Positions 1-64,000 of a DNA stretch of 64,000 bases are shown in pieces (within the stretch, counting starts at the first letter, position 1; each line of letters starts with the position of its first letter). Source of the stretch: Natrinema hispanicum. Its GTDB lineage: Archaea > Halobacteriota > Halobacteria > Halobacteriales > Natrialbaceae. The notes below the pieces were generated by a model. That model saw only the letters and a program-made list of their open reading frames with translations. It did not search any database and was not told where the DNA came from. The DNA lies in NCBI RefSeq assembly GCF_004217335.1, contig NZ_SHMP01000003.1, positions 1,054,001-1,118,000 of the forward strand. The letters are read 5' to 3'. The position numbers and the translations under genes are program-made.

Positions 1-188
1 GTCGAACAAATCGTCAGTTCTCGCCCCTCGTAGGTGGCGTTGACGACCTTGTACTCTCGGTTTTGGGCGATCGTTTCGGCCTCGTCGCAGTGATCGGCGA
101 TGCGATCGACCCGCCCGGGATCGCCCGGGATGAGCGCGATATCCGTCAGCTCTCCGTCGTCGACCAGCAGATGTGGCTGCGTCGCCAT
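1..188 (-). CDS. Nucleoside (uridine-type) phosphorylase, N-terminal fragment cut by the window edge
   Basis: The first 62 residues of a PNP/UDP-family phosphorylase read leftwards from an ATG at 188 and run off the window. The start has the family phosphate-binding signature LIPGDPGRVDRIA near residue 19, followed by the NREYKVVNATYEGRELTI strand typical of uridine phosphorylases. The family splits a nucleoside with phosphate into base and ribose 1-phosphate in the cytoplasm. It is followed downstream in this window by a PfkB kinase and ribose-1,5-bisphosphate isomerase, which would use that ribose 1-phosphate. Base specificity cannot be read from this fragment, because the purine/pyrimidine-selecting residues lie outside it. 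Confidence 0.85.
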   Translation of the reverse strand, partial: MATQPHLLVDDGELTDIALIPGDPGRVDRIADHCDEAETIAQNREYKVVNATYEGRELTICS

Positions 189-284
189 ACCGATGGCTTC
201 CGTCGGTACTGAGAAAAAAGGTTCGTCGTCTCGGTTCTCGTGCTATCCCCCAACCCGTCCCTTACCGACGTGTGCCCACGGCGG

Positions 285-587
285 TTACCTCGCGGGGCAT
301 ACGTCGATGCGGTCGGATCGGATCGTGACGACGGCGTCGTCGACCTCGAATTCGACTGTTCCAGTCGGCCGTCTAGCACCACGATTCGTCTCGGCAAAGA
401 GACTATCGAGTGCGTCCGGGTCGATGTAGTCGTATAGCCGTGTACTGGTCGCAGTAACGTCGTCACCGAAGTACTGGGCCAGTGCCATTGCAGCGGCGAT
501 ACTCGGCGGCTCGTCAGCGTCTCGTTCGTACTGGATGTGCCGTCTGAGGCCGCATCCGTGGGACTCGGTTACCCTTCCTTTCGTCAT
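285..587 (-). CDS. HalOD1 output-domain protein
   Basis: A 100-residue protein matching the haloarchaeal HalOD1 output domain. It has a helical N-terminal half (PPSIAAAMALAQYFGDD), the central YDYIDPDALDSLF motif, and a short beta strand pair at the end (GTVEFEVDDAVVTIRSD). HalOD1 occurs alone or at the end of haloarchaeal signalling proteins; its ligand is unknown. It lies between the nucleoside phosphorylase and the sugar kinase on the same strand, so it might tune that pathway, but no direct evidence is visible. The ATG at 587 is the only sensible start. The 148 bases between it and the kinase hold nothing recognisable. Confidence 0.75.
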   Translation of the reverse strand: MTKGRVTESHGCGLRRHIQYERDADEPPSIAAAMALAQYFGDDVTATSTRLYDYIDPDALDSLFAETNRGARRPTGTVEFEVDDAVVTIRSDRIDVCPAR

Positions 588-735
588 GTCTCTCAGTCAC
601 GAAATCGTGACCGTCTTACTCGAGTGGGCCACGCCTCTCCGTATATAACTACCGTCAGACGGCACCCGGTGAGAACCACCCGGCGGTAGCCGATTGCGGT
701 AGGTCCAATGTCCACAAGAACGGTTTACCAACACA

Positions 736-1617
736 TCAGTTTGTGAGAACGTCTTCGACGGCCTCGGCCGTCGGTGCACTCCGCGCGCCGTCACGACTCG
801 CAGTCAGCGACCCGCAGGCGTTGCCGTAGGCGAGTGCGCGATCGACGCCGCCATCCGTGAGCCAGGTCGAAAGAAAGCCCGCCGCGAAGGCGTCGCCCGC
901 ACCGGCCGTATCGACCGGCTCAATGTCGAACCCCGAATGGACGAGCGACCCCTCCGGGGTGTACGCTTCCGCGCCATCGGCACCACAGGTGACGACGACG
1001 ATCCGATCGTCGGCCAGCGCCGCCGTCGACTCGTCTGCAAGCAGTGCTGTTGCCTCTCGGTCGGTCACGAAGACGACGTCGGCGAGCGCGAGCGCATCGC
1101 CGTAGTCCCGGTCTACGAGTCGGCGGCCGGGATCGAAACTGACGGACCTCCCGGCCTCGCTGGCAGTACGTGCGATCGCCGCGGCAGTGTCGGGTCGCTG
1201 GCCGGTCAGATGGACGTGGTCGGCCGCCCGGATCCGGCTCGGCTCGAGGTCGTCGGGCGTGACGGCTTCGTTGACGCCGTCGTTGCCCAGAATCGCGACC
1301 TCGCCGTCCTCGTCGACCAGCAGGTACTTGACGGCCGTGTCGGCGTCCTCGATCACGCGAACGCCCGAGACGGAGACACCCGCTGTCTCGAGTTCTCGGC
1401 GGGCGAGCAGGCCATGGTCGTCGTCGCCGACGCTGCCGATCAGCTCAGTCTCGATGCCTAACCCGGTGAGTACGGCGGCGACGTTGGCGGCGCTGCCACC
1501 GCCAGACTGGCGCTGTGAGCGGATCGCGGCCTCGCCGTCGGGTTCGGGGAGCCTGTCGACCCGGAGGGTTACGTCCCAGTTGACGTGTCCGGCCACGAGA
1601 ACCGATACAGAAGCCAT
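736..1617 (-). CDS. PfkB-family sugar kinase, candidate ribose-1-phosphate kinase
   Basis: A 293-residue ribokinase-fold enzyme. The N-terminal substrate signature GGGSAANVA is at about residues 39-47 and the C-terminal ATP/anion-hole signature DTAGAGDAFAAG starts at residue 236, with catalytic base Asp242. Length and both PfkB signatures are intact. The family phosphorylates sugars and nucleosides. The neighbours, a nucleoside phosphorylase and ribose-1,5-bisphosphate isomerase on the same strand, make ribose 1-phosphate to ribose 1,5-bisphosphate the most likely reaction; that is inference from the known haloarchaeal nucleoside pathway. Ribokinase or nucleoside kinase activity remains possible. 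Confidence 0.85.
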   Translation of the reverse strand: MASVSVLVAGHVNWDVTLRVDRLPEPDGEAAIRSQRQSGGGSAANVAAVLTGLGIETELIGSVGDDDHGLLARRELETAGVSVSGVRVIEDADTAVKYLLVDEDGEVAILGNDGVNEAVTPDDLEPSRIRAADHVHLTGQRPDTAAAIARTASEAGRSVSFDPGRRLVDRDYGDALALADVVFVTDREATALLADESTAALADDRIVVVTCGADGAEAYTPEGSLVHSGFDIEPVDTAGAGDAFAAGFLSTWLTDGGVDRALAYGNACGSLTASRDGARSAPTAEAVEDVLTN

Positions 1618-1704
1618 TCGATGATAGAAGGTGCACGAGAGCCGTCGATAAAAACCTAGTGACGGTGACCGTCACTCTGCCGGAACTGACCGACAGTAGT
1701 CATG

Positions 1705-2526
1705 TCACCCCACCATGAACAGCAGTGTGTTGTGAACGGCTGGACCGAGGCCGACCGCGGCGACCAGCGCGAGGAGCGTCCGGGCCTGTCGGGGGCGCTC
1801 CTCGACGTATTCCCGAAACAGCCCGAGGATGACCATCGCGAGGCCGACTTTGACGAGGACGAACAGCCATCCGGCACCGATAACGCCAGCGGTCGGAAGC
1901 GCTTTCCCGGCCTCTAAGATCAGCAACGAGAGCGGGACGTTCTCGCTGGCCCCGAGGACGTCGTAGCCGACCGCGGTCGACACGCCGTCTAACGTGTGCC
2001 CGAAAACGACAAGCGCCCCGGTCATGCCCGTCGTCGCCGCGACGTCGGTAAACCAGAGGCCCAGTACGAGCCATGCGATGGCGGTGAGGATGCCGGCGAC
2101 GATGACGGAAACGACGGGCCAAAACGGCGCGAAGGTCCCCAACTCGATGCTCTGGAAGATAGCGAACATCGCGAAGACGGTGAAAAACGCCGTGCCGGAG
2201 ATGCCGACGAACCGCGCGATCGTCGGCTGCAGGCCACCGACGTGGAGAAAGATCGCGACGATCCAGGCGAGTCCCGCGACGACCGCGGTCACCGCATAGA
2301 CCATTGGCGCGCTGAACAGGGGTTCGATGGTCGCTGGAAACGCGTCCAGCTTGTAGAGCACGTGGAGACTCGAGCCGAACAGCATCCAGGGTGCAAACGA
2401 AAGCACCGTGCGATCAGTTACCGGCGGCTCGAGCGCCCACAGCAGTGCGATGACGCCCCCCAGTATCACGACGACCGGGACCAGCAGGTACCATGGTGGG
2501 ACGACGAACCCCTCGGGAACTACCAT
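1705..2526 (-). CDS. DUF63 family integral membrane protein
   Basis: A polytopic membrane protein of 273 residues from the ATG at 2526. This start gives MVVPEGFVVPPWYL, the usual DUF63 beginning; an upstream extension to 2643 is open but encodes an unlike, polar leader. About seven to eight hydrophobic helices can be seen, with conserved pieces such as GHTLDGVSTAVGYD in the middle, followed by ENVPLSLLILEAGKALP. DUF63 is an archaeal family of unknown function. It lies between the kinase and R15P isomerase genes on the same strand, but the 185-base gap on one side argues against a tight operon. Confidence 0.8.
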   Translation of the reverse strand: MVVPEGFVVPPWYLLVPVVVILGGVIALLWALEPPVTDRTVLSFAPWMLFGSSLHVLYKLDAFPATIEPLFSAPMVYAVTAVVAGLAWIVAIFLHVGGLQPTIARFVGISGTAFFTVFAMFAIFQSIELGTFAPFWPVVSVIVAGILTAIAWLVLGLWFTDVAATTGMTGALVVFGHTLDGVSTAVGYDVLGASENVPLSLLILEAGKALPTAGVIGAGWLFVLVKVGLAMVILGLFREYVEERPRQARTLLALVAAVGLGPAVHNTLLFMVG

Positions 2527-2711
2527 AGCGAGGTGTTGCTCACACCAGTAACTAACACTTTCCGATTGCCGGATAAACACGAGCGGAATCGGTGATAGAA
2601 CGGATGAGACATCGATCGCAGGGCCATTGCGATCGGGAGACAATTGCGGTCAGTGATGCCGATCTCAGTGCCAAGTGTGGATGCTCCGAGACGGTGGTAT
2701 AGTAGCTCGTC

Positions 2712-3743
2712 TCAGCTCTCCCATGGATCGTCCGTCGGTTCGCCGAACAGCTCCCGCATGAGCGTCACGATGCTTTCGGGCGGAAACTGACCGCGTTCGG
2801 TCACGATCGCGTCGACGTATCGCGGCGGTGTGACGTCGAAGGCGGAGTTCTCGACGGTCAGCCCGCTGTCGGTCACTTGGGTTTGGTCGCTGTCCTCGGT
2901 TGCCTCCGTCTCTGCAACCTCGCCCGTCGCGTCGCCGATGATCGCCGCTCGCTCCTCGTCGGACAGCAGTTCGCGCTCCGATCGCATCTCGATCTCGACG
3001 GTGTGGCCGGTCATGGTGTCCGGGTGGAGTTTGATCGTCTGGGCTGCAACCATCACCGGCACGCCCCGTTCGCGGGCGTTGACCGCCACCCCGCTCGTGC
3101 CGATCTTATTGATCACGCTGCCGTCGGCTGCGATGCTGTCGGCACCGACAAGGACGTGATCCGTCCGGTCGAGATAGCGTCGGGCCGCGTTGTCCGCGAT
3201 CAACGTCACCGGCACGTCCCACTCGCGCAACTGTCGGGCCGTGATATGGCCCTGCTTGCGCGGGCGGGTCTCCTTGACGATCGCCTCGAGGGCTTTGCCC
3301 GCCTCGAGGGCGGCCTCGACGCACGCGAGCGCGTCCGTCGAGTGACAGTGGGTCATCACGGTGTCGCCGTCCTGGAGCCGGTGGGAACCGATCTCGCCGA
3401 GGCGATCCTGGGCCTGTTCGAGATCGCGCTTGAAGCGCTCGGCCCGGGCAATCGTCGACGACCGAAGGGCAGCGACGGTGTCGCCGTCCATCCCGCGAAG
3501 GACATACCGGAGGGCGTTCGGGAGGCTCACCGCGGTCGGCCGCGTCTCGTATAGCGTCGTCGCCGCTGCCCGGAGTTCCTGTTCGAACGCCGCGGGGCTG
3601 TCGGCCGTGGAGCGTTCGGCCTGCGTTGCGAGTGCTGTGGCGGCTGCATCGGCGATCGCCGCGGCACCGCGAATCCGCATCGCAGTGATATCGTCGGCGG
3701 TGGATTCGACGGCCGGTACGACACCGGATTCGGGACCATCCAT
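2712..3743 (-). CDS. Ribose-1,5-bisphosphate isomerase (eIF2B-like fold)
   Basis: A 343-residue protein of the eIF2B-alpha/M1Pi superfamily. It carries the R15P isomerase active-site pair: Cys133 in MTHCHSTDA and Asp202 in LVGADSIAADGS. As I recall, these are the same residue numbers as the catalytic pair of the Thermococcus enzyme. The enzyme converts ribose 1,5-bisphosphate to ribulose 1,5-bisphosphate. In halophiles lacking Rubisco, the product is described as being dephosphorylated and cleaved by an aldolase. An acidic insert of about 25 residues (GEVAETEATEDSDQT) precedes the last strand and looks like halophilic padding. The start at 3743 faces deoC across a 72-base divergent promoter region. 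Confidence 0.9.
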   Translation of the reverse strand: MDGPESGVVPAVESTADDITAMRIRGAAAIADAAATALATQAERSTADSPAAFEQELRAAATTLYETRPTAVSLPNALRYVLRGMDGDTVAALRSSTIARAERFKRDLEQAQDRLGEIGSHRLQDGDTVMTHCHSTDALACVEAALEAGKALEAIVKETRPRKQGHITARQLREWDVPVTLIADNAARRYLDRTDHVLVGADSIAADGSVINKIGTSGVAVNARERGVPVMVAAQTIKLHPDTMTGHTVEIEMRSERELLSDEERAAIIGDATGEVAETEATEDSDQTQVTDSGLTVENSAFDVTPPRYVDAIVTERGQFPPESIVTLMRELFGEPTDDPWES

Positions 3744-3815
3744 GTGAGACGATTACACACAGGTCGTGAAAAGTGACCGGGCGGGTTTTTGCCCATCCGG
3801 CGAGTCCACATCGGT

Positions 3816-4457
3816 ATGAATCGCAGCGACCTCGCGCCCCTGATCGATCACACCGTTCTCGGTCCCGCGACGACGCCCGACGACGTTCGCATGACTCTTG
3901 ATGAGGCCCAACAGTACGGAATGAACGCCTGTGTCCCGCCGTACGCGCTCGAGCTGGCTGTCGAGTACGCTCCCGAGGTGACGCTCATGACGGTCGTTGG
4001 CTTCCCACATGGCCACCACGATCCCGCTGTGAAACGGGACGAAGGTGTGACAGCGTGGCGGGCTGGAGCTGACGAACTCGACGTCGTTCTCAATGTCGGC
4101 CGACTGAAAGCCGGCGAGGACGACGCGGTCAGGGACGAACTCGCAGAACTGGTCGCCGCCGTCCCGATTCCTGTCAAGGTCATCATCGAAACCGCGCTCC
4201 TGACCGACGCGGAGAAACGCCGGGCCTGCGAGGCTGCCGCGGCTGCCGACGCGACGATGGTCAAAACCTCGACCGGCTTCGCCGACGGCGGTGCGACGGT
4301 CGACGACGTCGCCCTCATGAGCGAGTTCCTCCCCGTCAAGGCAAGCGGCGGCATTGGCAGCTACGACGAGGCCGTCGCCATGCTCGAAGCCGGTGCCGAT
4401 CGCATCGGTGCCTCGAGTGGCGTGGCGATCCTCGAGGGTGCACCGACACAGGCGTAG
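3816..4457 (+). CDS. deoC: Deoxyribose-phosphate aldolase
   Basis: A 213-residue class I aldolase that cleaves 2-deoxyribose 5-phosphate to acetaldehyde and glyceraldehyde 3-phosphate. The Schiff-base lysine is K150 in MVKTSTGF and the second active-site lysine is K175 in [11 protein letters not shown]. The N-terminus LIDHTVLGP is also characteristic. The ATG at 3816 is preferred over an upstream in-frame codon at 3789 because [13 protein letters not shown] matches the normal start of the family. It diverges from the R15P isomerase gene and completes the nucleoside-sugar salvage group by handling the deoxyribose branch. Confidence 0.93.
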
Positions 4458-4495
4458 CCAAACAGTTTTGGTCGTGCCCGGACCAACGAAACGCT

Positions 4496-5905
4496 ATGCT
4501 CGAGGGGGTTCGAGAGCGGCTGTGGGCGCTCGCGAGACGACTGCAACGCCTCGAGCGGCGCGAACTCGACGCCTTCTTGCGCTGGATCGAGCGGACGGGC
4601 AATCTCTTGCATCTCTCGGTGTTGCTGTTCGTCCCGCTGTTGATCGCGGTGGTGACGTGGCTGGCGAACGCGACCGCAGCGGTCTCGTTCCTCCTGTTTC
4701 CGCCGCTGGCGTCGGGGACGTACACGCTCTTTGCCGATCCCGAGGGAACGTACGCCACGCCGTCGACGTTCGTCGGGGGGATGACCGTCGGCGCGCTCTG
4801 TGGCTGGCTCGCGCTCGCGCTGGCGACGCTGGTCGGACTTGGGGGTGGCCGCGTCAGTGCAACTGGTGCGGCACTTGGCGTGTTCTTCACCGGCGTCTGT
4901 ACGTGGGCGCTCGATCTCGAGGAGCCGGCAGCGTTCTCGACAGCACTGCTCGTGCTCCTGACCGGCAACGCGCAGTTGGCGTACGTTATCGGGATCGTCA
5001 TCTCAAGTGCGTTCGTCGCGGTCGCGTTCGTCGTCTGGCGGCGTCACTTCTACCAACAGCGCGCCCGCTATCTCTATGGGACGACGAGCGGTGACGATCA
5101 CGTGCTCGTCCCGATGAACGACGCCGACGAGACCGTCGCCCGGTTCGCCGCGTCGATCGCCACCGCCCACGACGCTGGCAAGGTCGTGCTCTTTGACGTC
5201 GTCGACGAACAGCACGACGACGTCGATGTCGACAGTGACGACGAGTTCCCCCCTATCGAACGGGCAGCCGACGACGCGGCCCGTCATCTCGAGTCACTGG
5301 CGGCCGATCTCGAGACCGCCTACGACGTCTCCTGTGACGCCGTCGTCGCGGCCGCACGCGACCAGTCCGCGGGTCTCGTCCTCAGAACCGCCCGCCAGCA
5401 GAACTGTGATCTCGTCGTCGCGCCGTATGCCGAACACGAGAACGGCGGGCTCTCGTCGTTTCTCAAAGGATTGTTCGACAGCGAGATCGACGTCATCGCG
5501 TTCCGGTCGAACGGTATCCGGCGGCGACACTGGCGAAGCAGCTTGGTCGCGGTTCGGGGTGCCGGCGACACCGCTCGCGCGATGGTCGACTTCGCGATCC
5601 GTATCACCGAACCCGGACGCCCGGTCACCGTCAGTACCTGTATCGACGACGAGTCGCGTCGCCGACCGGCCGAAAACACGCTCGCCGATCTCGTCGATGC
5701 GTTCTCGGGCCGATTCGAAACACACGTCGTGACCGCGCCGGTCGAGACCTATCTCTCCCGTGTCGCACCCCGGTACGACGTCTGCTTCGTCGGCTCGAGC
5801 ACCGACCGATCGGCCGCCTCGCGGTTCGTCTCGCCGCCGACGTTTCGCAAACTCAGCGACCTCGAGGCCGACGTGGCGATCGTTCACCGGGGACGGCATC
5901 GCTGA
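4496..5905 (+). CDS. HPP-type membrane domain fused to tandem UspA-like domains
   Basis: A 469-residue fusion. Residues about 35-185 contain four to five membrane helices with an HPP-family stretch (FPPLASGTYTLFADPEGTY, then STFVGGMTVGALCGW). From about residue 198 a universal-stress-protein alpha/beta domain begins (HVLVPMNDADETVARFAASIA), and a second, weaker UspA-like repeat starts near residue 345 (SSLVAVRGAGDTARAMVDFA) and runs to the end. HPP proteins are implicated in anion (nitrite-like) movement in plants and cyanobacteria; UspA domains bind nucleotides. A nucleotide-gated membrane protein is a reasonable inference, the substrate is not. It starts 38 bases after deoC. Confidence 0.8.
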   Translation: MLEGVRERLWALARRLQRLERRELDAFLRWIERTGNLLHLSVLLFVPLLIAVVTWLANATAAVSFLLFPPLASGTYTLFADPEGTYATPSTFVGGMTVGALCGWLALALATLVGLGGGRVSATGAALGVFFTGVCTWALDLEEPAAFSTALLVLLTGNAQLAYVIGIVISSAFVAVAFVVWRRHFYQQRARYLYGTTSGDDHVLVPMNDADETVARFAASIATAHDAGKVVLFDVVDEQHDDVDVDSDDEFPPIERAADDAARHLESLAADLETAYDVSCDAVVAAARDQSAGLVLRTARQQNCDLVVAPYAEHENGGLSSFLKGLFDSEIDVIAFRSNGIRRRHWRSSLVAVRGAGDTARAMVDFAIRITEPGRPVTVSTCIDDESRRRPAENTLADLVDAFSGRFETHVVTAPVETYLSRVAPRYDVCFVGSSTDRSAASRFVSPPTFRKLSDLEADVAIVHRGRHR

Positions 5906-6060
5906 TGGTTCCGGTTGTCCCTGTCCATCGGTCTTTATTATATAAACAGCTAGTATTACTAGCCGTTGCTAGACAACGATATTTCTAGAAGAAGAATCGT
6001 AGTGACAGAAAGGAGAGGAGTTCCGCGCTGTATCTGTATGATTATCAGTTATTGTTGTGA

Positions 6061-6078
6061 CCCCTCGTACCGAGTGAG
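6061..6078 (+). repeat. Origin recognition box-like repeat 1
   Basis: Reads CCCCTCGTACCGAGTGAG. It is identical over 18 bases to box 2 and is the reverse complement of the boxes at 6344 and 7839 apart from one or two positions. In the opposite orientation the consensus is CTCACTCGGTRYGAGGGG, that is a core followed by a G run, as in known archaeal ORBs. Confidence 0.75.
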
Positions 6079-6106
6079 TCAGTGTCGTGATACTCCTCCG
6101 GACACC

Positions 6107-6124
6107 CCCCTCGTACCGAGTGAG
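6107..6124 (+). repeat. Origin recognition box-like repeat 2
   Basis: Exact copy of box 1 in the same orientation, 46 bases downstream of it. The C run on its left flank is longer than in box 1 (six C residues from 6105), so the G run seen on the other strand is extended. Confidence 0.75.
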
Positions 6125-6200
6125 ATCGTCTCAACTAGAACCGTGTCTTTCCGTGGAACGCCCGCCACAGTCCTTCAAGGAGGTTTTGTACTCCCTTCAG

Positions 6201-6260
6201 TAAAATGAATTTAATAGTTAGTATTGTATCTTACTATATTAATGTTAGTTATTACAGTAC
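6201..6260. other. AT-rich core, candidate DNA unwinding element
   Basis: Counting directly, only 11 of these 60 bases are G or C. The stretch lies between the direct boxes (6061, 6107) and the inverted box (6344), where an unwinding element would be expected in an archaeal origin. Confidence 0.6.
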
Positions 6261-6343
6261 AGTAGTCGTTTTTTGAAGCCGGCCTATCGATCTACGGAGT
6301 GTTTATATAGGCTGTGCGAATTAGATACCAAGTAGATTCGCAA

Positions 6344-6361
6344 CTCACTCGGTATGAGGGG
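6344..6361 (-). repeat. Origin recognition box-like repeat 3 (inverted)
   Basis: Reads CTCACTCGGTATGAGGGG on the + strand, the inverse of boxes 1 and 2 with one transition. The similarity continues to the right (GTGG) and is shared with the box at 7839. It lies 131 bases before the orc1/cdc6 start. Confidence 0.75.
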
Positions 6362-6460
6362 TGGGACTGTTCTCGACGATTCTTATTAAGGACTATTGAA
6401 TACCGTTAACAGGTGCTCTTGCACTCGAATTTCATGTCTCAGTCAGCATCTGGTTCGGTG

Positions 6461-6469
6461 CGTTTAATT
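6461..6469 (+). promoter_or_regulatory. TATA box of orc1/cdc6
   Basis: GTTTAATTT is centred about 27 bases before the ATG at 6492, the spacing expected of a haloarchaeal leaderless transcript. No ribosome binding site precedes the ATG, which fits that reading. Confidence 0.5.
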
Positions 6470-6491
6470 TCCTGGAACGTAATCTCGGTTC

Positions 6492-7697
6492 ATGGCAGAG
6501 GATGGGGAACTGACTGATATATTTGATACTGGTGATATCTTCGCAAACCGAGAGCTGGTTCGAGTCGGTCACGTTCCTGAGCTTGACCGCGTTGTGGGCC
6601 GTGACGAGGAAATCCGATCGGTTGGGAGTGCGCTTGCCGCTGCAACCGAAGGTGGGCCGCCAGAAACGACGATCATCTACGGAAAAACAGGGACCGGAAA
6701 ATCGCTCGTCTCGAGATGTGTCACGCGTCAAGCGTCCAGACGAGCCGCGACCAATGGAGCGGCGCTCAAATATGCATACGTCGATTGTTCTGATTATCAG
6801 ACAGAAACACAAGCAAGCCGTGAATTAGCCCGGGAATTGAACGAGCATCTCGAAGCAGGGGAGTCCATCCCCCAAACAGGATTGAGTGCCGTGGATTATC
6901 GTGACATCACGTGGGACCTGCTTTCTGATTACGATGTCGACTCACTTGTTGTCATCCTCGACGAAATCGATAAGCTCGAGAACGAAGATTTGCTTCGGAG
7001 CCTCTCGAGAGCGCGCGAGAGTGGGAAATCAGACACGTTCATCGGCGTTATCTGTATCAGTAATAAGATCGAATATCGAGAACGGTTGAACGAGCGCGTG
7101 GATTCGAGTTTGCAGGATAACGAGCTCGTGTTCGATCCATACGGCGCAAAACAATTACGCGCGATCCTTGAAAACCGGAAAGACGCGTTCAAACCTGGTG
7201 TCCTCTCGGACGAAGTCATTCCGAAGACGGCAGCGCTTGCAGCTCGAGAACATGGTGATGCACGCAAAGCTGTCGAGACGTTCTACGAAGCAGGCCGTCT
7301 TGCAGAGAAGAACGGCGACGGGCAGGTAACTGAAGCGCACGTTGATGAAGCGATTACCCAAGCAGAGGTCAATCGATTCCATCGCCTCGTGAGTGGACAG
7401 ACACCGCACGTGAAGTTCATCTTACGAGCGCTTGCTGCACTGACCGCGTCAGAGGAGAAAAAACAGTTCCGGACAGCGAAAATATACGATCTCTACACGA
7501 CGATCGCGACTCAGGAGGGATCGGACCCCTTGTCACATGATCGAGTTAGGCGACTCCTCAAAGAACAAGCGTTCCTCGGGATTACTGAAAGCGAGCATAC
7601 TGGTGGAGGTGATCGAGAGGGGAGTTATCTCGTTCATCGGCTGATGCGTGATCCGGATATCGTGTTCAATGCCCTCAACGCTGATCGCGGTCCTTGA
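6492..7697 (+). CDS. orc: Orc1/Cdc6 origin-binding initiator
   Basis: A 401-residue AAA+ initiator that binds origin boxes and loads the MCM helicase. Walker A is GKTGTGKS at residues 64-71; Walker B is VVILDEID with Asp157/Glu158; sensor 1 lies in GVICISNK. A C-terminal winged helix follows (about 310-395), with KIYDLYTTIATQEG and the DRVRRLLKEQAFLGI helix pair. Base composition is visibly more AT-rich than the flanking backbone genes, and codon use is less GC-biased. It is flanked by four 18-bp boxes. No nudix-type gene sits beside it, unlike the classical haloarchaeal oriC1, so a secondary or acquired origin is more likely. Confidence 0.93.
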   Translation: MAEDGELTDIFDTGDIFANRELVRVGHVPELDRVVGRDEEIRSVGSALAAATEGGPPETTIIYGKTGTGKSLVSRCVTRQASRRAATNGAALKYAYVDCSDYQTETQASRELARELNEHLEAGESIPQTGLSAVDYRDITWDLLSDYDVDSLVVILDEIDKLENEDLLRSLSRARESGKSDTFIGVICISNKIEYRERLNERVDSSLQDNELVFDPYGAKQLRAILENRKDAFKPGVLSDEVIPKTAALAAREHGDARKAVETFYEAGRLAEKNGDGQVTEAHVDEAITQAEVNRFHRLVSGQTPHVKFILRALAALTASEEKKQFRTAKIYDLYTTIATQEGSDPLSHDRVRRLLKEQAFLGITESEHTGGGDREGSYLVHRLMRDPDIVFNALNADRGP

Positions 7698-7838
7698 TAC
7701 TCCTCTGAAATGCGAGTGGGCCTTTGCTGGAGCGACAGTCACAGAACCAGCGTCTCAGAGGACTACTGGCGGTCAGTGCCGGTGGGGCCGCGACTGTCCT
7801 GCGGCCCCACCGAGATATCGGTACAGCAGTCCGTCTCA

Positions 7839-7856
7839 CTCACTCGGTGCGAGGGG
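7839..7856 (-). repeat. Origin recognition box-like repeat 4 (downstream of orc1/cdc6)
   Basis: Reads CTCACTCGGTGCGAGGGG and continues TGG, matching box 3 except for the two-base AT/GC change in the centre. It is inverted relative to boxes 1 and 2, so the four boxes bracket the AT core and the initiator gene as one unit. Confidence 0.7.
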
Positions 7857-7996
7857 TGGCTGGCTCGCTCTACCAGTGACGAGGATGACAGAGATGATTT
7901 CACAAGTATTGTTCATGGATTGATTATATCTAATCTCACATCGAACTAGAAGATACGTAGGTGTGCGAACGTACTGCTGCGGGTCGTAATTCGCAT

Positions 7997-8210
7997 CCGC
8001 TCGCTTCGCGAGCGGTTCACCGGCGGGGCGGGATGAAACCCCGCGACGGCGGCCGTTTGGCATCATTAGAACTGTGTTACAGTTCTGATTAGCAGTCAGA
8101 ACGCGCTGCGTTCTGACAACATCAACGGGTTTTGCCGGAGATGGAGGCTGGCGTCTACGACGTCAGCCGATGTCCCCGGTAAAAGAGGTTGCTGTCCTGA
8201 TCGAATCAGG
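7997..8210. repeat. Chain of six perfect hairpins, most with three-base loops
   Basis: Stems seen directly: CCGCTCGC-TTC-GCGAGCGG (7997-8015); GCGGGG/CCCCGC (8023-8044, ten-base loop); AGAACTGT-GTT-ACAGTTCT (8068-8086); GTCAGAACGC-GCT-GCGTTCTGAC (8095-8117); a ten-pair stem starting GGCTGGCGTC with loop TAC (8146-8168, one G-T pair); CCTGAT-CGA-ATCAGG (8196-8210). They could be REP-like units, a structured RNA, or the remains of an insertion sequence. No T-tract follows most stems, so simple terminators are unlikely. Confidence 0.6.
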
Positions 8211-8264
8211 AGTTTATACGACGGTCTGAGAACGGTCCTCTGAACCACTCTTCGTCGTCTGTGA

Positions 8265-9455
8265 TTACCTCTCGAGGATCCGATCGATCAGACCGCTTTC
8301 GTCGCTGCCGAGTGCGGATCGCACGAGCAGGTGGCCACCCAGTTGTGCGGGACTAATCACCGCGTCCGCGCCGGCACGCTCGAGTTTCTCGACGTTCTCG
8401 CGGTCGGTCGCAGCGGCGACGATCCGTGCCCCGGGGGCGAGTTGGCGCGCGGTGAGGACGGTCAGTGCGTCCTCGGCGTCGTGATTCGTGGCGACGAGAG
8501 CCGCGGTCGCACGATCGATCTTCGCGCGTTGAAGCGGGTCCTCATCACTCGGATCGCCGGTGACGACCGGCAGATCTCGGTTCGTGAGTGCTGTTGCAGC
8601 CTCCTGATCGTTGGTGACGACGACGAATTCATGGCCGGTGTCTGCGAGTTCGTCGACGATCGGTTCCGTCAGTTCGCCGTAGCCGAGCACGAGGAGGTGC
8701 TCGTCTAAGAGTTGGAGCTGTGAGTCGGTCATCATTCCGAGTGTTCTCGAGATACGGTCTTGGATCAAGGGGCCGACGAGCGCCCCGATGGCGATACCGA
8801 AGCTCGCGACGCCGAGGATGAGCACGGACATCGTAAACAGCATCGCCTGTACCGACCCCGTGTTCGGTGTCACGTCGCCGTAGCCGACCGTACTCGAGGT
8901 GATCAGCGTGAAGTAGAAGGCGTCGAGGATGTTGCTGATCCCGTCGAAGTGCTCGCGGAGAGTGTACCCGCCGATGGTCCCGTACACTTGAACTCCGACC
9001 AGTGCAGCACCGGCCGCGAGCTGGGTTGTCGACAGCGAGAGCGGCTTGTCGAATCGCTCGCGAGTGAGCAGGAGAACCGGGATCGACACGATCGAGAAGA
9101 CGACCAGCGGGAACGAGTACGGACTCAACTGGAGAAGTCCTTGTGCTGCGGTCAGCGGGAGCAACAGCAGCGTCGCCCACCAGCCCGCTCGGAGCCCGCG
9201 TCGAAGCGACAGCGCGCTGCCGACCATTAAAAAGCCGGTGAGCGCGCCGGTGAAGGCCGCGGCGTTTCGGACGGCGTCGGGGACGTATTCCTCGAGCGGG
9301 CCGCCGACGGCGTTGGTCCCGATGTTGACGACGGCGGTCGCGACCGAGAGCAACGCGACGAGCAAGACGAGCACCACGGCTGCCCGCGTCGTGAGCACAC
9401 GCCGCCAGTTCTCCGGCAGGCGCGCCCGCAACGACCGGTCGTCGACCATACACAT
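8265..9455 (-). CDS. Two-domain potassium channel (pore plus TrkA-N)
   Basis: A 396-residue channel. The first half has about four or five membrane helices and an intact K+ selectivity filter, TVGYGD at residues 189-194, between the last two. The second half is a cytoplasmic TrkA-N/RCK Rossmann domain (HLLVLGYGELTEPIVDEL, from about residue 254) that would bind NAD(H) or another nucleotide and gate the pore. Start is the ATG at 9455 or the second ATG at 9449; both encode the same polar leader. It diverges from the two RCK-like membrane proteins to its right, which may regulate it. Confidence 0.9.
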   Translation of the reverse strand: MCMVDDRSLRARLPENWRRVLTTRAAVVLVLLVALLSVATAVVNIGTNAVGGPLEEYVPDAVRNAAAFTGALTGFLMVGSALSLRRGLRAGWWATLLLLPLTAAQGLLQLSPYSFPLVVFSIVSIPVLLLTRERFDKPLSLSTTQLAAGAALVGVQVYGTIGGYTLREHFDGISNILDAFYFTLITSSTVGYGDVTPNTGSVQAMLFTMSVLILGVASFGIAIGALVGPLIQDRISRTLGMMTDSQLQLLDEHLLVLGYGELTEPIVDELADTGHEFVVVTNDQEAATALTNRDLPVVTGDPSDEDPLQRAKIDRATAALVATNHDAEDALTVLTARQLAPGARIVAAATDRENVEKLERAGADAVISPAQLGGHLLVRSALGSDESGLIDRILER

Positions 9456-9667
9456 CGCTCAGCGATGGTGTTAGTTAAACGTCTCCGTCTCGAGGCGGTT
9501 CAGACCGGCCGAATCGGTGGCGACCAAACTGCACCAGCGCCGAACTGATTTTCGAGCGCGAACTCGACCGCTCGGCCCCGTCCGAACGAGAACGCGCGAT
9601 GAGCATGGCCGACCTAGAAACCCCGTTCGCCGATGCTCCTTTACCCGTTCCGCGCCACCTGCCCACA

Positions 9668-10939
9668 ATGCCATCCCTTCCGGTCGAAATTCTGCTCGGC
9701 CTCTATCTCGGGCTCCTGACTGGCATCGTCCCGGCGTTCGTCGCCGGCTCGCTTGGCTTTCTCGTCCGGTATTTTACCGGCGTCACGCTGCCCGGGTTCG
9801 GTGTCGTCGTCCTGGCGCTGTCGATCGCCAGCGTGCAGGGTGGCCTGCTCGGTCTCGTCGAACCGACGATCGCCCAGTCGCCGCGGCTACTCGTTGCCGT
9901 GCTGGTCGTGCTCATGCTCGCACTCTATGCCCACAATCAGGGTGACAAACTCGGGGCCGAACTCCCGCGCCGGCTCTCCCTGACGTCCCTGCGACAGCGC
10001 ACCCTCTCGGCTGACGTGGTCGAACTCGTCGGTTCGGTCGGTCAGGTCACGGTCCGTCCGACCAGTGAGATCCGTGACATGGAGGGCTACCCGCCGCTGT
10101 CGCCCGACCTCCGTCGGCGGCTCAAAGCCGGCTCGTGGCGACTCCCCGCCGATCTCCCCCTCTCGGAACTCGAGGCCCGGCTCGAGGAACGACTCCGAAC
10201 GGACCACGACCTCGCGGCCGTCGAGGTCGCGATCGACGAACGGGCGCGGGCGACGATCGCAGCAGCACCGCCCTCCGGCAGCCTCTCGCGGCGGATATCG
10301 GCGGGAAAACGTGCCGTCTCGATCGCGACGCTCGTCCCGACGGGCCTCGCCCGCGGCGATGAGGTCACCGTCAGCGCCGACGATCGGTCGATCACTGGAA
10401 CGGTGCTGAGCGTCCGAACCGACCGCGACGACGATCGCGTTACGGCCCCTGCTCCGGACGAACCCGCAGACGACGTGGCGACCGATGGAGGCGACGCCGA
10501 CAGAAGCGACGCAAGCGAGTCGGTCGTCTCCACAGCGAGACCGACCACGGCGACCGCCGGCGGACCCGGCCGCGTGACCATCGCTATCGCCAGCCGAGAC
10601 GTAAAACCCCTTCTCGAGGCCGAGTCGGTCCGCCTCGTCGTCCGCTCTCGAGGGACGAGCCGGGAGTTCGAGGCGTTTGCACTCCTCAAAGGCGAGGGCT
10701 ACGTTATCCGTCGGCTGACAGTCGGTGCAGACGGCGAGGCGGAAACCGACACTGAACCCGCCTCGATGCCGGACGTGACGATCCTCGCCGTCCGACGCCA
10801 GGGGATCGAAACTGACAGTCGTCGCCACGGCTGGGTGTTCGCTCCCGGGATCGAACGCCGACTCGCGGCCGGCGACGAAGCGTTCGTCGCGGGCCCGGAC
10901 GCTGCGGTCGACGCGTTCGTGGAGGCGATCGTGCGATGA
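9668..10939 (+). CDS. Membrane protein with RCK/TrkA-C-like cytoplasmic region
   Basis: A protein of 423 residues from the ATG at 9668. Two or three helices cover residues 5-100 (VEILLGLYLGLLTGIVPAF is the first), then a long soluble region with a repeated pattern of small beta-rich domains. GDEVTVSADDRSITGTVLSV and DVTILAVRRQGIE resemble TrkA-C ligand domains. An in-frame ATG at 9599 would add 23 residues, but MPSLPVEILLG looks like the natural membrane-protein start. The next gene is a paralogue 38 bases away. The pair is probably a two-subunit accessory or regulator of the neighbouring channel; that role is inferred from position only. Confidence 0.75.
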   Translation: MPSLPVEILLGLYLGLLTGIVPAFVAGSLGFLVRYFTGVTLPGFGVVVLALSIASVQGGLLGLVEPTIAQSPRLLVAVLVVLMLALYAHNQGDKLGAELPRRLSLTSLRQRTLSADVVELVGSVGQVTVRPTSEIRDMEGYPPLSPDLRRRLKAGSWRLPADLPLSELEARLEERLRTDHDLAAVEVAIDERARATIAAAPPSGSLSRRISAGKRAVSIATLVPTGLARGDEVTVSADDRSITGTVLSVRTDRDDDRVTAPAPDEPADDVATDGGDADRSDASESVVSTARPTTATAGGPGRVTIAIASRDVKPLLEAESVRLVVRSRGTSREFEAFALLKGEGYVIRRLTVGADGEAETDTEPASMPDVTILAVRRQGIETDSRRHGWVFAPGIERRLAAGDEAFVAGPDAAVDAFVEAIVR

Positions 10940-10960
10940 GCCGGGTTTTCGGCGACGCTC

Positions 10961-10969
10961 GAGGAGGTG
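10961..10969 (+). promoter_or_regulatory. Strong Shine-Dalgarno selecting a GTG start
   Basis: GAGGAGGTG lies eight bases before the GTG codon at 10977. Strong sites of this kind are seen at internal operon genes in haloarchaea, which supports co-transcription with the upstream paralogue. Confidence 0.6.
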
Positions 10970-10976
10970 CCCATCC

Positions 10977-12251
10977 GTGCCCGTGATCGATCCAGTCCCT
11001 GCACAGATGATTCCGACGGAGACGCTGCTGACCGCAGTCCTCCGAATCGTCGGGTTCGCCGTACTGTCGGCTGGGACGACGGCCATGGTGGCGGCGACCT
11101 ACCGATGGTACAGTGCGGAGCGAATCCCCGACGGCGTCGCCGTCCTCGTCGGCGTCACGATCGTCGCGCTCTGGCTCAACACCCAGACCGCACTGCAACA
11201 GGCGATCATCGGGAACACCGGACTGACCGAACCTGGTACTGCCATCTACACCGTCGCGGTGTTCGTCGCCAGTGCGATCGCTGCCGACGGCGGCCGCCGA
11301 CTCGGTGATTCCCTCGCTCGAGACGTATTCCTGACGGCCACGCCGCGGACGATCACCGACGTCACCCAACTCGTTCGGTCGGCTGGTCGCGTCGTCACCG
11401 TCGACCTCCCAGACGAAATCGCGGACATCGACGGCTACGACCCCGTCGATGAGTCGGTAAAAGACGAACTCACTGGCCAGACCTTGCTCTTCCCACGCCG
11501 GCTCTCAATCGACCAGCTTCGGGAGCGACTGGTTGCCCGCCTCGAGCGTGACTTCGGCGTCGGTCATGTCGACGTCGAACTGGCTGCCGATGGCACGGTC
11601 GACTACCTCGCGGTCGGGAGCCGACCGGCGGGAATCGGCCCGACGCTCGCACCCGGAACGGTCGCCGTCGCGCTCGAGGCCGATCCCGCAGCCGACGCCA
11701 GTCCCGGCGATGCAGTCAGTATCTGGGCCCGCGACGAGGGTGGCCCCGCTCGACGGGTCGCCGGCGGCGAACTGCGAGCCGCCGTCGATGACGTCGCGAC
11801 GGTTGCCGTCGACGCCGCCGACGCCCGCGACCTCGAGTCAGACCGAGCCTATCGCCTCACGACGCTGCCGGGCAGCCCTGGTGCCGAACGGCAACTCGTC
11901 TCTCTGCTCCGGGCGGCCGACGAGACGGTGACGGCGATTTCCGTCGCGCCGGACGATCCGTTGATCGGCCACCCAATCGGCGCGTTGCCGCTTCTCGTCG
12001 TTGCCCTCGAGCGCGCGGGCGATGACGCCGAGACAGCCCTGCCGCTGCCGACCGACGACGTTCGACTCGCAGCCGGTGACGTCGCCTACGTGCTCGGCCG
12101 ACCCGAGGCGCTCCGGCGGGTAACCGACCGAACGCTGGTCGACTCAGCAGCTGGCGACACAGCCGAGCAAGACCGAGCCACAACCCGTGCTAGCCCCGCG
12201 AATGCAGCCAGCGAGCGCGAGCCGGAGCCCGAACAGTCGGGGGAGCGGTAG
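10977..12251 (+). CDS. Paralogous membrane protein with RCK/TrkA-C-like region
   Basis: A 424-residue protein with the same plan as its upstream neighbour. Helices cover residues about 14-90, then comes the shared block TDVTQLVRSAGRVVTVDLPDE (counterpart of VVELVGSVGQVTVRPTSE) and a C-terminal beta-rich region ending near TDDVRLAAGDVAYVLG. It starts with GTG at 10977, preceded at 10961-10969 by a strong ribosome binding site, GAGGAGGTG, which decides the start. The last 40 residues are a polar, low-complexity tail. Function is unknown; co-transcription with the preceding gene is likely. Confidence 0.75.
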   Translation: MPVIDPVPAQMIPTETLLTAVLRIVGFAVLSAGTTAMVAATYRWYSAERIPDGVAVLVGVTIVALWLNTQTALQQAIIGNTGLTEPGTAIYTVAVFVASAIAADGGRRLGDSLARDVFLTATPRTITDVTQLVRSAGRVVTVDLPDEIADIDGYDPVDESVKDELTGQTLLFPRRLSIDQLRERLVARLERDFGVGHVDVELAADGTVDYLAVGSRPAGIGPTLAPGTVAVALEADPAADASPGDAVSIWARDEGGPARRVAGGELRAAVDDVATVAVDAADARDLESDRAYRLTTLPGSPGAERQLVSLLRAADETVTAISVAPDDPLIGHPIGALPLLVVALERAGDDAETALPLPTDDVRLAAGDVAYVLGRPEALRRVTDRTLVDSAAGDTAEQDRATTRASPANAASEREPEPEQSGER

Positions 12252-12282
12252 CTACTTGCCGCCGGCAGCGATAGCGCCACGT

Positions 12283-12564
12283 ATGCCAACGGAGTGGAAA
12301 CTGTTCGCAGACCTCGCGGAACGTGCGGGGGACAAACACGTAACCGTCGATGCCGCGGCCGGCGACACCGTCGGTGACGCCTTCGATGCGCTGCTCGCGG
12401 CGAAGCCGGCCCTCGAGGATCGCGTACTCGAAAACGGCGAGTTGCGCTCGCAGATCAACGTGCTTCGCAACGGCACGAACGTTCTGGTCGAAGAAGAGGG
12501 ACTGGACACGGAACTCGAGGGTGACGACGAGCTGGCGCTGTTCCCGCCGGTCAGTGGTGGGTGA
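12283..12564 (+). CDS. samp1: Small archaeal modifier protein SAMP1 / MoaD-type sulfur carrier
   Basis: A 93-residue beta-grasp protein beginning MPTEWKLFADLAERAG and ending LALFPPVSGG. The C-terminal diglycine is the site that is adenylated and then joined to lysines (sampylation) or thiocarboxylated for molybdopterin synthesis. The start and end are close to the Haloferax SAMP1 sequence as I remember it. The ATG at 12283 is preferred over an upstream in-frame codon because it begins the domain exactly. No E1-like or MoaE gene is beside it. Confidence 0.92.
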   Translation: MPTEWKLFADLAERAGDKHVTVDAAAGDTVGDAFDALLAAKPALEDRVLENGELRSQINVLRNGTNVLVEEEGLDTELEGDDELALFPPVSGG

Positions 12565-12611
12565 CGCTCGACTCGAGCGAATACGACGGCTCGAATCGGC
12601 GTAAGTCGGCG

Positions 12612-13562
12612 CTATTCCGTGAGATCGATCCCGAGCACGAAGTCGGGTTCCTCGGCGATATCGGCCCCTGCAAACGGCACGTCGGTGACGTAGCGGGCGG
12701 TTTCGGGAATCAACACCCGCGTGGCGTCGGCACCGCAGGCGGCGCCGTCGCGGGCGATCGCAGCGAACAGCGAGCGAGCGGCGTCGATGTCGTCCCATGC
12801 GGCGACGCCGTACTCGGCCCATGTCTTGGATTCGGACTCCGACTCGCTCGAGTCGTCAGCTCCGATCGCGCTGTCGTACGTTCGCGACCGGTAAGCCGTT
12901 CCGGCGAGTCCATCGGTGCCTTCGACTGCGAAGACAGCTGTCTCGTCGGCCAGCCGCTCGAAGTCGGCACGCGTGAGCTCCCGAACAGCCCACGACTCCC
13001 CGGGCGCGAGGCCGAGTCCGGACAGATGCTCGCGAGCGTCGCTGTGGGTCCAGTAGCGCCAGGCTGCGGTGGGATCGTGGGAGACGTGAAACGGCCCGTC
13101 GGCCTCCGGGTCGGGTTCCGGATGGGCGAATCGGAACTCGGTGATCGGCTCGAAGCCGCTTGCGCGTGCCGCGCCGAGCGAGGTGGCGTTCCACGAGAAA
13201 ATCATGACCCGACCGACGGTCGCCCCCTGCTTGCGGGCCCACGCGAAGGTCGCCTCGTTCAGCCGGCGGCTGACGCCCTGCCGGCGGTAGTCGGCCGCGA
13301 CGCGCATTCCCTGAAACCAGGCCTCGTCGGGTGAGAGCATCACGGCCTGCACGATCCCCGCGGTCTCGCCGTCGACCTCTGCGAGGAAGGTTTTCTTGCC
13401 CTGTCCGGGTGCGTCCTCGAGCCACTCGTGATAGATCCGCGGAATGTAGTCCCCGCCGCGGTCGGCCCAGATGTCGCTCGTGAAGGCGGTGACGGCGTCG
13501 TAATCGTCGTGGGTTGCACGGCGGATCTCGATGGTGACGTCGGCGTCTGAATCTGTCGGCAT
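12612..13562 (-). CDS. GNAT-family N-acetyltransferase
   Basis: A 316-residue protein. Residues about 10-140 form a GNAT fold with the acetyl-CoA motif RVAADYRRQGVSRRLNEA, a variant of the Q/R-x-x-G-x-G/A loop. The rest is a second, less conserved domain with an acidic serine-rich insert (SSESESESKTW). The strand TVGRVMIFSWNATSLGAARASG is the usual GNAT motif B region. The substrate cannot be told. It converges with samp1, 47 bases away. Confidence 0.82.
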   Translation of the reverse strand: MPTDSDADVTIEIRRATHDDYDAVTAFTSDIWADRGGDYIPRIYHEWLEDAPGQGKKTFLAEVDGETAGIVQAVMLSPDEAWFQGMRVAADYRRQGVSRRLNEATFAWARKQGATVGRVMIFSWNATSLGAARASGFEPITEFRFAHPEPDPEADGPFHVSHDPTAAWRYWTHSDAREHLSGLGLAPGESWAVRELTRADFERLADETAVFAVEGTDGLAGTAYRSRTYDSAIGADDSSESESESKTWAEYGVAAWDDIDAARSLFAAIARDGAACGADATRVLIPETARYVTDVPFAGADIAEEPDFVLGIDLTE

Positions 13563-13603
13563 GACGGTCGAAACACCTCACGCAGTCGCTCGGAACGGGT
13601 CCA

Positions 13604-13783
13604 TTATCGCTCCCTGTGCCGATCGGTATCGGTGACGTTATCGAGCCGGTCGAGTTCCCGTTCTGCCTCGAGCGACCGTCGATGTTGCGGCGAGACGATC
13701 GCCGCTCCGGATCCCTCGATTCGTTCTTCGGGGTCCTCGACGGAAATCCACTCACGGAGGCGCGAGAGCACACTGCGAATCAT
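13604..13783 (-). CDS. Small conserved haloarchaeal protein of unknown function
   Basis: A 59-residue acidic/basic mixed protein starting MIRSVLSRLREWISVEDPEER and ending in a charged tail. The ATG at 13783 is chosen because codons further upstream give a leader unlike the rest. It contains an amphipathic N-terminal helix and no membrane segment. It lies between the GNAT gene and gatD on the same strand. I do not recognise a family with certainty; the gene call rests on codon pattern and position in a tight gene row. Confidence 0.55.
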   Translation of the reverse strand: MIRSVLSRLREWISVEDPEERIEGSGAAIVSPQHRRSLEAERELDRLDNVTDTDRHRER

Positions 13784-13866
13784 ACGCGGACACTCAGCGG
13801 CCACGCCCAAAAGTGTAGCTCCGAATATGGTTCTCAACTGTCCGCCCGGTCAGCCGGCAGCCGATC

Positions 13867-15123
13867 TCACTCCCAGGGAACTGATCGTTCCTGAAGCTCG
13901 CCCGCAAGCGACGTGCCCATCGCTTCCTCGACGTTCTCGCTGTTTTCGAGCGCCCACATCAGCTTGACCTTGGCCGTTCCCGGCAACGTGTCGCCCGCTT
14001 CGATGACGCCGGCCTCGAGCAGGTCACGCCCCGTGTCGTAGACCCGATCGCAGACCCGGCCCTCGAGACACTGGCTGGTCATGACGACCGTCGTGCCGTC
14101 CGCGATCAGTTCCTCGAGCCGCGGGATGAGGTCGGTGTGAACGTGGCCGAGACCGGTGCCCTCGACGATCAGCCCCTCGCTGCCCTCGACGACGTCGAGG
14201 AACGCGGGGTCCATTCCGGGCGTAAACTTGACGAGTTCGATATCGGCCTCGAGTTCGGATTCGATCGCGAGATCGACAGCGCCACGCTGCTGGTAGTCGC
14301 GTCGGAAGGTGATTGCCTCGTTCTCGTAGTCGACTTCGCCGAGCGGCTTCGCGCCGATGGTCTCGAAGGCGTCCCGGCGCGACGTGTGGTTCTTTCGCAC
14401 GCGCGTCCCGCGATGAAGCGCACAGATATCGTCCGATTCGGAGGCGTGCATACAGACCATGACCTCCGCACAGTCTCTTTTGGCTGCCTCGACGGCCGAG
14501 ACGGCGTTCATGACGTTGTCCGACGAGGGCCGGTCGGCCGAGCGCTGCGAGCCCGTAAAGACGATCGGGACCGGCGTCTCGAGCATGAACGAAAGCGCCG
14601 ACGCGGAGTACTGCATCGTGTCGGTGCCGTGCATGACGACGACGCCGTCCGCGCCGGCCTCGATTTCCTCGTAGACGGCCTGTGCGAGGTCCTGCCATAG
14701 CGGCGGTTCCATGTTCTCCGAGAGGATGTTGGCGACGACGCGGCCGCGGTAGTTCGCCCGGCCCGCAAGGTCGGGAACGGCGCGCAGGACGTCTTCGGCG
14801 TCGAACTGTGCCGTCACTGCGCCGGTACGGTAGTCGACCGTCGAGGCGATCGTCCCGCCAGTCGAGATCAGCGAGATCGTCGGCAAGTCGTCGTCGAACT
14901 CGATTTCGGAACTGCCCTCCTCGTCGGGACCCGTCGAGTCCGTCCCGTCGATCTCGTAGACGTCTTCGGCGAGGACTTCGACGTCGGCACCGTCGCGATC
15001 GACGCCGACGTTGTAGCCGCCCTCGAGTTTCACCACGAGGTGGTCGTCCGTACTCGAGGGGAGCAACACGCCTTCGTACGTGCGATCCGCGCGGTCGACG
15101 CGGACGCGGTCGCCTGGGTTCAT
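13867..15123 (-). CDS. gatD: Glutamyl-tRNA(Gln) amidotransferase subunit D
   Basis: A 418-residue archaeal GatD, the asparaginase-like subunit that releases ammonia from glutamine for GatE to convert Glu-tRNA(Gln) to Gln-tRNA(Gln). A small beta-barrel domain covers residues 1-55 (MNPGDRVRVDRADRTYEG), then the L-asparaginase fold with the catalytic threonine T91 in STGGTIAS and the second triad loop in MHGTDTMQYSA. The ATG at 15123 gives the standard start; an in-frame ATG at 15195 would add 24 unlike residues. No gatE is in the window. Confidence 0.92.
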   Translation of the reverse strand: MNPGDRVRVDRADRTYEGVLLPSSTDDHLVVKLEGGYNVGVDRDGADVEVLAEDVYEIDGTDSTGPDEEGSSEIEFDDDLPTISLISTGGTIASTVDYRTGAVTAQFDAEDVLRAVPDLAGRANYRGRVVANILSENMEPPLWQDLAQAVYEEIEAGADGVVVMHGTDTMQYSASALSFMLETPVPIVFTGSQRSADRPSSDNVMNAVSAVEAAKRDCAEVMVCMHASESDDICALHRGTRVRKNHTSRRDAFETIGAKPLGEVDYENEAITFRRDYQQRGAVDLAIESELEADIELVKFTPGMDPAFLDVVEGSEGLIVEGTGLGHVHTDLIPRLEELIADGTTVVMTSQCLEGRVCDRVYDTGRDLLEAGVIEAGDTLPGTAKVKLMWALENSENVEEAMGTSLAGELQERSVPWE

Positions 15124-15298
15124 AGGGAGGCGTTGCGCGGCGGCGGACTTGAAGGCACGCTTTCGGCCGGCGTGACCTCTCACCGTCGGAGCCACTCGGC
15201 CGACTCACCGACCGTCCAGTCGTCGGCGGTGTCAACGCGGTCCCCGTGAAACGTCGTCAAACGCAACAAATAAACCGACGACCGTTTACATACGTGAT

Positions 15299-16384
15299 AT
15301 GCAAATCGAGCCGCAAGCGTTCGACCGGGTTCTCTCGTCGATGTGTACGGAACCCCACCCGGCGGCGCGCGACGCGGCCGAGCGGTTTCTCGCGACGAAT
15401 CCCGGTGATCCAGGCACGTATCCCAACGTCTCGGCGCTCGAGGACGATGCCGTTGCCCTACTGGGCGAGATCGCAGGTCTCGACGACCCGGCTGGCTACA
15501 TTACCAGCGGCGGCACGGAAGCGAACATTCAGGCCGTCCGCATCGCCCGTGAGCGGACCGACAGTCGGACGCCAAACGTCGTCATGCCGGAGTCCGGCCA
15601 CTTCAGCTTCCAGAAGGCTGCCGATCTGCTCGGCGTCGAACTCCGGATCGTCCCGACTGACGACCGGCATCGAGCCGACCTCGAGGCGGTCCGCGCCAGT
15701 GTCGACGAGAATACGGCGCTGGTGGTCGGCGTCGCGGGGACGACCGAGTACGGCCGCGTCGACCCGATTCCGGCCCTCGGCGAGATCGCCCACTCGGCCG
15801 ACGCCATGCTCCACGTCGACGCCGCGTGGGGTGGGTTCGTCCTGCCGTTTACCGACTACGAGTGGCACTTCGGCCACGCCGCGGTCGATACCATGACCAT
15901 CGATCCCCACAAGATGGGCCAGGCCGCGGTGCCCTCGGGCGGGTTGCTCGTGCGTTCGCCGGACCTACTCGACGAACTCGCCGTCGACACGCCCTATCTC
16001 GAGTCGACCTCGCAGGCGACGCTGACGGGCACCCGCTCGGGTGCTGGGGTCGCAAGCGCCGTCGCGGCGATCGAAGAACTCTGGCCCACCGGCTATCGCA
16101 GCCAGTACATCCGGTCACAGAACAACGCCGAGTGGCTCGCCGACGCCCTCGAGAAACGCGGCTACCGGGTCGCCGATCCGACCTTGCCGCTGGTCGCGGC
16201 CGACGTGCCCCGGTCGACGTTCGACGCGCTGCGAGCGAAGGGCTGGCGAATCTCGCGGACCGCCACCGGTGAGCTACGTGTCGTCTGTATGCCCCACGTC
16301 AGCCGCGAGATGCTGGCGTCGTTCGTCGGCGATCTCGACCGGCTCGAGGTGCGTGCGAGCGTGCCCGTCGCGAGCGACGATTGA
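15299..16384 (+). CDS. mfnA: Pyridoxal-phosphate decarboxylase, MfnA type (tyrosine/aspartate)
   Basis: A 361-residue group II PLP decarboxylase. The PLP lysine is K205 in [10 protein letters not shown] and the aldimine-stacking region is [23 protein letters not shown] binds the cofactor phosphate. In methanogens MfnA makes tyramine; in halophiles the homologue is thought to act as L-aspartate decarboxylase giving beta-alanine for coenzyme A. I cannot decide between these from sequence alone. The ATG at 15299 follows an AT-rich stretch (ACAAATAAACC) that could serve as its promoter. Confidence 0.88.
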
Positions 16385-16586
16385 TCAGAGAGACGTCACA
16401 CGAGTCGCCGGGTTCAGCTTTTAGGAATGGGTGGTCTCGAGAGTGGGCACAGCGGCTGCTCATACTGACACCAAGGGTGGACACGCAGTGGCGACACGAC
16501 CGCTGCTCGGCAGACCAAATGAGTGCAACCGCAGCCGGACGATCGAAACCGGCGGGTTTTACGCCCGCCGTCCCATCGTGACGATC

Positions 16587-18689
16587 ATGAGCAACGACGA
16601 GTTTCCGACGGACGAACCCGCCGTCGTGACCTGCGGGTTGCCCTACGCCAACGGCGACCTGCACATCGGTCACCTGCGGGGGTACATCGGTGCCGACGCG
16701 TTCAATCGTGCGCTGCAGACGCTTGGCCAGGACTCGATCTACGTCTGCGGGTCGGACATGCACGGCACGCCGGTCGCCGTCAACGCCGAACAGGAGGGCG
16801 TCGACCCCGAAGACTTCGCACTCGAGTGGCACCACCAGTACGAGGAGACGTTCCCGCAGTTCAACGTCGACTTCGACAACTACGGCCACACCCACGACGA
16901 GACGAACGTCGAGACGACCCAGGAGATCGTCCACACGTTAGACGAGGAGGGCTACATCTACGAGAAAGAGATTCAGGTCGCCTACGACCCGGATGCCGAC
17001 CAGTACCTCCCAGACCGCTACGTCGAGGGCACCTGTCCCTACTGTGGCGCGAAGGCCCGCGGCGACGAGTGTGACGAGGGCTGTCAGCGTCACTTAGAGC
17101 CCGGCGAGGTCGAAAATCCGACGAGTACGATCACGGGCAACCCCGCGGAGTACCGCGAGCGCACCCACAAGTTTTTCGAGGTCTCGGAGTTCGCCGACTT
17201 CCTCACCGACTTCTTAGACGACCTCGAGGGGACCTCGAACGCACGCAACCAGCCCCGCCAGTGGATCGAAGACGGCCTGCAGGACTGGTGTATCACCCGC
17301 GACATGGACTGGGGGATCGATTACCCGAACGGGGAGGGTGACACCGAGGGCGACGACCTCGTCCTCTACGTCTGGGTCGACGCGCCGATCGAGTACATCT
17401 CGAGTTCGAAACAGTACGCCGAGCGCGCCGACGACTTCGACTGGGAACAAGTCTGGAAGGGCGACGGCGAGATCATGCACGTCATCGGCCGGGACATCAT
17501 CCAGCACCACACGATCTTCTGGCCGGCGATGCTCGAGGGCGCAGGCTACAACAAACCACGCGGGATCGCCGCGACTGGCTTTATCACGATCAACGGGAAG
17601 GGCCTCTCGACCAGCCGGAATCGCGCGATCTGGGCGAAGGAGTACCTCGAAGAAGGGTTCCACCCCGACCTGTTGCGCTACTACCTGACGACGACCGGCG
17701 GCCTCCAGCAGGACGTCGACTTCTCGTGGGAAGCCTTCCAGGAGAAAGTCAACGGCGAACTCGTCGGCACCGTGGGTAACTTCTGGTACCGCTCGCTGCT
17801 GTTTGCCTACCGCAACTACGAGGGCACCCCCGACACTGCAGTCTCTGCGGAGGTCGAGGAGCGCATCGAGGAGGCGATCGCCGACGTCCGCGAGCACGTC
17901 AACGACTACTCCATGCGCGGGGTCGGTCAGGTCGCGACCCAGCTTGCCCAGTTCGGCAACGAGTACATCCAGCGCAACGAGCCCTGGAAGCTCACCGACG
18001 ACGACCCCGAGGCGGCCGCACAGGTCATCCGCGACTGCGTCCAGATCGCCAAGGCCGTCGCCGTCATCCTCGAGCCGATCACCCCCGACAAGGCCCAGGC
18101 CCTGTGGACACAGATCGGCGAGGACGGCGAGATCGCCGACGCCAATCTCGAGGCGGCACTCGCGGCCCCACCGGCAACCTTCGAGGAACCCGGTGAACTC
18201 TTCGAAAAGATCGAAGACGAACGCGTCGAAGAACTGACCGCCAAACTCGAGGAACGCGTCGCAGCCGCCGCTGCCGACGATGACGACGAGGACGAAACCG
18301 AAAGCGACGACACCGACGGGGACGAAGCCGACGCTATGACAGACACCGACGACCTCGAGCCCCTGCTCGAGGACCGGATCGGATTCGAGGACTTCCAGGA
18401 ACTGGACATCCGCGTCGGCGAGATCGTCGCCGCCGAGGGCATCGAAGGTGCCGACGACCTCGCGCGACTCGAGGTCGACATCGGTTTCGAGACCCGCCAG
18501 GTCGTCGCCGGGATCAAGCAACTCCACGACCTCGAGGAACTACCGGGAACGCGGTGCGTGCTGCTGGCAAACATGGAGCCGGCGGAGCTGTTCGGCGTCG
18601 AATCCAACGGGATGATCCTCGCGGCGGGTGACGAGGCGGACCTGCTGACGACCCACGGCGACGCTGCGCTCGGCGAGAAGATTCAGTAA
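16587..18689 (+). CDS. metG: Methionyl-tRNA synthetase with C-terminal tRNA-binding domain
   Basis: A 700-residue class I synthetase. HIGH motif is HIGH at residues 26-29, the zinc knuckle is CPYCGAKARGDECDEGC, and the KMSKS loop is the archaeal form GKGLSTSRN. A low-complexity acidic linker (around residues 565-590) joins an EMAP/Arc1p-like tRNA-binding domain (DFQELDIRVGEIVAAEGI to the end), which in many archaea is a separate gene. The ATG at 16587 begins the conserved region; the frame is open to 16431 but the extension is unrelated. Confidence 0.95.
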   Translation: MSNDEFPTDEPAVVTCGLPYANGDLHIGHLRGYIGADAFNRALQTLGQDSIYVCGSDMHGTPVAVNAEQEGVDPEDFALEWHHQYEETFPQFNVDFDNYGHTHDETNVETTQEIVHTLDEEGYIYEKEIQVAYDPDADQYLPDRYVEGTCPYCGAKARGDECDEGCQRHLEPGEVENPTSTITGNPAEYRERTHKFFEVSEFADFLTDFLDDLEGTSNARNQPRQWIEDGLQDWCITRDMDWGIDYPNGEGDTEGDDLVLYVWVDAPIEYISSSKQYAERADDFDWEQVWKGDGEIMHVIGRDIIQHHTIFWPAMLEGAGYNKPRGIAATGFITINGKGLSTSRNRAIWAKEYLEEGFHPDLLRYYLTTTGGLQQDVDFSWEAFQEKVNGELVGTVGNFWYRSLLFAYRNYEGTPDTAVSAEVEERIEEAIADVREHVNDYSMRGVGQVATQLAQFGNEYIQRNEPWKLTDDDPEAAAQVIRDCVQIAKAVAVILEPITPDKAQALWTQIGEDGEIADANLEAALAAPPATFEEPGELFEKIEDERVEELTAKLEERVAAAAADDDDEDETESDDTDGDEADAMTDTDDLEPLLEDRIGFEDFQELDIRVGEIVAAEGIEGADDLARLEVDIGFETRQVVAGIKQLHDLEELPGTRCVLLANMEPAELFGVESNGMILAAGDEADLLTTHGDAALGEKIQ

Positions 18690-18764
18690 CAGCGCACTGT
18701 TCGTCGGATTTTTGCCGGCTTTGGGCGGCGAATCGGTTTAGCTGTGCGGATCGACTAACGCTTG

Positions 18765-18774
18765 CACTAATAGA
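18765..18774 (+). promoter_or_regulatory. TATA-like element before the TrkA-N membrane protein
   Basis: ACTAATAGAT sits about 38 bases before the GTG at 18808 and about 15 before the GTG at 18784. The spacing from TATA to a usable start favours the downstream GTG. Confidence 0.4.
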
Positions 18775-18807
18775 TAGGTCTATGTGGGTTGCTACCATGG
18801 CTCTGTT

Positions 18808-19572
18808 GTGCACCGAGGATTCGTTTTGCACCTCGCAGGGCGGCCGGTCCTGCGACGGGTGCTGGTCCCGATCGGCTGTTTCATCACGGTCGTCGTCGCC
18901 GGCATCGTCGGCTTCTCGGTTCTCGGCGGTGTCGGTCTCCTCGAAGCGGCGTTCTGGCTGGTCGATCTGACGAGCATTGAACTGCACTTCCAGGAGCACG
19001 CCGGTGCAGAGCGAGCGACGAAGGCTTACGCCATCGTGGTGACGGCCGGACTCGTCCTCTCGGGGCTGTGGATCGGCGAAACGGTCGTCACCGAGATGTT
19101 CGGCGGGCGGATTCCAACGGAGGTCTCACGAGCAACAATGCAACGACGAATCGACGACAGCGACGAACACGTTATCGTCTGTGGATACGGCATGTTCGGA
19201 CGAACGATCGCCAACCGGCTCGCCGCGGCCGGCCGAACGGTCGTCGTCATCGAGAGCGACGAAGACATCGCGGAACGCGTCCGAACGGACGGCCATCTCC
19301 TCGTCGAGGGCGACGCTAGACAGGAACAGACGCTGCGAGCCGCGGGCGTCGAGCGAGCGACGAAACTCGTCGCCGCGATCGACGACTCGAACATCAACAT
19401 CCAGATCGCGGTCGTCAGCGGGACGGCGGCCGACGCGCCCGAAATCATCGTTCGCGTCGGCGAGGAGATGTACGAGTCAGTCGCGAAGGAAGCCGGTGCC
19501 GACGCAGTCATCATCCCCGAAGTCGTCAGTGGCGAGCGCGTGACCCGACTGCTCGAGCCGCCAGCGGACTGA
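18808..19572 (+). CDS. Two-helix membrane protein with TrkA-N domain, no canonical K+ filter
   Basis: About 254 residues: two membrane helices (RVLVPIGCFITVVVAGIVGF and YAIVVTAGLVLSGLWIGETV) separated by a re-entrant-like loop, then a TrkA-N domain (VIVCGYGMFGRTIANRLAAAG). In K+ channels of this plan the loop holds TVGYGD. Here it reads LTSIELHFQEHAG, so potassium selectivity is doubtful although the NAD-binding half is intact. Start codon is uncertain: GTG at 18784 (eight residues longer) is the alternative. The TGA stop at 19570 is also the first base triplet of an 86-bp palindromic repeat. Confidence 0.8.
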   Translation: MHRGFVLHLAGRPVLRRVLVPIGCFITVVVAGIVGFSVLGGVGLLEAAFWLVDLTSIELHFQEHAGAERATKAYAIVVTAGLVLSGLWIGETVVTEMFGGRIPTEVSRATMQRRIDDSDEHVIVCGYGMFGRTIANRLAAAGRTVVVIESDEDIAERVRTDGHLLVEGDARQEQTLRAAGVERATKLVAAIDDSNINIQIAVVSGTAADAPEIIVRVGEEMYESVAKEAGADAVIIPEVVSGERVTRLLEPPAD

Positions 19573-19655
19573 TACGGTTTCCTGTCGCTGTTTACCGGTA
19601 CACCCACGATCGTCCTGCGGATGCACCGGTACTGACTGACAGCAGACCGTATGAA
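19570..19655. repeat. 86-bp stop-anchored palindromic repeat, copy A
   Basis: Begins on the stop codon of the + strand gene (TGATACGGT) and ends ACCGTATGA one base before the stop of the convergent GYD gene. It therefore fills the entire gap between two convergent stops. The two 29-base arms match at roughly 22 positions. The last 24 bases are identical to copy C. It could act as a bidirectional terminator. Confidence 0.7.
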
Positions 19656-19943
19656 TCACACCTCGTCAACGATCTGTGAGAAGTCCTCGGTCGGGACGAC
19701 CTCCATGGTCTTCCCCTCGAGGCCGTGGCGGTGCAATGTCAGTGCCGACTTGAACGCCGCCTCGTTGTCATCGGTTTCGAAGACGATGAGGAAGTCGTAC
19801 TCGCCGAGGGCGGCGTAGGCGTCTCGCAGGTCTGCCCCGTGTGTTTCGAACTCCGTCCGAATTTCGCCCCAGATCGAGGCGAGTTCCTGTGCGTTCTGGA
19901 TCTCGCGGTCGTCGAGGGTGACGAGCGTCGTGTAGGTTGGCAT
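19656..19943 (-). CDS. GYD-domain protein
   Basis: A 95-residue dimeric alpha-beta barrel-like protein of the GYD family (MPTYTTLVTLDDREIQNAQEL at the start, EYDFLIVFETDDNEAAFKSA in the middle). The hallmark G-Y-D is altered here to GEYD. Function of the family is unknown; related folds bind small ligands. The ATG at 19943 begins the domain; the frame is open upstream but not similar. It ends against copy A of the 86-bp repeat. Confidence 0.8.
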   Translation of the reverse strand: MPTYTTLVTLDDREIQNAQELASIWGEIRTEFETHGADLRDAYAALGEYDFLIVFETDDNEAAFKSALTLHRHGLEGKTMEVVPTEDFSQIVDEV

Positions 19944-20077
19944 GTCGAGTCGGAGGGGCGATCCGCAAAAAACGGTTGGCGTGGCAGGTGACGGGACGAT
20001 GGTCGGCGGGACGCGGACAGCAACTCGAACGCGAGTAAGTGACCATCTTTTAGGGAGTGCTGGCGGTAGCCCTCGAC

Positions 20078-21835
20078 ATGAGAAACGCGAAAATCGTCTG
20101 TACGCTGGGTCCAGCGTCGAACGACCGTGAGACGATCCGGAACCTCGCCGCTGCCGGGATGTCCGTCGCACGCCTGAACGCAAGCCACGGAACCCGCGAG
20201 GATCGCGCGGCACTGATCGACCACGTCCGCGCGGTCGACGAGGAGCGAGCCGAACCCGTCGCGGTCATGCTCGACACGCAGGGCCCGGAGATTCGGACCG
20301 CGCCGCTGCCCGAGGGCGAGACGGTGACGCTCGAGACCGGCTCCGAAATCCGGTTCGTCGACGGCGATGAGGCGACCCCGGAGACGGTCGGACTCTCGTT
20401 GCCGATCGATGCTGTCGAGCCGGGCGATCGCGTCCTGCTGGACGACGGGCTGATCGAGACGACCGTCCTCGAGACCGACGGCGACGGGGTTCGCGCCCGC
20501 GTCGACACCGGCGGCGAACTGGGCGGCCGAAAGGGGGTCAACGTTCCCGGCGTCGAACTCGGATTAGACGTCGTCACGGAGTCCGATCGGAAAGATCTCG
20601 AGCTCGCAGCCGAGAAGGGCGTCGACTTCGTCGCGGCGAGTTTCGTTCGGGACGCCGAGGACGTCTACGAGGTCGGTGAAGTGCTCGAGGACCTGGGTGC
20701 GGACATCCCGATCATCGCGAAGATCGAACGCGCCGGGGCGGTCGAGAACATGGACGAGATCATCGACGCTGCCTACGGCGTGATGGTTGCCCGTGGCGAC
20801 CTCGGCGTCGAGTGCCCGATGGAGGACGTCCCGATGATCCAGAAACGGATCATCCGCAAGTGCCGCGAGACGGGGCGGCCGGTCATTACGGCGACGGAGA
20901 TGCTCGACTCGATGGTCACGGCTCGTCGGCCGACGCGCGCGGAGGCGTCGGACGTCGCTAACGCCGTCCTCGACGGCACCGACGGGGTCATGCTTTCGGC
21001 CGAGACGGCGGTCGGCGACCACCCTGTGGCCGTCGTCGACGCAATGGACAGTATTGTCCGACAGGTCGAAGAGTCCGACGAGTACGACGAGTTGCTCGAG
21101 CAACGCGTTCCGGCCTCGGGCGAGGCGCGGACGGACGCGCTGGCCCGTTCGGCGCGCTTTTTGGCGCGGGACATCGACGCGGACGCCGTCGTGGCCGCGA
21201 CCGAGTCCGGCTACACGGCGCTGAAGACGGCGAAGTACCGCCCCGGCGTCCCGGTCGTCGCTTCGACGCCGACCCAGACGGTCCGCCGCCAGCTCGCGCT
21301 GAGCTGGGGTGTGACGCCGCTGTACGCCGACGTCTCGGGACAGGGGGCCGACGCAGTCGTCGAAAACGCCGTCCAGGCCGCCCTTGATGCTGGCGTCGCC
21401 GAAAGCGGCGATACCGTCGTCGTCCTCTGTGGAATGATGACCGAACTCGAGGGGGCGAACACGACGAACATGCTGAAAGTCCACGTCGCAGCCGACACGC
21501 TGACGACCGGCCAGGTCGTCGTCGAGGGGCGGGCGACCGGTCCCGTCGTCCACCTGTCGGATGGCGACCTCTCGGCGGTGCCCGATGGGGCTATCGTCGC
21601 ACTGCCGGCCGACTTCGACGAGGAGTTTTCGGGCGAGACGAGCCGGCTCGGCGGCATCGTCAACGCCGAGCGAGGGATGACCGGGTATCCGGCGCTGGTC
21701 GCACGCGAACTGGGGATCCCGATGGTCAGCGATGCCGAGGTCTCGGCACTCACCGATGGCGAACCGGTGACTCTTGATGCCGAACACGGCGTCGTCTACG
21801 GCGGCGATATTGGGGACCGACACGAGCGGGCTTGA
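20078..21835 (+). CDS. pyk: Pyruvate kinase with C-terminal PEP-utiliser-like domain
   Basis: A 585-residue enzyme converting phosphoenolpyruvate and ADP to pyruvate and ATP. Seen: substrate loop RLNASHGT, catalytic-lysine strand IIAKIERAGAVENM, metal-binding MVARGDLGVE, and ITATEMLDSM. After the normal allosteric domain, about 100 further residues (TGPVVHLSDGDLSAVPDGAI to the end) look like the swivelling phosphohistidine domain of PEP-using enzymes but lack an evident T-x-x-H phosphorylation histidine. The ATG at 20078 starts directly at MRNAKIVCTLGPAS. Confidence 0.95.
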   Translation: MRNAKIVCTLGPASNDRETIRNLAAAGMSVARLNASHGTREDRAALIDHVRAVDEERAEPVAVMLDTQGPEIRTAPLPEGETVTLETGSEIRFVDGDEATPETVGLSLPIDAVEPGDRVLLDDGLIETTVLETDGDGVRARVDTGGELGGRKGVNVPGVELGLDVVTESDRKDLELAAEKGVDFVAASFVRDAEDVYEVGEVLEDLGADIPIIAKIERAGAVENMDEIIDAAYGVMVARGDLGVECPMEDVPMIQKRIIRKCRETGRPVITATEMLDSMVTARRPTRAEASDVANAVLDGTDGVMLSAETAVGDHPVAVVDAMDSIVRQVEESDEYDELLEQRVPASGEARTDALARSARFLARDIDADAVVAATESGYTALKTAKYRPGVPVVASTPTQTVRRQLALSWGVTPLYADVSGQGADAVVENAVQAALDAGVAESGDTVVVLCGMMTELEGANTTNMLKVHVAADTLTTGQVVVEGRATGPVVHLSDGDLSAVPDGAIVALPADFDEEFSGETSRLGGIVNAERGMTGYPALVARELGIPMVSDAEVSALTDGEPVTLDAEHGVVYGGDIGDRHERA

Positions 21836-21919
21836 TACCGCTGCTGTACCGACTCCCTGTGCTCACTCGTTGCCGGCTCGGACCGCGGGTTTTTGACGCC
21901 CCGGCCAGTATAGCCGCGT

Positions 21920-22258
21920 ATGGCAAACGAGCCGTCCGGACCCGGCGACGACGCCGCCGATCGATGGAACGAGTCGTCGACGGCGAACCCGGACAGCGGA
22001 CCGGCAGGCGACTCGAGCCCAGCCGATCACCTCGAGCGAGCCGACGAGGACGACGATCGGATCCCGCTCGATCTCTCTGCAAGCGACGACGAGGACGATG
22101 ACGCGGCTGCGACCGCGTCGGACGGCTATACACCCGAAGCCAGCTCGGCGCCGATCGAACCCGGCGATCCGGACCTCGAGAACGCGCTGTTCGTCCTGCT
22201 GGGTGCGATCATGATGGTGCTTGTCATCGCTCGATTGTTGATGCTGCCGCTCGGCTGA
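21920..22258 (+). CDS. Acidic disordered protein with C-terminal membrane anchor
   Basis: A 112-residue protein: residues 1-85 are very rich in D, E, S and P and probably disordered, residues about 90-110 form one hydrophobic helix (NALFVLLGAIMMVLVIARLL). The layout is of a tail-anchored protein with an acidic cytoplasmic part. Homologues seem limited to haloarchaea; the role is unknown. The stop codon is the first triplet of copy B of the 86-bp repeat. Confidence 0.7.
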   Translation: MANEPSGPGDDAADRWNESSTANPDSGPAGDSSPADHLERADEDDDRIPLDLSASDDEDDDAAATASDGYTPEASSAPIEPGDPDLENALFVLLGAIMMVLVIARLLMLPLG

Positions 22259-22341
22259 TACGGTCTGCTACCACTGTGTCCCGGCGCATCCGCATGACGG
22301 GTCGCGGGTGCGCCGAAACTGACTGGGAGGAGTCCGTATGA
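22256..22341. repeat. 86-bp stop-anchored palindromic repeat, copy B
   Basis: Begins on the TGA stop of the preceding gene (TGATACGGTCTG) and ends GAGTCCGTATGA. Central part GACGGGTCGCGGGT is shared with copy C. The following gene is in the same direction 112 bases further on, so here the element sits between tandem genes. Confidence 0.7.
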
Positions 22342-22417
22342 ATCGTCCGAGGAACGGGCAATCACACACTCGTGGCCGTTCGGCACTCGACCGATTATCT
22401 CATTTCTTTCGTGCGGT

Positions 22418-22427
22418 AAACATTTAA
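22418..22427 (+). promoter_or_regulatory. TATA box of the nfeD-stomatin operon
   Basis: ACATTTAATC lies about 30 bases before the ATG at 22453, consistent with a leaderless or nearly leaderless transcript. Confidence 0.45.
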
Positions 22428-22452
22428 TCGGCACAAGGCCTAACCCACGCAT

Positions 22453-23070
22453 ATGGTCGAATCCCTCGTCGGGAACATCCCACTGCTGTTGCTCGTTGTG
22501 GGGCTCGTGTTGATGGTCCTCGAGGCCATCTCGCCCGGTGCCCACCTCATCGTCATCGGGATCGCGCTGGTCGGTGCCGGTCTCGTTGGCATGGTCTTCC
22601 CGCCCGCAGCGAGCCCGTTCATTTTGGCTGCACTGACGCTCGTGATCGGGCTCGCTGCGGCCTACGTCTACCGGGAGTTCGACTTCTACGGCGGGAAAGG
22701 GACGGCCCGGACGACGGACTCGGACTCGCTTGCCGGCCGAACAGGCTACGTCACCGAGCCCGTCACGGCCCGCGACGGCGAGGTCAAACTCGACGGCGGC
22801 GGCTTCGCCCCCTACTACAGCGCGCGGACGACCGACGGCACGATCGCGGAAGGAAAGGAGGTCATCGTCCTCGACCCAGGCGGTGGGAACGTACTGACGG
22901 TCGAATCGCTCGAGGCACTCGGTGAAGACGAGATCGATCGGGCGCTCGCACGCATGGACGAGTCGTCCGAGTCCGAACACGATTCCGCCGACCAACTCGA
23001 TAGTGAGCGACCCGACGATGGTGACGACGAGCGAGAGCCCGAAACCGAAACGGAACGGTCGGGTAATTGA
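22453..23070 (+). CDS. nfeD: NfeD-family membrane protein
   Basis: A 205-residue protein. Three to four helices cover residues 8-78 (NIPLLLLVVGLVLMVLEAIS), an NfeD OB-fold domain follows (SLAGRTGYVTEPVTARDGEV to about residue 165), and the last 40 residues are a charged, disordered tail. NfeD proteins partner with stomatin/flotillin-type SPFH proteins in membrane-domain organisation and protein quality control. The SPFH gene follows 69 bases downstream in the same direction, the usual pairing. It lacks the protease domain of long NfeD forms. Confidence 0.85.
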   Translation: MVESLVGNIPLLLLVVGLVLMVLEAISPGAHLIVIGIALVGAGLVGMVFPPAASPFILAALTLVIGLAAAYVYREFDFYGGKGTARTTDSDSLAGRTGYVTEPVTARDGEVKLDGGGFAPYYSARTTDGTIAEGKEVIVLDPGGGNVLTVESLEALGEDEIDRALARMDESSESEHDSADQLDSERPDDGDDEREPETETERSGN

Positions 23071-23139
23071 GTGACATTCTCGTGCATATGTTGCTGAAAC
23101 AAGGGAACGCTTTTCTCCCCGCCGTCGTAACTTCGAAAT

Positions 23140-24315
23140 ATGGAGATACCATTGGTTCCACTGCAAACCGCCGGCACTGCCCTGTTGCTCGTCGGTGCTC
23201 TCGTCCTCGTTCTCGTCGTTGCTGCGCTGTTGAGCGCGATCGAGATCGTCGACGCCTACGAGAAACGCGCCCTCACAGTCTTCGGTGAGTACCGCAAGCT
23301 CCTGGAGCCGGGGATCAACTTCGTCCCGCCGTTCGTCTCGAACACCTACCGATTCGACATGCGAACACAGACGTTAGACGTCCCCCGACAGGAAGCGATC
23401 ACGCGGGACAACTCGCCGGTGACCGCCGACGCCGTCGTCTACATCAAGGTGATGGACGCCAAGAAGGCCTTTTTGCAGGTCGACGACTACAAACGCGCTG
23501 TCTCGAATCTCGCCCAGACCACGCTGCGTGCTGTGCTGGGTGACATGGAACTCGACGACACGCTGAACAAGCGTCAAGAAATCAACGCCCGCATCCGCCA
23601 GGAACTCGACGAACCCACCGACGAGTGGGGCATCCGCGTCGAGTCCGTCGAGGTCCGCGAGGTCAACCCCTCGAAGGACGTCCAGCGCGCGATGGAACAA
23701 CAGACCTCCGCCGAGCGGAAACGCCGTGCCATGATTCTCGAGGCACAGGGTGAACGCCGCAGTGCCGTCGAGAAAGCGGAAGGTGACAAACAGAGCGAGA
23801 TCATCCGCGCCCAGGGTGAGAAACAGAGCCAGATCCTCGAGGCCCAGGGTGACGCGATTTCGACCGTTCTGCGTGCGCGCTCGGCCGAGTCGATGGGCGA
23901 ACGCGCCGTCATCGACAAGGGCATGGAGACGCTGGCCGACATCGGGCAGGGCGAATCGACGACGTTCGTCATGCCCCAGGAACTCACCTCACTGGTCGGC
24001 CGCTACGGCAAACACCTCTCTGGCAGCGACGTCGAAGGAGACGGCGCGGAACTCGAGAGCCGCGAGTTCGACGAGGAGACGCGTGAACTGATCGGACTCG
24101 ACGACATCGCCGAGATCATCGGCGAGATCGATCAGGAGGCGGATATGGACGTCGAGGCGATGGAACAGGAGGCCCAGGCCATCAAAGAAGGGAAAGATCC
24201 CGCGGAGATCTCCGATCCTGACGAGGTCATCGAGGAGATGGATCAGGAGTTCCCGGGTCAGACCGATGGCGGGACCGACGGTCCGGTTGACGACGCGGAC
24301 GACGCGAGCGAGTGA
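23140..24315 (+). CDS. SPFH/band 7 stomatin-like protein
   Basis: A 391-residue SPFH protein. One N-terminal helix (residues 8-34) anchors it, then the band 7 domain (ALTVFGEYRKLLEPGINFVPPF to about residue 185). A charged coiled-coil follows with repeats of the type KQSEIIRAQGEKQSQILEAQGDA-like heptads, and a long acidic tail ends it. Such proteins form large rings at the membrane. It forms the expected pair with the NfeD protein upstream. Confidence 0.92.
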   Translation: MEIPLVPLQTAGTALLLVGALVLVLVVAALLSAIEIVDAYEKRALTVFGEYRKLLEPGINFVPPFVSNTYRFDMRTQTLDVPRQEAITRDNSPVTADAVVYIKVMDAKKAFLQVDDYKRAVSNLAQTTLRAVLGDMELDDTLNKRQEINARIRQELDEPTDEWGIRVESVEVREVNPSKDVQRAMEQQTSAERKRRAMILEAQGERRSAVEKAEGDKQSEIIRAQGEKQSQILEAQGDAISTVLRARSAESMGERAVIDKGMETLADIGQGESTTFVMPQELTSLVGRYGKHLSGSDVEGDGAELESREFDEETRELIGLDDIAEIIGEIDQEADMDVEAMEQEAQAIKEGKDPAEISDPDEVIEEMDQEFPGQTDGGTDGPVDDADDASE

Positions 24316-24663
24316 TCGACCACGTCACGCCGTGACCAGCTGTCCCGTGTTCCCGGTCCGTGCGTCTCCCCTCGCTTGGATCGGTTCGCACTGCTCCGTT
24401 CTCGCCGCTGTCTCGTGCTCTCGTTGATCCTCTACAGTGGATTACCGCCAGTAGTGACGGTGTATGCCCGACTCGAGAGTCTGCCCTCCCTCCCCAACGT
24501 TGTCCGTGTCTAACGCCGGTGCGGAGACGCTGGCTCCCGATCCGATCGGCGGTTCAACATCTCTTACCGAAACGTCCATGCGACGAAATCAGTCACTTTC
24601 AGTGAACAAAGCGGAGCGAAACCGGTTTTACGCGGCGGCCCGTGCTGGACTATAGGTATCGAA
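24316..24663. other. Gene-free stretch between stomatin and the winged-helix gene
   Basis: No supported gene in these 348 bases. The right end holds a possible promoter, CCGGTTTTACG near 24624-24634, about 35 bases before the ATG at 24664. The rest shows no repeat or stable hairpin I could identify. Confidence 0.4.
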
Positions 24664-25281
24664 ATGACATCGCCCGATGGGGTCGACGACGAGAAACGAG
24701 CGACCCTGCGCCGGTTTGCCGCTATCGGTGCTGCCTCGCCGCTGATTGGCCGCTCGAGTTCATCGACGGCGAAGATGGGGGAAAGCGAGGCCCGCGATGC
24801 GATCGCGGGCTATCTCTCGACGACACCCGGGGCACACTTCTCGAAGATCCGTGACGATCTGCAACTTGGCACCGGCGAAACGCAACATCATCTGCGCCAA
24901 CTCGAGGACGCGGGCGTCATCGAGCGCTATCGCGACGGCGACTACAAGCGATTCGTCACGGCCGGCCGATTCGACGAGTTCGAGAAACGAGCGCTTGGCT
25001 ATCTCCGACGGGAGACCCCGCGCGGTATGCTGATCGAACTCCTGTCGAATCCCGACGCCACCGCCGGCGACCTCGCCGAGGCGCTGGACGTGTCGGCCCC
25101 GACGGTGAGCAAGTACGCCGGCCAACTCGAGGACGCCGGCCTCCTCTCGCGGGACGACGGTTACGCCGTCGAGCGCCCGGAGACGGTGTTGATACTGGTC
25201 GTCGGCCACGCCGACTCCTTTGGTGATCGGGCACGATCCCTCGCCCGCAACGCGGATCAGTTACTCGACTACCGTGGGTAA
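24664..25281 (+). CDS. Tandem winged-helix regulator with a Tat-like N-terminus
   Basis: A 205-residue DNA-binding protein with two winged helix-turn-helix domains: residues about 45-100 (PGAHFSKIRDDLQLGTGETQ, HHLRQLEDAGVIERY) and about 115-175 (TAGDLAEALDVSAPTVSKYAGQL). The first 35 residues (TLRRFAAIGAASPLIG) resemble a twin-arginine signal, odd for a DNA-binding protein. An alternative start at the internal ATG 24775 (MGESEARDA) would remove it. Homologous haloarchaeal regulators seem to keep the same leader. The target is unknown. Confidence 0.8.
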   Translation: MTSPDGVDDEKRATLRRFAAIGAASPLIGRSSSSTAKMGESEARDAIAGYLSTTPGAHFSKIRDDLQLGTGETQHHLRQLEDAGVIERYRDGDYKRFVTAGRFDEFEKRALGYLRRETPRGMLIELLSNPDATAGDLAEALDVSAPTVSKYAGQLEDAGLLSRDDGYAVERPETVLILVVGHADSFGDRARSLARNADQLLDYRG

Positions 25282-25309
25282 GCCGTTGTTAGCAGCCGGT
25301 AAGATCGAC

Positions 25310-25972
25310 TTACAACACTGGCTCGTCGATGACCGACAGCACCTCGGTCACCGACTCGAGTTCGTAGGTCGCGTTCGGTGGACACTCGCGCCCGCGGTTG
25401 TGTGATCGCCGGAGGAACGCGGTCTCGAGGCCCGCTGCCTGTCCGGCGACGATGTCTTTCGGGGAGTCGCCGACGTAGAGCCCATCCGAGACACCAAGCT
25501 CGGCAAGTGCATCCTCGAGATAGTAGGGATCCGGCTTGCGACGTTCGTAGCCCTTGAGCGTGGGCTCGCGCCCGCGGACGATGTCGAAGTCGATTCCGAC
25601 GTACTCGGCGACGAATTCGGCGGTCTCGTAGCGATTGTTGGTAACGAGTCCGGTCGTGGTTCGGTCGCTTAGGTCACGAATCGCGTCTACGTCATCGTAG
25701 ATCCCACGCTCACCTGACCGAAGGCGGTCGTGGGTGCCACTCGAGGCGTGTGTCTCCTTCAGTTTCCAGAACCGCGCCGGATCGATCCCGAGGTCCTCGC
25801 AGTGTGTCCGAATCCGTTCGACGTCGTGATTTCTGAAATCGCGGCGCTGTGACGGCGTCGGCTCGGCGTCGAGTTCGGCGAGAGCCGCGTCGGAAGCGTC
25901 AGCGTACACCTGCGGATCGGTCCGTGGTCCCTCGAGGAGAACCCCGTCCATGTCGAACAGTACCGTCGTCAT
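25310..25972 (-). CDS. HAD-superfamily hydrolase
   Basis: A 220-residue HAD phosphatase. Motif I is FDMDGVLL near residue 6, motif II TGLVTNN, motif III/IV region KPDPYYLEDAL and YVGDSPKDIVAG. A helical cap lies between residues about 18 and 90 (subfamily I). Family members are phosphoglycolate phosphatase-like. A role as the sugar-bisphosphate phosphatase needed by the nucleoside pathway at the left end is possible but cannot be shown from sequence. It converges with the regulator gene. Confidence 0.85.
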   Translation of the reverse strand: MTTVLFDMDGVLLEGPRTDPQVYADASDAALAELDAEPTPSQRRDFRNHDVERIRTHCEDLGIDPARFWKLKETHASSGTHDRLRSGERGIYDDVDAIRDLSDRTTTGLVTNNRYETAEFVAEYVGIDFDIVRGREPTLKGYERRKPDPYYLEDALAELGVSDGLYVGDSPKDIVAGQAAGLETAFLRRSHNRGRECPPNATYELESVTEVLSVIDEPVL

Positions 25973-26089
25973 CTATCCGGAGAGATGAGGTGTAGCGAAA
26001 AGAGGGTTTGGCGTTGCTGGTCGCTAGACGTTCGCGACCGAAACGATCGGTAAAAACGAGCTGAAATGGCACCGGGTGCCGGGGTGGCG

Positions 26090-26323
26090 TTAAACGTCGA
26101 CTTTCCAGGTGGTACTCGAGGAATACCCCCACTTCTCGATTTCGACGTCGTAGTCGCCCTCCTGCAGGGCGGTGATGTTCGACCCGACCTCTTTCGCCGT
26201 CATCCCGAGTTCCTTGCCGATGAGGCGGGATTTGAAGTACGTCTTCGTCGCCGCATTGTTCCGGAGGTACTCCAGAATCCGCTGTTGTTTGCTCGTGAGG
26301 TCAGGGGCCATTGCAGTGCTCAT
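26090..26323 (-). CDS. Small winged-helix-like haloarchaeal protein (DUF7123-like)
   Basis: A 77-residue protein starting MSTAMAPDLTSKQQRILEYLR, with a helix-turn-helix-like centre (SRLIGKELGMTAKEVGSNITAL) and a C-terminal strand pair ending WGYSSSTTWKVDV. It looks like a compact winged helix. The ATG at 26323 is chosen; the frame is open beyond but unlike. The family name is from memory and should be checked. Confidence 0.72.
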   Translation of the reverse strand: MSTAMAPDLTSKQQRILEYLRNNAATKTYFKSRLIGKELGMTAKEVGSNITALQEGDYDVEIEKWGYSSSTTWKVDV

Positions 26324-26535
26324 ACACAGATGAATACCAGGAACGGTCTTAGGGGGTTTGGTACGCACAGTTAACTGGCCGCCGTCGTGCGATTTCACCA
26401 CCGAGTAAGAGACGAATAATCGGTCGGAAAGCTTTCGTTGGTACGGCCGGTTAAACCATTCGCAACGCTGACACTCAGCTGGTCGTGATAGTTCCCGGCC
26501 GGTGAGCGAATCGATATCACGACCGTCACGCGACA

Positions 26536-27060
26536 TCAGTCGTCGCTGTCGTAATACGCCGTCAGGAAGGGACCGATCGAACACGCAACTGCCTCGCCGA
26601 GCGCCTGCGTTCGGTCGGTCAGTCCAGCCGTCAGCGCACCTGCGGCCCCTTCGGATTCGGCGAGGCCGTCAGTTCCGAGCAGATCGTCCATCACTGGTCC
26701 CAGTTCCGCACCGGCTTCGACCTGCTCGGCGACACCGTCGGGGAGCCGAAGCGTCGGACCACTACCGCGCTCCGTTCGCGTGCCGTCGGTGACGGCTCCC
26801 CACATGATCAACGAGAGTCCAGGGACGCCCTCGAGTCGCGTAACCCCTCCCTCGAGCCCAACTCCGTAGTCGGCGTCGGTCGCTGCGAGCGCTCGCCGGG
26901 CGCGGGTTTCGGCACCGGTGACGGTTTCTTCGATCGACCACGGCTGTTCGCGTACCCCGGAGTCGACGTCGACGGCGATGACGGTCGGCTCGTATGACTC
27001 GAGGGTTCGCTCGACTGCATCGATCTTGACCGGGTTCGTACTCCCGACTGCAAGCTTCAT
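26536..27060 (-). CDS. Inosine/xanthosine triphosphatase (YjjX/DUF84 family)
   Basis: A 174-residue house-cleaning NTPase that hydrolyses non-canonical ITP/XTP. The N-terminal signature MKLAVGSTNPVKIDAVERTL and the GVGLEGGV loop near residue 66 are diagnostic; the length is normal. It diverges from the TFB gene across 218 bases. Confidence 0.88.
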   Translation of the reverse strand: MKLAVGSTNPVKIDAVERTLESYEPTVIAVDVDSGVREQPWSIEETVTGAETRARRALAATDADYGVGLEGGVTRLEGVPGLSLIMWGAVTDGTRTERGSGPTLRLPDGVAEQVEAGAELGPVMDDLLGTDGLAESEGAAGALTAGLTDRTQALGEAVACSIGPFLTAYYDSDD

Positions 27061-27152
27061 AGCGGCCGTTTGGACGGCGGGCAGTTGGTGGCTCCGGTTC
27101 GAACCGATACTATGCTTTAATGTTTCTATTTATCATACTCTTTTGCCCGAAT

Positions 27153-27171
27153 TACCCCTTTTCGAGGGGTA
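27153..27171. promoter_or_regulatory. Perfect palindrome between yjjX-like and tfb genes
   Basis: TACCCCT and AGGGGTA (7 pairs, loop TTTCG) lie in the shared upstream region of two divergent genes, just before a BRE/TATA-like CGAAACCCTTATCC at 27186-27199. It could be an operator for tfb or a small RNA hairpin. Confidence 0.4.
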
Positions 27172-27278
27172 TCTGGCTGAGATTTCGAAACCCTTATCCC
27201 TCGAGTGTCTGAACGTGGGAGGTAACGGATCCGTCCGGGCTTTTGCGATCGGTTCGGCCGGGCAGCACTCGCCATCGT

Positions 27279-28259
27279 ATGACTAACGCACCATCGAACA
27301 CGAGAGTACGACGTAGCGAACCCAAAACGAACGAACAGGAGACCGAAACCGAGGACGAGGACCTGGTCTGTCCCGAATGTGCCGGCCAGCTCGTCGTCGA
27401 CGACGAACACGGCGAGACGGTCTGTGAAGACTGTGGGCTGGTCGTCGAGGAGGACTCGGTCGACCGCGGTCCAGAGTGGCGTGCGTTCGACGCCGCCGAG
27501 AAAAACGAGAAGTCCCGCGTGGGTGCGCCCACGACCAACACGATGCACGACAAGGGACTCTCCACGAACATCGACTGGCGCAACAAAGACGCCTACGGCA
27601 ACTCGCTTGGCTCGCGCCAGCGCGAGAAGATGCAGCGCCTGCGCAAGTGGAACGAGCGCTTCCGCACGCGTGACTCCAAGGAACGCAACCTGAAACAGGC
27701 ACTCGGTGAGATCGACCGGATGGCCTCCGCACTCGGCCTCCCCACGAACGTCCGCGAGACGGCGTCTGTCATCTACCGGCGCGCACTCGACGAGGACCTG
27801 CTGCCGGGACGCTCGATCGAGGGCGTCTCGACGGCCTGTGTCTACGCCGCCGCCCGACAGGCCGGCGTCCCCCGGAGCCTCGACGAGATTGCCGACGTCT
27901 CCCGCGTCGAGAAAAACGAGATCGCGCGCACCTACCGATACGTGGTCCGCGAACTCGGGCTTGAGGTCCAGCCGGCCGACCCCGAGAGCTACGTCCCTCG
28001 CTTTGCCTCGGGTCTCGAACTCTCGGACGAAGCCGAACACCGCGCGCGCTCGCTTCTCCAGAACGCCAAGGAGAAGGGCGTTCACTCGGGTAAATCGCCG
28101 GTCGGACTCGCGGCCGCCGCGGTCTACGCCGCCGCGCTGTTGACCAACGAAAAGACCACGCAGGCTGCCGTCTCCGACGTTGCAGACATCTCCGAAGTCA
28201 CCATCCGCAACCGGTATCACGAGCTCCTCGAGGCCGAGGAGACCATCGGGATGGCGTAA
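27279..28259 (+). CDS. tfb: Transcription initiation factor TFB
   Basis: A 326-residue archaeal TFIIB homologue that joins TBP to RNA polymerase and binds the BRE. An N-terminal zinc ribbon (CPECAGQLVVDDEHGETVCEDCG) is followed by the B-reader/linker region (GPEWRAFDAAEKNEKSRVG) and two cyclin repeats (about residues 130-220 and 225-326; ETASVIYRRALDE, then HRARSLLQNAKEKG). All elements are intact. The ATG at 27279 is preferred over the ATG at 27243 as the family start. Haloarchaea carry several TFBs; which paralogue this is cannot be told. Confidence 0.95.
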   Translation: MTNAPSNTRVRRSEPKTNEQETETEDEDLVCPECAGQLVVDDEHGETVCEDCGLVVEEDSVDRGPEWRAFDAAEKNEKSRVGAPTTNTMHDKGLSTNIDWRNKDAYGNSLGSRQREKMQRLRKWNERFRTRDSKERNLKQALGEIDRMASALGLPTNVRETASVIYRRALDEDLLPGRSIEGVSTACVYAAARQAGVPRSLDEIADVSRVEKNEIARTYRYVVRELGLEVQPADPESYVPRFASGLELSDEAEHRARSLLQNAKEKGVHSGKSPVGLAAAAVYAAALLTNEKTTQAAVSDVADISEVTIRNRYHELLEAEETIGMA

Positions 28260-28328
28260 TCGCGGCCATCGAACGACACGTCGCCGGAACGATACCGTTT
28301 TTATCGCGCTCGGTCCCAGTCGGTAGCA

Positions 28329-29003
28329 ATGGGACTTGATTTCGACTCGTTTGTACTCACAGCAGCGACGGCAGACCTCTCGGACGAACCGGCGGCCCGC
28401 GAGCACGCCGATGCGGTCGAATTCCGAATGGACCTCGCTGACGAGCCGCTCGTAGCGCTCGAGGCCTACGACGGCGAGTTGCCGATCCTCGCGACGAATC
28501 GGGCCGAATGGGAAGGTGGGGAAGCAAGTAATGAGGGCCGACTCGAGGCGCTGGCCGACGCGACCGCGTTTGAGGCTGTCGCAGCGATCGACGTCGAACT
28601 CGAGTCGATTTTGGATGGGGACGCTGATGAGTTGCTCGAGACGGCTCGCGAGCGCGACGTGTCGATCGTCGCGTCGGCCCACGACTTCGAGGGGACGCCG
28701 CCCCGGAAGGAGCTAGTGCGGACGCTGACGGAGGCGGGCAAGTACGCCGACGTGGCGAAGCTGGCGGTGACTGCGGAATCGAAGGCCGATACGCTCGCGT
28801 TGCTGTCGGCGACCGAGCAGTTGACCTCGCATGGAGACACCGTCGCGACAATGGCGATGGGCGAAGTGGGGAGTCACACACGTGCGGTCGCGCCGGTGTA
28901 CGGATCGAAGATTGGGTATGCACCTGTTGATCCTGCAGACGCCACTGCGCCGGGGCAGTACGACCTCGAGACACTCGCGGAGCTCGTGGCACACCTCGAG
29001 TGA
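28329..29003 (+). CDS. aroD: 3-Dehydroquinate dehydratase, type I
   Basis: A 224-residue type I enzyme that dehydrates 3-dehydroquinate to 3-dehydroshikimate through a Schiff base. The catalytic pair is His118 (ASAHDF) and Lys144 (DVAKLAVTA). The C-terminal SKIGYAPVDPADATAPGQYD loop is also conserved. It is short compared with bacterial AroD, as usual in archaea. Together with AroB' at 29.6 kb and AroA' at 37.4 kb it gives the archaeal early shikimate route. Confidence 0.93.
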   Translation: MGLDFDSFVLTAATADLSDEPAAREHADAVEFRMDLADEPLVALEAYDGELPILATNRAEWEGGEASNEGRLEALADATAFEAVAAIDVELESILDGDADELLETARERDVSIVASAHDFEGTPPRKELVRTLTEAGKYADVAKLAVTAESKADTLALLSATEQLTSHGDTVATMAMGEVGSHTRAVAPVYGSKIGYAPVDPADATAPGQYDLETLAELVAHLE

Positions 29004-29059
29004 TCTGAAAAACAGCCGAAATCGGAATGTTAAGGGCAGCGGTCCCCCACTAGCCGACA

Positions 29060-29491
29060 ATGACATGGCTCCGCGCGATCCTCGCTGCCGGTCTGTCGGT
29101 GATCCTGCCCGGTGCAGGTCACGTCCTCTCTCGTGACTGGCTTCGCGCTGCCGCTTTCGCTGGCCTGTTCCTCGCTGCGAGTGCCTTCCTGCTCCCGATC
29201 GAGCAACTCGCGGCCGCCGAGCCGGCGAGTTACGACGAGGCCATCGCACAGGCGACCGCCATGGCCGAGGACGTCGATCCAATGGCACAGTTTTCCCTCT
29301 CGTTTATCGCCCTGTTTGCCACGATCGACGCGGCCTTTCGGGCACTCGGCTATCCGTCCGGCGGCGACGACAACGCAGACGGGACGACCTGTCCCGAATG
29401 TGGGAAAGACGTCGATCCGGACCTCGAGTTCTGTCACTGGTGTACGACGCGACTCGAGTCCGACGCGCCCGAGTCGGAGACAGACAACTGA
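29060..29491 (+). CDS. Membrane protein with C-terminal zinc ribbon
   Basis: A 143-residue protein with two hydrophobic segments (AILAAGLSVILPGAGHVL with AAAFAGLFLAASAFLL, and FSLSFIALFATIDAAFRAL) and a C-terminal zinc ribbon, CPECGKDV and CHWC. The first segments resemble those of small TM2-type membrane proteins. Function unknown. The TGA stop is the first triplet of copy C of the 86-bp repeat. Confidence 0.75.
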   Translation: MTWLRAILAAGLSVILPGAGHVLSRDWLRAAAFAGLFLAASAFLLPIEQLAAAEPASYDEAIAQATAMAEDVDPMAQFSLSFIALFATIDAAFRALGYPSGGDDNADGTTCPECGKDVDPDLEFCHWCTTRLESDAPESETDN

Positions 29492-29574
29492 TACGGTCTG
29501 GTGTCCCGATGTCACGGTGGGACCGCAGGACGGGTCGCGGGTACACCGGAACTGACTGACAGCAGACCGTATGA
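29489..29574. repeat. 86-bp stop-anchored palindromic repeat, copy C
   Basis: Begins on the TGA stop (TGATACGGTCTGG) and ends CAGACCGTATGA; the two 12-base ends are nearly perfect inverse complements. It is again exactly 86 bases and ends 16 bases before the stop of the convergent AroB' gene. The 3' half is shared word for word with copy A, and the centre with copy B. Confidence 0.75.
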
Positions 29575-29589
29575 GGGAGAGTCGAACCG

Positions 29590-30783
29590 TTACTTCTCGA
29601 TAATACTCTCGTCGACGGCCTCGCCGAAGTGCCGGGCCGTATCCTCGTAGTACAGCAGTATCTCGTCGCCGGCTTCCAGCTCCGTCACTGCCTTGCGACC
29701 CTCTTTAGCGGCGACTTTGATCGTCTCGGCGTTCTGGAGTAGCGTCTCGACCCGGTCGCCGTTTTCGGTCTCGAGGGCGACCCGGAACATCGGCCGCTGT
29801 TCGATCTTGACGCGACCGACGATGGCCTCGCGGGTGTTGCCGTTGGTGTCAACGACCTGTACCTCGTCACCGCTTTGCAGTCCCGCGAGGTATTTCGTCC
29901 CGCCGTCGGGCGTGCGGATGTAGGCGTGAACCGCACCCGCGTTGACCCGGAAGGGACGCGAGGCGACGTACGGCGATTCGGCCGTTTCCGCGTGAACGAA
30001 GACCAGCCCGCGGCTCATCGAGCCGACGAGCATCCCCTCGTCGTGCTCGAGGAGGTTGCCGGTGTCGACACAGACCCGGTCGGCGCTGCCCGCGCGCTCG
30101 ACGTCGAGGACTTCGGCGTACTCGAGGTCGAGACTCTCGCGGGCGGCCTCGTCGCGGACCTCGACCGTCTTGCGGATCTCGTCGGGGTCGTCCGAGTCGA
30201 GCAAGACGGCGTCGGAGCCGATCTCGAGGGTTTCGAAGGCCGTCTTCGCTTCCTCGGCGCTGGTGACGCCCGCGACGAGGTCGGTCTCCTCGCCGATACG
30301 GGCGATCAAGTTCTCGAGTGGGATGATCGTCCAGTCCTCGCCGACGACGATCGTGTAGTCGGCTTCCTCGGCGGCGGTCTCGGCGAAGTGCTCGTACTCC
30401 TTGCCGAGAATTCGGACGTACGCGCCGCGATCGAGGTCGCCGTCGCGGCGCAGCGTCGAGAGGTCCGCTGAGCCCGAAAAGTCCTCCGGCAGGTCGATCG
30501 TCGCGTCACCCTCGCCGTCTTTGCCGACGACGATGGCGTCGGCCTGTGTGGACGGGTTGTCGTCGTCGCTCTCGGCGTCGTCGATGTCGTCGACCAGCGT
30601 TACGTCGCCGTCGGTTCGGAACGCCGCGACGTTGATGTCGCCGAGTTCGCGGACGCGCTCGACATCGTCTTCGTCGACCAGTACCCAGTCTGCACCCGCC
30701 TCGAGCGCGGCGGTAATCCGTGCCCGGCGGTCGTCCCAGTCGCCGACGGTGTCGTCGGCTTTTACCCAAACAGTTCGCGTCAT
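29590..30783 (-). CDS. aroB': 3-Dehydroquinate synthase II (archaeal)
   Basis: A 397-residue archaeal AroB', which oxidatively deaminates and cyclises 2-amino-3,7-dideoxy-D-threo-hept-6-ulosonate to 3-dehydroquinate with NAD. Recognised by the start MTRTVWVKADDTVGDW and the C-terminal blocks GSMSRGLVFVHAET, RVNAGAVHAYIRTPDG and EQRPMFRVALETENG. The ATG at 30783 is the family start; the open frame above it is unrelated. It works between AroA' (37429-38223) and AroD (28329-29003), which are here but not adjacent. Confidence 0.93.
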   Translation of the reverse strand: MTRTVWVKADDTVGDWDDRRARITAALEAGADWVLVDEDDVERVRELGDINVAAFRTDGDVTLVDDIDDAESDDDNPSTQADAIVVGKDGEGDATIDLPEDFSGSADLSTLRRDGDLDRGAYVRILGKEYEHFAETAAEEADYTIVVGEDWTIIPLENLIARIGEETDLVAGVTSAEEAKTAFETLEIGSDAVLLDSDDPDEIRKTVEVRDEAARESLDLEYAEVLDVERAGSADRVCVDTGNLLEHDEGMLVGSMSRGLVFVHAETAESPYVASRPFRVNAGAVHAYIRTPDGGTKYLAGLQSGDEVQVVDTNGNTREAIVGRVKIEQRPMFRVALETENGDRVETLLQNAETIKVAAKEGRKAVTELEAGDEILLYYEDTARHFGEAVDESIIEK

Positions 30784-30973
30784 AAATCGACCCTCGAAGG
30801 GGACCGGCTTGAACGTGGCGAATCGGGCAGGTGCGATGGGTACCCGCCCGGGACCAGGGATGCAAGACACGCCAGCAGGCACACTGCGGTCGACACAGTC
30901 GCTCCGTCACAGCCGAGCGGAAACTGACACTATTTCAGATAGTAACGAAAGTACCGATACTTTCTCCAAAGTT

Positions 30974-30981
30974 GATAATAT
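30974..30981 (+). promoter_or_regulatory. TATA box for a leaderless gene at 31004
   Basis: GATAATAT is centred 26 bases before the ATG at 31004. This places the transcription start at the ATG and decides for it over the internal ATG at 31025. Confidence 0.5.
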
Positions 30982-31003
30982 CTGATCGGTCGACCGATAC
31001 GAT

Positions 31004-31588
31004 ATGGGTCAGCGCCACCTCGAGATGCCCACCGAACTGACGATCGACTGTGCCGCCCACCGACTCGAGGTGGATGCTGCGGCCACAGTCGCGCGAGCAG
31101 CCTTCGAGCATGCAGGCGAGATGGCAACCCTCGAGTACGGACGTTCGGCTGCCGTCCTGGGTGCCGTCCGACTCGCCGCCCGTCGCACCGGCGTCGGTGA
31201 ACCCGACCGCGACCGGATCGCGGCGACGTTCGATGTCGATCCGGAGCGTGTCGTCCACGCCGACGAGTTGTTGGCGACGTATTTGAGCCCGCCTGCCGAT
31301 GCCGACGAGATCCGCTCGCTCCGGCGGACGCTCATCGTGGCCCAGGAGGTCCTGGCCGCGGTCGAGCGTGGCCGCAGCGCTGGCCCCGAGCTTCCGGGCT
31401 CGCACCTCGCTGACGCCGCGCCCTTCCTGCTCGCCCGCGCGAGCAGCCACCTCGACTCCCGCACCGACTGCGAGTACCCGGGGCTCGACGCGGCGGCACT
31501 TCGTGACCACATCGACCGACTCGAGGCCGACCTCGAGCTCGCTCGGCTGGGCACGAAACTCTACGGACTTGTCTATACTGAGAACTAA
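31004..31588 (+). CDS. Unrecognised helical protein, possibly cyclin-like
   Basis: A 194-residue, almost wholly helical soluble protein. The segment VARAAFEHAGEMATLEYGR and the next helix AAVLGAVRLAARRTGV followed by RDRIAATFDVDPERV have the rhythm of a TFB cyclin repeat, and the C-terminal half (RTLIVAQEVLAAVERGRSAG) may be a second helical bundle. I do not recognise the family, and a function is not proposed. It faces the CARF-like regulator gene, ending ten bases from its stop. Confidence 0.65.
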   Translation: MGQRHLEMPTELTIDCAAHRLEVDAAATVARAAFEHAGEMATLEYGRSAAVLGAVRLAARRTGVGEPDRDRIAATFDVDPERVVHADELLATYLSPPADADEIRSLRRTLIVAQEVLAAVERGRSAGPELPGSHLADAAPFLLARASSHLDSRTDCEYPGLDAAALRDHIDRLEADLELARLGTKLYGLVYTEN

Positions 31589-31597
31589 GCGGGCCGC

Positions 31598-32467
31598 TTA
31601 TCGGATGTAGTTGGCCTCGTCGCCGAGTTTGTGTCGGAACGCCCGGTAGGCGTTTTCGCCGCGCTCGGTCAACTCGACGACGCGCCGACGGCCGACGGAC
31701 TCGATCGTGACGTAGCCGTCTTCGACCAGCGGCTCGAGGACGTGGGTATCGAGCACGCGGAACGCGCCCTTGTCCTCGCCGGCGCGCTCGTCGGGTGCGC
31801 GACGGTCGGCCATAAACGAGAGGTTTTGCGCTCGCGCATACTCGATGAGGTCTTTCTTCTTGGGTGGGGTCGTCCGGTCGTCGTGGTACCCCTCCCACGC
31901 GTCGGGATCGGCGAGAAACTCCATGATTGCGACCTGATCGCGCGTCGGCGACTCGATCGGGTAGGTCGGAATGCCTTCGATTTCGTCGACCCCGAAGGAG
32001 CTGGGTTCGGTCGTCCCGTCGTGGGCATACGTCGATGGATCGACGTAATAGGCGTGAGCGTCCGTCGAGACGTCCATACACGCGATCGTCGCGCCGATCG
32101 CTGGGATCGTCCCCGCGCCGGAGACGTTGACGTACACCTGATCCTCGGCGTGTTTCGCGGCGATCGTCGTCACGTCTCCGAGGACCGCATAGACGTCCGT
32201 CAGATCGCATTTCCAGGTCCGAACCTCGGGGACGATCGACTCGAGTTCCTCGTACAACGCGTCGTGATACTCCGCCGTCGCCGTCGCATTCCGCTCGGCG
32301 TGGCCGTCGCTGTGCTCTTCTCGTCGGTCGTCCGCTGTGCCCCCGTGACTCGCGCCCTCGTCCTCGAGCAGGTAGACCAGATCCGCTCGCTGGTCGCGAA
32401 TCGGCTCGAGGATCCGATCGAACTCGTAGCCAAGCGGGACGACGTGGACGCGCTTGACGACTTCCAT
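31598..32467 (-). CDS. CARF-like Rossmann domain plus winged helix regulator (HFX_2341-type)
   Basis: A 289-residue two-domain protein. Residues about 1-150 are a CARF-like Rossmann domain: VHVVPLGYEFDRILEPI at the start, then VYVNVSGAGTIPAIGATIACM, the glycine-rich ligand loop in the position expected for CARF. Residues about 185-289 form a winged helix (TRDQVAIMEFLADPDAWEG, LEPLVEDGYVTIESVGRRRVVELT). The plan is that of Csa3-type regulators that sense cyclic nucleotides. No CRISPR genes are in this window. The ligand and targets are unknown. Confidence 0.78.
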   Translation of the reverse strand: MEVVKRVHVVPLGYEFDRILEPIRDQRADLVYLLEDEGASHGGTADDRREEHSDGHAERNATATAEYHDALYEELESIVPEVRTWKCDLTDVYAVLGDVTTIAAKHAEDQVYVNVSGAGTIPAIGATIACMDVSTDAHAYYVDPSTYAHDGTTEPSSFGVDEIEGIPTYPIESPTRDQVAIMEFLADPDAWEGYHDDRTTPPKKKDLIEYARAQNLSFMADRRAPDERAGEDKGAFRVLDTHVLEPLVEDGYVTIESVGRRRVVELTERGENAYRAFRHKLGDEANYIR

Positions 32468-32670
32468 ACTCCGAGAGGCGTGTCAGGAAAAATAACGGCT
32501 CCGGAATCGCCGATGTAACTCGAGTCGGCCCCGACCGATCACTGGCACGGTTCGGCCATCCCTCCTCTCTACGAGGCGTTCAAGATGGTCTCGATAGTGT
32601 GGCGGTAGTAGCGACGCGTTCACAGAGTCGGCGAAACGTTGAGAGTGCTCGCTCCCCTACACCAGCATAG

Positions 32671-33345
32671 ATGGCCGCCTACGACGCGATCTGTTTCGAT
32701 CTCGACAGTACGCTCTGTGAGCCGACCCAGGATGCCGCCGCCGTGCTCGAGTCGACGTTCGAGCGGGCCGGTCACGAGCAGTTCTGTACGCCGGCAGCGC
32801 TTCGGGCTGCAGTCCCCGACCTGCCGACCGCCGAGACGGATCGCGAGTTCTACGAACACCTCTTCGCCGAAGTCGCAGCCCGATCTGGTGTCGAGACAGA
32901 GATCGCACCGACACTCGCCGCGGAGTATCTCGAGGTTCGGGATCCAACCGCTGTCGAGTTCCGCCCCGGCGCACAAACCGCACTCGAGCATGCCCGCGAT
33001 CGAGGACAGGTCGGCCTCATCACGAACGGTGGTCGGCCGACACAGACACAGAAGCTCCGGACGCTCGGCATCGAGGACGCCTTCGACGTGCGGGTCTTTA
33101 CGGAGCCAAGCGCCGGCATCCATCCCAAACCAAGCACGGCACCGTTCGAACACGCGCTAACCGAACTCGAGGTCGCCCCCGACGCGGCGATCCACGTCGG
33201 TGACTCACTCCACGCCGACATCGCGGGCGCAAACGCGATGGGGCTCGATTCGGCCTGGCTCGATCTCGGCCGCAACGACGGCCCCGGCGATCACGCGCCG
33301 ACCTACGAACTCGCGTCGCTCGAGGGGCTCGAGACGATCGTCTGA
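32671..33345 (+). CDS. HAD-superfamily hydrolase
   Basis: A 224-residue HAD hydrolase of the haloacid dehalogenase-like type. Motif I is CFDLDSTLC near residue 8, motif II GLITNGGRPTQ, the motif III lysine lies in HPKPSTAPFEHAL, and motif IV is HVGDSLHADIAGAN. A helical cap spans about residues 20-95. The substrate is unknown; like the HAD at 25.3 kb it is only a formal candidate for the sugar-bisphosphate phosphatase step. Confidence 0.85.
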   Translation: MAAYDAICFDLDSTLCEPTQDAAAVLESTFERAGHEQFCTPAALRAAVPDLPTAETDREFYEHLFAEVAARSGVETEIAPTLAAEYLEVRDPTAVEFRPGAQTALEHARDRGQVGLITNGGRPTQTQKLRTLGIEDAFDVRVFTEPSAGIHPKPSTAPFEHALTELEVAPDAAIHVGDSLHADIAGANAMGLDSAWLDLGRNDGPGDHAPTYELASLEGLETIV

Positions 33346-33359
33346 GCGACTGGCCTGGG

Positions 33360-33890
33360 TTAGTTTTCGGGCAAGAGATCCGTATGGACCAGCGCGCGGT
33401 ACTGCGTATCGGTTCCCTCCTCGAGACGCTTGAGCAGCGCCGCCGCATCCGTGAAGCTCTCGGGGAGTTCGAACGGGTCACTGTCGTCTTCGTCGCGTTG
33501 TTTACAGAACTGGACGAACGCCAGCAGGTTCTCGTGGGCACCGATGCGGGCGTAGACGACGCCGATGTCTTGGTCGACCGCCTCCTGCCAGGTCTCGATA
33601 ATCGGTTCGACCGCCTGCCGGGGTTTGCGCAGTTGCTCGGCCAGTTCCGTCGCATCGACGCCGCCCTCACCGACCAGTCCGTCGAAGACCGACTGGAGGT
33701 CGTTGCTAGCGTCTGCAAGCGGCGCATCCGCTTCGGCCTCAACAAGCTCGGCGAACGCCGCCACTTCATCGCGCCGGACCGCGACGGGATAGACGAAGTC
33801 GTGTGTCTCCTTCGGGAGCGTGTACGATTGCCCTTCGATGCCCTGCTCCCCAGGGCTCGTCTTTCCCAGCATTAGATCGAGTATTCCCAT
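33360..33890 (-). CDS. Conserved haloarchaeal protein of unknown function
   Basis: A 176-residue soluble, strongly acidic protein. The first 35 residues (MGILDLMLGKTSPGEQG, then YTLPKETHDFVYPVAV) look like a short lead strand, the rest is helical (AAFAELVEAEADAPLADASND). No motif known to me. The composition and codon pattern match neighbouring real genes, and it closes the gap between the HAD gene (15 bases away) and SprT. Confidence 0.65.
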   Translation of the reverse strand: MGILDLMLGKTSPGEQGIEGQSYTLPKETHDFVYPVAVRRDEVAAFAELVEAEADAPLADASNDLQSVFDGLVGEGGVDATELAEQLRKPRQAVEPIIETWQEAVDQDIGVVYARIGAHENLLAFVQFCKQRDEDDSDPFELPESFTDAAALLKRLEEGTDTQYRALVHTDLLPEN

Positions 33891-34020
33891 ACCCGAAACA
33901 GGTGTCGTGAGGCGAATAAGTGTTCCGCGGTCAACTCGATACGTCTTCGATTATGATCAGTCTTCGGTGGGAACTCGAGGTGCTGTCGACGATCGAAACG
34001 GGCTGGCTCGTGCCATCGTG

Positions 34021-34674
34021 CTACCAGTCGTCGCCGAGTGCCGCCTTCGCGCCGCCGTAGCCGCTTGCAGTCGTCCACGTCCGGCCGCTTTTGGTGTGTT
34101 CGACCTCGTAGGCTCCGCCGCAGCCACCACAACGGTACTGGTCGGGCGCTTTCACCGGCTTCGATGCCCGGTGGCGCTTCGCACACCAGTCACAGCTACC
34201 CGCGAGACACCGAAGGACGTACCGCGGCTCCGCGAACGCATCGCAATAGCGTGGGGCCGCGAGCGCCGCGGCGCGCTCGCGAAACCGCGACCCGTGCCCG
34301 GACTCGCCGAACTGCTGGAACTCCCAGGCGTGGACGAGTTCGTGGCGAACAACCCCTGCGAACGCGGGCCACTCGTAGCGCTCGTAGGCCCGTCGCGCAA
34401 GGACGATCGTCGCCACCTCGCGATCGGCATGCCACTGACACACACCAGCTCGGCGGCGCGCTCGCGCTGATACCTCCCACTCGAGGGCTCCGAGGTCGAC
34501 CGCCAGCTCGTGTTCGCCCACGACCTCGCGGGCGTGAATCCGCGCACGGGCGACGATTTCGTCTGCAAGCGTGTGTTCCTCGCCGTCGGTCACGGACTCG
34601 AGAAGGGAGACTGGTTCCGAAATTCTTCCGGTAGGTCGACCACTCCGGACGGTCGATGGCCCAGCCGTCGACAA
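34021..34674 (-). CDS. SprT-like zinc metalloprotease domain protein
   Basis: A 217-residue SprT-family protein. The HExxH zinc motif is RHELVHAWEF near residue 110, with a GHGSRFRERA downstream helix; the C-terminal zinc ribbon is CDWCAKRH and CGGCGGAY. In eukaryotes SprT proteases (Spartan) degrade DNA-protein crosslinks; the archaeal role is unproven. The ATG at 34674 gives a 27-residue polar leader, and GTG at 34593 is an alternative. Confidence 0.82.
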   Translation of the reverse strand: MSTAGPSTVRSGRPTGRISEPVSLLESVTDGEEHTLADEIVARARIHAREVVGEHELAVDLGALEWEVSARARRRAGVCQWHADREVATIVLARRAYERYEWPAFAGVVRHELVHAWEFQQFGESGHGSRFRERAAALAAPRYCDAFAEPRYVLRCLAGSCDWCAKRHRASKPVKAPDQYRCGGCGGAYEVEHTKSGRTWTTASGYGGAKAALGDDW

Positions 34675-34737
34675 GTTAGTAACTTGGCCGAGTTATTTTG
34701 TTAAGATTGCTAGTCTAAACGCCGCCTAATAGCAGCT

Positions 34738-34748
34738 GAATTAATAAA
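34738..34748 (+). promoter_or_regulatory. TATA box of the zinc CDF transporter
   Basis: AATTAATAAAC lies about 31 bases before the ATG at 34774. Upstream, AGTTAGTAACT (34674-34684) is an 11-base near-palindrome and could be part of a metal-regulated operator. Confidence 0.4.
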
Positions 34749-34773
34749 CGGAACACTCTGAGTTCGAACTACG

Positions 34774-35742
34774 ATGAGTCACAATGAGTCGGCGCACACC
34801 CACGACGACTCACACGACGGTCACGATCACGACCACGGTGGACACGGGCACGGACACGGCCACGGTGGCGAGTCGACCAGCAGTCGCAAACTCGCCGCCG
34901 TCTCACTGATCAACGTCGTCGGCTTCCTCGTTGAACTCGCCGGCGGACTGGCGTTTGGATCGGTTGCGCTCATCAGCGACGCCGTCCACATGCTGTTCGA
35001 CGCGCTCGCGTACGTGATGGCTTTCGCCGCCTCCTACGTCGCCGAACACTACGGCGAAGATGAGCGCTGGTCGTACGGCCTCCACCGCCTCGAGCCGTTT
35101 GCTGCCTTCCTCAACGGCCTGTTGCTCCTGCCAATGGTCGCCTTCATCCTCTGGGAGTCCTCTCAGCGATTCTTCGAACCCATCGCCATCGGGACTGGGC
35201 CGACGATCGCCATCGCGGCGGGTGGACTGCTGGTCAACATCGGCTCGGTCTACGTGCTCCACGGTGACGCGATGAGCCTCAACGAGAAGGGTGCGTTCTA
35301 CCATCTGCTGGGCGACGCCGGCGGCTCGGTCGCCGTCATCGTCTCCGTAGTGGCGATCGAACTGACCGGGATCCGTGTCATCGATCCGATCACCGCAGCG
35401 CTGATCGCCGTCGTCGTGGCCTGGTCGGCAGCCACGGTGTTGCGCGGCAGCGGCGAGATCTTCTTCCTCAAAACGCCCCTCGAGAGCGACGAGATTCGGT
35501 CGCATATCCGCAAGATCGACGGCGTCGAGGCGGTCGACGATTTCCATGCCTGGCAGATCTGCAGTCAGATCACGGTTGCGACGGTCCACGTCGAAACGGA
35601 CGTCGAGACGATGCTCGAAGCGGAGTCGGTCACACGCCGGGTCCACGACGAACTCGCCGGCCACGGCGTCGATCACGCCACCGTCGAACTCTCGCCGCAC
35701 TACGACGACCGCGACGTTCATCTGGATACGCACTGTCACTGA
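34774..35742 (+). CDS. Cation diffusion facilitator, zinc-type
   Basis: A 322-residue CDF exporter. A histidine-rich N-terminus (residues about 8-36, HDHDHGGHGHGHGHGGE) would bind metal. Six helices follow, with the Zn site made of HxxxD in helix 2 (DAVHMLFDALAY) and HxxxD in helix 5 (YHLLGDAGGSVAV). The cytoplasmic ferredoxin-like domain (about 235-322) includes DFHAWQICSQITVATVHVE. The two HxxxD sites argue for Zn2+ (or Cd2+) rather than Mn2+. The protein exchanges cytoplasmic metal for protons. Confidence 0.92.
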   Translation: MSHNESAHTHDDSHDGHDHDHGGHGHGHGHGGESTSSRKLAAVSLINVVGFLVELAGGLAFGSVALISDAVHMLFDALAYVMAFAASYVAEHYGEDERWSYGLHRLEPFAAFLNGLLLLPMVAFILWESSQRFFEPIAIGTGPTIAIAAGGLLVNIGSVYVLHGDAMSLNEKGAFYHLLGDAGGSVAVIVSVVAIELTGIRVIDPITAALIAVVVAWSAATVLRGSGEIFFLKTPLESDEIRSHIRKIDGVEAVDDFHAWQICSQITVATVHVETDVETMLEAESVTRRVHDELAGHGVDHATVELSPHYDDRDVHLDTHCH

Positions 35743-35823
35743 GCGATCCGGTGGTCGGGCGACAGCACGTCTCGAGTGATCAGTCACCCCGACTTTTATC
35801 GTCTCGAACCAGTTCGATAGTTC

Positions 35824-37266
35824 ATGGCAACTGACACCATGTCGTCCGCACGGAAGCTCGCGGACGCGATCCGACGCGGCGAGCGATCCTCGCTGGAACT
35901 CGTCGAAACCGTCCTCGAGCGGATCGAGACGACTCGCGACCTGAACGCCTACGTGACAGTCATCGCGGAGTCTGCCCGAGAGCGCGCCCGCGAAGCCGAC
36001 CGCGCGGCAGCGGCCGGCAAGGATCTCGGCCCACTGCATGGGGTTCCGGTCGCGATTAAGGACCTCCGGGATCGAAAAGCGGGCGTTCGGAACACGATGG
36101 GGCTGGCTCCGCTGTCCGATCACGTCGCCACCACGGACTCGATCACCGTCGAGCGACTCGAGGCGGCCGGTGCGGTGATCGTCGGCACCACCAACACGCC
36201 GGCGCTCGCCCACACGATCAAGACCGACAACCGTCTCGTCGGCGCGACGGCGACGCCGTTCGATCTCGAGCGGTCGGCCGGCGGCTCCTCCGGTGGCTCC
36301 GCGGCGGCTGTCGCGGCCGGCCTCACGACGTTTGCTACCGGCTCGGACATCGGCGGCTCTCTCCGGGTGCCGGCCTCGTGCTGTCACGTCATTGGCCTCA
36401 AACCCACCTTGGGGCGCGTACCGGCCGATTCCCGGCTCGATTCTTTTGGCACACACACGCCGTTCATGGTTGGCGGTCCGATCGGGCGGTCGACCGAAGA
36501 CGTCGCGCTTGCGTTCGATATCCTCTCGGGACAGGACGACCGTGATCCGCTCAGCGTGCCGGACGGTGACGACGTGCTCCCGGCGACGGATCGGCCGGCA
36601 GACGACCTCTCCGTCGGGTACAGTCCGAATCTGGACTTACAGCCCGTCGATCCAATTGTCCGCACGATCGTCAGTGACGCCGTCGACGACCTCGCAGCTG
36701 CGGGCGTGGCCGTCGACCACGTCGACGTTTCGCTTCCGGCCTCCGAGACGCTCCGCTCGGCGTACTACACGCAGGTCGGTGGCTACTTCGCCGCGCTCGC
36801 GGCTCGAGTCGAGGAGCGGTTCGGGATCGACCTCGAGACTGCCGACGTCGAAGAGACCCTTCTGTCGACGATCGCGCTGGCAGACGACACGAGCGCGGTC
36901 GACGAACGGCTCGCGAACGGCCCTCGAACGCAGGTCTACGACGCGATCGAGGACGCGCTAGCCGGCCACGACGCGCTCGTGACGCCGACGCTGACGGTAC
37001 CTCCCTACGGGAAGCGGCTGGCCGACCGGTATCCGACGACGATCGACGGGCAGGCCGTCGACGGAATCCCGACCGACGCGATGCTCACCTGGGTGTTCAA
37101 CCTGACCGGCCATCCGGTCGCGTCGGTCCCCGCAGGCCTTACAGACGATGGCCTGCCGGTCGGGCTGCAGATCGTCGGTCGCCGGTACGCGGAGGCGGAC
37201 GTGCTCGCGGTTGCTGCGGCCCTCGAGCGGGCGCGGCCGTGGACGGCGCACTATCCACGTTACTGA
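35824..37266 (+). CDS. Amidase-signature family hydrolase
   Basis: A 480-residue amidase. The Ser-cisSer-Lys triad is present: Lys79 in VPVAIKDL, Ser155 in AGGSSGGSAAA and nucleophile Ser179 in GSDIGGSLRVPA. It is not GatA by context (GatD/E type organism) and could be a general carboxamide hydrolase. The next gene is convergent. The TGA stop at 37264 is the first triplet of a palindromic repeat of a second family. Confidence 0.88.
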   Translation: MATDTMSSARKLADAIRRGERSSLELVETVLERIETTRDLNAYVTVIAESARERAREADRAAAAGKDLGPLHGVPVAIKDLRDRKAGVRNTMGLAPLSDHVATTDSITVERLEAAGAVIVGTTNTPALAHTIKTDNRLVGATATPFDLERSAGGSSGGSAAAVAAGLTTFATGSDIGGSLRVPASCCHVIGLKPTLGRVPADSRLDSFGTHTPFMVGGPIGRSTEDVALAFDILSGQDDRDPLSVPDGDDVLPATDRPADDLSVGYSPNLDLQPVDPIVRTIVSDAVDDLAAAGVAVDHVDVSLPASETLRSAYYTQVGGYFAALAARVEERFGIDLETADVEETLLSTIALADDTSAVDERLANGPRTQVYDAIEDALAGHDALVTPTLTVPPYGKRLADRYPTTIDGQAVDGIPTDAMLTWVFNLTGHPVASVPAGLTDDGLPVGLQIVGRRYAEADVLAVAAALERARPWTAHYPRY

Positions 37267-37377
37267 TACTGTCGGATAGAAGTCAATACGAAGTCGGTCG
37301 CGGATTCGCGGCCGTCACCGGTGGAGACGGCTGCAGCAGCGCGACCGATCTTCACGTCGTTCTGTCCGGCAGTATGA
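37264..37377. repeat. 114-bp stop-anchored palindromic repeat of a second type
   Basis: Begins on the amidase stop codon with TGATACTGTCGGATAGAA (37264-37281) and ends TTCTGTCCGGCAGTATGA (37360-37377). The ends match inversely at 15 of 18 positions, and two of the mismatches could be G-U pairs. The 13-mer TGTCCGGCAGTAT recurs exactly at 53412-53424. It lies between two convergent genes. Confidence 0.6.
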
Positions 37378-37428
37378 ACGGCGGTCCAAAACGGACCGAG
37401 TAGAGAGCCTGACGGGAAAATCAGTTGC

Positions 37429-38223
37429 TCAGGCCTCGAGTGCGAGTCCAGCTTCGGCCAGCGCGTCCTCAGTCGAGAGATCGTCGTGGACGACGCCGGC
37501 GACTGCGCGGGCGATCGCTTCGGGGTCTTCGTGCTGGAAGATCGAGCGGCCCATCGAGACACCAGCACCGCCGGCGTCCATCACGCCGCGGACCATCTCG
37601 ATGGTCTCGCGGTCGGACCCTTTCGAGCCGCCGGCGATGACCACCGGCAGCCGGGTCGACTCGACGACGTGCTGGAAGCTGTCGGCGTCGCCGCTGTAGC
37701 CCGTTTTGACGATGTCGGCACCCAGTTCTTCGGCGAGACGAACAGCGTGGCCGAGCGCTTCGGGGTCTTCGGGGTCGACGCCCGGGCCGCGAGCGTAGGC
37801 CATCGCGAGGACCGGCATGCCGAAGCGGTCTGCTTTCTCGGTGACCTCCGAGAGCTGGGTGAGCTGGTCGGGTTCGTGATCCGAGCCAACGTTGATGTGG
37901 AAGGAGACGGCATCGGCACCGGCACGGATCGCCTCCTCGACGGTGCCGGTCATACGCTTGTCGTTCTCGTCGGGGCCGATCGTCGTCGAGCCATTGAGAT
38001 GGACGATGTAGCCCTTGCCGTTCTTGTTGTCGTGGACGCGCGGCGCGATCCCTTTCTGTGTGAGAACCGCGTCGGCACCACCGCTGGTGACGCCATCGAT
38101 TGTCGATTCGATATCCTTCAGTCCCTGAACGGCACCGATTGTGATGCCGTGGTCCATTGGGACGATTACGTACGATCCGTCTGTCCCGATTCGATCGAGT
38201 CGTGCGTCAGTTCCGACAGTCAT
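37429..38223 (-). CDS. aroA': 2-Amino-3,7-dideoxy-D-threo-hept-6-ulosonate synthase (AroA')
   Basis: A 264-residue class I aldolase of the archaeal DhnA-like type that makes the precursor used by AroB'. The Schiff-base lysine is K173 (ADIVKTGYSGD) and an acid residue is D24 (VPMDHGITIG). The GGSKGSDRETIEM block near the C-terminus binds phosphate. It lies 24 bases downstream of trpA on the same strand, so trpCBA-aroA' may be one operon. Confidence 0.9.
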   Translation of the reverse strand: MTVGTDARLDRIGTDGSYVIVPMDHGITIGAVQGLKDIESTIDGVTSGGADAVLTQKGIAPRVHDNKNGKGYIVHLNGSTTIGPDENDKRMTGTVEEAIRAGADAVSFHINVGSDHEPDQLTQLSEVTEKADRFGMPVLAMAYARGPGVDPEDPEALGHAVRLAEELGADIVKTGYSGDADSFQHVVESTRLPVVIAGGSKGSDRETIEMVRGVMDAGGAGVSMGRSIFQHEDPEAIARAVAGVVHDDLSTEDALAEAGLALEA

Positions 38224-38247
38224 TGCGGGAGTGTAGCAAGCTTGCAG

Positions 38248-39102
38248 TTATGGCTGTTCTGGTTCCGGTGCCACTTCGTCGGTCTCAGCGCCGCGGCGTG
38301 CGCCGCGTTTGAGCTCCGCGGCTTTGGCCTCGAGCGCGTCGGCTGCGTCGCCCGGATCGTCGCTCGAGGCGATCAGATCGATGAGTGCGCTGCCGACGAT
38401 GACGCCGTCCGCGCCGGCCTCGATGATCTCGGCGGCGTGGTCGCCCTCGCTGACACCGAAACCGACCGCCTTGGGGACATCGTACGCCGAGAGCCGAGAG
38501 AGGCTGTCGTGGGTTTCCCCTGACACGTTCGCGCGCGCACCCGTCGTTCCGAGCCGGGCCTGCACGTAGGCAAAGCCCGACACCTGGGACATGATCGTCT
38601 CGAGGCGCTCGCCCTCGGTCGTCGGCGCGACGATGAAGACGAGATCGAGCCCGTGCTCGTCACAGGCCGCACGGAGTGGCTCGGATTCCTCGGCAGGCAG
38701 GTCGGGGACGATGATCCCCGAGAGGCCAGCTTCGGCGGCTCGCTCCACGAACGGCCTGACATCTGGCTCGGAGCCATATTGGAGGATCATGTTGTAGTAG
38801 GTCATCACCAGCAGCGGTGCCTCGGTTTCGAGGTCGTCGACCAGCTCGAAAAAGCCCGCGGGGGTCGTGCCGGCATCGAGCGCGCGGTTGATCGCGGCCT
38901 GAATCGTCGGTCCCTCGGCGATCGGCTCCGAAAACGGCAGGCCGAGTTCGATCAGATCAGCGCCGCCGCGATCGAGCGCTTCGACGTACTCCTTGGTGGC
39001 CTCGAGCGACGGATCGCCTGCAGTAATGTAGGTAATGAGGGCAGGATGGTTCTCGCGGATGGCGGCTTCAATGTCGCTCTCGATCGATGTCTCGTCGCTC
39101 AC
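38248..39102 (-). CDS. trpA: Tryptophan synthase alpha chain
   Basis: A 284-residue TIM barrel that releases indole from indole-3-glycerol phosphate. The active-site block reads [18 protein letters not shown]: the first catalytic Glu is present, but the usual Asp of ADGP (Asp60 in Salmonella) is Glu here. Its start overlaps the trpB stop by four bases (ATGA), indicating translational coupling. Confidence 0.93.
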
Positions 39103-40361
39103 TGGTCGAACACCTCCACTTCGGGCGCGGCCGCGAGGTCACGTTTCTCAGTTTCCTCGAGCACCGTCTCTAGGTCCTTGTCACCACGGCCGGAGACGTT
39201 GACGACGACGAGATCGCCGAGGTCTTCGTGGGCCTCTTCAAGGAATCCGAGGGCGTGACTCGACTCGAGTGCGGGGATGATTCCCTCGAGTCGCGAGAGC
39301 CGGTGGAAGCCGTTGAGCGCGTCCTCGTCGTCGACGCTGGCCGGCGTGACGCGACCCGTCTCGACCAAATGGGACAGTTCCGGACCGACGCCGGCATAAT
39401 CGAGTCCCGCGCTGACGCTGTGGGACTCCATGATCTGTCCCTCCGTACTCTGGAGGAGCTTCGTCATCGCGCCGTGGAGGACGCCGTCGGTACCCGTCGA
39501 CAGCGTCGCGGAGTTGGGCGCGAGGCCTTCGGCTTCGTCGATCTCGAGGCTCGAACCGCCAGCCTCAACGGCGTACAGGTCCACATCGTCGTCGGGGACG
39601 AACGCGTGGAAGGTTCCCATCGTGTTCGAGCCGCCACCGGCGCAGGCGACGACGCTGTCTGGCAGGCGGCCGGCCTGCTCTTGAACCTGTTTCCGGGCTT
39701 CCGTGCCGATGACCGACTGGAAGTCCCGGACCATCTTCGGGAACGGGTGTGGACCGACGACCGAGCCGATCACGTAGTGCGTTCGCTCGACGGTGGTGGC
39801 CCAGTCGCGCATCGTCTCGTTGATCGCTTCTTTCAAGGTGCCGCTGCCGGCCTCGACCGGATTCACCTCGGCCCCGTTCATCCGCATCCGGTAGACGTTG
39901 GGCCGCTGGCGATTGACGTCGGTCCGGCCCATGTAGATCTCACAGGGCATGTCGAGGTGGGCGGCGGCCATCGCCGTCGCGGTGCCATGTTGGCCCGCAC
40001 CGGTTTCGGCGATGATCCGTTCTTTGCCCATGTACTTCGCGAGCAGCACCTGTCCGAGCGCGTTGTTCAGCTTGTGAGCCCCGCCGTGGAGCAGGTCCTC
40101 GCGCTTGAGGTAGATCTCGCGGTCGTAGCGCTCGCTCAGCCGATCCGCACGCTGGAGCGGGGTCGGTCGCCCGCCGAACTCACGCATTCGCTCGCGGAAT
40201 TCGTCCATGAAGCCGTCCTCGTTTTCGAGGACGTAGCGTTCGTAGGCGTCCTCGAGTTCTTGAACGGCTGGCATCAGCGCCTCGGGGACGTACTGGCCGC
40301 CGTAGTCGCCGAACGTTCCCGTTCGACTGTTCTCTCCGTCGCGTTCGCGTTCCGTGCTCAT
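39099..40361 (-). CDS. trpB: Tryptophan synthase beta chain
   Basis: A 420-residue PLP enzyme joining indole and serine. The PLP lysine is K97 ([12 protein letters not shown]), and the glycine-rich phosphate loop is [12 protein letters not shown]. It is a normal TrpB1-type chain with the substrate-channel partner TrpA encoded directly after it and TrpC before it. Confidence 0.95.
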
Positions 40362-40386
40362 ATCTGGGTGTCTCCGTCGTAGTCGC

Positions 40387-41187
40387 TCATGTCGTCTCCG
40401 TCTCGGTCGCAGCGTCCGATTCTGCCCGCACCAGTCGCCGCGTGTTCTCGGTCACGTCGCTGTCGCCCGCGCCGTGGTCCATGATGGCGCTGCCGACGAG
40501 CAACGCGTCGGCACCCGCCTCGCGCATCCGTCGCACGTCGGCCGGCGACGAGATTCCGCTCTCGGCGATCAGTGTCACGTCATCCGGTACCTCGGGTGCC
40601 ACTGACTCGAAGGTTTCGAGGTCCACCTCGAGTCGGGCCAGATCGCGGTTGTTCACGCCGATAATTTCGGCCCCTGCCTCGAGGGCGGTCTCGAGTTCAT
40701 CGCGGTCGTGGACCTCGACCAGCGGCTGAAACCCGCGCTCGCGGGCGGCAGCGACGAGTCCCTCGAGGTCGTCGACGAATCGCGCGATTAGCAACAGAAG
40801 GTCGGCCTCGACGACGTCCATCCCGGCTTCGTCGAGAACGAAGTCCTTGCGCAAGACGGGGACATCGACGGCTTCCCGAATCCGTGCCAGTGCCTCGGGC
40901 GAGCCGCCGAAATGTGTCGGCTCGGTGAGCACCGACAGCGCCGTCGCGCCACCATCGACCATCGCCTGCGCCAACTCGACTGGGTCGTCGTCTCGCGTCC
41001 CGTCGGCCGTCGGGCTCGTCGGTTTTACCTCCGCGATCACTGGGACTCGCCCCGCGGCCTCGGCGTCGGCCAGCGCGTCGGGCACCGAGCGTGCGTCGAC
41101 AGAAACGACGCCCTCACCACCCGACCGCTCCCGTGCCGCCTCGAGAATCGACTGCACCGCGGGAGCGAGCTCCGTATCGGAGTTCAT
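40387..41187 (-). CDS. trpC: Indole-3-glycerol phosphate synthase
   Basis: A 266-residue TIM barrel converting CdRP to indole-3-glycerol phosphate. Blocks [29 protein letters not shown] and LIAESGI carry the substrate and catalytic residues. It is the first gene of trpCBA, 25 bases before trpB. The upstream palindrome at 41191-41216 overlaps its promoter. Confidence 0.93.
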
Positions 41188-41190
41188 TAT

Positions 41191-41216
41191 TGTACATCGA
41201 CGTACTCATATGTACA
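41191..41216 (-). promoter_or_regulatory. Promoter-overlapping inverted repeat of the trp operon
   Basis: TGTACAT (41191-41197) and ATGTACA (41210-41216) form an inverted repeat with 12 bases between. On the minus strand the outer half lies in the likely TATA region TTATGTACATATG, about 26-33 bases before the trpC ATG, and the inner half is at the likely transcript start. A repressor here would block TBP and the start together. The binding protein is unknown. Confidence 0.55.
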
Positions 41217-41337
41217 TAAGGCTTGCGCCATCGTGACGCAATCGGGGATCTCACGAGTTCGTAGTCGGCAGGATTGACACGCTCGAACCTGACGAGTTTT
41301 GGAGAACAGAAGGACGGGTGGGATACGGGTGGGGTCG

Positions 41338-41742
41338 CTACCGAAGCTGGTACGAGTCGCTCTTGTCGTCTAACTCATCCAGGAGGAGCACTTCGTCTTC
41401 CTCGTCCTCGAGTCGGTCCTGGAGCTCGGTGACGTAGCCTTTGTACTCGTCGAGTTGTTCCCGAAGGTGCTCGGCCTCGAGTTCCAGCCGCTCGTGTTCG
41501 CGGATGAACCGCTTTGGCACTTCGACGGTTGGCGGGAACGAGACCTCGTCGTCATCGCTCGTGCGGGCCTCGAGATCGGCTTCGGGGACGACTTCGACCT
41601 GGCCGTCGTGTTCGACGAGCTGGTCGACGTAGTCTCGGAAGACCGCAGACAGCGAGATGTCACGCTCGGCGGCGATCTCTTGTAGTGCCTCGAACGCGTC
41701 CTCGTTGACCCGAAACGAGATGGTCTTGTTCTTGTTCCCCAT
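41338..41742 (-). CDS. Ribbon-helix-helix protein with coiled-coil tail
   Basis: A 134-residue protein starting MGNKNKTISFRVNEDAFEAL, a CopG/RHH-type DNA-binding beginning, then helix ISLSAVFRDYVDQL. The tail is a long charged coiled coil (about residues 85-130, RLELEAEHLREQLDEYKGYV). Haloarchaeal genomes carry such RHH-coil proteins; the target is not known. The ATG at 41742 is chosen over 41778 because it begins the domain. Confidence 0.78.
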   Translation of the reverse strand: MGNKNKTISFRVNEDAFEALQEIAAERDISLSAVFRDYVDQLVEHDGQVEVVPEADLEARTSDDDEVSFPPTVEVPKRFIREHERLELEAEHLREQLDEYKGYVTELQDRLEDEEDEVLLLDELDDKSDSYQLR

Positions 41743-41826
41743 CGATGTCCCTAGTCGTCGTTCACGACACTTAACCATTTGTCAGACGGTGGAAAACGGG
41801 GCGACTCGAGTCCGGTGGTAGCCGCG

Positions 41827-42471
41827 TTAGACCGTCGCTTCCGTGTCGTCGACGTCGCCGACGGTCTCTAAGCTCTCGAGTGCCTGAATCACGTCGTTGC
41901 GGTAGTTGACGACCGGCGAGTCGTACTGCTCGCGGGCCATCTGGGCGTACTCGTTTGTCGGAGCGGTCGAGGCGCTTTCGGGTGCCTCCTGTTCGCTCTC
42001 CCACGCTTCGAACGCCTCGATGCGGTCGAGCGTGCGTTCTGCGGTTTCGACGACCCAGCGGTCGCGCGTCTCGTCGTCGACGACCGAGATCGATTCGGGT
42101 CGCAGCGAGACGTTGATGGTGCCGTCGTCGGTCTCGTAGGTGCGGGGTTTGCCGACAATGGAGACGTACGCCGGCGGCTCCGTCTCTCGCAGCACCGAGG
42201 CGGCCTCGGGCTGGTACTGGCCGGCGTAGACGAAGAACGTCCCTGTCGGGTCGACGACTCGGCCACGCCAGTATTCGCTTTCCTCGCCGACGTCTTCGGT
42301 TTCGGTCAAGGTCCCGGAAACGAACACGCGGTTCGCGCGATCGCCCGTTGGGAGCAACGCGTAGTTTGGCGCGCGCTCGTCGTCGCTCTCTTTGAAGGCG
42401 TACGTCGAATCGTTGAATTCCGATGCGAAGACGCGGCGGGCGACTTCGCGGGTGAGTTCAGACTGGCTCAT
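41827..42471 (-). CDS. rpap: RPA-associated protein
   Basis: A 214-residue OB-fold partner of haloarchaeal RPA (COG3390 type). Start MSQSELTREVARRVFASEFND, OB strands through GRVVDPTGTFFVYAGQY and PAYVSIVGKPRTYE, then a helical C-terminus. It starts one base after the RPA stop (42473), so the two are co-transcribed and probably made together. In Haloferax such Rpap proteins bind their RPA and are needed for DNA repair. Confidence 0.88.
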   Translation of the reverse strand: MSQSELTREVARRVFASEFNDSTYAFKESDDERAPNYALLPTGDRANRVFVSGTLTETEDVGEESEYWRGRVVDPTGTFFVYAGQYQPEAASVLRETEPPAYVSIVGKPRTYETDDGTINVSLRPESISVVDDETRDRWVVETAERTLDRIEAFEAWESEQEAPESASTAPTNEYAQMAREQYDSPVVNYRNDVIQALESLETVGDVDDTEATV

Positions 42472-42472
42472 G

Positions 42473-43402
42473 TTACATCGACCTCGCTTTGATCAGCAGT
42501 TCCTCTGGATCCGCTGGCCCGCCGAGTTCCTCGACGTCGTCAGCTAAGACGTACCGACCGAACGTCGGCCCCTCGATGCGGTAGTAGGTGCCGACGATGT
42601 CCTCGCGGATCTCATCGGCGACGATGGTCGTGTCCAGCGCGTCCATCGCCATCTCTTTTGCTTCCTCGAGACTGAGCCCGGTCAACTCCTCGGTGGCGTC
42701 CTTGTCGAAGATGACTTCGTGGGCGTCGATGCCGTCGTCGACGACGGCCTTGATCCGGAGGTCGAACTCGCCTTCGACCTCGCCGTGTTCGTTACAGCGC
42801 CCGTTCTGGAGGACGCGGGTGCAGTCCTCTTCCGGGCAGCGCTTGATGAGGCCGCTGCCGCGTTGCATGTCGACCAGTGCGCCTTCGACCTCGCTGGTGT
42901 CGTTGCCGACCTCTATGTCCTCGTCGAGTTCCTCGATTACCGTCGTCGAGTTGAGTTTGACCGAGTACCGGCCCTGGTACTCGTCGGTGACGACGTTGCG
43001 GAGTTCGTAGACGCCGCCTTCCTCGAGCGCCGGGAGTTCTGATTTCGCCCACTTGGTGAACTTGATCGTCCCTGTCGGGTCGCCCAGCAGGCCGACCTGT
43101 GCGACCGAGTCACTCCGTGGGTCCCAGAGTTCGATGACCTTCGCGGTGAGGTCGATCCATTCCTCGGGCTCGTCGACGTCCTCGATGTTGGCCGCCTCGC
43201 TGTCGCCACCCGAGATGTCCTCACGCTCTAAGCCAGCTTCCTCGAGGTAGTGATTCGTGACGCTCCGGCGTGCCTCGTCTATCGGCACTTTGTACTCGTC
43301 GACGAGCGTCGTCAGACGTTCTTCGACGTCCTCGATGTCGACGTCTATGTGGTCCGAAAACTGCGCGTGTATGTCGTCCGCGTGCTGTCGTACGTCGCTC
43401 AT
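42473..43402 (-). CDS. rpa: Replication protein A (single-stranded DNA binding)
   Basis: A 309-residue haloarchaeal RPA. An N-terminal helical part (MSDVRQHADDIHAQFSDHID) is followed by an OB fold (AKVIELWDPRSDSVAQVGLL) and a zinc finger region (CPEEDCTRVLQNGRCNEHG). The ATG at 43402 is the domain start; the frame is open further upstream but not similar. First gene of the rpa-rpap operon. Confidence 0.9.
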   Translation of the reverse strand: MSDVRQHADDIHAQFSDHIDVDIEDVEERLTTLVDEYKVPIDEARRSVTNHYLEEAGLEREDISGGDSEAANIEDVDEPEEWIDLTAKVIELWDPRSDSVAQVGLLGDPTGTIKFTKWAKSELPALEEGGVYELRNVVTDEYQGRYSVKLNSTTVIEELDEDIEVGNDTSEVEGALVDMQRGSGLIKRCPEEDCTRVLQNGRCNEHGEVEGEFDLRIKAVVDDGIDAHEVIFDKDATEELTGLSLEEAKEMAMDALDTTIVADEIREDIVGTYYRIEGPTFGRYVLADDVEELGGPADPEELLIKARSM

Positions 43403-43573
43403 AGTGTCTCGCCTCCTCTTTGGTTTCACTGGGAGGCATACCGCTGTTCGCGCCCCATCGTATTTAAACTGAGGGGAGCGGAGTGAAAGTGAACTGTAGC
43501 GAAAGAAACCGCCAGCGGGCGTCGCGGGGCGTCTCGAGACGGTGATCGTCACCCGTCGAGACACCGATTCGTC

Positions 43574-44464
43574 CTACTGCTCTGTGACCACGAGTGCGGC
43601 CTCGAGCGCATTGCCGATCGTCTCCGTGCCAGCGTCGTCGACGGCGACCAGCGGCGGGCGGACCTCGTCGGAAGGAATGACGCCGCGTTCGGCCAGTGCC
43701 GTCTTCGTCGCCGGGGCGAAATCGTGGGTCGTACACGCGTCGAACAGCGGTGCGATCGCGTCCCGCTGAAGTTCCCGACCGCGCTCGTCGTCAGCGCGTT
43801 CGAATGCCGCCCGCAGTACCTCGGGGACGACGTTCGACAGGGCGTTGATTCCGCCATCGGCACCCATCCGGAGCGCCGGGACTAACAGGGCGTCATACCC
43901 CTGCAGACACAGGAATTCCTCGGGTGTCCTTTCGAGCACCGAGAGGAAATATTCGAGGTCGCCGCTCGAGTCTTTGATTCCGACGACCCTGTCACGTTCG
44001 GCGACGGCGGCGACGGTCTCAGGTTCGATACGCTGGCCCGTACACTGCGGGATGTTATACAACAGGACGGGCAGCGATGCCTCGTCGATGATGGCCTCGA
44101 AGAACCGCTGGTTGCCCGCGGGCGCGTTCGCGGTCGTGAAGTACGGCGCGACGATCGCGGCGGCGTCGGCACCCGCGTCGGCAGCGCGGTCGATCGCCGC
44201 AACCGTCTCACCGACGCTCGTCGCGCCGGCACCCGCAATAACCGGAACCTCGGCGTGGTCGACGGTCGTTTCGACGACGCGGCGGTGCTCGTCGGCCGTC
44301 AAACTCGGATACTCGCCGGTCGTCCCACAGGGAAAGACGGCGTCGATGCCGCCGTCCTGGAGGTGTGCAAGCACGTCGACGAGTGCCGATTCGTCGATCG
44401 ATCCGGCGTCGAACGGCGTCACCATTGGACAGGTAATCCCCTGCAGCGCGTCGCGAAGTGCCAT
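43574..44464 (-). CDS. DHDPS/N-acetylneuraminate lyase family aldolase
   Basis: A 296-residue class I aldolase. Conserved: CGTTGEYPSL (substrate carboxylate loop), LLYNIPQ with the catalytic Tyr, and VVGIKDSSGD with the Schiff-base lysine. It could be dihydrodipicolinate synthase or a 2-keto-3-deoxygluconate aldolase; haloarchaea use both, and sequence motifs alone do not separate them. The ATG at 44464 is the family start; the same frame is open to 45460 but that extension is a GC-rich shadow of the gene on the other strand. Confidence 0.85.
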   Translation of the reverse strand: MALRDALQGITCPMVTPFDAGSIDESALVDVLAHLQDGGIDAVFPCGTTGEYPSLTADEHRRVVETTVDHAEVPVIAGAGATSVGETVAAIDRAADAGADAAAIVAPYFTTANAPAGNQRFFEAIIDEASLPVLLYNIPQCTGQRIEPETVAAVAERDRVVGIKDSSGDLEYFLSVLERTPEEFLCLQGYDALLVPALRMGADGGINALSNVVPEVLRAAFERADDERGRELQRDAIAPLFDACTTHDFAPATKTALAERGVIPSDEVRPPLVAVDDAGTETIGNALEAALVVTEQ

Positions 44465-44595
44465 GTCCGTGTGCGACGTGCGACCACGCCAAAACCGTTG
44501 CCATCGGTGACCCACGACCACGACGGGGAGCTGTGGTGTGACCGCCGCGTCGATCCGTCCGACAGTATATGTGTCCGGCAGTCGAACGAACGCAT

Positions 44596-44907
44596 ATGGC
44601 GGATCGGCGTCGGCTCGAGCGATTCGTGCGCTCGACGCTGCAGGGCGCAGGCGAGCAGTTCGAGGAGCTTCGCAGATCGACCGACGAGCAACTCGAGGAG
44701 GCCCGCGAGGCATACGAAATGGCGAAACACGCACGTCAGTTGCCGACCGATGAGGCGGGACGGGCGAAAATCGTCTGTCGGCGCTACGCCCAACAGCGGG
44801 CGGCGAAGCTCGACGACGAGTACCGACCGGCCTGTTATGAGGCGGGCCACCCTGACTGTGAGGGGTGTGCAGAAGACGTCCGCAACGGCCGAATCGAGAC
44901 CTGGTGA
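44596..44907 (+). CDS. Small conserved haloarchaeal protein
   Basis: A 103-residue charged, helical protein starting MADRRRLERFVRSTLQGAG and ending with a cysteine cluster CYEAGHPDCEGC, possibly a metal site. Function unknown. It ends one base before the ATG of the sugar-nucleotide transferase gene, so the two are co-transcribed. The ATG at 44596 is preferred over 44569 for its polar, family-like start. Confidence 0.72.
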   Translation: MADRRRLERFVRSTLQGAGEQFEELRRSTDEQLEEAREAYEMAKHARQLPTDEAGRAKIVCRRYAQQRAAKLDDEYRPACYEAGHPDCEGCAEDVRNGRIETW

Positions 44908-44908
44908 G

Positions 44909-45949
44909 ATGGACCGTCCCGTCGTCGCCTGCGTGCTGGCCGGCGGGATCGGGAGTCGACTCTATCCTGCGAGCCGACGTGACCGACCCAAGCAGTTGCG
45001 GTCGCTCGTCGGCGAGCGCTCGTTGCTTGCACGGACGATGGACCGAACGGCGTTTGCCGACGAACAGTACGTCCTGACCCGCGAGTCGGTTGCCGACATA
45101 GTCTCCGAGCACGCACCAAAAGCGGGCGTGCTGGTCGAACCGGCCGGGAAAGATACCGGGCCGGCGCTGGTCTATGCGGCCTGGCGGCTCCGCAAGCAGT
45201 TCGACACAGAGCCGGTCTTGGTCTGTCTCCCCAGTGACCACTACGTTGCCGACGACGCGGCGTTCACAACACGGCTCGAGCGCGCCGCCGAAATCGCCGT
45301 CGAAACAGGCGGGCTGGTCACGGTCGGCGTCGAACCGACGCGGCCGTCGCCGGGCTATGGATACATCGTCCCCACCGACGGACTCGAGGCCGACACCGAC
45401 ACCGACACCGACGACTACGCAGCCGTCGCGCAGTTCACCGAGAAACCCGACCGCGAACACGCACGCGAACTCATCGAGGCCGGCGCGTACTGGAACGCTG
45501 GCGTCTTCGCCTGGACGCCCAGTGCCCTGTTGGCCGCGGCGCGAAACTCACCGCTCGCGCCGCTGGCCGAGTCACTCGCAGCTGGCGACCCTCGCGGTGG
45601 CTTCGAGGCTGTCGAAGCCAGCAGCGTGGATTGCGCGATCATGGAGCGCGCGACGAACGTCTTCGTGACGCCGCTATCGGTCGACTGGGACGACCTCGGG
45701 ACGTGGGACGCGGTTGGCCGGATCCTCGAGCGAGCGGGCGACGAGTCGAACGACGTCGTCGCAGGCAGGGTTCTTGCGATCGACGCTACGGAAAACGTCG
45801 TCGCTGCACCCGACGCCCACGTCTCGCTGCTCGAGGTCGACGATCTCATCGTGACGGCGTTCGAGAATCGAATCCTTATCGCTCCGCGGGACGCATCGCA
45901 GCGAGTGCGCGATGTGGTTGATCGCTTGCGCCATCGGGACGCCTTCTAA
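44909..45949 (+). CDS. Mannose-1-phosphate guanylyltransferase-type nucleotidyltransferase
   Basis: A 346-residue sugar nucleotidyltransferase. The nucleotide loop is GGIGSRLYPASRRDRPKQ, as in GTP:mannose-1-phosphate guanylyltransferases; further ManC-like blocks are VCLPSDHYV, GVEPTRPSPGYGYI, FTEKPD and YWNAGVFAW. It would supply GDP-mannose for glycosylation. It lacks the long C-terminal isomerase domain of bacterial ManC. Confidence 0.85.
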   Translation: MDRPVVACVLAGGIGSRLYPASRRDRPKQLRSLVGERSLLARTMDRTAFADEQYVLTRESVADIVSEHAPKAGVLVEPAGKDTGPALVYAAWRLRKQFDTEPVLVCLPSDHYVADDAAFTTRLERAAEIAVETGGLVTVGVEPTRPSPGYGYIVPTDGLEADTDTDTDDYAAVAQFTEKPDREHARELIEAGAYWNAGVFAWTPSALLAAARNSPLAPLAESLAAGDPRGGFEAVEASSVDCAIMERATNVFVTPLSVDWDDLGTWDAVGRILERAGDESNDVVAGRVLAIDATENVVAAPDAHVSLLEVDDLIVTAFENRILIAPRDASQRVRDVVDRLRHRDAF

Positions 45950-46046
45950 CACGTCTGACAACCTGTCACACGCCGGCTACGCTCGAGTAGTTTCACTGAC
46001 TGCTGTTTGGCAATAAAAAATCGAATTCAGAATTCGTTCGCGGTTA

Positions 46047-46247
46047 TTAGGCTAGCTTGGCCTCGGTGTCACCGTTTGACGGCCACAGCGCCCAGATGAG
46101 GACCGCAACGATGAGTGCCAGTCCCAGTACGCCCGTCTCCACGACGGACAGCCTGACACCGAACCACGAGAGCACCGTTCGCAACTCGACGATCAGTGGC
46201 GTCAAAAACGCCATGATGACGAGGAGTCCGCCCTTCGAGATACGCAT
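46047..46247 (-). CDS. cbaC: ba3 oxidase small subunit CbaC-like
   Basis: A 66-residue protein with two hydrophobic helices (GGLLVIMAFLTPLIVELRTVL and TGVLGLALIVAVLIWALW). It starts one base after cbaA ends, in the position of cbaC in the cbaDBAC cluster described for Natronomonas. The identification rests on order and topology. Confidence 0.68.
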   Translation of the reverse strand: MRISKGGLLVIMAFLTPLIVELRTVLSWFGVRLSVVETGVLGLALIVAVLIWALWPSNGDTEAKLA

Positions 46248-46248
46248 A

Positions 46249-47994
46249 CTAGAGCATCACCCCACGCACGGACTCGAGGACGAGGCTCGGGTCGGCAACG
46301 ACGCTTGGCTTCCAGGGGTCGATGCCGGGGCCGAACAGCCCACCGGCGTCGATGATGCTCGCAAGCGGGAGCGAGTAGGCGATGATCACGAGGACGACGG
46401 CGATCGAGGTCCAGAGCTTGAGGTTATCGATGATCACCGGCGCGTCCTCGGGGCCCGAGAGCGTGCCAGCATAGGTGTTGTCCGGAATCGAATCGCTGGT
46501 GGAGCCACCGATGGTGGTCAGGACCATGTTCGTGATGAACAGGTACACCGAGAGGGTCAGCAACGCCGCGCCCAGAGCGACCTGTGCGTCGATCTCAGCG
46601 ACGGTCCCGACGGCGGGATCGAAGCTAAAGCCCTGATACTGCGGCTCGGCAGTCCGGCGAGGCATCCCGAACAGCCCGGCCCGGTGCATCGCGTTCGACA
46701 TGAAGGTCATGCCGATAAACCACAGCACGACCTGGACCAACCCGAGCGAGCGGTTCCAGATCTCTTTGCCGGTCAGTTGCGGCATGAACCAGTAGGACGC
46801 CGCCATGAAGGTCAACGCGACGGCGGTGCCGACGGTGAGGTGGAAGTGACCGACGACCCACCAGGAGTTGTGGACGAGGTAGTTGATGTTCAGGCCGGCG
46901 TTGATCATGCCGGAGAAGCCACCTGCGGCGAACATCAGCCCTGCAAGCGCCATCCCGGTAAACGCCGGGTCGCGCCATGGAAGTGCCTTGAGCCAGCTGA
47001 GGTAACCTTCACCGCCGCGCTGGCGCGCACCGTGTTCCATACTGGCGACGACGGTAAACGCGGTCAGCAGGCTCGGCAACAGCAGGAACATCGTGTTCGT
47101 CATCGCGATGAACTTGAACCCTTCCGCGATGCCGGGGTCCAGATACTGGTGGTGGATCCCGACTGGCGTCGACAGGATCAGGAACAGCACGAAGACGACA
47201 CGTGCGAGCGGATCGCTGAACAGCTTGCCACCGGAGAGCTTCGGCAGCATGGTGTACCACAGCATGTACGCCGGCATCAGCCAGAAGTACACGACTGGGT
47301 GGCCGAAGAACCAGAACAGCGTCCGGGTCAACAGCGGGTTAACGGAGTCGATGATGCCCAGCGACCACGGGAGCAGGAACGCGAGGATCGAGATGGCGAC
47401 ACCGATCGAGCTGAGATACCAGAACAGCATCGTCGTCAACGCCATGAACGTCGGCAGCGGGATCCGCTCGTCGGGGTTGTCCTTCTTCCAGGCCCACCAT
47501 GTCCGGAACCAGTCGAAGCCGGCGAGCCAGGACCCGACGACGAACAGGACTAAGCCCACATAAAACGCCGGATGGGCCTGAAACGGCGAATAAAACGTAT
47601 ACAGGACGTCGGCGTTCATCGGAATCTGGTCGACGACGCCGCCGAGGATCGAGACGCCGACTAGGAGCGTTCCGATCATCATCAGGGCGTACCAGCCCCA
47701 CGTAAAGCGGATGTTTTTGACACCGCGATCGAGGCTAGTCGTTACTGCCCAGGTGAAGATCCCCACGAGGAAGAAGATCGTGAACGTGATCACCAGCAAG
47801 ACGCCGTGGGCTGTCAACACGGTGTAGTAGTCCTGCGATGGGATGAACCGCAAGACGTTCGTTCGGTGCAGGCCCTGGATGAGCCCGAGCGTCCCGCCGA
47901 TCGTCAGCGCGAGGAAGGAACTCCAGAGTATAGCTCTGATTACGCGTGCCTCCTTCGGGAACTGGTCGATGTAGGCGTTACGCATCGCCATCAC
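46249..47994 (-). CDS. cbaA: Cytochrome ba3-type oxidase subunit I
   Basis: A 581-residue B-family haem-copper oxidase subunit with about 13 helices. Haem and CuB ligands lie in TAHGVLL, GHPVVYFWLMP (with the crosslinked Tyr), IHHQYLDPG and VVGHFHLTVG. It reduces oxygen to water and pumps protons. Its first 17 bases overlap the end of cbaB. The set cbaD-B-A-C is in the classical order. Confidence 0.94.
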   Translation of the reverse strand: MMAMRNAYIDQFPKEARVIRAILWSSFLALTIGGTLGLIQGLHRTNVLRFIPSQDYYTVLTAHGVLLVITFTIFFLVGIFTWAVTTSLDRGVKNIRFTWGWYALMMIGTLLVGVSILGGVVDQIPMNADVLYTFYSPFQAHPAFYVGLVLFVVGSWLAGFDWFRTWWAWKKDNPDERIPLPTFMALTTMLFWYLSSIGVAISILAFLLPWSLGIIDSVNPLLTRTLFWFFGHPVVYFWLMPAYMLWYTMLPKLSGGKLFSDPLARVVFVLFLILSTPVGIHHQYLDPGIAEGFKFIAMTNTMFLLLPSLLTAFTVVASMEHGARQRGGEGYLSWLKALPWRDPAFTGMALAGLMFAAGGFSGMINAGLNINYLVHNSWWVVGHFHLTVGTAVALTFMAASYWFMPQLTGKEIWNRSLGLVQVVLWFIGMTFMSNAMHRAGLFGMPRRTAEPQYQGFSFDPAVGTVAEIDAQVALGAALLTLSVYLFITNMVLTTIGGSTSDSIPDNTYAGTLSGPEDAPVIIDNLKLWTSIAVVLVIIAYSLPLASIIDAGGLFGPGIDPWKPSVVADPSLVLESVRGVML

Positions 47995-48772
47995 CTCCTT
48001 CGGTCGCGTTGGTGACCGTGAGGGTATCGCTTTCCTCGTGGCCGTCGACGGTCACCGTCCAGTCGTGATCGCCTGTTCCAAGGTCAGTCGTGTCGACCGC
48101 GAACTCGACGGTTTCGCTGCCGTGTGCGGGCACTGTGACGTCTTGCTCGAGTGACTGCTGATCGCCGATATCGAGGGTTGCGGTCGTTTCGAGGTCGTAG
48201 TTCATATCGTTGCTGACAGTGGTGTTGATCGTCGTCTGGTTGCCGAGCTGGGCTTCGCCGGGGGCCTCGGTCGACAGCTCGGTCAGATCGAACTCGTCTT
48301 GCGGAACAACGTTCAGTTTCCCTTCCATCGTGTGGTGGTATGCACCACAGTACTCGTTGCAGAGAATGCCGTACTCGCCGGGTTCGTCGAACTCGACGGT
48401 CATCTCTGAGATCTGTCCAGGGACGACCATCGTGTTCATGTTCGTCCCGGCGACAGTGTAGCTGTGTGTCACGTCTCGGCTCGTCACGTAAAACGTCACG
48501 GTGCTGTTCGCCGGCACCGTGATCTCGCTTGGCGTGTACGTCCACGCCTGAGCGACGACGGCCGCCTCGTATTCGTTGCCACCGACGTGTGTGACACCGG
48601 GGTCGCTGAACCGCTCGTCGTCGTTGATCGTGTCCGGATCGATGGACCCACCATCGTCGTCGATCATCGCGATGCCAGGACCGACTGCCCCGTACGTGAC
48701 CGTCGCGATGAAACCAACGATTAACACCATCGACACGGCCAGCCAGGTCTTTTCGTAGGTGTGAATGTTCAT
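47978..48772 (-). CDS. cbaB: Cytochrome ba3 oxidase subunit II with extra C-terminal beta domain
   Basis: A 264-residue CuA subunit anchored by one N-terminal helix (about residues 10-30). The CuA ligands are His103, Cys138, Cys142, His146 and Met149 (CNEYCGAYHHTME). About 100 further residues after the cupredoxin domain (from ~161, TTINTTVSNDMNYDLE) resemble a CARDB/Ig-like beta domain outside the cell. It overlaps cbaD by four bases and cbaA by 17. Confidence 0.92.
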   Translation of the reverse strand: MNIHTYEKTWLAVSMVLIVGFIATVTYGAVGPGIAMIDDDGGSIDPDTINDDERFSDPGVTHVGGNEYEAAVVAQAWTYTPSEITVPANSTVTFYVTSRDVTHSYTVAGTNMNTMVVPGQISEMTVEFDEPGEYGILCNEYCGAYHHTMEGKLNVVPQDEFDLTELSTEAPGEAQLGNQTTINTTVSNDMNYDLETTATLDIGDQQSLEQDVTVPAHGSETVEFAVDTTDLGTGDHDWTVTVDGHEESDTLTVTNATEGGDGDA

Positions 48773-48996
48773 GCAAGCCCCACCACCGTCAACAGCACCC
48801 CGGTGACGGTCGGTCCGTTACCGAGGAACTCGATGAAGTACATGAATATCCACAGCGCCACCAGTATGAGAAAGTAAATCCCAACTAGGATCGCTGTTCC
48901 GATCGGATCGTACTCGTCGTGATCGAGTTCACGAACCTGATCGGTCTCATCCGTGGGATGCTTCCCATCCACCCCTTTTTCGATAGCCGAACTCAT
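48769..48996 (-). CDS. cbaD: ba3 oxidase small subunit CbaD-like
   Basis: A 75-residue protein with an acidic N-terminus and two hydrophobic stretches (AILVGIYFLILVALWIFMYF and PTVTGVLLTVVGLA). It is the first gene of the four-gene oxidase operon, corresponding to cbaD in Natronomonas, and resembles subunit IIa of ba3 oxidases. It overlaps cbaB by ATGA. Confidence 0.75.
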   Translation of the reverse strand: MSSAIEKGVDGKHPTDETDQVRELDHDEYDPIGTAILVGIYFLILVALWIFMYFIEFLGNGPTVTGVLLTVVGLA

Positions 48997-49096
48997 ACGG
49001 AGTGGTAGGGAAAGGGGATGACTTACTGCCAGTCATCGTTCCCGGCCACTGGGAATGGGTTGGGGAATTAAGCTATCGACCGCCAAATGCATGTGT

Positions 49097-49309
49097 ATGA
49101 GCCTCGAGACACTCCAACCCCGGCACGCGGCAGCTGTCGGGTTGCTTGCGTTAATCCCGCTTATCGTCTATGCAATCACGGACTCGGTATTCGCCGGTGG
49201 CGTCAGCGTGCTCAACACGTGCCTCATCTACGGCTCGCTGTATCTCGCCATGTCACCGGTCGAGACGTCCCACGGCCACCATGGTGACGGCAGCAGCACC
49301 CTCGGCTAA
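49097..49309 (+). CDS. Small membrane protein, possible oxidase subunit CbaE
   Basis: A 70-residue protein with two helices (HAAAVGLLALIPLIVYAI and SVLNTCLIYGSLYLAM) and a polar tail. It diverges from the cba operon and precedes the TauE/SafE gene by 14 bases. The ATG at 49097 is chosen over 49055. The name CbaE is from memory of Natronomonas. Confidence 0.6.
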   Translation: MSLETLQPRHAAAVGLLALIPLIVYAITDSVFAGGVSVLNTCLIYGSLYLAMSPVETSHGHHGDGSSTLG

Positions 49310-49323
49310 CGCTTTCAGTTCAG

Positions 49324-50202
49324 ATGACCCTCGTTTCATCCGTATCGAGCCCGCTCTCGACCGCTCTTCCGCTTGAGTCCGGCGTCCACTCACTGATCGT
49401 ACCGCTGATGGGTGCGTCGGTACCGTCGGGTGCCGTCCTCGAGCGCGTGAACCTGCTTTTGCTCTTCGTCGTCGGGCTGCTGGCCGGCGCACACTGTTTG
49501 GGGATGTGTGGCCCACTGGTGACGGCGTATGCCGACCGGATCGGTGCGGCGAGCAGTAAACGCCGCGACGACACGCTCACCGGCTACGAGGTGCGCCAGC
49601 ATGCGCTGTTTAACCTCGGTCGGACGGCCAGCTACGCTGCGGTTGGCGGCCTGTTCGGCCTGCTTGGGGCGATCACGATCGCCTCGAGCGAGGCCGTCGC
49701 CGCCATCGGTGACAGCGTCAGGGGCGTGACGGGGATCCTCGTCGGGATCGCGATCGTCACGAGCGGCCTGTACTATCTCCGGGGGCAAACCGCCGTTCCC
49801 GGCCACGGGCTGCCGATCATCGGAACGATCTTCCGCCGACTCTCGGATCTCCTCTCGAGTCGGATCGACCGCTACGCGACGTCGCCGGGGATTTTCGCAC
49901 TCGGTGCGGTTCATGGCCTCATGCCGTGTCCGATCATCTATCCGGCGTATCTCTACGCGTTCGCGCTCGGCTCACCGACGCGCGGAGCGCTCTCGCTCGC
50001 CGCTCTCGGGTTGGGGACGATTCCCACGCTGTTCGCCTACGGGACCGTTTTGAATACCATCGGGCCCGACACGCGCGTGCGACTCCATCGTGGACTGGGG
50101 GCTGCGTTCGTCGTCCTCGGCTACATTCCCCTCTCACACGGGCTGATGCTGTACGGCATCCATCTGCCACACGTCCCGCTCCCGTACATTAACCTGTTCT
50201 AA
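49324..50202 (+). CDS. TauE/SafE family (UreH/DsbD-like) membrane protein
   Basis: A 292-residue protein with six or more helices. The motif AHCLGMCGPLV (residues about 55-65) and PCPIIYP in the other half match the SafE/CcdA-like Cu or thiol transport families seen in oxidase assembly clusters. The next gene, a copper P-type ATPase, starts two bases after its stop. The likely role is copper handling for the ba3 oxidase, by context. Confidence 0.8.
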   Translation: MTLVSSVSSPLSTALPLESGVHSLIVPLMGASVPSGAVLERVNLLLLFVVGLLAGAHCLGMCGPLVTAYADRIGAASSKRRDDTLTGYEVRQHALFNLGRTASYAAVGGLFGLLGAITIASSEAVAAIGDSVRGVTGILVGIAIVTSGLYYLRGQTAVPGHGLPIIGTIFRRLSDLLSSRIDRYATSPGIFALGAVHGLMPCPIIYPAYLYAFALGSPTRGALSLAALGLGTIPTLFAYGTVLNTIGPDTRVRLHRGLGAAFVVLGYIPLSHGLMLYGIHLPHVPLPYINLF

Positions 50203-50204
50203 CG

Positions 50205-52655
50205 ATGGGTGAGAATCCACGGCAGTCCGCGCAGTCGCCCGCGGCGGCAGCCAATGCAGGAACTGCGAACCCGACCGGCAACGGGTCACCGGCCGAGCCC
50301 GAGGCCGACACCGATACCTGCGACCTCTGTGATCTGCCGACTCCGCCGACCCCGATCACCGAGTCCGACGTGGACGGCTCGTTTTGTTGTCAGGGCTGTC
50401 TCGAGGTCGCTCGAACGCTCGACCGAACCGACGGCCCCGACGAGGCGGAGCTCCAGTCACGACTGGACGGCGATGACGGTCCCGATCTCGATGATCTCGA
50501 GGGCGAGGACGCCTTCCTCGCGGTCGATGGGATGCACTGTTCGACGTGTGAGGCGTTCCTCGAGACGACCGCCGAACGCGAAGCGGGCGTCCGCGGCGTG
50601 ACGGCCAGTTACGCGACGGACACGATCCGAATCGTCTACGATCCCGACGAGCTCGCGTCCGACGAACTTCCCGACATCGTTTCCGGCTACGGCTATACTG
50701 CATCAGACCGCTCGAGTGCCGACGACGAAGACGCCGATAATCGGCTCGGTGCGCTCCTGTTCGGGGCCTTTTTCGGCATGATGGTCATGACGTGGTACAT
50801 CCTGTTTCTGTACCCGACCTACTTCGGCTTCGACCCGATCGCCGACTTCGGCGGCTATGACGGCATGTTTCTGACGGCGAACATCTGGGTGTTTACGTCG
50901 TTCGTCCTCTTTTATACCGGCTATCCGACCCTCCGCGGGGCGTACGTCAGCCTCCGGGCAGGTCGGCCGAACATGGATCTGCTCGTTGCGCTCGCCGCAC
51001 TCGGCTCGTATAGCTACAGCGCGATCGCGACTCTACTAGGGCGGACCCACGTCTACTTCGATGTGACCGTCGCGATCATTATCGTCGTCACCGCAGGGAC
51101 CCACTACGAGCAGGCAGTCAAACGCCGTGCGACCGGCCTCCTCTCCGAACTGACCGAACAGCAGGTCGACGAGGCCCGCCGCGAGAGCGGCGAGACGGTC
51201 CCCCTCGAGGACGTCGATCCCGGCGACCGCCTGCTCGTCCGTCCCGGCGAGCGGATCCCCCTCGATGGCACCGTCGCGGAGGGCTCGGCTGCCGTCGACG
51301 AGTCGCTCGTCACCGGCGAATCGCTGCCCGTCGGCAAGACGTCGGGTGATCCGGTTCGGGGCGGGACCGTCGTTACCGACGCCCCGCTCGTCGTCACGGT
51401 CGGCGACGAGGCCGAAAGCACGCTCGACCGGCTCGTCTCTCTGCTCTGGTCGATCCAAAGTGCCCGTCCGGGCGTCCAGCGGTTGGCTGACAAGCTCGCG
51501 ACGGTGTTCGTCCCGCTGGTCGTCACCCTCGCGGTCGGGACGACCGCCATCTTGCTCGCGACCGGCTCGAGCGTCTCGCAGGCGCTGTTGATCGGGCTGA
51601 CAGTCGTGATCGTCTCCTGTCCGTGTGCGCTCGGGCTCGCGACGCCGCTTGCGATCGCCGCAGGGATTCAGTCCGCCGCCGAGCGGGGCATCGTCGTCGC
51701 CGCGGAGACGATCTTCGAGGACGCCAGAGACGTCGATGTCGTCGTCCTCGACAAGACGGGGACGCTCACGACCGGGACGATGGCCGTCGAGGACGTTCAC
51801 GCCGTCGATGACGTCGATGCCGACGAACTCCTCCGGCGGGCTGGCACCGTCGAGGCACTCTCCGAGCATCCGATCGCAGCCGCCATTGCGGACGCGGCTC
51901 CCGAATCCGCGACCGAGGACGCAACGACCGCCGTCGACGAGTTCGAGCGGGCCGACCGCGGCGTCAGCGGGCTCGTCGACGACGACCGCGTCGTCGTTGG
52001 CCACCCCGACTACCTCCGCGAGCACGGGCTCGCCGTTCCCGACGCGCTCGAGTCTCGAATCAGCGAAACCCGTGACGCGGGTGACGTACCGGTCGTCGTC
52101 GGCTGGGATAGGCGGGCTCGTGGCGTGATCGTCGTCGGTGACTCGCCGCGTGAGGAACTGGGTGACGCGCTCGAGACGCTCTCGGCGGGTCGCGAAGTCG
52201 TCGTTCTCACGGGTGACGAGGGCGCGGCGGCCGACCGGTTCCGCGCGCTCGAGGGCGTCGACGAGGTTTTCGCCGGCGTCCCGCCGGAGGCAAAAGCCGA
52301 GACCGTCGACCGGTTGCGGAGTCGAGGGACGGTCGCGATGGTCGGCGACGGGAGCAACGACGCGCCCGCGCTGGCGACCGCAGACGTCGGCATCGCGATG
52401 GGCAGCGGGACGAAACTTGCGACCGACGCGGCCGACGCGGTGATCGTCGGCGACGACCTCGGTGCCGTCTCCGAGACGTTCGATATCGCGACGAGCACCC
52501 ACCGGCGAATCCGGCAGAACCTCGGCTGGGCCTTTGCCTACAACGCGGTCGCGATCCCGTTGGCGGTGCTCGGCCTGCTGAATCCGCTGTTTGCCGCCGT
52601 CGCGATGGCTGCCAGTAGCGCGCTGGTCGTCCTCAATTCCTCGCGATCGATGTAG
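50205..52655 (+). CDS. Copper-type P-type ATPase (CopA/CcoI-like)
   Basis: An 816-residue P1B ATPase. N-terminal metal parts: CDLCDLPTPPTP...CCQGC (about residues 35-65) and an HMA domain GMHCSTCEAF. The membrane metal site is CPC at 472-474, the phosphorylated Asp516 is in DKTGTLTTG, and TGES and MVGDGSNDAPALA are intact. The CPC motif and the linkage to cba genes suggest copper export or delivery for oxidase assembly rather than simple detoxification. Confidence 0.93.
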   Translation: MGENPRQSAQSPAAAANAGTANPTGNGSPAEPEADTDTCDLCDLPTPPTPITESDVDGSFCCQGCLEVARTLDRTDGPDEAELQSRLDGDDGPDLDDLEGEDAFLAVDGMHCSTCEAFLETTAEREAGVRGVTASYATDTIRIVYDPDELASDELPDIVSGYGYTASDRSSADDEDADNRLGALLFGAFFGMMVMTWYILFLYPTYFGFDPIADFGGYDGMFLTANIWVFTSFVLFYTGYPTLRGAYVSLRAGRPNMDLLVALAALGSYSYSAIATLLGRTHVYFDVTVAIIIVVTAGTHYEQAVKRRATGLLSELTEQQVDEARRESGETVPLEDVDPGDRLLVRPGERIPLDGTVAEGSAAVDESLVTGESLPVGKTSGDPVRGGTVVTDAPLVVTVGDEAESTLDRLVSLLWSIQSARPGVQRLADKLATVFVPLVVTLAVGTTAILLATGSSVSQALLIGLTVVIVSCPCALGLATPLAIAAGIQSAAERGIVVAAETIFEDARDVDVVVLDKTGTLTTGTMAVEDVHAVDDVDADELLRRAGTVEALSEHPIAAAIADAAPESATEDATTAVDEFERADRGVSGLVDDDRVVVGHPDYLREHGLAVPDALESRISETRDAGDVPVVVGWDRRARGVIVVGDSPREELGDALETLSAGREVVVLTGDEGAAADRFRALEGVDEVFAGVPPEAKAETVDRLRSRGTVAMVGDGSNDAPALATADVGIAMGSGTKLATDAADAVIVGDDLGAVSETFDIATSTHRRIRQNLGWAFAYNAVAIPLAVLGLLNPLFAAVAMAASSALVVLNSSRSM

Positions 52656-52679
52656 CCGACGCGTCGGCTCGACGCGTCG

Positions 52680-52919
52680 TCATTCGTCTGTGTCGCCGTC
52701 GGTTGCCACGATGCGCTCGAGTTCCCGGCGCTCGCCGTTTTCGTAGACGTAGGTCGTCTCATCGTCCTCGTCGCGTGTCCGTCGATGACTGCCGTCACAG
52801 AAGGGAAACGACCCCGACAGGCCGCACTGACAGACCGCGATATCACCGTTTTCGTCGTCGATATCGGACGGCTCGAGTTTTCGTGGCCCCGTCGCCTCGA
52901 GTTTGACAAGTCGTGACAT
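52680..52919 (-). CDS. CDGSH iron-sulfur protein
   Basis: A 79-residue protein with the CDGSH motif CQCGLSGSFPFCDGSH, which binds a 2Fe-2S cluster with three Cys and one His. The ATG at 52919 (MSRLVKLEATGP) is chosen. Such small CDGSH proteins are redox or Fe-S transfer candidates. It converges with the P-type ATPase gene, 24 bases away. Confidence 0.85.
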   Translation of the reverse strand: MSRLVKLEATGPRKLEPSDIDDENGDIAVCQCGLSGSFPFCDGSHRRTRDEDDETTYVYENGERRELERIVATDGDTDE

Positions 52920-53065
52920 GATCTTGTCTCGGATCGCTGGCGACAAAACCTTTCGCTCGCATTGGGGATTGAGCGGATGACTACGGTTGTTGCTGTCACA
53001 CCACACGGATTCCGGGAACGGCAAGGTTCTTGGTATGGCTCTCGAATATCGGGGTACCCACAGCT

Positions 53066-53356
53066 ATGTCGTCCTCTGCGGCAATGCCGACGGCGGTCGC
53101 ACTCGCGGTCGTCAAAACGCTCGTCCTCATCGTCGGCGGCGTTATCACGTCGTTTGCGTACAAGGCCTATCGGCGAACCCGGCAGCCGGCGCTTGGCTAT
53201 CTCACACTCGGGTTCGGACTCGTCACCCTCGGGCTGGTGCTCGCCGGCATGCTATATGAGTTGCTCACTGTTCCGTTGATGACAGGCATCCTCTTTGAGA
53301 GCCTGCTGGTTCTGGCCGGCTTTCTCGTGATCGCGCATTCGCTGTACGTCACCTGA
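53066..53356 (+). CDS. Three-helix membrane protein (DUF7521-like)
   Basis: A 96-residue protein with three hydrophobic helices (VVKTLVLIVGGVITSFAYKA, LGYLTLGFGLVTLGLVLAGM, GILFESLLVLAGFLVIAHSL). The ATG at 53066 is chosen over 53030. The family name is uncertain; role unknown. Its TGA stop opens a TGATAC palindromic repeat. Confidence 0.7.
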   Translation: MSSSAAMPTAVALAVVKTLVLIVGGVITSFAYKAYRRTRQPALGYLTLGFGLVTLGLVLAGMLYELLTVPLMTGILFESLLVLAGFLVIAHSLYVT

Positions 53357-53428
53357 TACCTGTATCGCACGTCGATCGAACGCGAGACGCGATCGATCCC
53401 TCATGGACTGGTGTCCGGCAGTATACGA
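53354..53428. repeat. Stop-anchored palindromic repeat, second type
   Basis: Starts on the stop codon (TGATACCTGTAT) and ends with TGTCCGGCAGTATACGA. The 13-mer TGTCCGGCAGTAT (53412-53424) is identical to that in the element at 37264-37377, but the centre differs and the length is shorter (75 bases). Confidence 0.5.
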
Positions 53429-53496
53429 ACCCAAACTGTTTTGGGATCACTCGTATCCGTGATCGGATAATACGTCGACACACGGCAGGGAGATAT

Positions 53497-53571
53497 AGTA
53501 ACAACTGAACGTTACTGCACACCTTCTCGCACGACCGCTGTGCGATCGGTGTAATCGATACAGTTGGAACT
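53497..53571. repeat. Nested palindrome (possible MITE-like element)
   Basis: Three nested inverted pairs are visible: CAACTG/CAGTTG (53502, 53561), TGCACACC/GGTGTA (53516, 53548) and TCGCAC/GTGCGA (53527, 53540). Together they give a cruciform-type structure of about 75 bases with a seven-base loop. No target duplication could be made out. Confidence 0.5.
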
Positions 53572-53580
53572 AGCGGGCAC

Positions 53581-53664
53581 TGACAGGGCTTCTATCGGTC
53601 AGTGTCGGCCGGCCGCGACCGTCTTGGGGGTCCTACCGGTGCCCAGTGACAGGAAACCGTATGA
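53581..53664. repeat. Diverged copy D of the 86-bp palindromic repeat
   Basis: Starts TGACAGGGCTTCT and ends AACCGTATGA with the shared inner words CCTACCGGTG and CAGTGACAG. It is 84 bases and not on a stop codon, so it may be a relic whose anchoring gene has been lost or moved. Confidence 0.45.
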
Positions 53665-53904
53665 ACCATGGCGCTCCGCCCTGCCGTCGTACCCCCACCT
53701 TTCCGACGCACTTCCCGATATGATCGTCGACGGCCGAGCAGCATCCGGGGCGGCCCAGCTGGTCGCGAACCTGCCGTAACCACCCAGACGTAAGTAGACA
53801 GCATCACGAGTGATGGGTATGAGCGGCGATCCCGTCTACGTAACAACGACGTGGGGACGTGTTTCGAGTTGTCTGTATCGACGCCTCTCGACGAGTGATC
53901 GGCC

Positions 53905-55089
53905 ATGAACGACGCCGACGACCCGGACCTGGCCGTCGGAGCCGACGCGTTCACGGACCAGGGTGCCGGGCTCGAGGTCGCGGTCGTCGGCGCGGGTGCC
54001 ATCGGTGCGACGACGGCCTACGATCTCGCACGCGAGGGTGCAGCCGTCACGCTCTACGACAGCGGTCGCGTCGCAAGCGGCGCGACGGGCCGGGCCGCAG
54101 GGATCTGCTACGATGCCTTCGCGGACGGACTCGACGCTGAACTCGCGGGCGAGGCGATCGAACGCTTTCGTACACTCTCAGGCGACGATACCTTCCCGTT
54201 CGTCGAGTGTCCGTACGTCTGGCTTGCCCGCAAGGGCGACATCGACCGGGCCGACGCGATCCGCGATCAGATACAGCGGATGCAGGACAACGGTGTCATT
54301 GCCCTCGAGATGGACGGCGACGCACTCGCCGATCGGTTCCCGGCCCTGCGGACGGACGACGTCGCAGTTGCTGGAATCGCCGGCGCGGCGGGGTATGCCG
54401 ATCCGGGCGCGTACACCGCCTGTCTCGCGGCTGCGGCTACCGGTGCCGGGGCGACTCTCGAGACCGACACGCCGGTCGACGTTCGAACCGATCCAGCGCG
54501 TGTCATCCGTCCGGATGGGACAGTCCACGAAGTCGACGCAGTGGTCGTTACAGCAGGTGCACGCACGAAGGCGCTGCTCGCGGATGCGGACATCTCCCTT
54601 GCTGTCAAACCCTACCGCGTGCAGGCACTGATCGCTGACGGCGATCTCGCGGAGCCGATGTGTTACGACGCGACGGGCGGCTTCTATCTGCGACCCCACG
54701 CGAACGGCGTGCTCGTGGGCGACGGCACTGAGAATCGCGAGGCGGACCCTGACAGCTACGACCGCAACGCCGATTCGACGTTCACTGCCGACATCCGTGA
54801 TCGAGTTGCCCACCGGATTCCAGGTCTCGCAGACGGCGGCCTCGAGCGGGCGTGGGCTGGCCTCTGTACGGCGACCCCGGATCGAGATCCGCTCGTCGGC
54901 GCGGTCCGTGATGGGGTGTACGTCGCGACCGGTTTCCAGGGGCACGGCTTCATGCGTGCGCCGGCGATCGGACAGCGACTCGCAAGAGAAATCTGTGGTG
55001 GGTCAGGGGTCGACGCTTTCGACCCGACGCGGTTCGACGGTGACGAGGCGTTCGACGTCGTCGATGGGATGTCGCTCAATCCGAACTAG
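53905..55089 (+). CDS. FAD-dependent oxidoreductase, DAO family
   Basis: A 394-residue flavoprotein of the D-amino acid oxidase/glycine oxidase family. The FAD Rossmann motif VVGAGAIGATTAYDLA is near residue 28; GRAAGICYD and the C-terminal GFQGHGFMRAPAIGQRLA are characteristic. It oxidises an amino acid or N-methyl compound; sarcosine or dimethylglycine type substrates are possible. It converges with the Hsp20 gene. Confidence 0.87.
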   Translation: MNDADDPDLAVGADAFTDQGAGLEVAVVGAGAIGATTAYDLAREGAAVTLYDSGRVASGATGRAAGICYDAFADGLDAELAGEAIERFRTLSGDDTFPFVECPYVWLARKGDIDRADAIRDQIQRMQDNGVIALEMDGDALADRFPALRTDDVAVAGIAGAAGYADPGAYTACLAAAATGAGATLETDTPVDVRTDPARVIRPDGTVHEVDAVVVTAGARTKALLADADISLAVKPYRVQALIADGDLAEPMCYDATGGFYLRPHANGVLVGDGTENREADPDSYDRNADSTFTADIRDRVAHRIPGLADGGLERAWAGLCTATPDRDPLVGAVRDGVYVATGFQGHGFMRAPAIGQRLAREICGGSGVDAFDPTRFDGDEAFDVVDGMSLNPN

Positions 55090-55153
55090 AACCAGCTGGG
55101 GACCGGTCGCCCGAATTCGGCCGACTTTCGCGGTCGACTTCGTATTGCCAGTC

Positions 55154-55627
55154 TCACTCCTTGTCGACGGCGACCGGCTCCGCGTTCGGATCCGTGTCGG
55201 CGTCGTCAGATGTGTCGAGCCCTGCCTCCGTTTCGGTTGTGTCCCCGATCGCAGACGCCTTCGGAATTTCGACGCTCAGTGTCCCGGTTTCGGAGAGGCG
55301 CGCCGTTCCGGCGTCCGGATCGACGACCGCGTCGGCCGGTAACTCGGCGTCGCCGGACAGCGACATCCCCCGTCCGGGAAACTGCATCTCGTAGCCCTCG
55401 TGAAACTGCCGGAATCGGTCGATATGAATCCTGACGGTGCCGTCGAGATAGCGGACCTGTACGTCGTCCGATTCGGCACCGGGCGCATCGAAGACGACGC
55501 GATAGGCGGTGTCGTTCTCGAGAATATCGACGGGGAGCGATCGGTGGTTCTGTACGCGACCGCTCGCACGGCCGACCTGACGGTAGAGGGTGTTGCCGAC
55601 CGATTTTCCGAGGTCTTTGAACCTCAC
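55154..55627 (-). CDS. Hsp20/alpha-crystallin family protein
   Basis: A 157-residue small heat-shock protein. A beta-sandwich of about 100 residues (residues 30-120; SLPVDILENDTAYRVVFDAPG, then GTVRIHIDRFRQFHEGYEM) ends with TLSVEIPKAS in place of the usual I-x-I/V tail. The last 30 residues are acidic and disordered. It acts as a holdase chaperone. Short and atypical like the haloarchaeal Hsp20s. Confidence 0.82.
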   Translation of the reverse strand: MRFKDLGKSVGNTLYRQVGRASGRVQNHRSLPVDILENDTAYRVVFDAPGAESDDVQVRYLDGTVRIHIDRFRQFHEGYEMQFPGRGMSLSGDAELPADAVVDPDAGTARLSETGTLSVEIPKASAIGDTTETEAGLDTSDDADTDPNAEPVAVDKE

Positions 55628-55792
55628 AGGGTGTCACCTCGGACGGTGCGTGCGGCGTGGGCGGCGGTTACGGAGACCGAGAGAAGGGCCTGACAGTACA
55701 TGGCAGACATGACCGTGTGAACGGTTATGATCGCCCCGTAGATATCCCTTTTGTTCCGTACAAAAGAAACGTCTGACATGTGGATAGTTCAC

Positions 55793-55951
55793 TTACAGCT
55801 CGACCCGCTCGAGGCAGTCAGTGCCGCCACAGACCGGGCACGACAGCGCCGAAATCTCGAAGTCGTCAGGCACGTCGTAGGTGTAATGATTCTCGAACAG
55901 ATCGAGAAAACAGTCCTCGTTGGTACAAACGAACTCTTCTGTCGCTGGCAT
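55793..55951 (-). CDS. Small zinc-ribbon protein
   Basis: A 52-residue protein from the ATG at 55951, starting MPATEEFVCTNEDCFLDL. Two knuckles, CTNEDC and CPVCGGTDC, form a likely zinc ribbon. The longer frame to 56065 reads an unlike hydrophobic leader. Role unknown. Confidence 0.72.
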   Translation of the reverse strand: MPATEEFVCTNEDCFLDLFENHYTYDVPDDFEISALSCPVCGGTDCLERVEL

Positions 55952-56063
55952 AGCGAGGACTAGCGCCACGACGCCTATCAACACCGTGGTTGGCGGAAAA
56001 CTGGCGATGGTTGTGCTCGCGCGTGTAGTCACCGTTTTACCACTCGAGGCGCTATCGGGAGCC

Positions 56064-57791
56064 ATGACTGACCCCGAGACGCTGTCGGTGACGATCGTCG
56101 ACGGCTACGTCGACGAGCCCGCTCACTTCGGGGTGCCGCCATATATCTCGACGTACCCTAGGTATACGGCCGGGGCGCTCGTCGATGCGGGGGTTCCCCG
56201 CGAGCAGATCACGTACCACACGATCGATGGGCTTCGCGACGACACCAACCGCTGGCGGGATGTCGACGAGGCCGATCTCATGATCTATCTGGGGGGCATG
56301 ACCGTCCCCGGAAAGTACGTCGGCGGCACGCCGGCCGAGCCCGACGAGGTTCGCAAGCTCGCCTGGACCGCAAGCGGCACGAGCCTGATGGGTGGCCCCG
56401 TCAAGTTCGGCGTCGGCGACGAAAACGCCGGCGCGACCGAGACTGAACGGCAGGACTTAGACTTCGATTTCGTCGCCAAAGGCGACGTCGAGGCTGCCGT
56501 CTTCGATCTCGTCGAAAGCGGTCTCGAGGGATTCAACAACCGCATGCGCGATGTCGATGAAGTCTCGCGGTGGGCCCAAGAGGGTGCGTTCGTGGTCGAC
56601 CAACACCCGAACCATCCCAATCACCTCATCGCCGAACTCGAGACCTCGCGGGGCTGTGCTTACCGATGTTCGTTCTGTACCGAACCCCTCTATGGCAATC
56701 CCTCGTTTCGGCCGCCACCGACTGTCGTCGGCGAGGTCGACGCGCTTTCCGATTACGGCGTGAAACACTTCCGGATCGGCCGACAGGCCGACATCCTCGC
56801 CTACGGCGGCGACGGCGAAGCGCCCAACCCTGACGCCCTGCGCCAACTCTACAGCGGGATCCGCGAGGTTGCCCCGGACCTCGAGACGCTACATCTGGAC
56901 AATATGAACCCCATCACGATCGTCGAGTGGCCCGAAAAGAGCCGCGAGGGGATCCGGATCATCGCCGAGCACAACACGCCCGGCGACACGGCCGCGTTCG
57001 GACTCGAGTCGGCTGATCCAGTGGTCCAGGAGGAGAACAACCTGAACGTTTCCGCCGAGGAGTGCTTTGAAGCGGTCCGGATCGTCAACGAAGAAGGCGG
57101 CTGGCGACCCGGTGAGGAACCGACAGATGCGCCAACGTTCGGTGACGACGCCCCACGACGGCTGCCCAAACTGCTCCCCGGGATCAACCTCTTGCACGGC
57201 CTCAAGGGTGAACGTGAGGAGACCTACGAGCGCAACATGGCGTTCCTCCGGCGGGTCTACGACGAGGGCTACATGCTCCGGCGGATCAACATCCGGCAGG
57301 TGATGGCCTTCGACGGCACCGACATGTCCGACACAGGAGCCGAGATCGCCAACGAACACAAAAAGCTGTTCAAACGCTACAAGACGCAGGTTCGCGAGGA
57401 GATCGACAACCCGATGCTCGAGCGGGTTGCTCCCCCCGGCACCGTCTTGCCGGACGTTCATCTCGAGTACCATCAGGACGGAACGACCTTCGGCCGTCAG
57501 CTCGGTACCTATCCGTTGCTCGTCGGCGTACCGGGCGAGCGCGCGCTCGGCCAGACGATCGACGTCGCGGTCGTCGATCACGGCTACCGCTCGGTGACGG
57601 CCGTCCCCTATCCGCTCGATCTCAATGCGGCGTCGATGGACGAACTCACTGCCATCCCTGGTATCGGCTCCAGTACCGCCGGTGATATCGTCGTCGATCG
57701 CCCCTACGAGTCGGTCGCCGACGCCAGGGTCGACACGACGGTCGATCTCTCCCAGTTCGTTACAACCCGGCCGCTCGAACGCGTGAACTGA
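56064..57791 (+). CDS. Archaeal radical SAM protein with C-terminal helix-hairpin-helix
   Basis: A 575-residue protein of the COG1031 type. The 4Fe-4S radical SAM motif is CAYRCSFC with Cys198, Cys202 and Cys205. A B12-binding-like N-terminal region (TLSVTIVDGYVDEPAHFG) precedes it, and the last 70 residues contain an HhH motif (MDELTAIPGIGSSTAGDIV). Its reaction is unknown; the HhH suggests nucleic acid binding. The ATG at 56064 is chosen; the frame is open to 55920 but not similar. Confidence 0.85.
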   Translation: MTDPETLSVTIVDGYVDEPAHFGVPPYISTYPRYTAGALVDAGVPREQITYHTIDGLRDDTNRWRDVDEADLMIYLGGMTVPGKYVGGTPAEPDEVRKLAWTASGTSLMGGPVKFGVGDENAGATETERQDLDFDFVAKGDVEAAVFDLVESGLEGFNNRMRDVDEVSRWAQEGAFVVDQHPNHPNHLIAELETSRGCAYRCSFCTEPLYGNPSFRPPPTVVGEVDALSDYGVKHFRIGRQADILAYGGDGEAPNPDALRQLYSGIREVAPDLETLHLDNMNPITIVEWPEKSREGIRIIAEHNTPGDTAAFGLESADPVVQEENNLNVSAEECFEAVRIVNEEGGWRPGEEPTDAPTFGDDAPRRLPKLLPGINLLHGLKGEREETYERNMAFLRRVYDEGYMLRRINIRQVMAFDGTDMSDTGAEIANEHKKLFKRYKTQVREEIDNPMLERVAPPGTVLPDVHLEYHQDGTTFGRQLGTYPLLVGVPGERALGQTIDVAVVDHGYRSVTAVPYPLDLNAASMDELTAIPGIGSSTAGDIVVDRPYESVADARVDTTVDLSQFVTTRPLERVN

Positions 57792-57904
57792 CCGCAATCG
57801 CGTCTGATTCGGCCCATGAACGGACGCTTTTTCCGTCAATTGGCAGTTCTGTGTCGGTAGTTCTATTATGGATGGGAATCAGAGGTGAAATAGAGGGTCT
57901 ACCT

Positions 57905-58315
57905 GTGGAGATCTCTGAAAAATTGTTGTGTCTGTTCAGTACGGACGTATCGGAAGAGGAGGATCGCTACGTCATCGAGGTACCGCGGCAGGAAGTCGAG
58001 ACCGGCGACATCGATCCCGGCGAGGTCTATCGTGTCGCGCTCATCTCGCGCGAAGACGAAACGAGCGGCGACGAGGGGACGACGACTACGACTCCCAAAA
58101 GTGCGCCATCGGAGCCCCAGCCGCCGGTCGATGTCGGCGAAACGCGCTACGTCGAGATCGAAGACATCGGCAAACAGGGCGACGGCATTGCCCGCGTCGA
58201 ACGCGGCTACGTCATCATCGTTCCCGGAGCAGACGTCGGCGAACGCGTCAAGATCGAAGTCACCGAGGTCAAGTCGAACTTCGCTGTCGGCGAGATCATC
58301 GAGGAGACGTTCTAA
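57905..58315 (+). CDS. TRAM-domain protein
   Basis: A 136-residue protein. The N-terminal part (VEISEKLLCLFSTDVSEEE) is followed by a proline-rich linker and a TRAM domain (RYVEIEDIGKQGDGIARVE to VGEIIEETF), a predicted RNA-binding beta barrel. The start GTG at 57905 follows a purine-rich stretch and a TATA-like TTCTATTATG at 57860-57869; the ATG at 57872 is the alternative. Haloarchaeal TRAM proteins are proposed RNA chaperones. Confidence 0.8.
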   Translation: MEISEKLLCLFSTDVSEEEDRYVIEVPRQEVETGDIDPGEVYRVALISREDETSGDEGTTTTTPKSAPSEPQPPVDVGETRYVEIEDIGKQGDGIARVERGYVIIVPGADVGERVKIEVTEVKSNFAVGEIIEETF

Positions 58316-58341
58316 CAACGACCTTTTTTACCCGAGTCCTC

Positions 58342-58510
58342 GCGCGGCCATCGGCCGCGCTCGAACCCGGGCAAAAAATCTCGACCAAAAACACCGGCAG
58401 AGCAGAACTCTCCCGAGCTCCCGTTCACTTCGTTCACGGGAAAGATCGAGCGCGCCGCCGGCGCGCTCGGTGAAACGGCGCGCAGAGCGCGCCGTACAGT
58501 GGCTGCCACT
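58342..58510. repeat. Second chain of perfect hairpins with three-base loops
   Basis: Stems seen: GCGCGGCC-ATC-GGCCGCGC (58342-58360), CGAGCGCGCC-GCC-GGCGCGCTCG (58447-58469), ACGGCGCGC-AGA-GCGCGCCGT (58475-58495) and AGTGG-CTG-CCACT (just after 58495). Spacing and loop size resemble the chain at 7997-8210, although the sequences differ. Confidence 0.55.
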
Positions 58511-58570
58511 ACAGTAAAGTCACCAGTTCTTATCCGGTTTTGCCACTCGAGTCCTGACGATCTTTCTTAG

Positions 58571-58607
58571 GCGAGAGAATCTCCCGTGAACGACGGGGAG
58601 GTGGTCA
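58571..58607 (+). mobile_element. Possible right-end relic of an IS1341/TnpB-type element
   Basis: The block GAATCTCCCGTG, loop AACG, then ACGGGGAGGTGGTCAC forms a hairpin (CTCCCGT with ACGGGGAG) followed by a GTGGTCAC end. This is like the hairpin plus G/ATGTCA end of haloarchaeal TnpB elements as I remember them. No transposase or TnpB coding remains were found beside it. Confidence 0.3.
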
Positions 58608-58764
58608 CTCATGCACGTCTTCGTGGAACTGGTGTACGTGACCGACCTATCGCAGCCCGTCTCATAGGTGGTGGAAACAGTTTCGAGCACTCACTATTCC
58701 CTGTGTCACTCATAACATCGACCGATCACTCTAATTGATAGCTACAGCGGCGGTGCTTTTCGGA

Positions 58765-59127
58765 TTACGGTGAACCAGTACTTTGTCGGCGGGTAAGCGC
58801 CAACTGTCCGAAATAGACAAGAACAGCCCCCATCGCGGCAAGTGTCCCTCCACCGAGAACTGTAGCGAGTGCGTGGAGTGGTCTGACGAGAAGACCAGGG
58901 CCGGGTGGGATGAACAGCGAGTAGTAAATCGGGATGAGGAACGGCATAAGGATGATTGGGGCGAGGAAGAAGGTGACACCCACGAATCCACCCCACAGAA
59001 GCGGAGACTGTACCTGATGGTGGGTAGAGTGTCGATACACCAAAAACCCTGCAAGTACACCAATACCCAGCGCTATCGGCGGGACAAGGGCATCTATACC
59101 AGGGACAGGAGGATAGAGAGGAGACAT
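58765..59127 (-). CDS. Unrecognised multi-helix membrane protein
   Basis: A 120-residue protein with three to four hydrophobic helices (VPPIALGIGVLAGFLVYRH, GFVGVTFFLAPIILMPFLIPIYY, LHALATVLGGGTLAAMGAVLVYFG). Base composition is lower in GC and codon use less biased than in neighbours, suggesting later acquisition. No family recognised. Confidence 0.6.
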   Translation of the reverse strand: MSPLYPPVPGIDALVPPIALGIGVLAGFLVYRHSTHHQVQSPLLWGGFVGVTFFLAPIILMPFLIPIYYSLFIPPGPGLLVRPLHALATVLGGGTLAAMGAVLVYFGQLALTRRQSTGSP

Positions 59128-59263
59128 ACCTAATTATCCATGTACGCGGATTGTAGTCTTTCTGGAGAACGGCCCCGTGATAGATACGCAAAGCTACCTG
59201 ACGGCTATTCTACCACAAATACTATCTAAATAATTGGGTTTCAACAGAGCTATCAGACTCGTC

Positions 59264-59941
59264 TCAGTCCTCGAGCGGCGTTCCATCCATCCGTTTCGCT
59301 CCTTCCGAATCGTGGACGACGACCTCGCCGGGGCCGGGATCGGCAGGCCGGTAGCGATCTCGGACGGCGATTGCTTCCTCGAGTTCCCGGATCGCGCGTT
59401 CTTTGAGCGCTCGCGCCAACTCCTCGGCGTCGTCGCGGGAGATATCGCGGCCGAGCCCCTCGCATTCGTGGGCACGGACGATGCCTTCCTCGCTGACAGC
59501 CTCGCCCATCGGCTGGCTGGTGCCCGCGAGCGCGATGCTGAATGGATACGTCTGGCAGATGAGTGGGCGGTCGTCGTGAGCGACACAGGAACCACGTCCC
59601 GCGTCGTCTTCCTCGTAGAAGACACAGTCGCCACAGCCGTCCGTCTGGAGCGCCCACTCGAAGGTCTCGCCCTCGAGGTCGCCGTCCTCGGACTCGGCAA
59701 GCCCGTAGGGCATCGGGCGGGCGACGTCGCGCCACTCGCGCTCCTCGTCGCCGGTCGCGGCTGCCTGCTGGAGGTCACGCACTTCGTCGGGAAATACCGT
59801 CGCGGTGTGGTCGTCTTCGTCATCGGCCGTACAGCAGGCTCCACAGCGGGTACACTCGAAGCCGATCGACTCGATCGCGTCTGCGAGATCGGCAACGGCG
59901 AGCTGGCGAGCGGTGTCGAGTTCGTCCTCGAGCGATTGCAC
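59264..59941 (-). CDS. YkgJ-family cysteine-cluster protein
   Basis: A 225-residue protein with the YkgJ cluster CTRCGACC near residue 30 and further cysteines in DGCGDCVFY and RPLICQTYPFSI, likely binding zinc or an Fe-S cluster. An acidic stretch between them is haloarchaeal. Function unknown. It is followed by the MBL-fold gene's coding strand in the same direction, 29 bases away. Confidence 0.85.
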   Translation of the reverse strand: MQSLEDELDTARQLAVADLADAIESIGFECTRCGACCTADDEDDHTATVFPDEVRDLQQAAATGDEEREWRDVARPMPYGLAESEDGDLEGETFEWALQTDGCGDCVFYEEDDAGRGSCVAHDDRPLICQTYPFSIALAGTSQPMGEAVSEEGIVRAHECEGLGRDISRDDAEELARALKERAIRELEEAIAVRDRYRPADPGPGEVVVHDSEGAKRMDGTPLED

Positions 59942-59970
59942 ACCTGATGGTCGGTGTCGACGGGGAAAAG

Positions 59971-60792
59971 TCAGTCGTCCGCGAACGGCGATACCGGCCG
60001 GTCATCCCACGTGACGTGACCCTCGACGGCGAGTTTCTCGAGGTGGGCGGCGACGGTTGCCCGCGCGAGGTCACGTACGCCCGCGAGGTTTTTGTCGTAT
60101 GCCGTTTCGATGATTTCCGCGATCGTATCGGCACCAGTTGTGGCTGCCGCATGCACTCGCTGCTCGCGCTCGGCCCGGTGGGAAAGCAGGCGCTCGAGGA
60201 TTGCACGAGGAGCGTTGATCTCGGGACCATGACCGGGATACAACGTCGGTGGGTCGATCGCCCGGAGTCGACGCAGCGTCGTCATGTACGCACGCATATC
60301 CCCCTCTGGCGTGCCGACGACGACGCTGCCCTCGCGGACGGCGCAGTCGCCACAGCAGATCGGGCCGCCGCGACCGGCCTCGAGCGCGACGTGGTCGGGA
60401 GCGTGTCCCGGCGCGTCCAGAACCCGGACGCGCTCGTCGCCCACCGGGATCGTCGCGCCGGGCGTGAACGTGCGATCGGGCTCCTGGCCAGTCGCGTCCC
60501 GAAATCGATCGGTGCGACCGTCGCGAGCCCACACCGTCGCGTCAGTTGCGGCCGCGTACGGCTCGACGCCGCCGACGTGGTCGGGATGGGTGTGCGTAAC
60601 GAGGATGTGGTCGACGGTGTGTGCCTCGAGCAGTCGGTCGAGCGCGTCGGTTTTCGCCGCGGGGTCAACGAGTATCGCGGGCTCGTGGCCGGCCTCGTCG
60701 CGTCGTGTCTCGGTTGCGCTGACGAGGTAGGCGTTGGTCTCCCCACCCGGTGCGCGCGTCGCGACCGGGATTGGACACCGCGTGACGTGCAT
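59971..60792 (-). CDS. Metallo-beta-lactamase-fold hydrolase
   Basis: A 273-residue MBL-fold enzyme of the LACTB2/hydroxyacylglutathione hydrolase-like group. The zinc motif is HTHPDHVGG near residue 69, with further ligands in APGHAPDHV and GHGPEI. The C-terminal helical part (RAEREQRVHAAATTGADT) resembles the winged-helix tail of LACTB2-type nucleases. Substrate unknown. Confidence 0.85.
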   Translation of the reverse strand: MHVTRCPIPVATRAPGGETNAYLVSATETRRDEAGHEPAILVDPAAKTDALDRLLEAHTVDHILVTHTHPDHVGGVEPYAAATDATVWARDGRTDRFRDATGQEPDRTFTPGATIPVGDERVRVLDAPGHAPDHVALEAGRGGPICCGDCAVREGSVVVGTPEGDMRAYMTTLRRLRAIDPPTLYPGHGPEINAPRAILERLLSHRAEREQRVHAAATTGADTIAEIIETAYDKNLAGVRDLARATVAAHLEKLAVEGHVTWDDRPVSPFADD

Positions 60793-60891
60793 ATCTCGAC
60801 AGTGTGAGCGAGCGAAAAAGGATCTATCGTCGGCCGGTTAGCGCTCTCGCACAGGACCGTCTATGATCGTCACGCGTGCGAGCCGGGCCGG

Positions 60892-61173
60892 TCAGCGCTT
60901 GAGGAAGTAGACCTGTTTGCGTGCATCGCGGAAACTGTACCGCGAGCCGATGAGGCCAACGTCCTCGAGTCGGTTGAGCGCGTACCGAACGGTGCGGTCG
61001 GGAAGTAGCGATTCCTCGGCGAGTTGGCCCTGCGAGAGCGGCGAGTCGGTCTCTAACACTTTCGCGACGAGCTTCGCACTCGGTGGCAGGTCACGGAGGC
61101 GGTCACGGTATTCCTCCTCTGAGAGGAGTTCCTCGGCTGCGGTAGCACGGTCTTCGGCTGTACTCATGCTCAT
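60892..61173 (-). CDS. MarR-like winged-helix regulator
   Basis: A 93-residue single-domain regulator starting MSMSTAEDRATAAEELLSEE with the recognition region LSQGQLAEESLLPDRTVRYAL and a wing SRYSFRDARKQVYFL. It is one of the abundant haloarchaeal small MarR/TrmB-type proteins. It diverges from the methyltransferase gene across an AT-rich 210-base region. Confidence 0.82.
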   Translation of the reverse strand: MSMSTAEDRATAAEELLSEEEYRDRLRDLPPSAKLVAKVLETDSPLSQGQLAEESLLPDRTVRYALNRLEDVGLIGSRYSFRDARKQVYFLKR

Positions 61174-61383
61174 ACTCGAGCCAGCGGCGTCGTCGGTGGT
61201 AAAGCTTCCCTATATGTGGATACGGATACTGAAGTTTGTATAAGGCATATAAGTAAGATATTAACACAGGCATATAGTTCGGGTTTCGACAACGATGGTC
61301 ACGCAAGATAGCAGTACAGAGCCGGGTTCGTCGGCTGGACTCCAGTATCGTTTTATCCCAGCACGACAGTAGATTCGCCCAGT

Positions 61384-62091
61384 GTGAAAGGACAGGAGTG
61401 GTACCAGGCCGACGACGTCGCCGAGGAATACGACGACAAGCGCTTCTCCCGGGGCGGACAGCTGATCGACCGTCGGGAGAAAGAAGCCGTCCTCGAGGCG
61501 ATCATGCCAGTCGAGGATCAGAAGGTCCTCGAAATCGCCTGTGGTACCGGGCGGTTTACCGTCATGCTCGCACATCAGGGAGCCGATGTCGTGGGACTGG
61601 ACATCTCGGCAGCGATGTTACAGCAGGGACGACGAAAAGCGCAGGACACCGATCTCGCGGGAACGCTCGAGTTTCTCCGGGGCGATGCGGGCCGACTGCC
61701 GTTTCCGGACGATCACTTCGATACCGTCATCGCGATGCGGTTTTTCCACCTTGCGGACGATCCGGAGGCGTTCTTAGAGGAGATGCGCCGCGTTTCCCGT
61801 GATCAGATCGTCTTCGATACGTTCAACCGCTTTTCGGCTCGCAGCATCTACAACTGGGCGCTTCCGATGGGGTCGCGGCTCTACTCGAAAAGCGAAATCG
61901 CGGTCCTGCTCGCGAAGACGGATCTAACACTCGTCGACGTCGAGGACGATTTCCTCCTTCCCTACGGGCTCTATCGGTCGATCCCTAACTCCCTCGCGTC
62001 TCCGCTTCGGGCGCTGGACAAGGCGATCGGTGAGTTGCCGACCACCGACCACGTCGCATCGGTCTCGTACTGGAACGCACGTGTTCGCTGA
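61384..62091 (+). CDS. Class I SAM-dependent methyltransferase
   Basis: A 235-residue methyltransferase starting at a GTG (61384). The SAM loop is LEIACGTGRF, followed by GLDISAAML (acidic motif II) and FDTVIAMRFFHLADDPEAF. The C-terminus carries a hydrophobic, loop-like block. The acceptor is unknown; its downstream neighbour is a glycosyltransferase 49 bases away, so lipid or sugar methylation is a possibility. Confidence 0.85.
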   Translation: MKGQEWYQADDVAEEYDDKRFSRGGQLIDRREKEAVLEAIMPVEDQKVLEIACGTGRFTVMLAHQGADVVGLDISAAMLQQGRRKAQDTDLAGTLEFLRGDAGRLPFPDDHFDTVIAMRFFHLADDPEAFLEEMRRVSRDQIVFDTFNRFSARSIYNWALPMGSRLYSKSEIAVLLAKTDLTLVDVEDDFLLPYGLYRSIPNSLASPLRALDKAIGELPTTDHVASVSYWNARVR

Positions 62092-62140
62092 CCCGACTGA
62101 AATCCAACCTATTTACTACGAGGGTCTCCTATAGGTGGGT

Positions 62141-63088
62141 ATGGAGCTCTCGGTGGTCGTCTCGACGCTCAACGACCGAGAGCGATTAGTGTCGTGTCTC
62201 GATGCGCTCGCCGAGCGAACGCCGACTGAAACCGAGTGCATCGTCGTCAACGGCCCCTCCTCGGACGGCACGACTGGCGTCGTCCGTGACCGCGACGACA
62301 TCGACGTGCTCGTCGAAATCTCCGAGCGCAATCCGAACGTCTCCCGCAACGCCGGCCTCGAGCTCGCGACGGGCGAGGTCGTCGCCTTCATCGACGGCGA
62401 GTACGCGATCGACCATAGCTGGTATTCAGCCATCGACGAGTCAATGGCTGATGGGACCGATGTCGTCACCGGTCCCGTGACCGGTCATCCCCTTCACGCC
62501 GGTCAGTCGTCCGACGCCGTCGCTGGCCGGACTGTAACCCATTTCCACGGAGACAACGCCGCCTTCGATCGATCCGTCCTCGATGCACTGGATGGCTTCG
62601 ACGAATATCTCACAGCGGCGGGTGAGCGCGACTGTGCACATCGGATCGCGAGCCTCGATTTCGAGGTGTCGTGGAACGCGGCGATGGCCGCTCGCTGTGA
62701 GGTCGGAACCGATTGCGGCGCGGTGATCGACTCGCGGGAATCTTCGTCGGAGCTTCGTTCTGACGGTGGCCGCACCGGTCCTGACTGGGGGGCGACCTAT
62801 CGGTCGCTGTCGTACCGGCTGGCGAAAAACTATGGGCTGCGGCCGGGCGTCTTCGCTCGGACTGCCGGGAGCGCAATTCGAGAAGGGGCTACTGGCGTGT
62901 GCCGGCTGGCGGCCGGCGAGGCGACACCAACGAGCTGGCTCTCTGATGGGACCGATGTCGTCAGGAACGTCACACGCGGCCTGTGGGATGGCGTCCGAGC
63001 CCGCTACCGTGATCGCTCGCCTCGCCGTAACCCCAACGGGCTCTCACAGCGACACGATCGCGCAGTGCAGGTCTACGACTGGCGGTAA
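62141..63088 (+). CDS. Glycosyltransferase family 2
   Basis: A 315-residue GT-A glycosyltransferase. Start MELSVVVSTLNDRERLVSCL, donor-site strand ECIVVNGPSSDGT, and the metal-binding position reads FIDGEY rather than the common DxD. The acceptor region TAAGERDCAHRI carries the catalytic ED-type pair as E-R-D. The last 100 residues are non-conserved. Likely in surface glycan synthesis. Confidence 0.82.
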   Translation: MELSVVVSTLNDRERLVSCLDALAERTPTETECIVVNGPSSDGTTGVVRDRDDIDVLVEISERNPNVSRNAGLELATGEVVAFIDGEYAIDHSWYSAIDESMADGTDVVTGPVTGHPLHAGQSSDAVAGRTVTHFHGDNAAFDRSVLDALDGFDEYLTAAGERDCAHRIASLDFEVSWNAAMAARCEVGTDCGAVIDSRESSSELRSDGGRTGPDWGATYRSLSYRLAKNYGLRPGVFARTAGSAIREGATGVCRLAAGEATPTSWLSDGTDVVRNVTRGLWDGVRARYRDRSPRRNPNGLSQRHDRAVQVYDWR

Positions 63089-63254
63089 CTGACGGCCTCA
63101 AAAGCGACACTCGAGCGCGCCAACCCAGTTAGCGGCATCGACGATCGCACGGGCAATCTGGTAGTGTATTCGAGGACACTCACGCTACCGATCAGTTTTC
63201 CTGACCGTCTTCGTCTGTTGGGATACGTCAAATGAACATTTCAGTCTAAGGTAC

Positions 63255-63264
63255 TTTTATCCCC
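63255..63264 (+). promoter_or_regulatory. TATA box of the SIMPL lipoprotein gene
   Basis: The TTTTATCC-containing stretch lies about 27-31 bases before the ATG at 63286, the leaderless spacing. Confidence 0.4.
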
Positions 63265-63285
63265 GTCCCCGACCGTCGATGAGGT

Positions 63286-64000
63286 ATGGATCGACGACAG
63301 TTTCTGGCGGCCTCGAGCAGCGGACTCACAGCAGCGGCGGCGGGCTGTCTGGGCAGTCCGCTCAGTAGTGACGATCCCGAATCGGGCCCCGGTGCCGACC
63401 CCGGAGCAGAATCGGACATGAAAGCACGAGACGGTGAGATCACGGTCAGCGCCAGCGGAGAAGTCGAAACCGAGCCGGATCAGGCGGTCATCGATGTCGG
63501 TGTGGAGGCGTCCGGCGAAAGCGCAGCCGCCGTCACCGAAGAGCTCTCGACCGGCGCTGCCGAGTTGCGGACGACGTTCGACGACCTCGGGATCCCCGAG
63601 GAGAACATCGAGGATGGACGATATCGGGTTCATCAAGCACACGGTCGAACCGCAACCGGCTATGAGGGGGCACACTCCTTCGAGGTGACGGTCACCGACG
63701 TCGACCGCGTCGGCGAGATTATCGATGCAGTGACCGAAGCCGGTGCGGACGACGTGGGTCACGTTCGCTTTACGCTCCGTGAGGAGACGCGATCCGAACT
63801 GCGAAACGACGCGATCGACGACGCACTGGCAAACGCCGACGAGGAGGCGTCCCACATCGCGGACAACCGTGGCGTCACACTCGAGGGGACGACGGCCGTT
63901 TCGACCGGTGACGTACGGGTTCACCCGGTCCATCTCGAAGCCGAAGCCATGACGAGCGCTGACGCGGCAAGCGGCGGGGCACCGCAGACTGAAATCGGGA
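63286..64000 (+). CDS. SIMPL-domain (DUF541) Tat lipoprotein, truncated by the window end
   Basis: 238 residues are visible. A twin-arginine signal (DRRQFLAASSSGLTAAAAGC) ends in a lipobox cysteine, so it should be exported folded and lipid-anchored outside. A linker of about 35 acidic residues is followed by the SIMPL domain: ITVSASGEVETEPDQAVIDVG, then YEGAHSFEVTVTDVDRVGEI. The C-terminus is off the window. Family function is unclear. Confidence 0.85.
   Translation, partial: MDRRQFLAASSSGLTAAAAGCLGSPLSSDDPESGPGADPGAESDMKARDGEITVSASGEVETEPDQAVIDVGVEASGESAAAVTEELSTGAAELRTTFDDLGIPEENIEDGRYRVHQAHGRTATGYEGAHSFEVTVTDVDRVGEIIDAVTEAGADDVGHVRFTLREETRSELRNDAIDDALANADEEASHIADNRGVTLEGTTAVSTGDVRVHPVHLEAEAMTSADAASGGAPQTEIG

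Follow-up and report, generated by a model that had tools for sequence, protein, structure and literature searches.

A row of hairpins beside an Orc1/Cdc6-like gene in Natrinema hispanicum consists of 2 nested, dispersed palindromic repeats

A row of 6 hairpins in the genome of Natrinema hispanicum was found to consist of 2 nested, dispersed, non-coding repeats. The row is located in a stretch of 64,000 nucleotides, here called the window, in whose coordinates the features in Table 1 are given. The outer repeat, which we refer to as element C, is about 190 bases long and contains the hairpins H1, H2, and H5, whereas the inner repeat is a unit with the hairpins H3 and H4. Element C is conserved in structure, lies mainly beside the 3' ends of genes, and is present at some orthologous sites and missing at others. 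In a wider statement, to which we assign a probability of roughly 0.6, both repeats belong to the PATE/REP type of palindromic, non-autonomous elements and are tolerated or useful at gene ends. In place of a suspected origin feature, there is now a family of palindromic repeats with conserved structure whose many members can be counted.

Table 1. Positions of the hairpins, repeats, and neighboring genes in the window.
Feature	Position	Strand	Description
Orc1/Cdc6-like gene	6492-7697	+	Named from its translation; context, outside the element
Element C	7951-8202	+	Model match; 126 bits with covariance model R1
H1	7997-8015	+	8 pairs, 3-base loop; belongs to element C
H2	8020-8052 (core 8023-8044)	+	Imperfect stem with perfect core; 6 pairs, 10-base loop; belongs to element C
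Nested unit	8066-8119	+	54 bases, H3 and H4; flanked by CATCA at 8061-8065 and 8120-8124
H3 (hairpin A of nested unit)	8068-8086	+	8 perfect pairs
H4 (hairpin B of nested unit)	8095-8117	+	10 pairs; arms GTCAGAACGC/GCGTTCTGAC
H5 domain	8120-8194	+	Long stem of C (CATCAACGGGTTTTGCCGG...CCGGTAAAAGAGGTTGCTG), inner hairpin at 8146-8168
H6	8195-8211	+	Palindrome lying partly in C, at its right edge, and partly in the flank; 7 pairs
Potassium-channel-like gene	8265-9455	-	Named from its translation; convergent; context
Second, diverged family member	58309-58480	-	50 bits with covariance model R1

The row is real and far above chance expectation. The initial annotation had described 6 perfect hairpins, 5 of which with 3-base loops. 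All 6 were found, the listing of the stems bore out the 5 loops, and 5 of the stems are strictly perfect; the exception is the inner hairpin of H5, in which 1 of the 10 pairs is a G.T pair. The stem of H3 sits in an 11-base arm with a single mismatch (8065-8089). In a comparison with 2,000 dinucleotide shuffles of positions 7997-8211, we observed 4 perfect stems with 6 or more pairs and a 3-base loop, against a mean of 0.07 and a maximum of 2 in the shuffles. With loops of 3 to 10 bases, the observed number was 5, against a mean of 0.40 and a maximum of 4, so that none of the 2,000 shuffles reached the observed value. The folding energy of positions 7963-8211 had a z-score of -7.3 relative to shuffles, both as RNA and as DNA. 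A single other region in the rest of the window contained 3 such 3-base-loop hairpins per 214 bases (starts at 58291-58341), and it proved to be a second copy of the same hairpin family.

The edges of element C are fuzzy, with the left edge probably near 7963 and the right edge near 8204. A search of the same genome with positions 7900-8264 as the query identified 2 copies, at C1:309251 and C1:348943, which matched positions 65-166 of the query and then directly 221-299, with 87% to 90% identity and with the middle part absent. Their flanks were different, and in the near-identical copies at C1:309238 and C1:348930 the likeness was confined to the segment between about TGCGAAC and TGTACTTAC. 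The copy on contig C7 includes the nested insertion and lacks H1, with 92% identity over query positions 121-296, which indicates that the composite of C and the nested unit has itself been copied or converted. BLAST matches to the element were obtained in 40 of 100 genomes, the N. hispanicum genome included. A covariance model, R1, built from 21 insert-free copies, matched 10 distinct places in the N. hispanicum genome at E<=1e-3, where the E-values are rough and antisense matches of the same places were excluded. It also matched at least 92 of 125 genomes of the family at E<=1e-4, a lower bound due to stricter filters and the scoring of 20 candidates per genome. The match length was 230 to 253 bases rather than about 190 in 10 of the 69 element loci. 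Three plasmid records were matched, and no match was found in phage records. The suggestion that the hairpins could be REP-like units or an element was supported: they belong to a dispersed repeat that occurs in many copies and harbors a second one. H6 has 7 pairs in the window and 5 in genome G012, and is broken in G002; since it is unevenly kept across the relatives, we regard it as accidental.

The nested unit was recognized as a separate insertion into C because the orthologous copies of C beside the orc gene in G012 and G002 lack it, with GGCATC leading directly into (A/G)ACGGG. After CATC, the unit consists of hairpin A, TAGCA, hairpin B, and GA, and in most contexts this common plan is followed by another CATC. 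The pattern of hairpin B (AGCAGTCAGAACGC-N-GCGTTCTGAC) had 31 exact matches in 19 of the 293 genomes of the order, against 0 matches in the same genomes for the reversed control. At locus L018, the H5 stem of one copy of C contains a third two-hairpin insertion, seen by eye, with the linkers GAGCCGTGA and GTGAGCAGACGG. A tandem array of at least 5 hairpins was observed at about 1340-1560 of L134, with alternating TTAGCA and CATCA linkers that were constant while the stems differed.

The unit is part of a wider family that is also found inside genes. In DPH5, the product of which we take from its translation to be a diphthamide-methyltransferase-like protein, it was present in 3 of 25 rows, drawn from 31 loci, namely in G007, G041, and G008 (L149/L243, L150, and L244). 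The unit in G007 measures 51 bases and adds 17 residues in frame relative to G004 and G005, both of which lack it; this is the one case in which an in-frame insert was demonstrated, the other rows being more variable in the insert stretch. In G008, both arms of hairpin B have changed in a compensatory manner with pairing kept. The same unit was also observed within other genes or at their ends (L133, L135, L136, L035, L144, L148, and L151), which, judging from their translations, we presume to be histidine-kinase-like, carbonic-anhydrase-like, and DUF1028-like genes and a gene ending in (N/D)IEKLA. The insert in the carbonic-anhydrase-like gene is 58 bases long and apparently shifts the frame. 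In some of the units within genes, the target and its fold-back look duplicated. The idea that hairpin A invariably represents a fold-back of the target in the host, as suggested by L133, L144, and L148, was rejected, since the uninterrupted DPH5 genes of G004 and G005 have no hairpin arm.

Compensatory changes were abundant in the stems of C. Among 51 aligned copies, double changes were seen in 20 of 30 pairs and 96.9% of the cells held standard pairs, counts that are not of independent events because the copies are related and some of them orthologous. The covariation score was 0.365, compared with 0.129 after shuffling (0 of 500 shuffles reached the observed score) and at most 0.104 for slid pairings, in an alignment that was built without structure and from which the pairing scheme itself was drawn. 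Conservation of the stems among relatives, which the initial annotation had named as a check, was accordingly found for H1, H2, and H5, and H6 was not conserved; H3 and H4 are absent from both orthologous copies beside the orc gene. A structured RNA, also suggested there, may be what the stems form, the compensatory changes fitting RNA and single-stranded DNA alike.

The stems are asymmetric between strands. A tandem GA/GA mismatch was found on the same strand in H1 of 37, H2 of 32, and H5 of 46 of the 51 copies, with the opposite-strand form in 2 copies in H2 and 4 in H5 (5' side). H1 had a fully paired TC/GA form in 9 further copies and likewise in the window copy, and H2 had TC/TC, the inverted form, in 2 copies and other letters or gaps in 17. 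In the orthologs beside the orc gene, H1 has 7 pairs in G012 and the form CCGC-GA-GC..GC-GA-GCGG in G002. Tandem G.A pairs stabilize stems, whereas the complementary T.C pairs do not. The asymmetry therefore suggests that the + strand is probably the one that folds, either as RNA or as single-stranded DNA. The sequence before H1 is mostly AGCATC, and that before H5 GGCATCA.

Comparisons of orthologous sites revealed that C comes and goes. At the L044 site, C is present in G019, and the same aligned flanks were only 12, 52, 52, and 45 bases apart in G006, G007, G026, and G004, respectively; the other genomes matched either one flank only or both flanks far apart. At the L003 site, the left flank occurs without C in G012 and G017, and the right flanks differ between species, for which reason recombination between repeats is also possible. 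At the C-free sites, divergence of the intergenic sequence blurs the exact insertion ends and any target duplication. Among 5 close orthologs of the orc gene, C was found in G000, G012, and G002 and not in G024, and the G017 locus had only sequence like the left edge of C followed by other DNA. The gap after the orc gene also contains, at 7750-7890, a further short repeat with a perfect 12-pair hairpin (7780-7812), of which about 70 to 85 bases recur in L082, L239, L171, L225, and L016. The hairpin of this repeat is kept in G017 with altered letters.

The position of C relative to genes was examined in 62 of the 69 element loci. Predicted ORFs, as identified by a simple and crude ORF caller, were overlapped by 4 of the 62 copies. 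A gene 3' end adjoins 41 of the 44 copies for which both flanking genes were called; the two neighboring genes converge at 21 of the 44, point the same way at 20, and diverge at 3. Many copies have tracts of 4 to 6 Ts beside the stems on both strands. The second family member in the window overlaps the last bases of a TRAM-like gene (57851-58315; named from its translation), and a T6 tract begins 9 bases after the stop codon of this gene. In G010 and G006 (L029 and L034), the outer stem and the T-tracts downstream of this gene resembled those in the window, and the inner hairpin differed.

These observations allow for a functional explanation, in which C is a structured RNA, or a bidirectional terminator for converging genes or protection for mRNA 3' ends, that spreads by occasional copying. 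The covariation of the stems, the excess of convergent over divergent sites, and the recurrence of a family member with different inner hairpins at one position after the TRAM-like gene speak for it. So does the finding, in excerpts of a study of Haloferax, that terminators consist of T-stretches and some hairpins, and that in a Haloferax volcanii reporter a T5C stretch ended 95% of the transcripts and a hairpin 59% (PMC7237163). However, C is missing in 4 of the 5 genus genomes in which both flanks of the L044 site lie side by side, and also from the orc site in G024. Between genes in one direction, its orientation was the same as that of the genes in 12 cases and opposite in 8, which indicates no clear need for a particular orientation. 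The Rfam 15 covariance models gave no match to positions 7698-8500 up to E=1. The window copy has weak T-tracts only (T3 and T4), and a scan with a bacterial-type terminator consensus found no terminator in it, sigma-70 and terminator scans being uninformative for an archaeon. We consider this explanation possible, though the odds are against it.

As to how the repeats of the PATE/REP type would move, we tentatively suggest, by analogy with IS605-type elements and PATEs and at a little below even odds, that a trans-acting Y1 HUH enzyme transfers them in the form of folded single-stranded DNA. One strand would fold into hairpins while the DNA is single-stranded during replication or transcription. 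An enzyme provided from elsewhere, probably a Y1 HUH transposase, would recognize a brief guide sequence at the foot of the hairpin together with a short cleavage site, CATC for example, and move the folded strand. Copies would survive where they are harmless or helpful, as at gene ends, where hairpins and T-tracts may end transcription on both strands. We base this suggestion on the strand asymmetry, the constant foot and linker motifs, the lack of consistent inverted ends, and a size near that of the 52-base forms of PATEs.

Against it stand the results for candidate transposase loci. Model R1 had 0 matches at E<=0.1 in the 30 best-scoring TnpB loci and 30 Y1_Tnp loci, the latter being the best 30 of about 60 listed matches, and no Y1 gene among these 30 was flanked by C. 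The best BLAST match of C in IS605-type loci was at chance level (E=0.049). For the nested unit of the window, BLAST matches were likewise at chance level, a 12-base match in 4 Y1 loci lying in a coding stretch. No match to Y1_Tnp at E<=0.001 was found in 8 of 29 genus genomes, including G021, which nevertheless has 11 element matches. That the row is an omega-RNA or a remnant of an IS605-type element was rejected on the absence of R1 matches in the 60 loci. A relative of the nested unit, of the type seen at L032, matched a single TnpB locus (L317, in the N. hispanicum genome; BLAST, E=1.6e-4), where a different hairpin pair with a CATC linker is located more than 400 bases before the tnpB frame. 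A larger inverted repeat, CGCCTCGGGG/CCCCGAGGCG, surrounds this pair, which lies at about 134-181 of L317.

No enzyme may be needed at all if palindromes that already exist give rise to new copies through template switching and gene conversion. In favor of this, the H2 sequences of G012 and G002 run in opposite orientations at one and the same locus, 4 of the 51 copies (L027, L034, L126, and L127) show an inversion of the inner arm of H5, and after the TRAM-like gene the inner hairpin differs among 3 species while the outer stem stays. By itself, however, this process leaves the near-identical copies with unrelated flanks and the wide spread unexplained, and we find this explanation unlikely. 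Equally speculative, and unlikely as a joint claim, is a haloarchaeal hairpin-cassette system, in which a new enzyme would insert units, nest and invert them, line them up in tandem, and exchange them, with pairing kept. Such a system would include the constant linkers TAGCA and CATC, the tandem G.A mismatch on one strand of C, the sites at 3' ends, and the in-frame insertions.

We judge it quite improbable that C is a MITE of the DDE type, with inverted ends and target duplication, or an SMR-like small mobile repeat that targets palindromes. Good inverted ends were seen in some copies (12 of 12 positions in L023 and 9 of 10 in L004), and an end pair resembling GGTCAGTA/TACTGACC recurs among the copies of C. 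Some copies have other short palindromic repeats, with CGGTNACTACA at the end, as their left and right flanks. Yet over the 51 copies the left and right ends of a copy were no more complementary to each other than to those of other copies, with 583 of 2,000 permutations reaching the observed value, so that terminal inverted repeats, though good in single copies, are probably not a general feature. A target duplication at the copies of C is an assumption of this explanation, and no parent transposon for C was found among the loci tested. GGTMASTACANNTGCG was considered as a general target site and dismissed: it belongs to other short repeats, and the window contains no copy of it at up to 3 mismatches. 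The repeats ending in CGGTNACTACA were observed as 2 further dispersed, SMR-like short repeats of about 50 to 80 bases, one at L046, L198-L203, and L210, and the other at L004 and L206-L209.

That the hairpins are a replication-origin structure, or a fork-barrier or segregation structure, of the orc1 locus is scarcely credible: C lies directly 3' of the Orc1/Cdc6-like gene in 3 of 5 close orthologs, but it is absent from the G024 ortholog and present at only 3 of 12 Orc loci, and 66 of 69 element loci had no Orc homolog in the fetched flanks. The other 3, identified by tblastn with the Orc protein in flanks of mostly 0.7 to 1.5 kb per side, are all orthologs of the window locus, and these counts indicate that there is no general tie to origins. 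The initial annotation had placed the row beside an origin. It does adjoin the 3' end of the Orc1/Cdc6-like gene, in the gap between this gene and the convergent channel-like gene, and the origin itself was that annotation's own inference. The proposed fork or segregation site was not borne out: C is not part of an origin, and its place beside the orc gene is incidental.

We return to non-autonomous palindromic elements as the preferred reading, for which the nested, inverted, and unoccupied alleles make the movement of transposase-free haloarchaeal repeats directly testable. The nearest published kind, as far as the cited excerpts go, are the PATEs of Haloquadratum walsbyi, with the REPs as the bacterial counterpart. 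As described in excerpts of PMC3119063, PATEs are haloarchaeal, non-coding, short, divided into several subfamilies, polymorphic between strains, frequently in combination with other small repeats, and have palindromes near their termini, and C resembles them in these respects. With about 190 to 250 bases, C is non-coding and too short to encode a transposase, and it has palindromes near both of its fuzzy edges, H1 about 35 bases from the left and H5 about 10 bases from the right. The same excerpts mention a fused, possibly mobile "terminal-only" form of 52 bases with one fused palindrome; the 54-base nested unit is near it in size, but has 2 hairpins. They also report strain-specific insertions of IS605-type elements and PATEs even though at most one of the IS200-type tnpA genes is intact. 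Unlike PATEs, C showed no relation to the IS605-type transposons at the 60 loci tested (30 Y1 and 30 TnpB), and it has several copies with partly inverted ends and stems that change by compensatory substitution and inversion across many genera. PATEs also lack terminal inverted repeats and target duplications; in C, inverted ends specific to single copies were not seen over the 51 copies, yet one pair of ends recurs and L023 has a perfect 12-base case, and the unoccupied sites were too diverged to define the ends. Since the relation to IS605-type transposons was not found, we have not filed C as a PATE.

The excerpted description of REP/CGTC repeats with RAYT transposases (PMC3733652) has in common with the repeats studied here short hairpins, many of which are downstream of genes and some inside them, and a conserved foot motif; an unpaired GA in the stem is mentioned there for the REPs of P. 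aeruginosa. C differs in that its hairpins have AGCATC or GGCATCA rather than a GTAG or CGTC tag at the foot, in its length with 3 hairpins, and in that none of the 30 tested Y1 genes was flanked by repeats. The SMRs of Haloquadratum, in the excerpts of PMC3119063, are repeats of about 80 to 110 bases inserted into palindromic elements, and their mobilization is called enigmatic. Units at the flanks of L004 and L046 look SMR-like, but C has no consistent inverted ends. The unit in DPH5 can be likened, by description, to the palindromic elements of Rickettsia, which according to excerpts of a review (PMC10969869) are inserted in frame into protein genes, whereas the unit here is archaeal and 51 to 54 bases long instead of about 150. 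No description of C was found among the titles and beginnings of abstracts listed in searches of open-access literature. Compared with these systems, what is new here is an archaeal three-hairpin repeat with covarying stems and a strand-specific G.A signature, inside which a gene-invading two-hairpin unit is nested.
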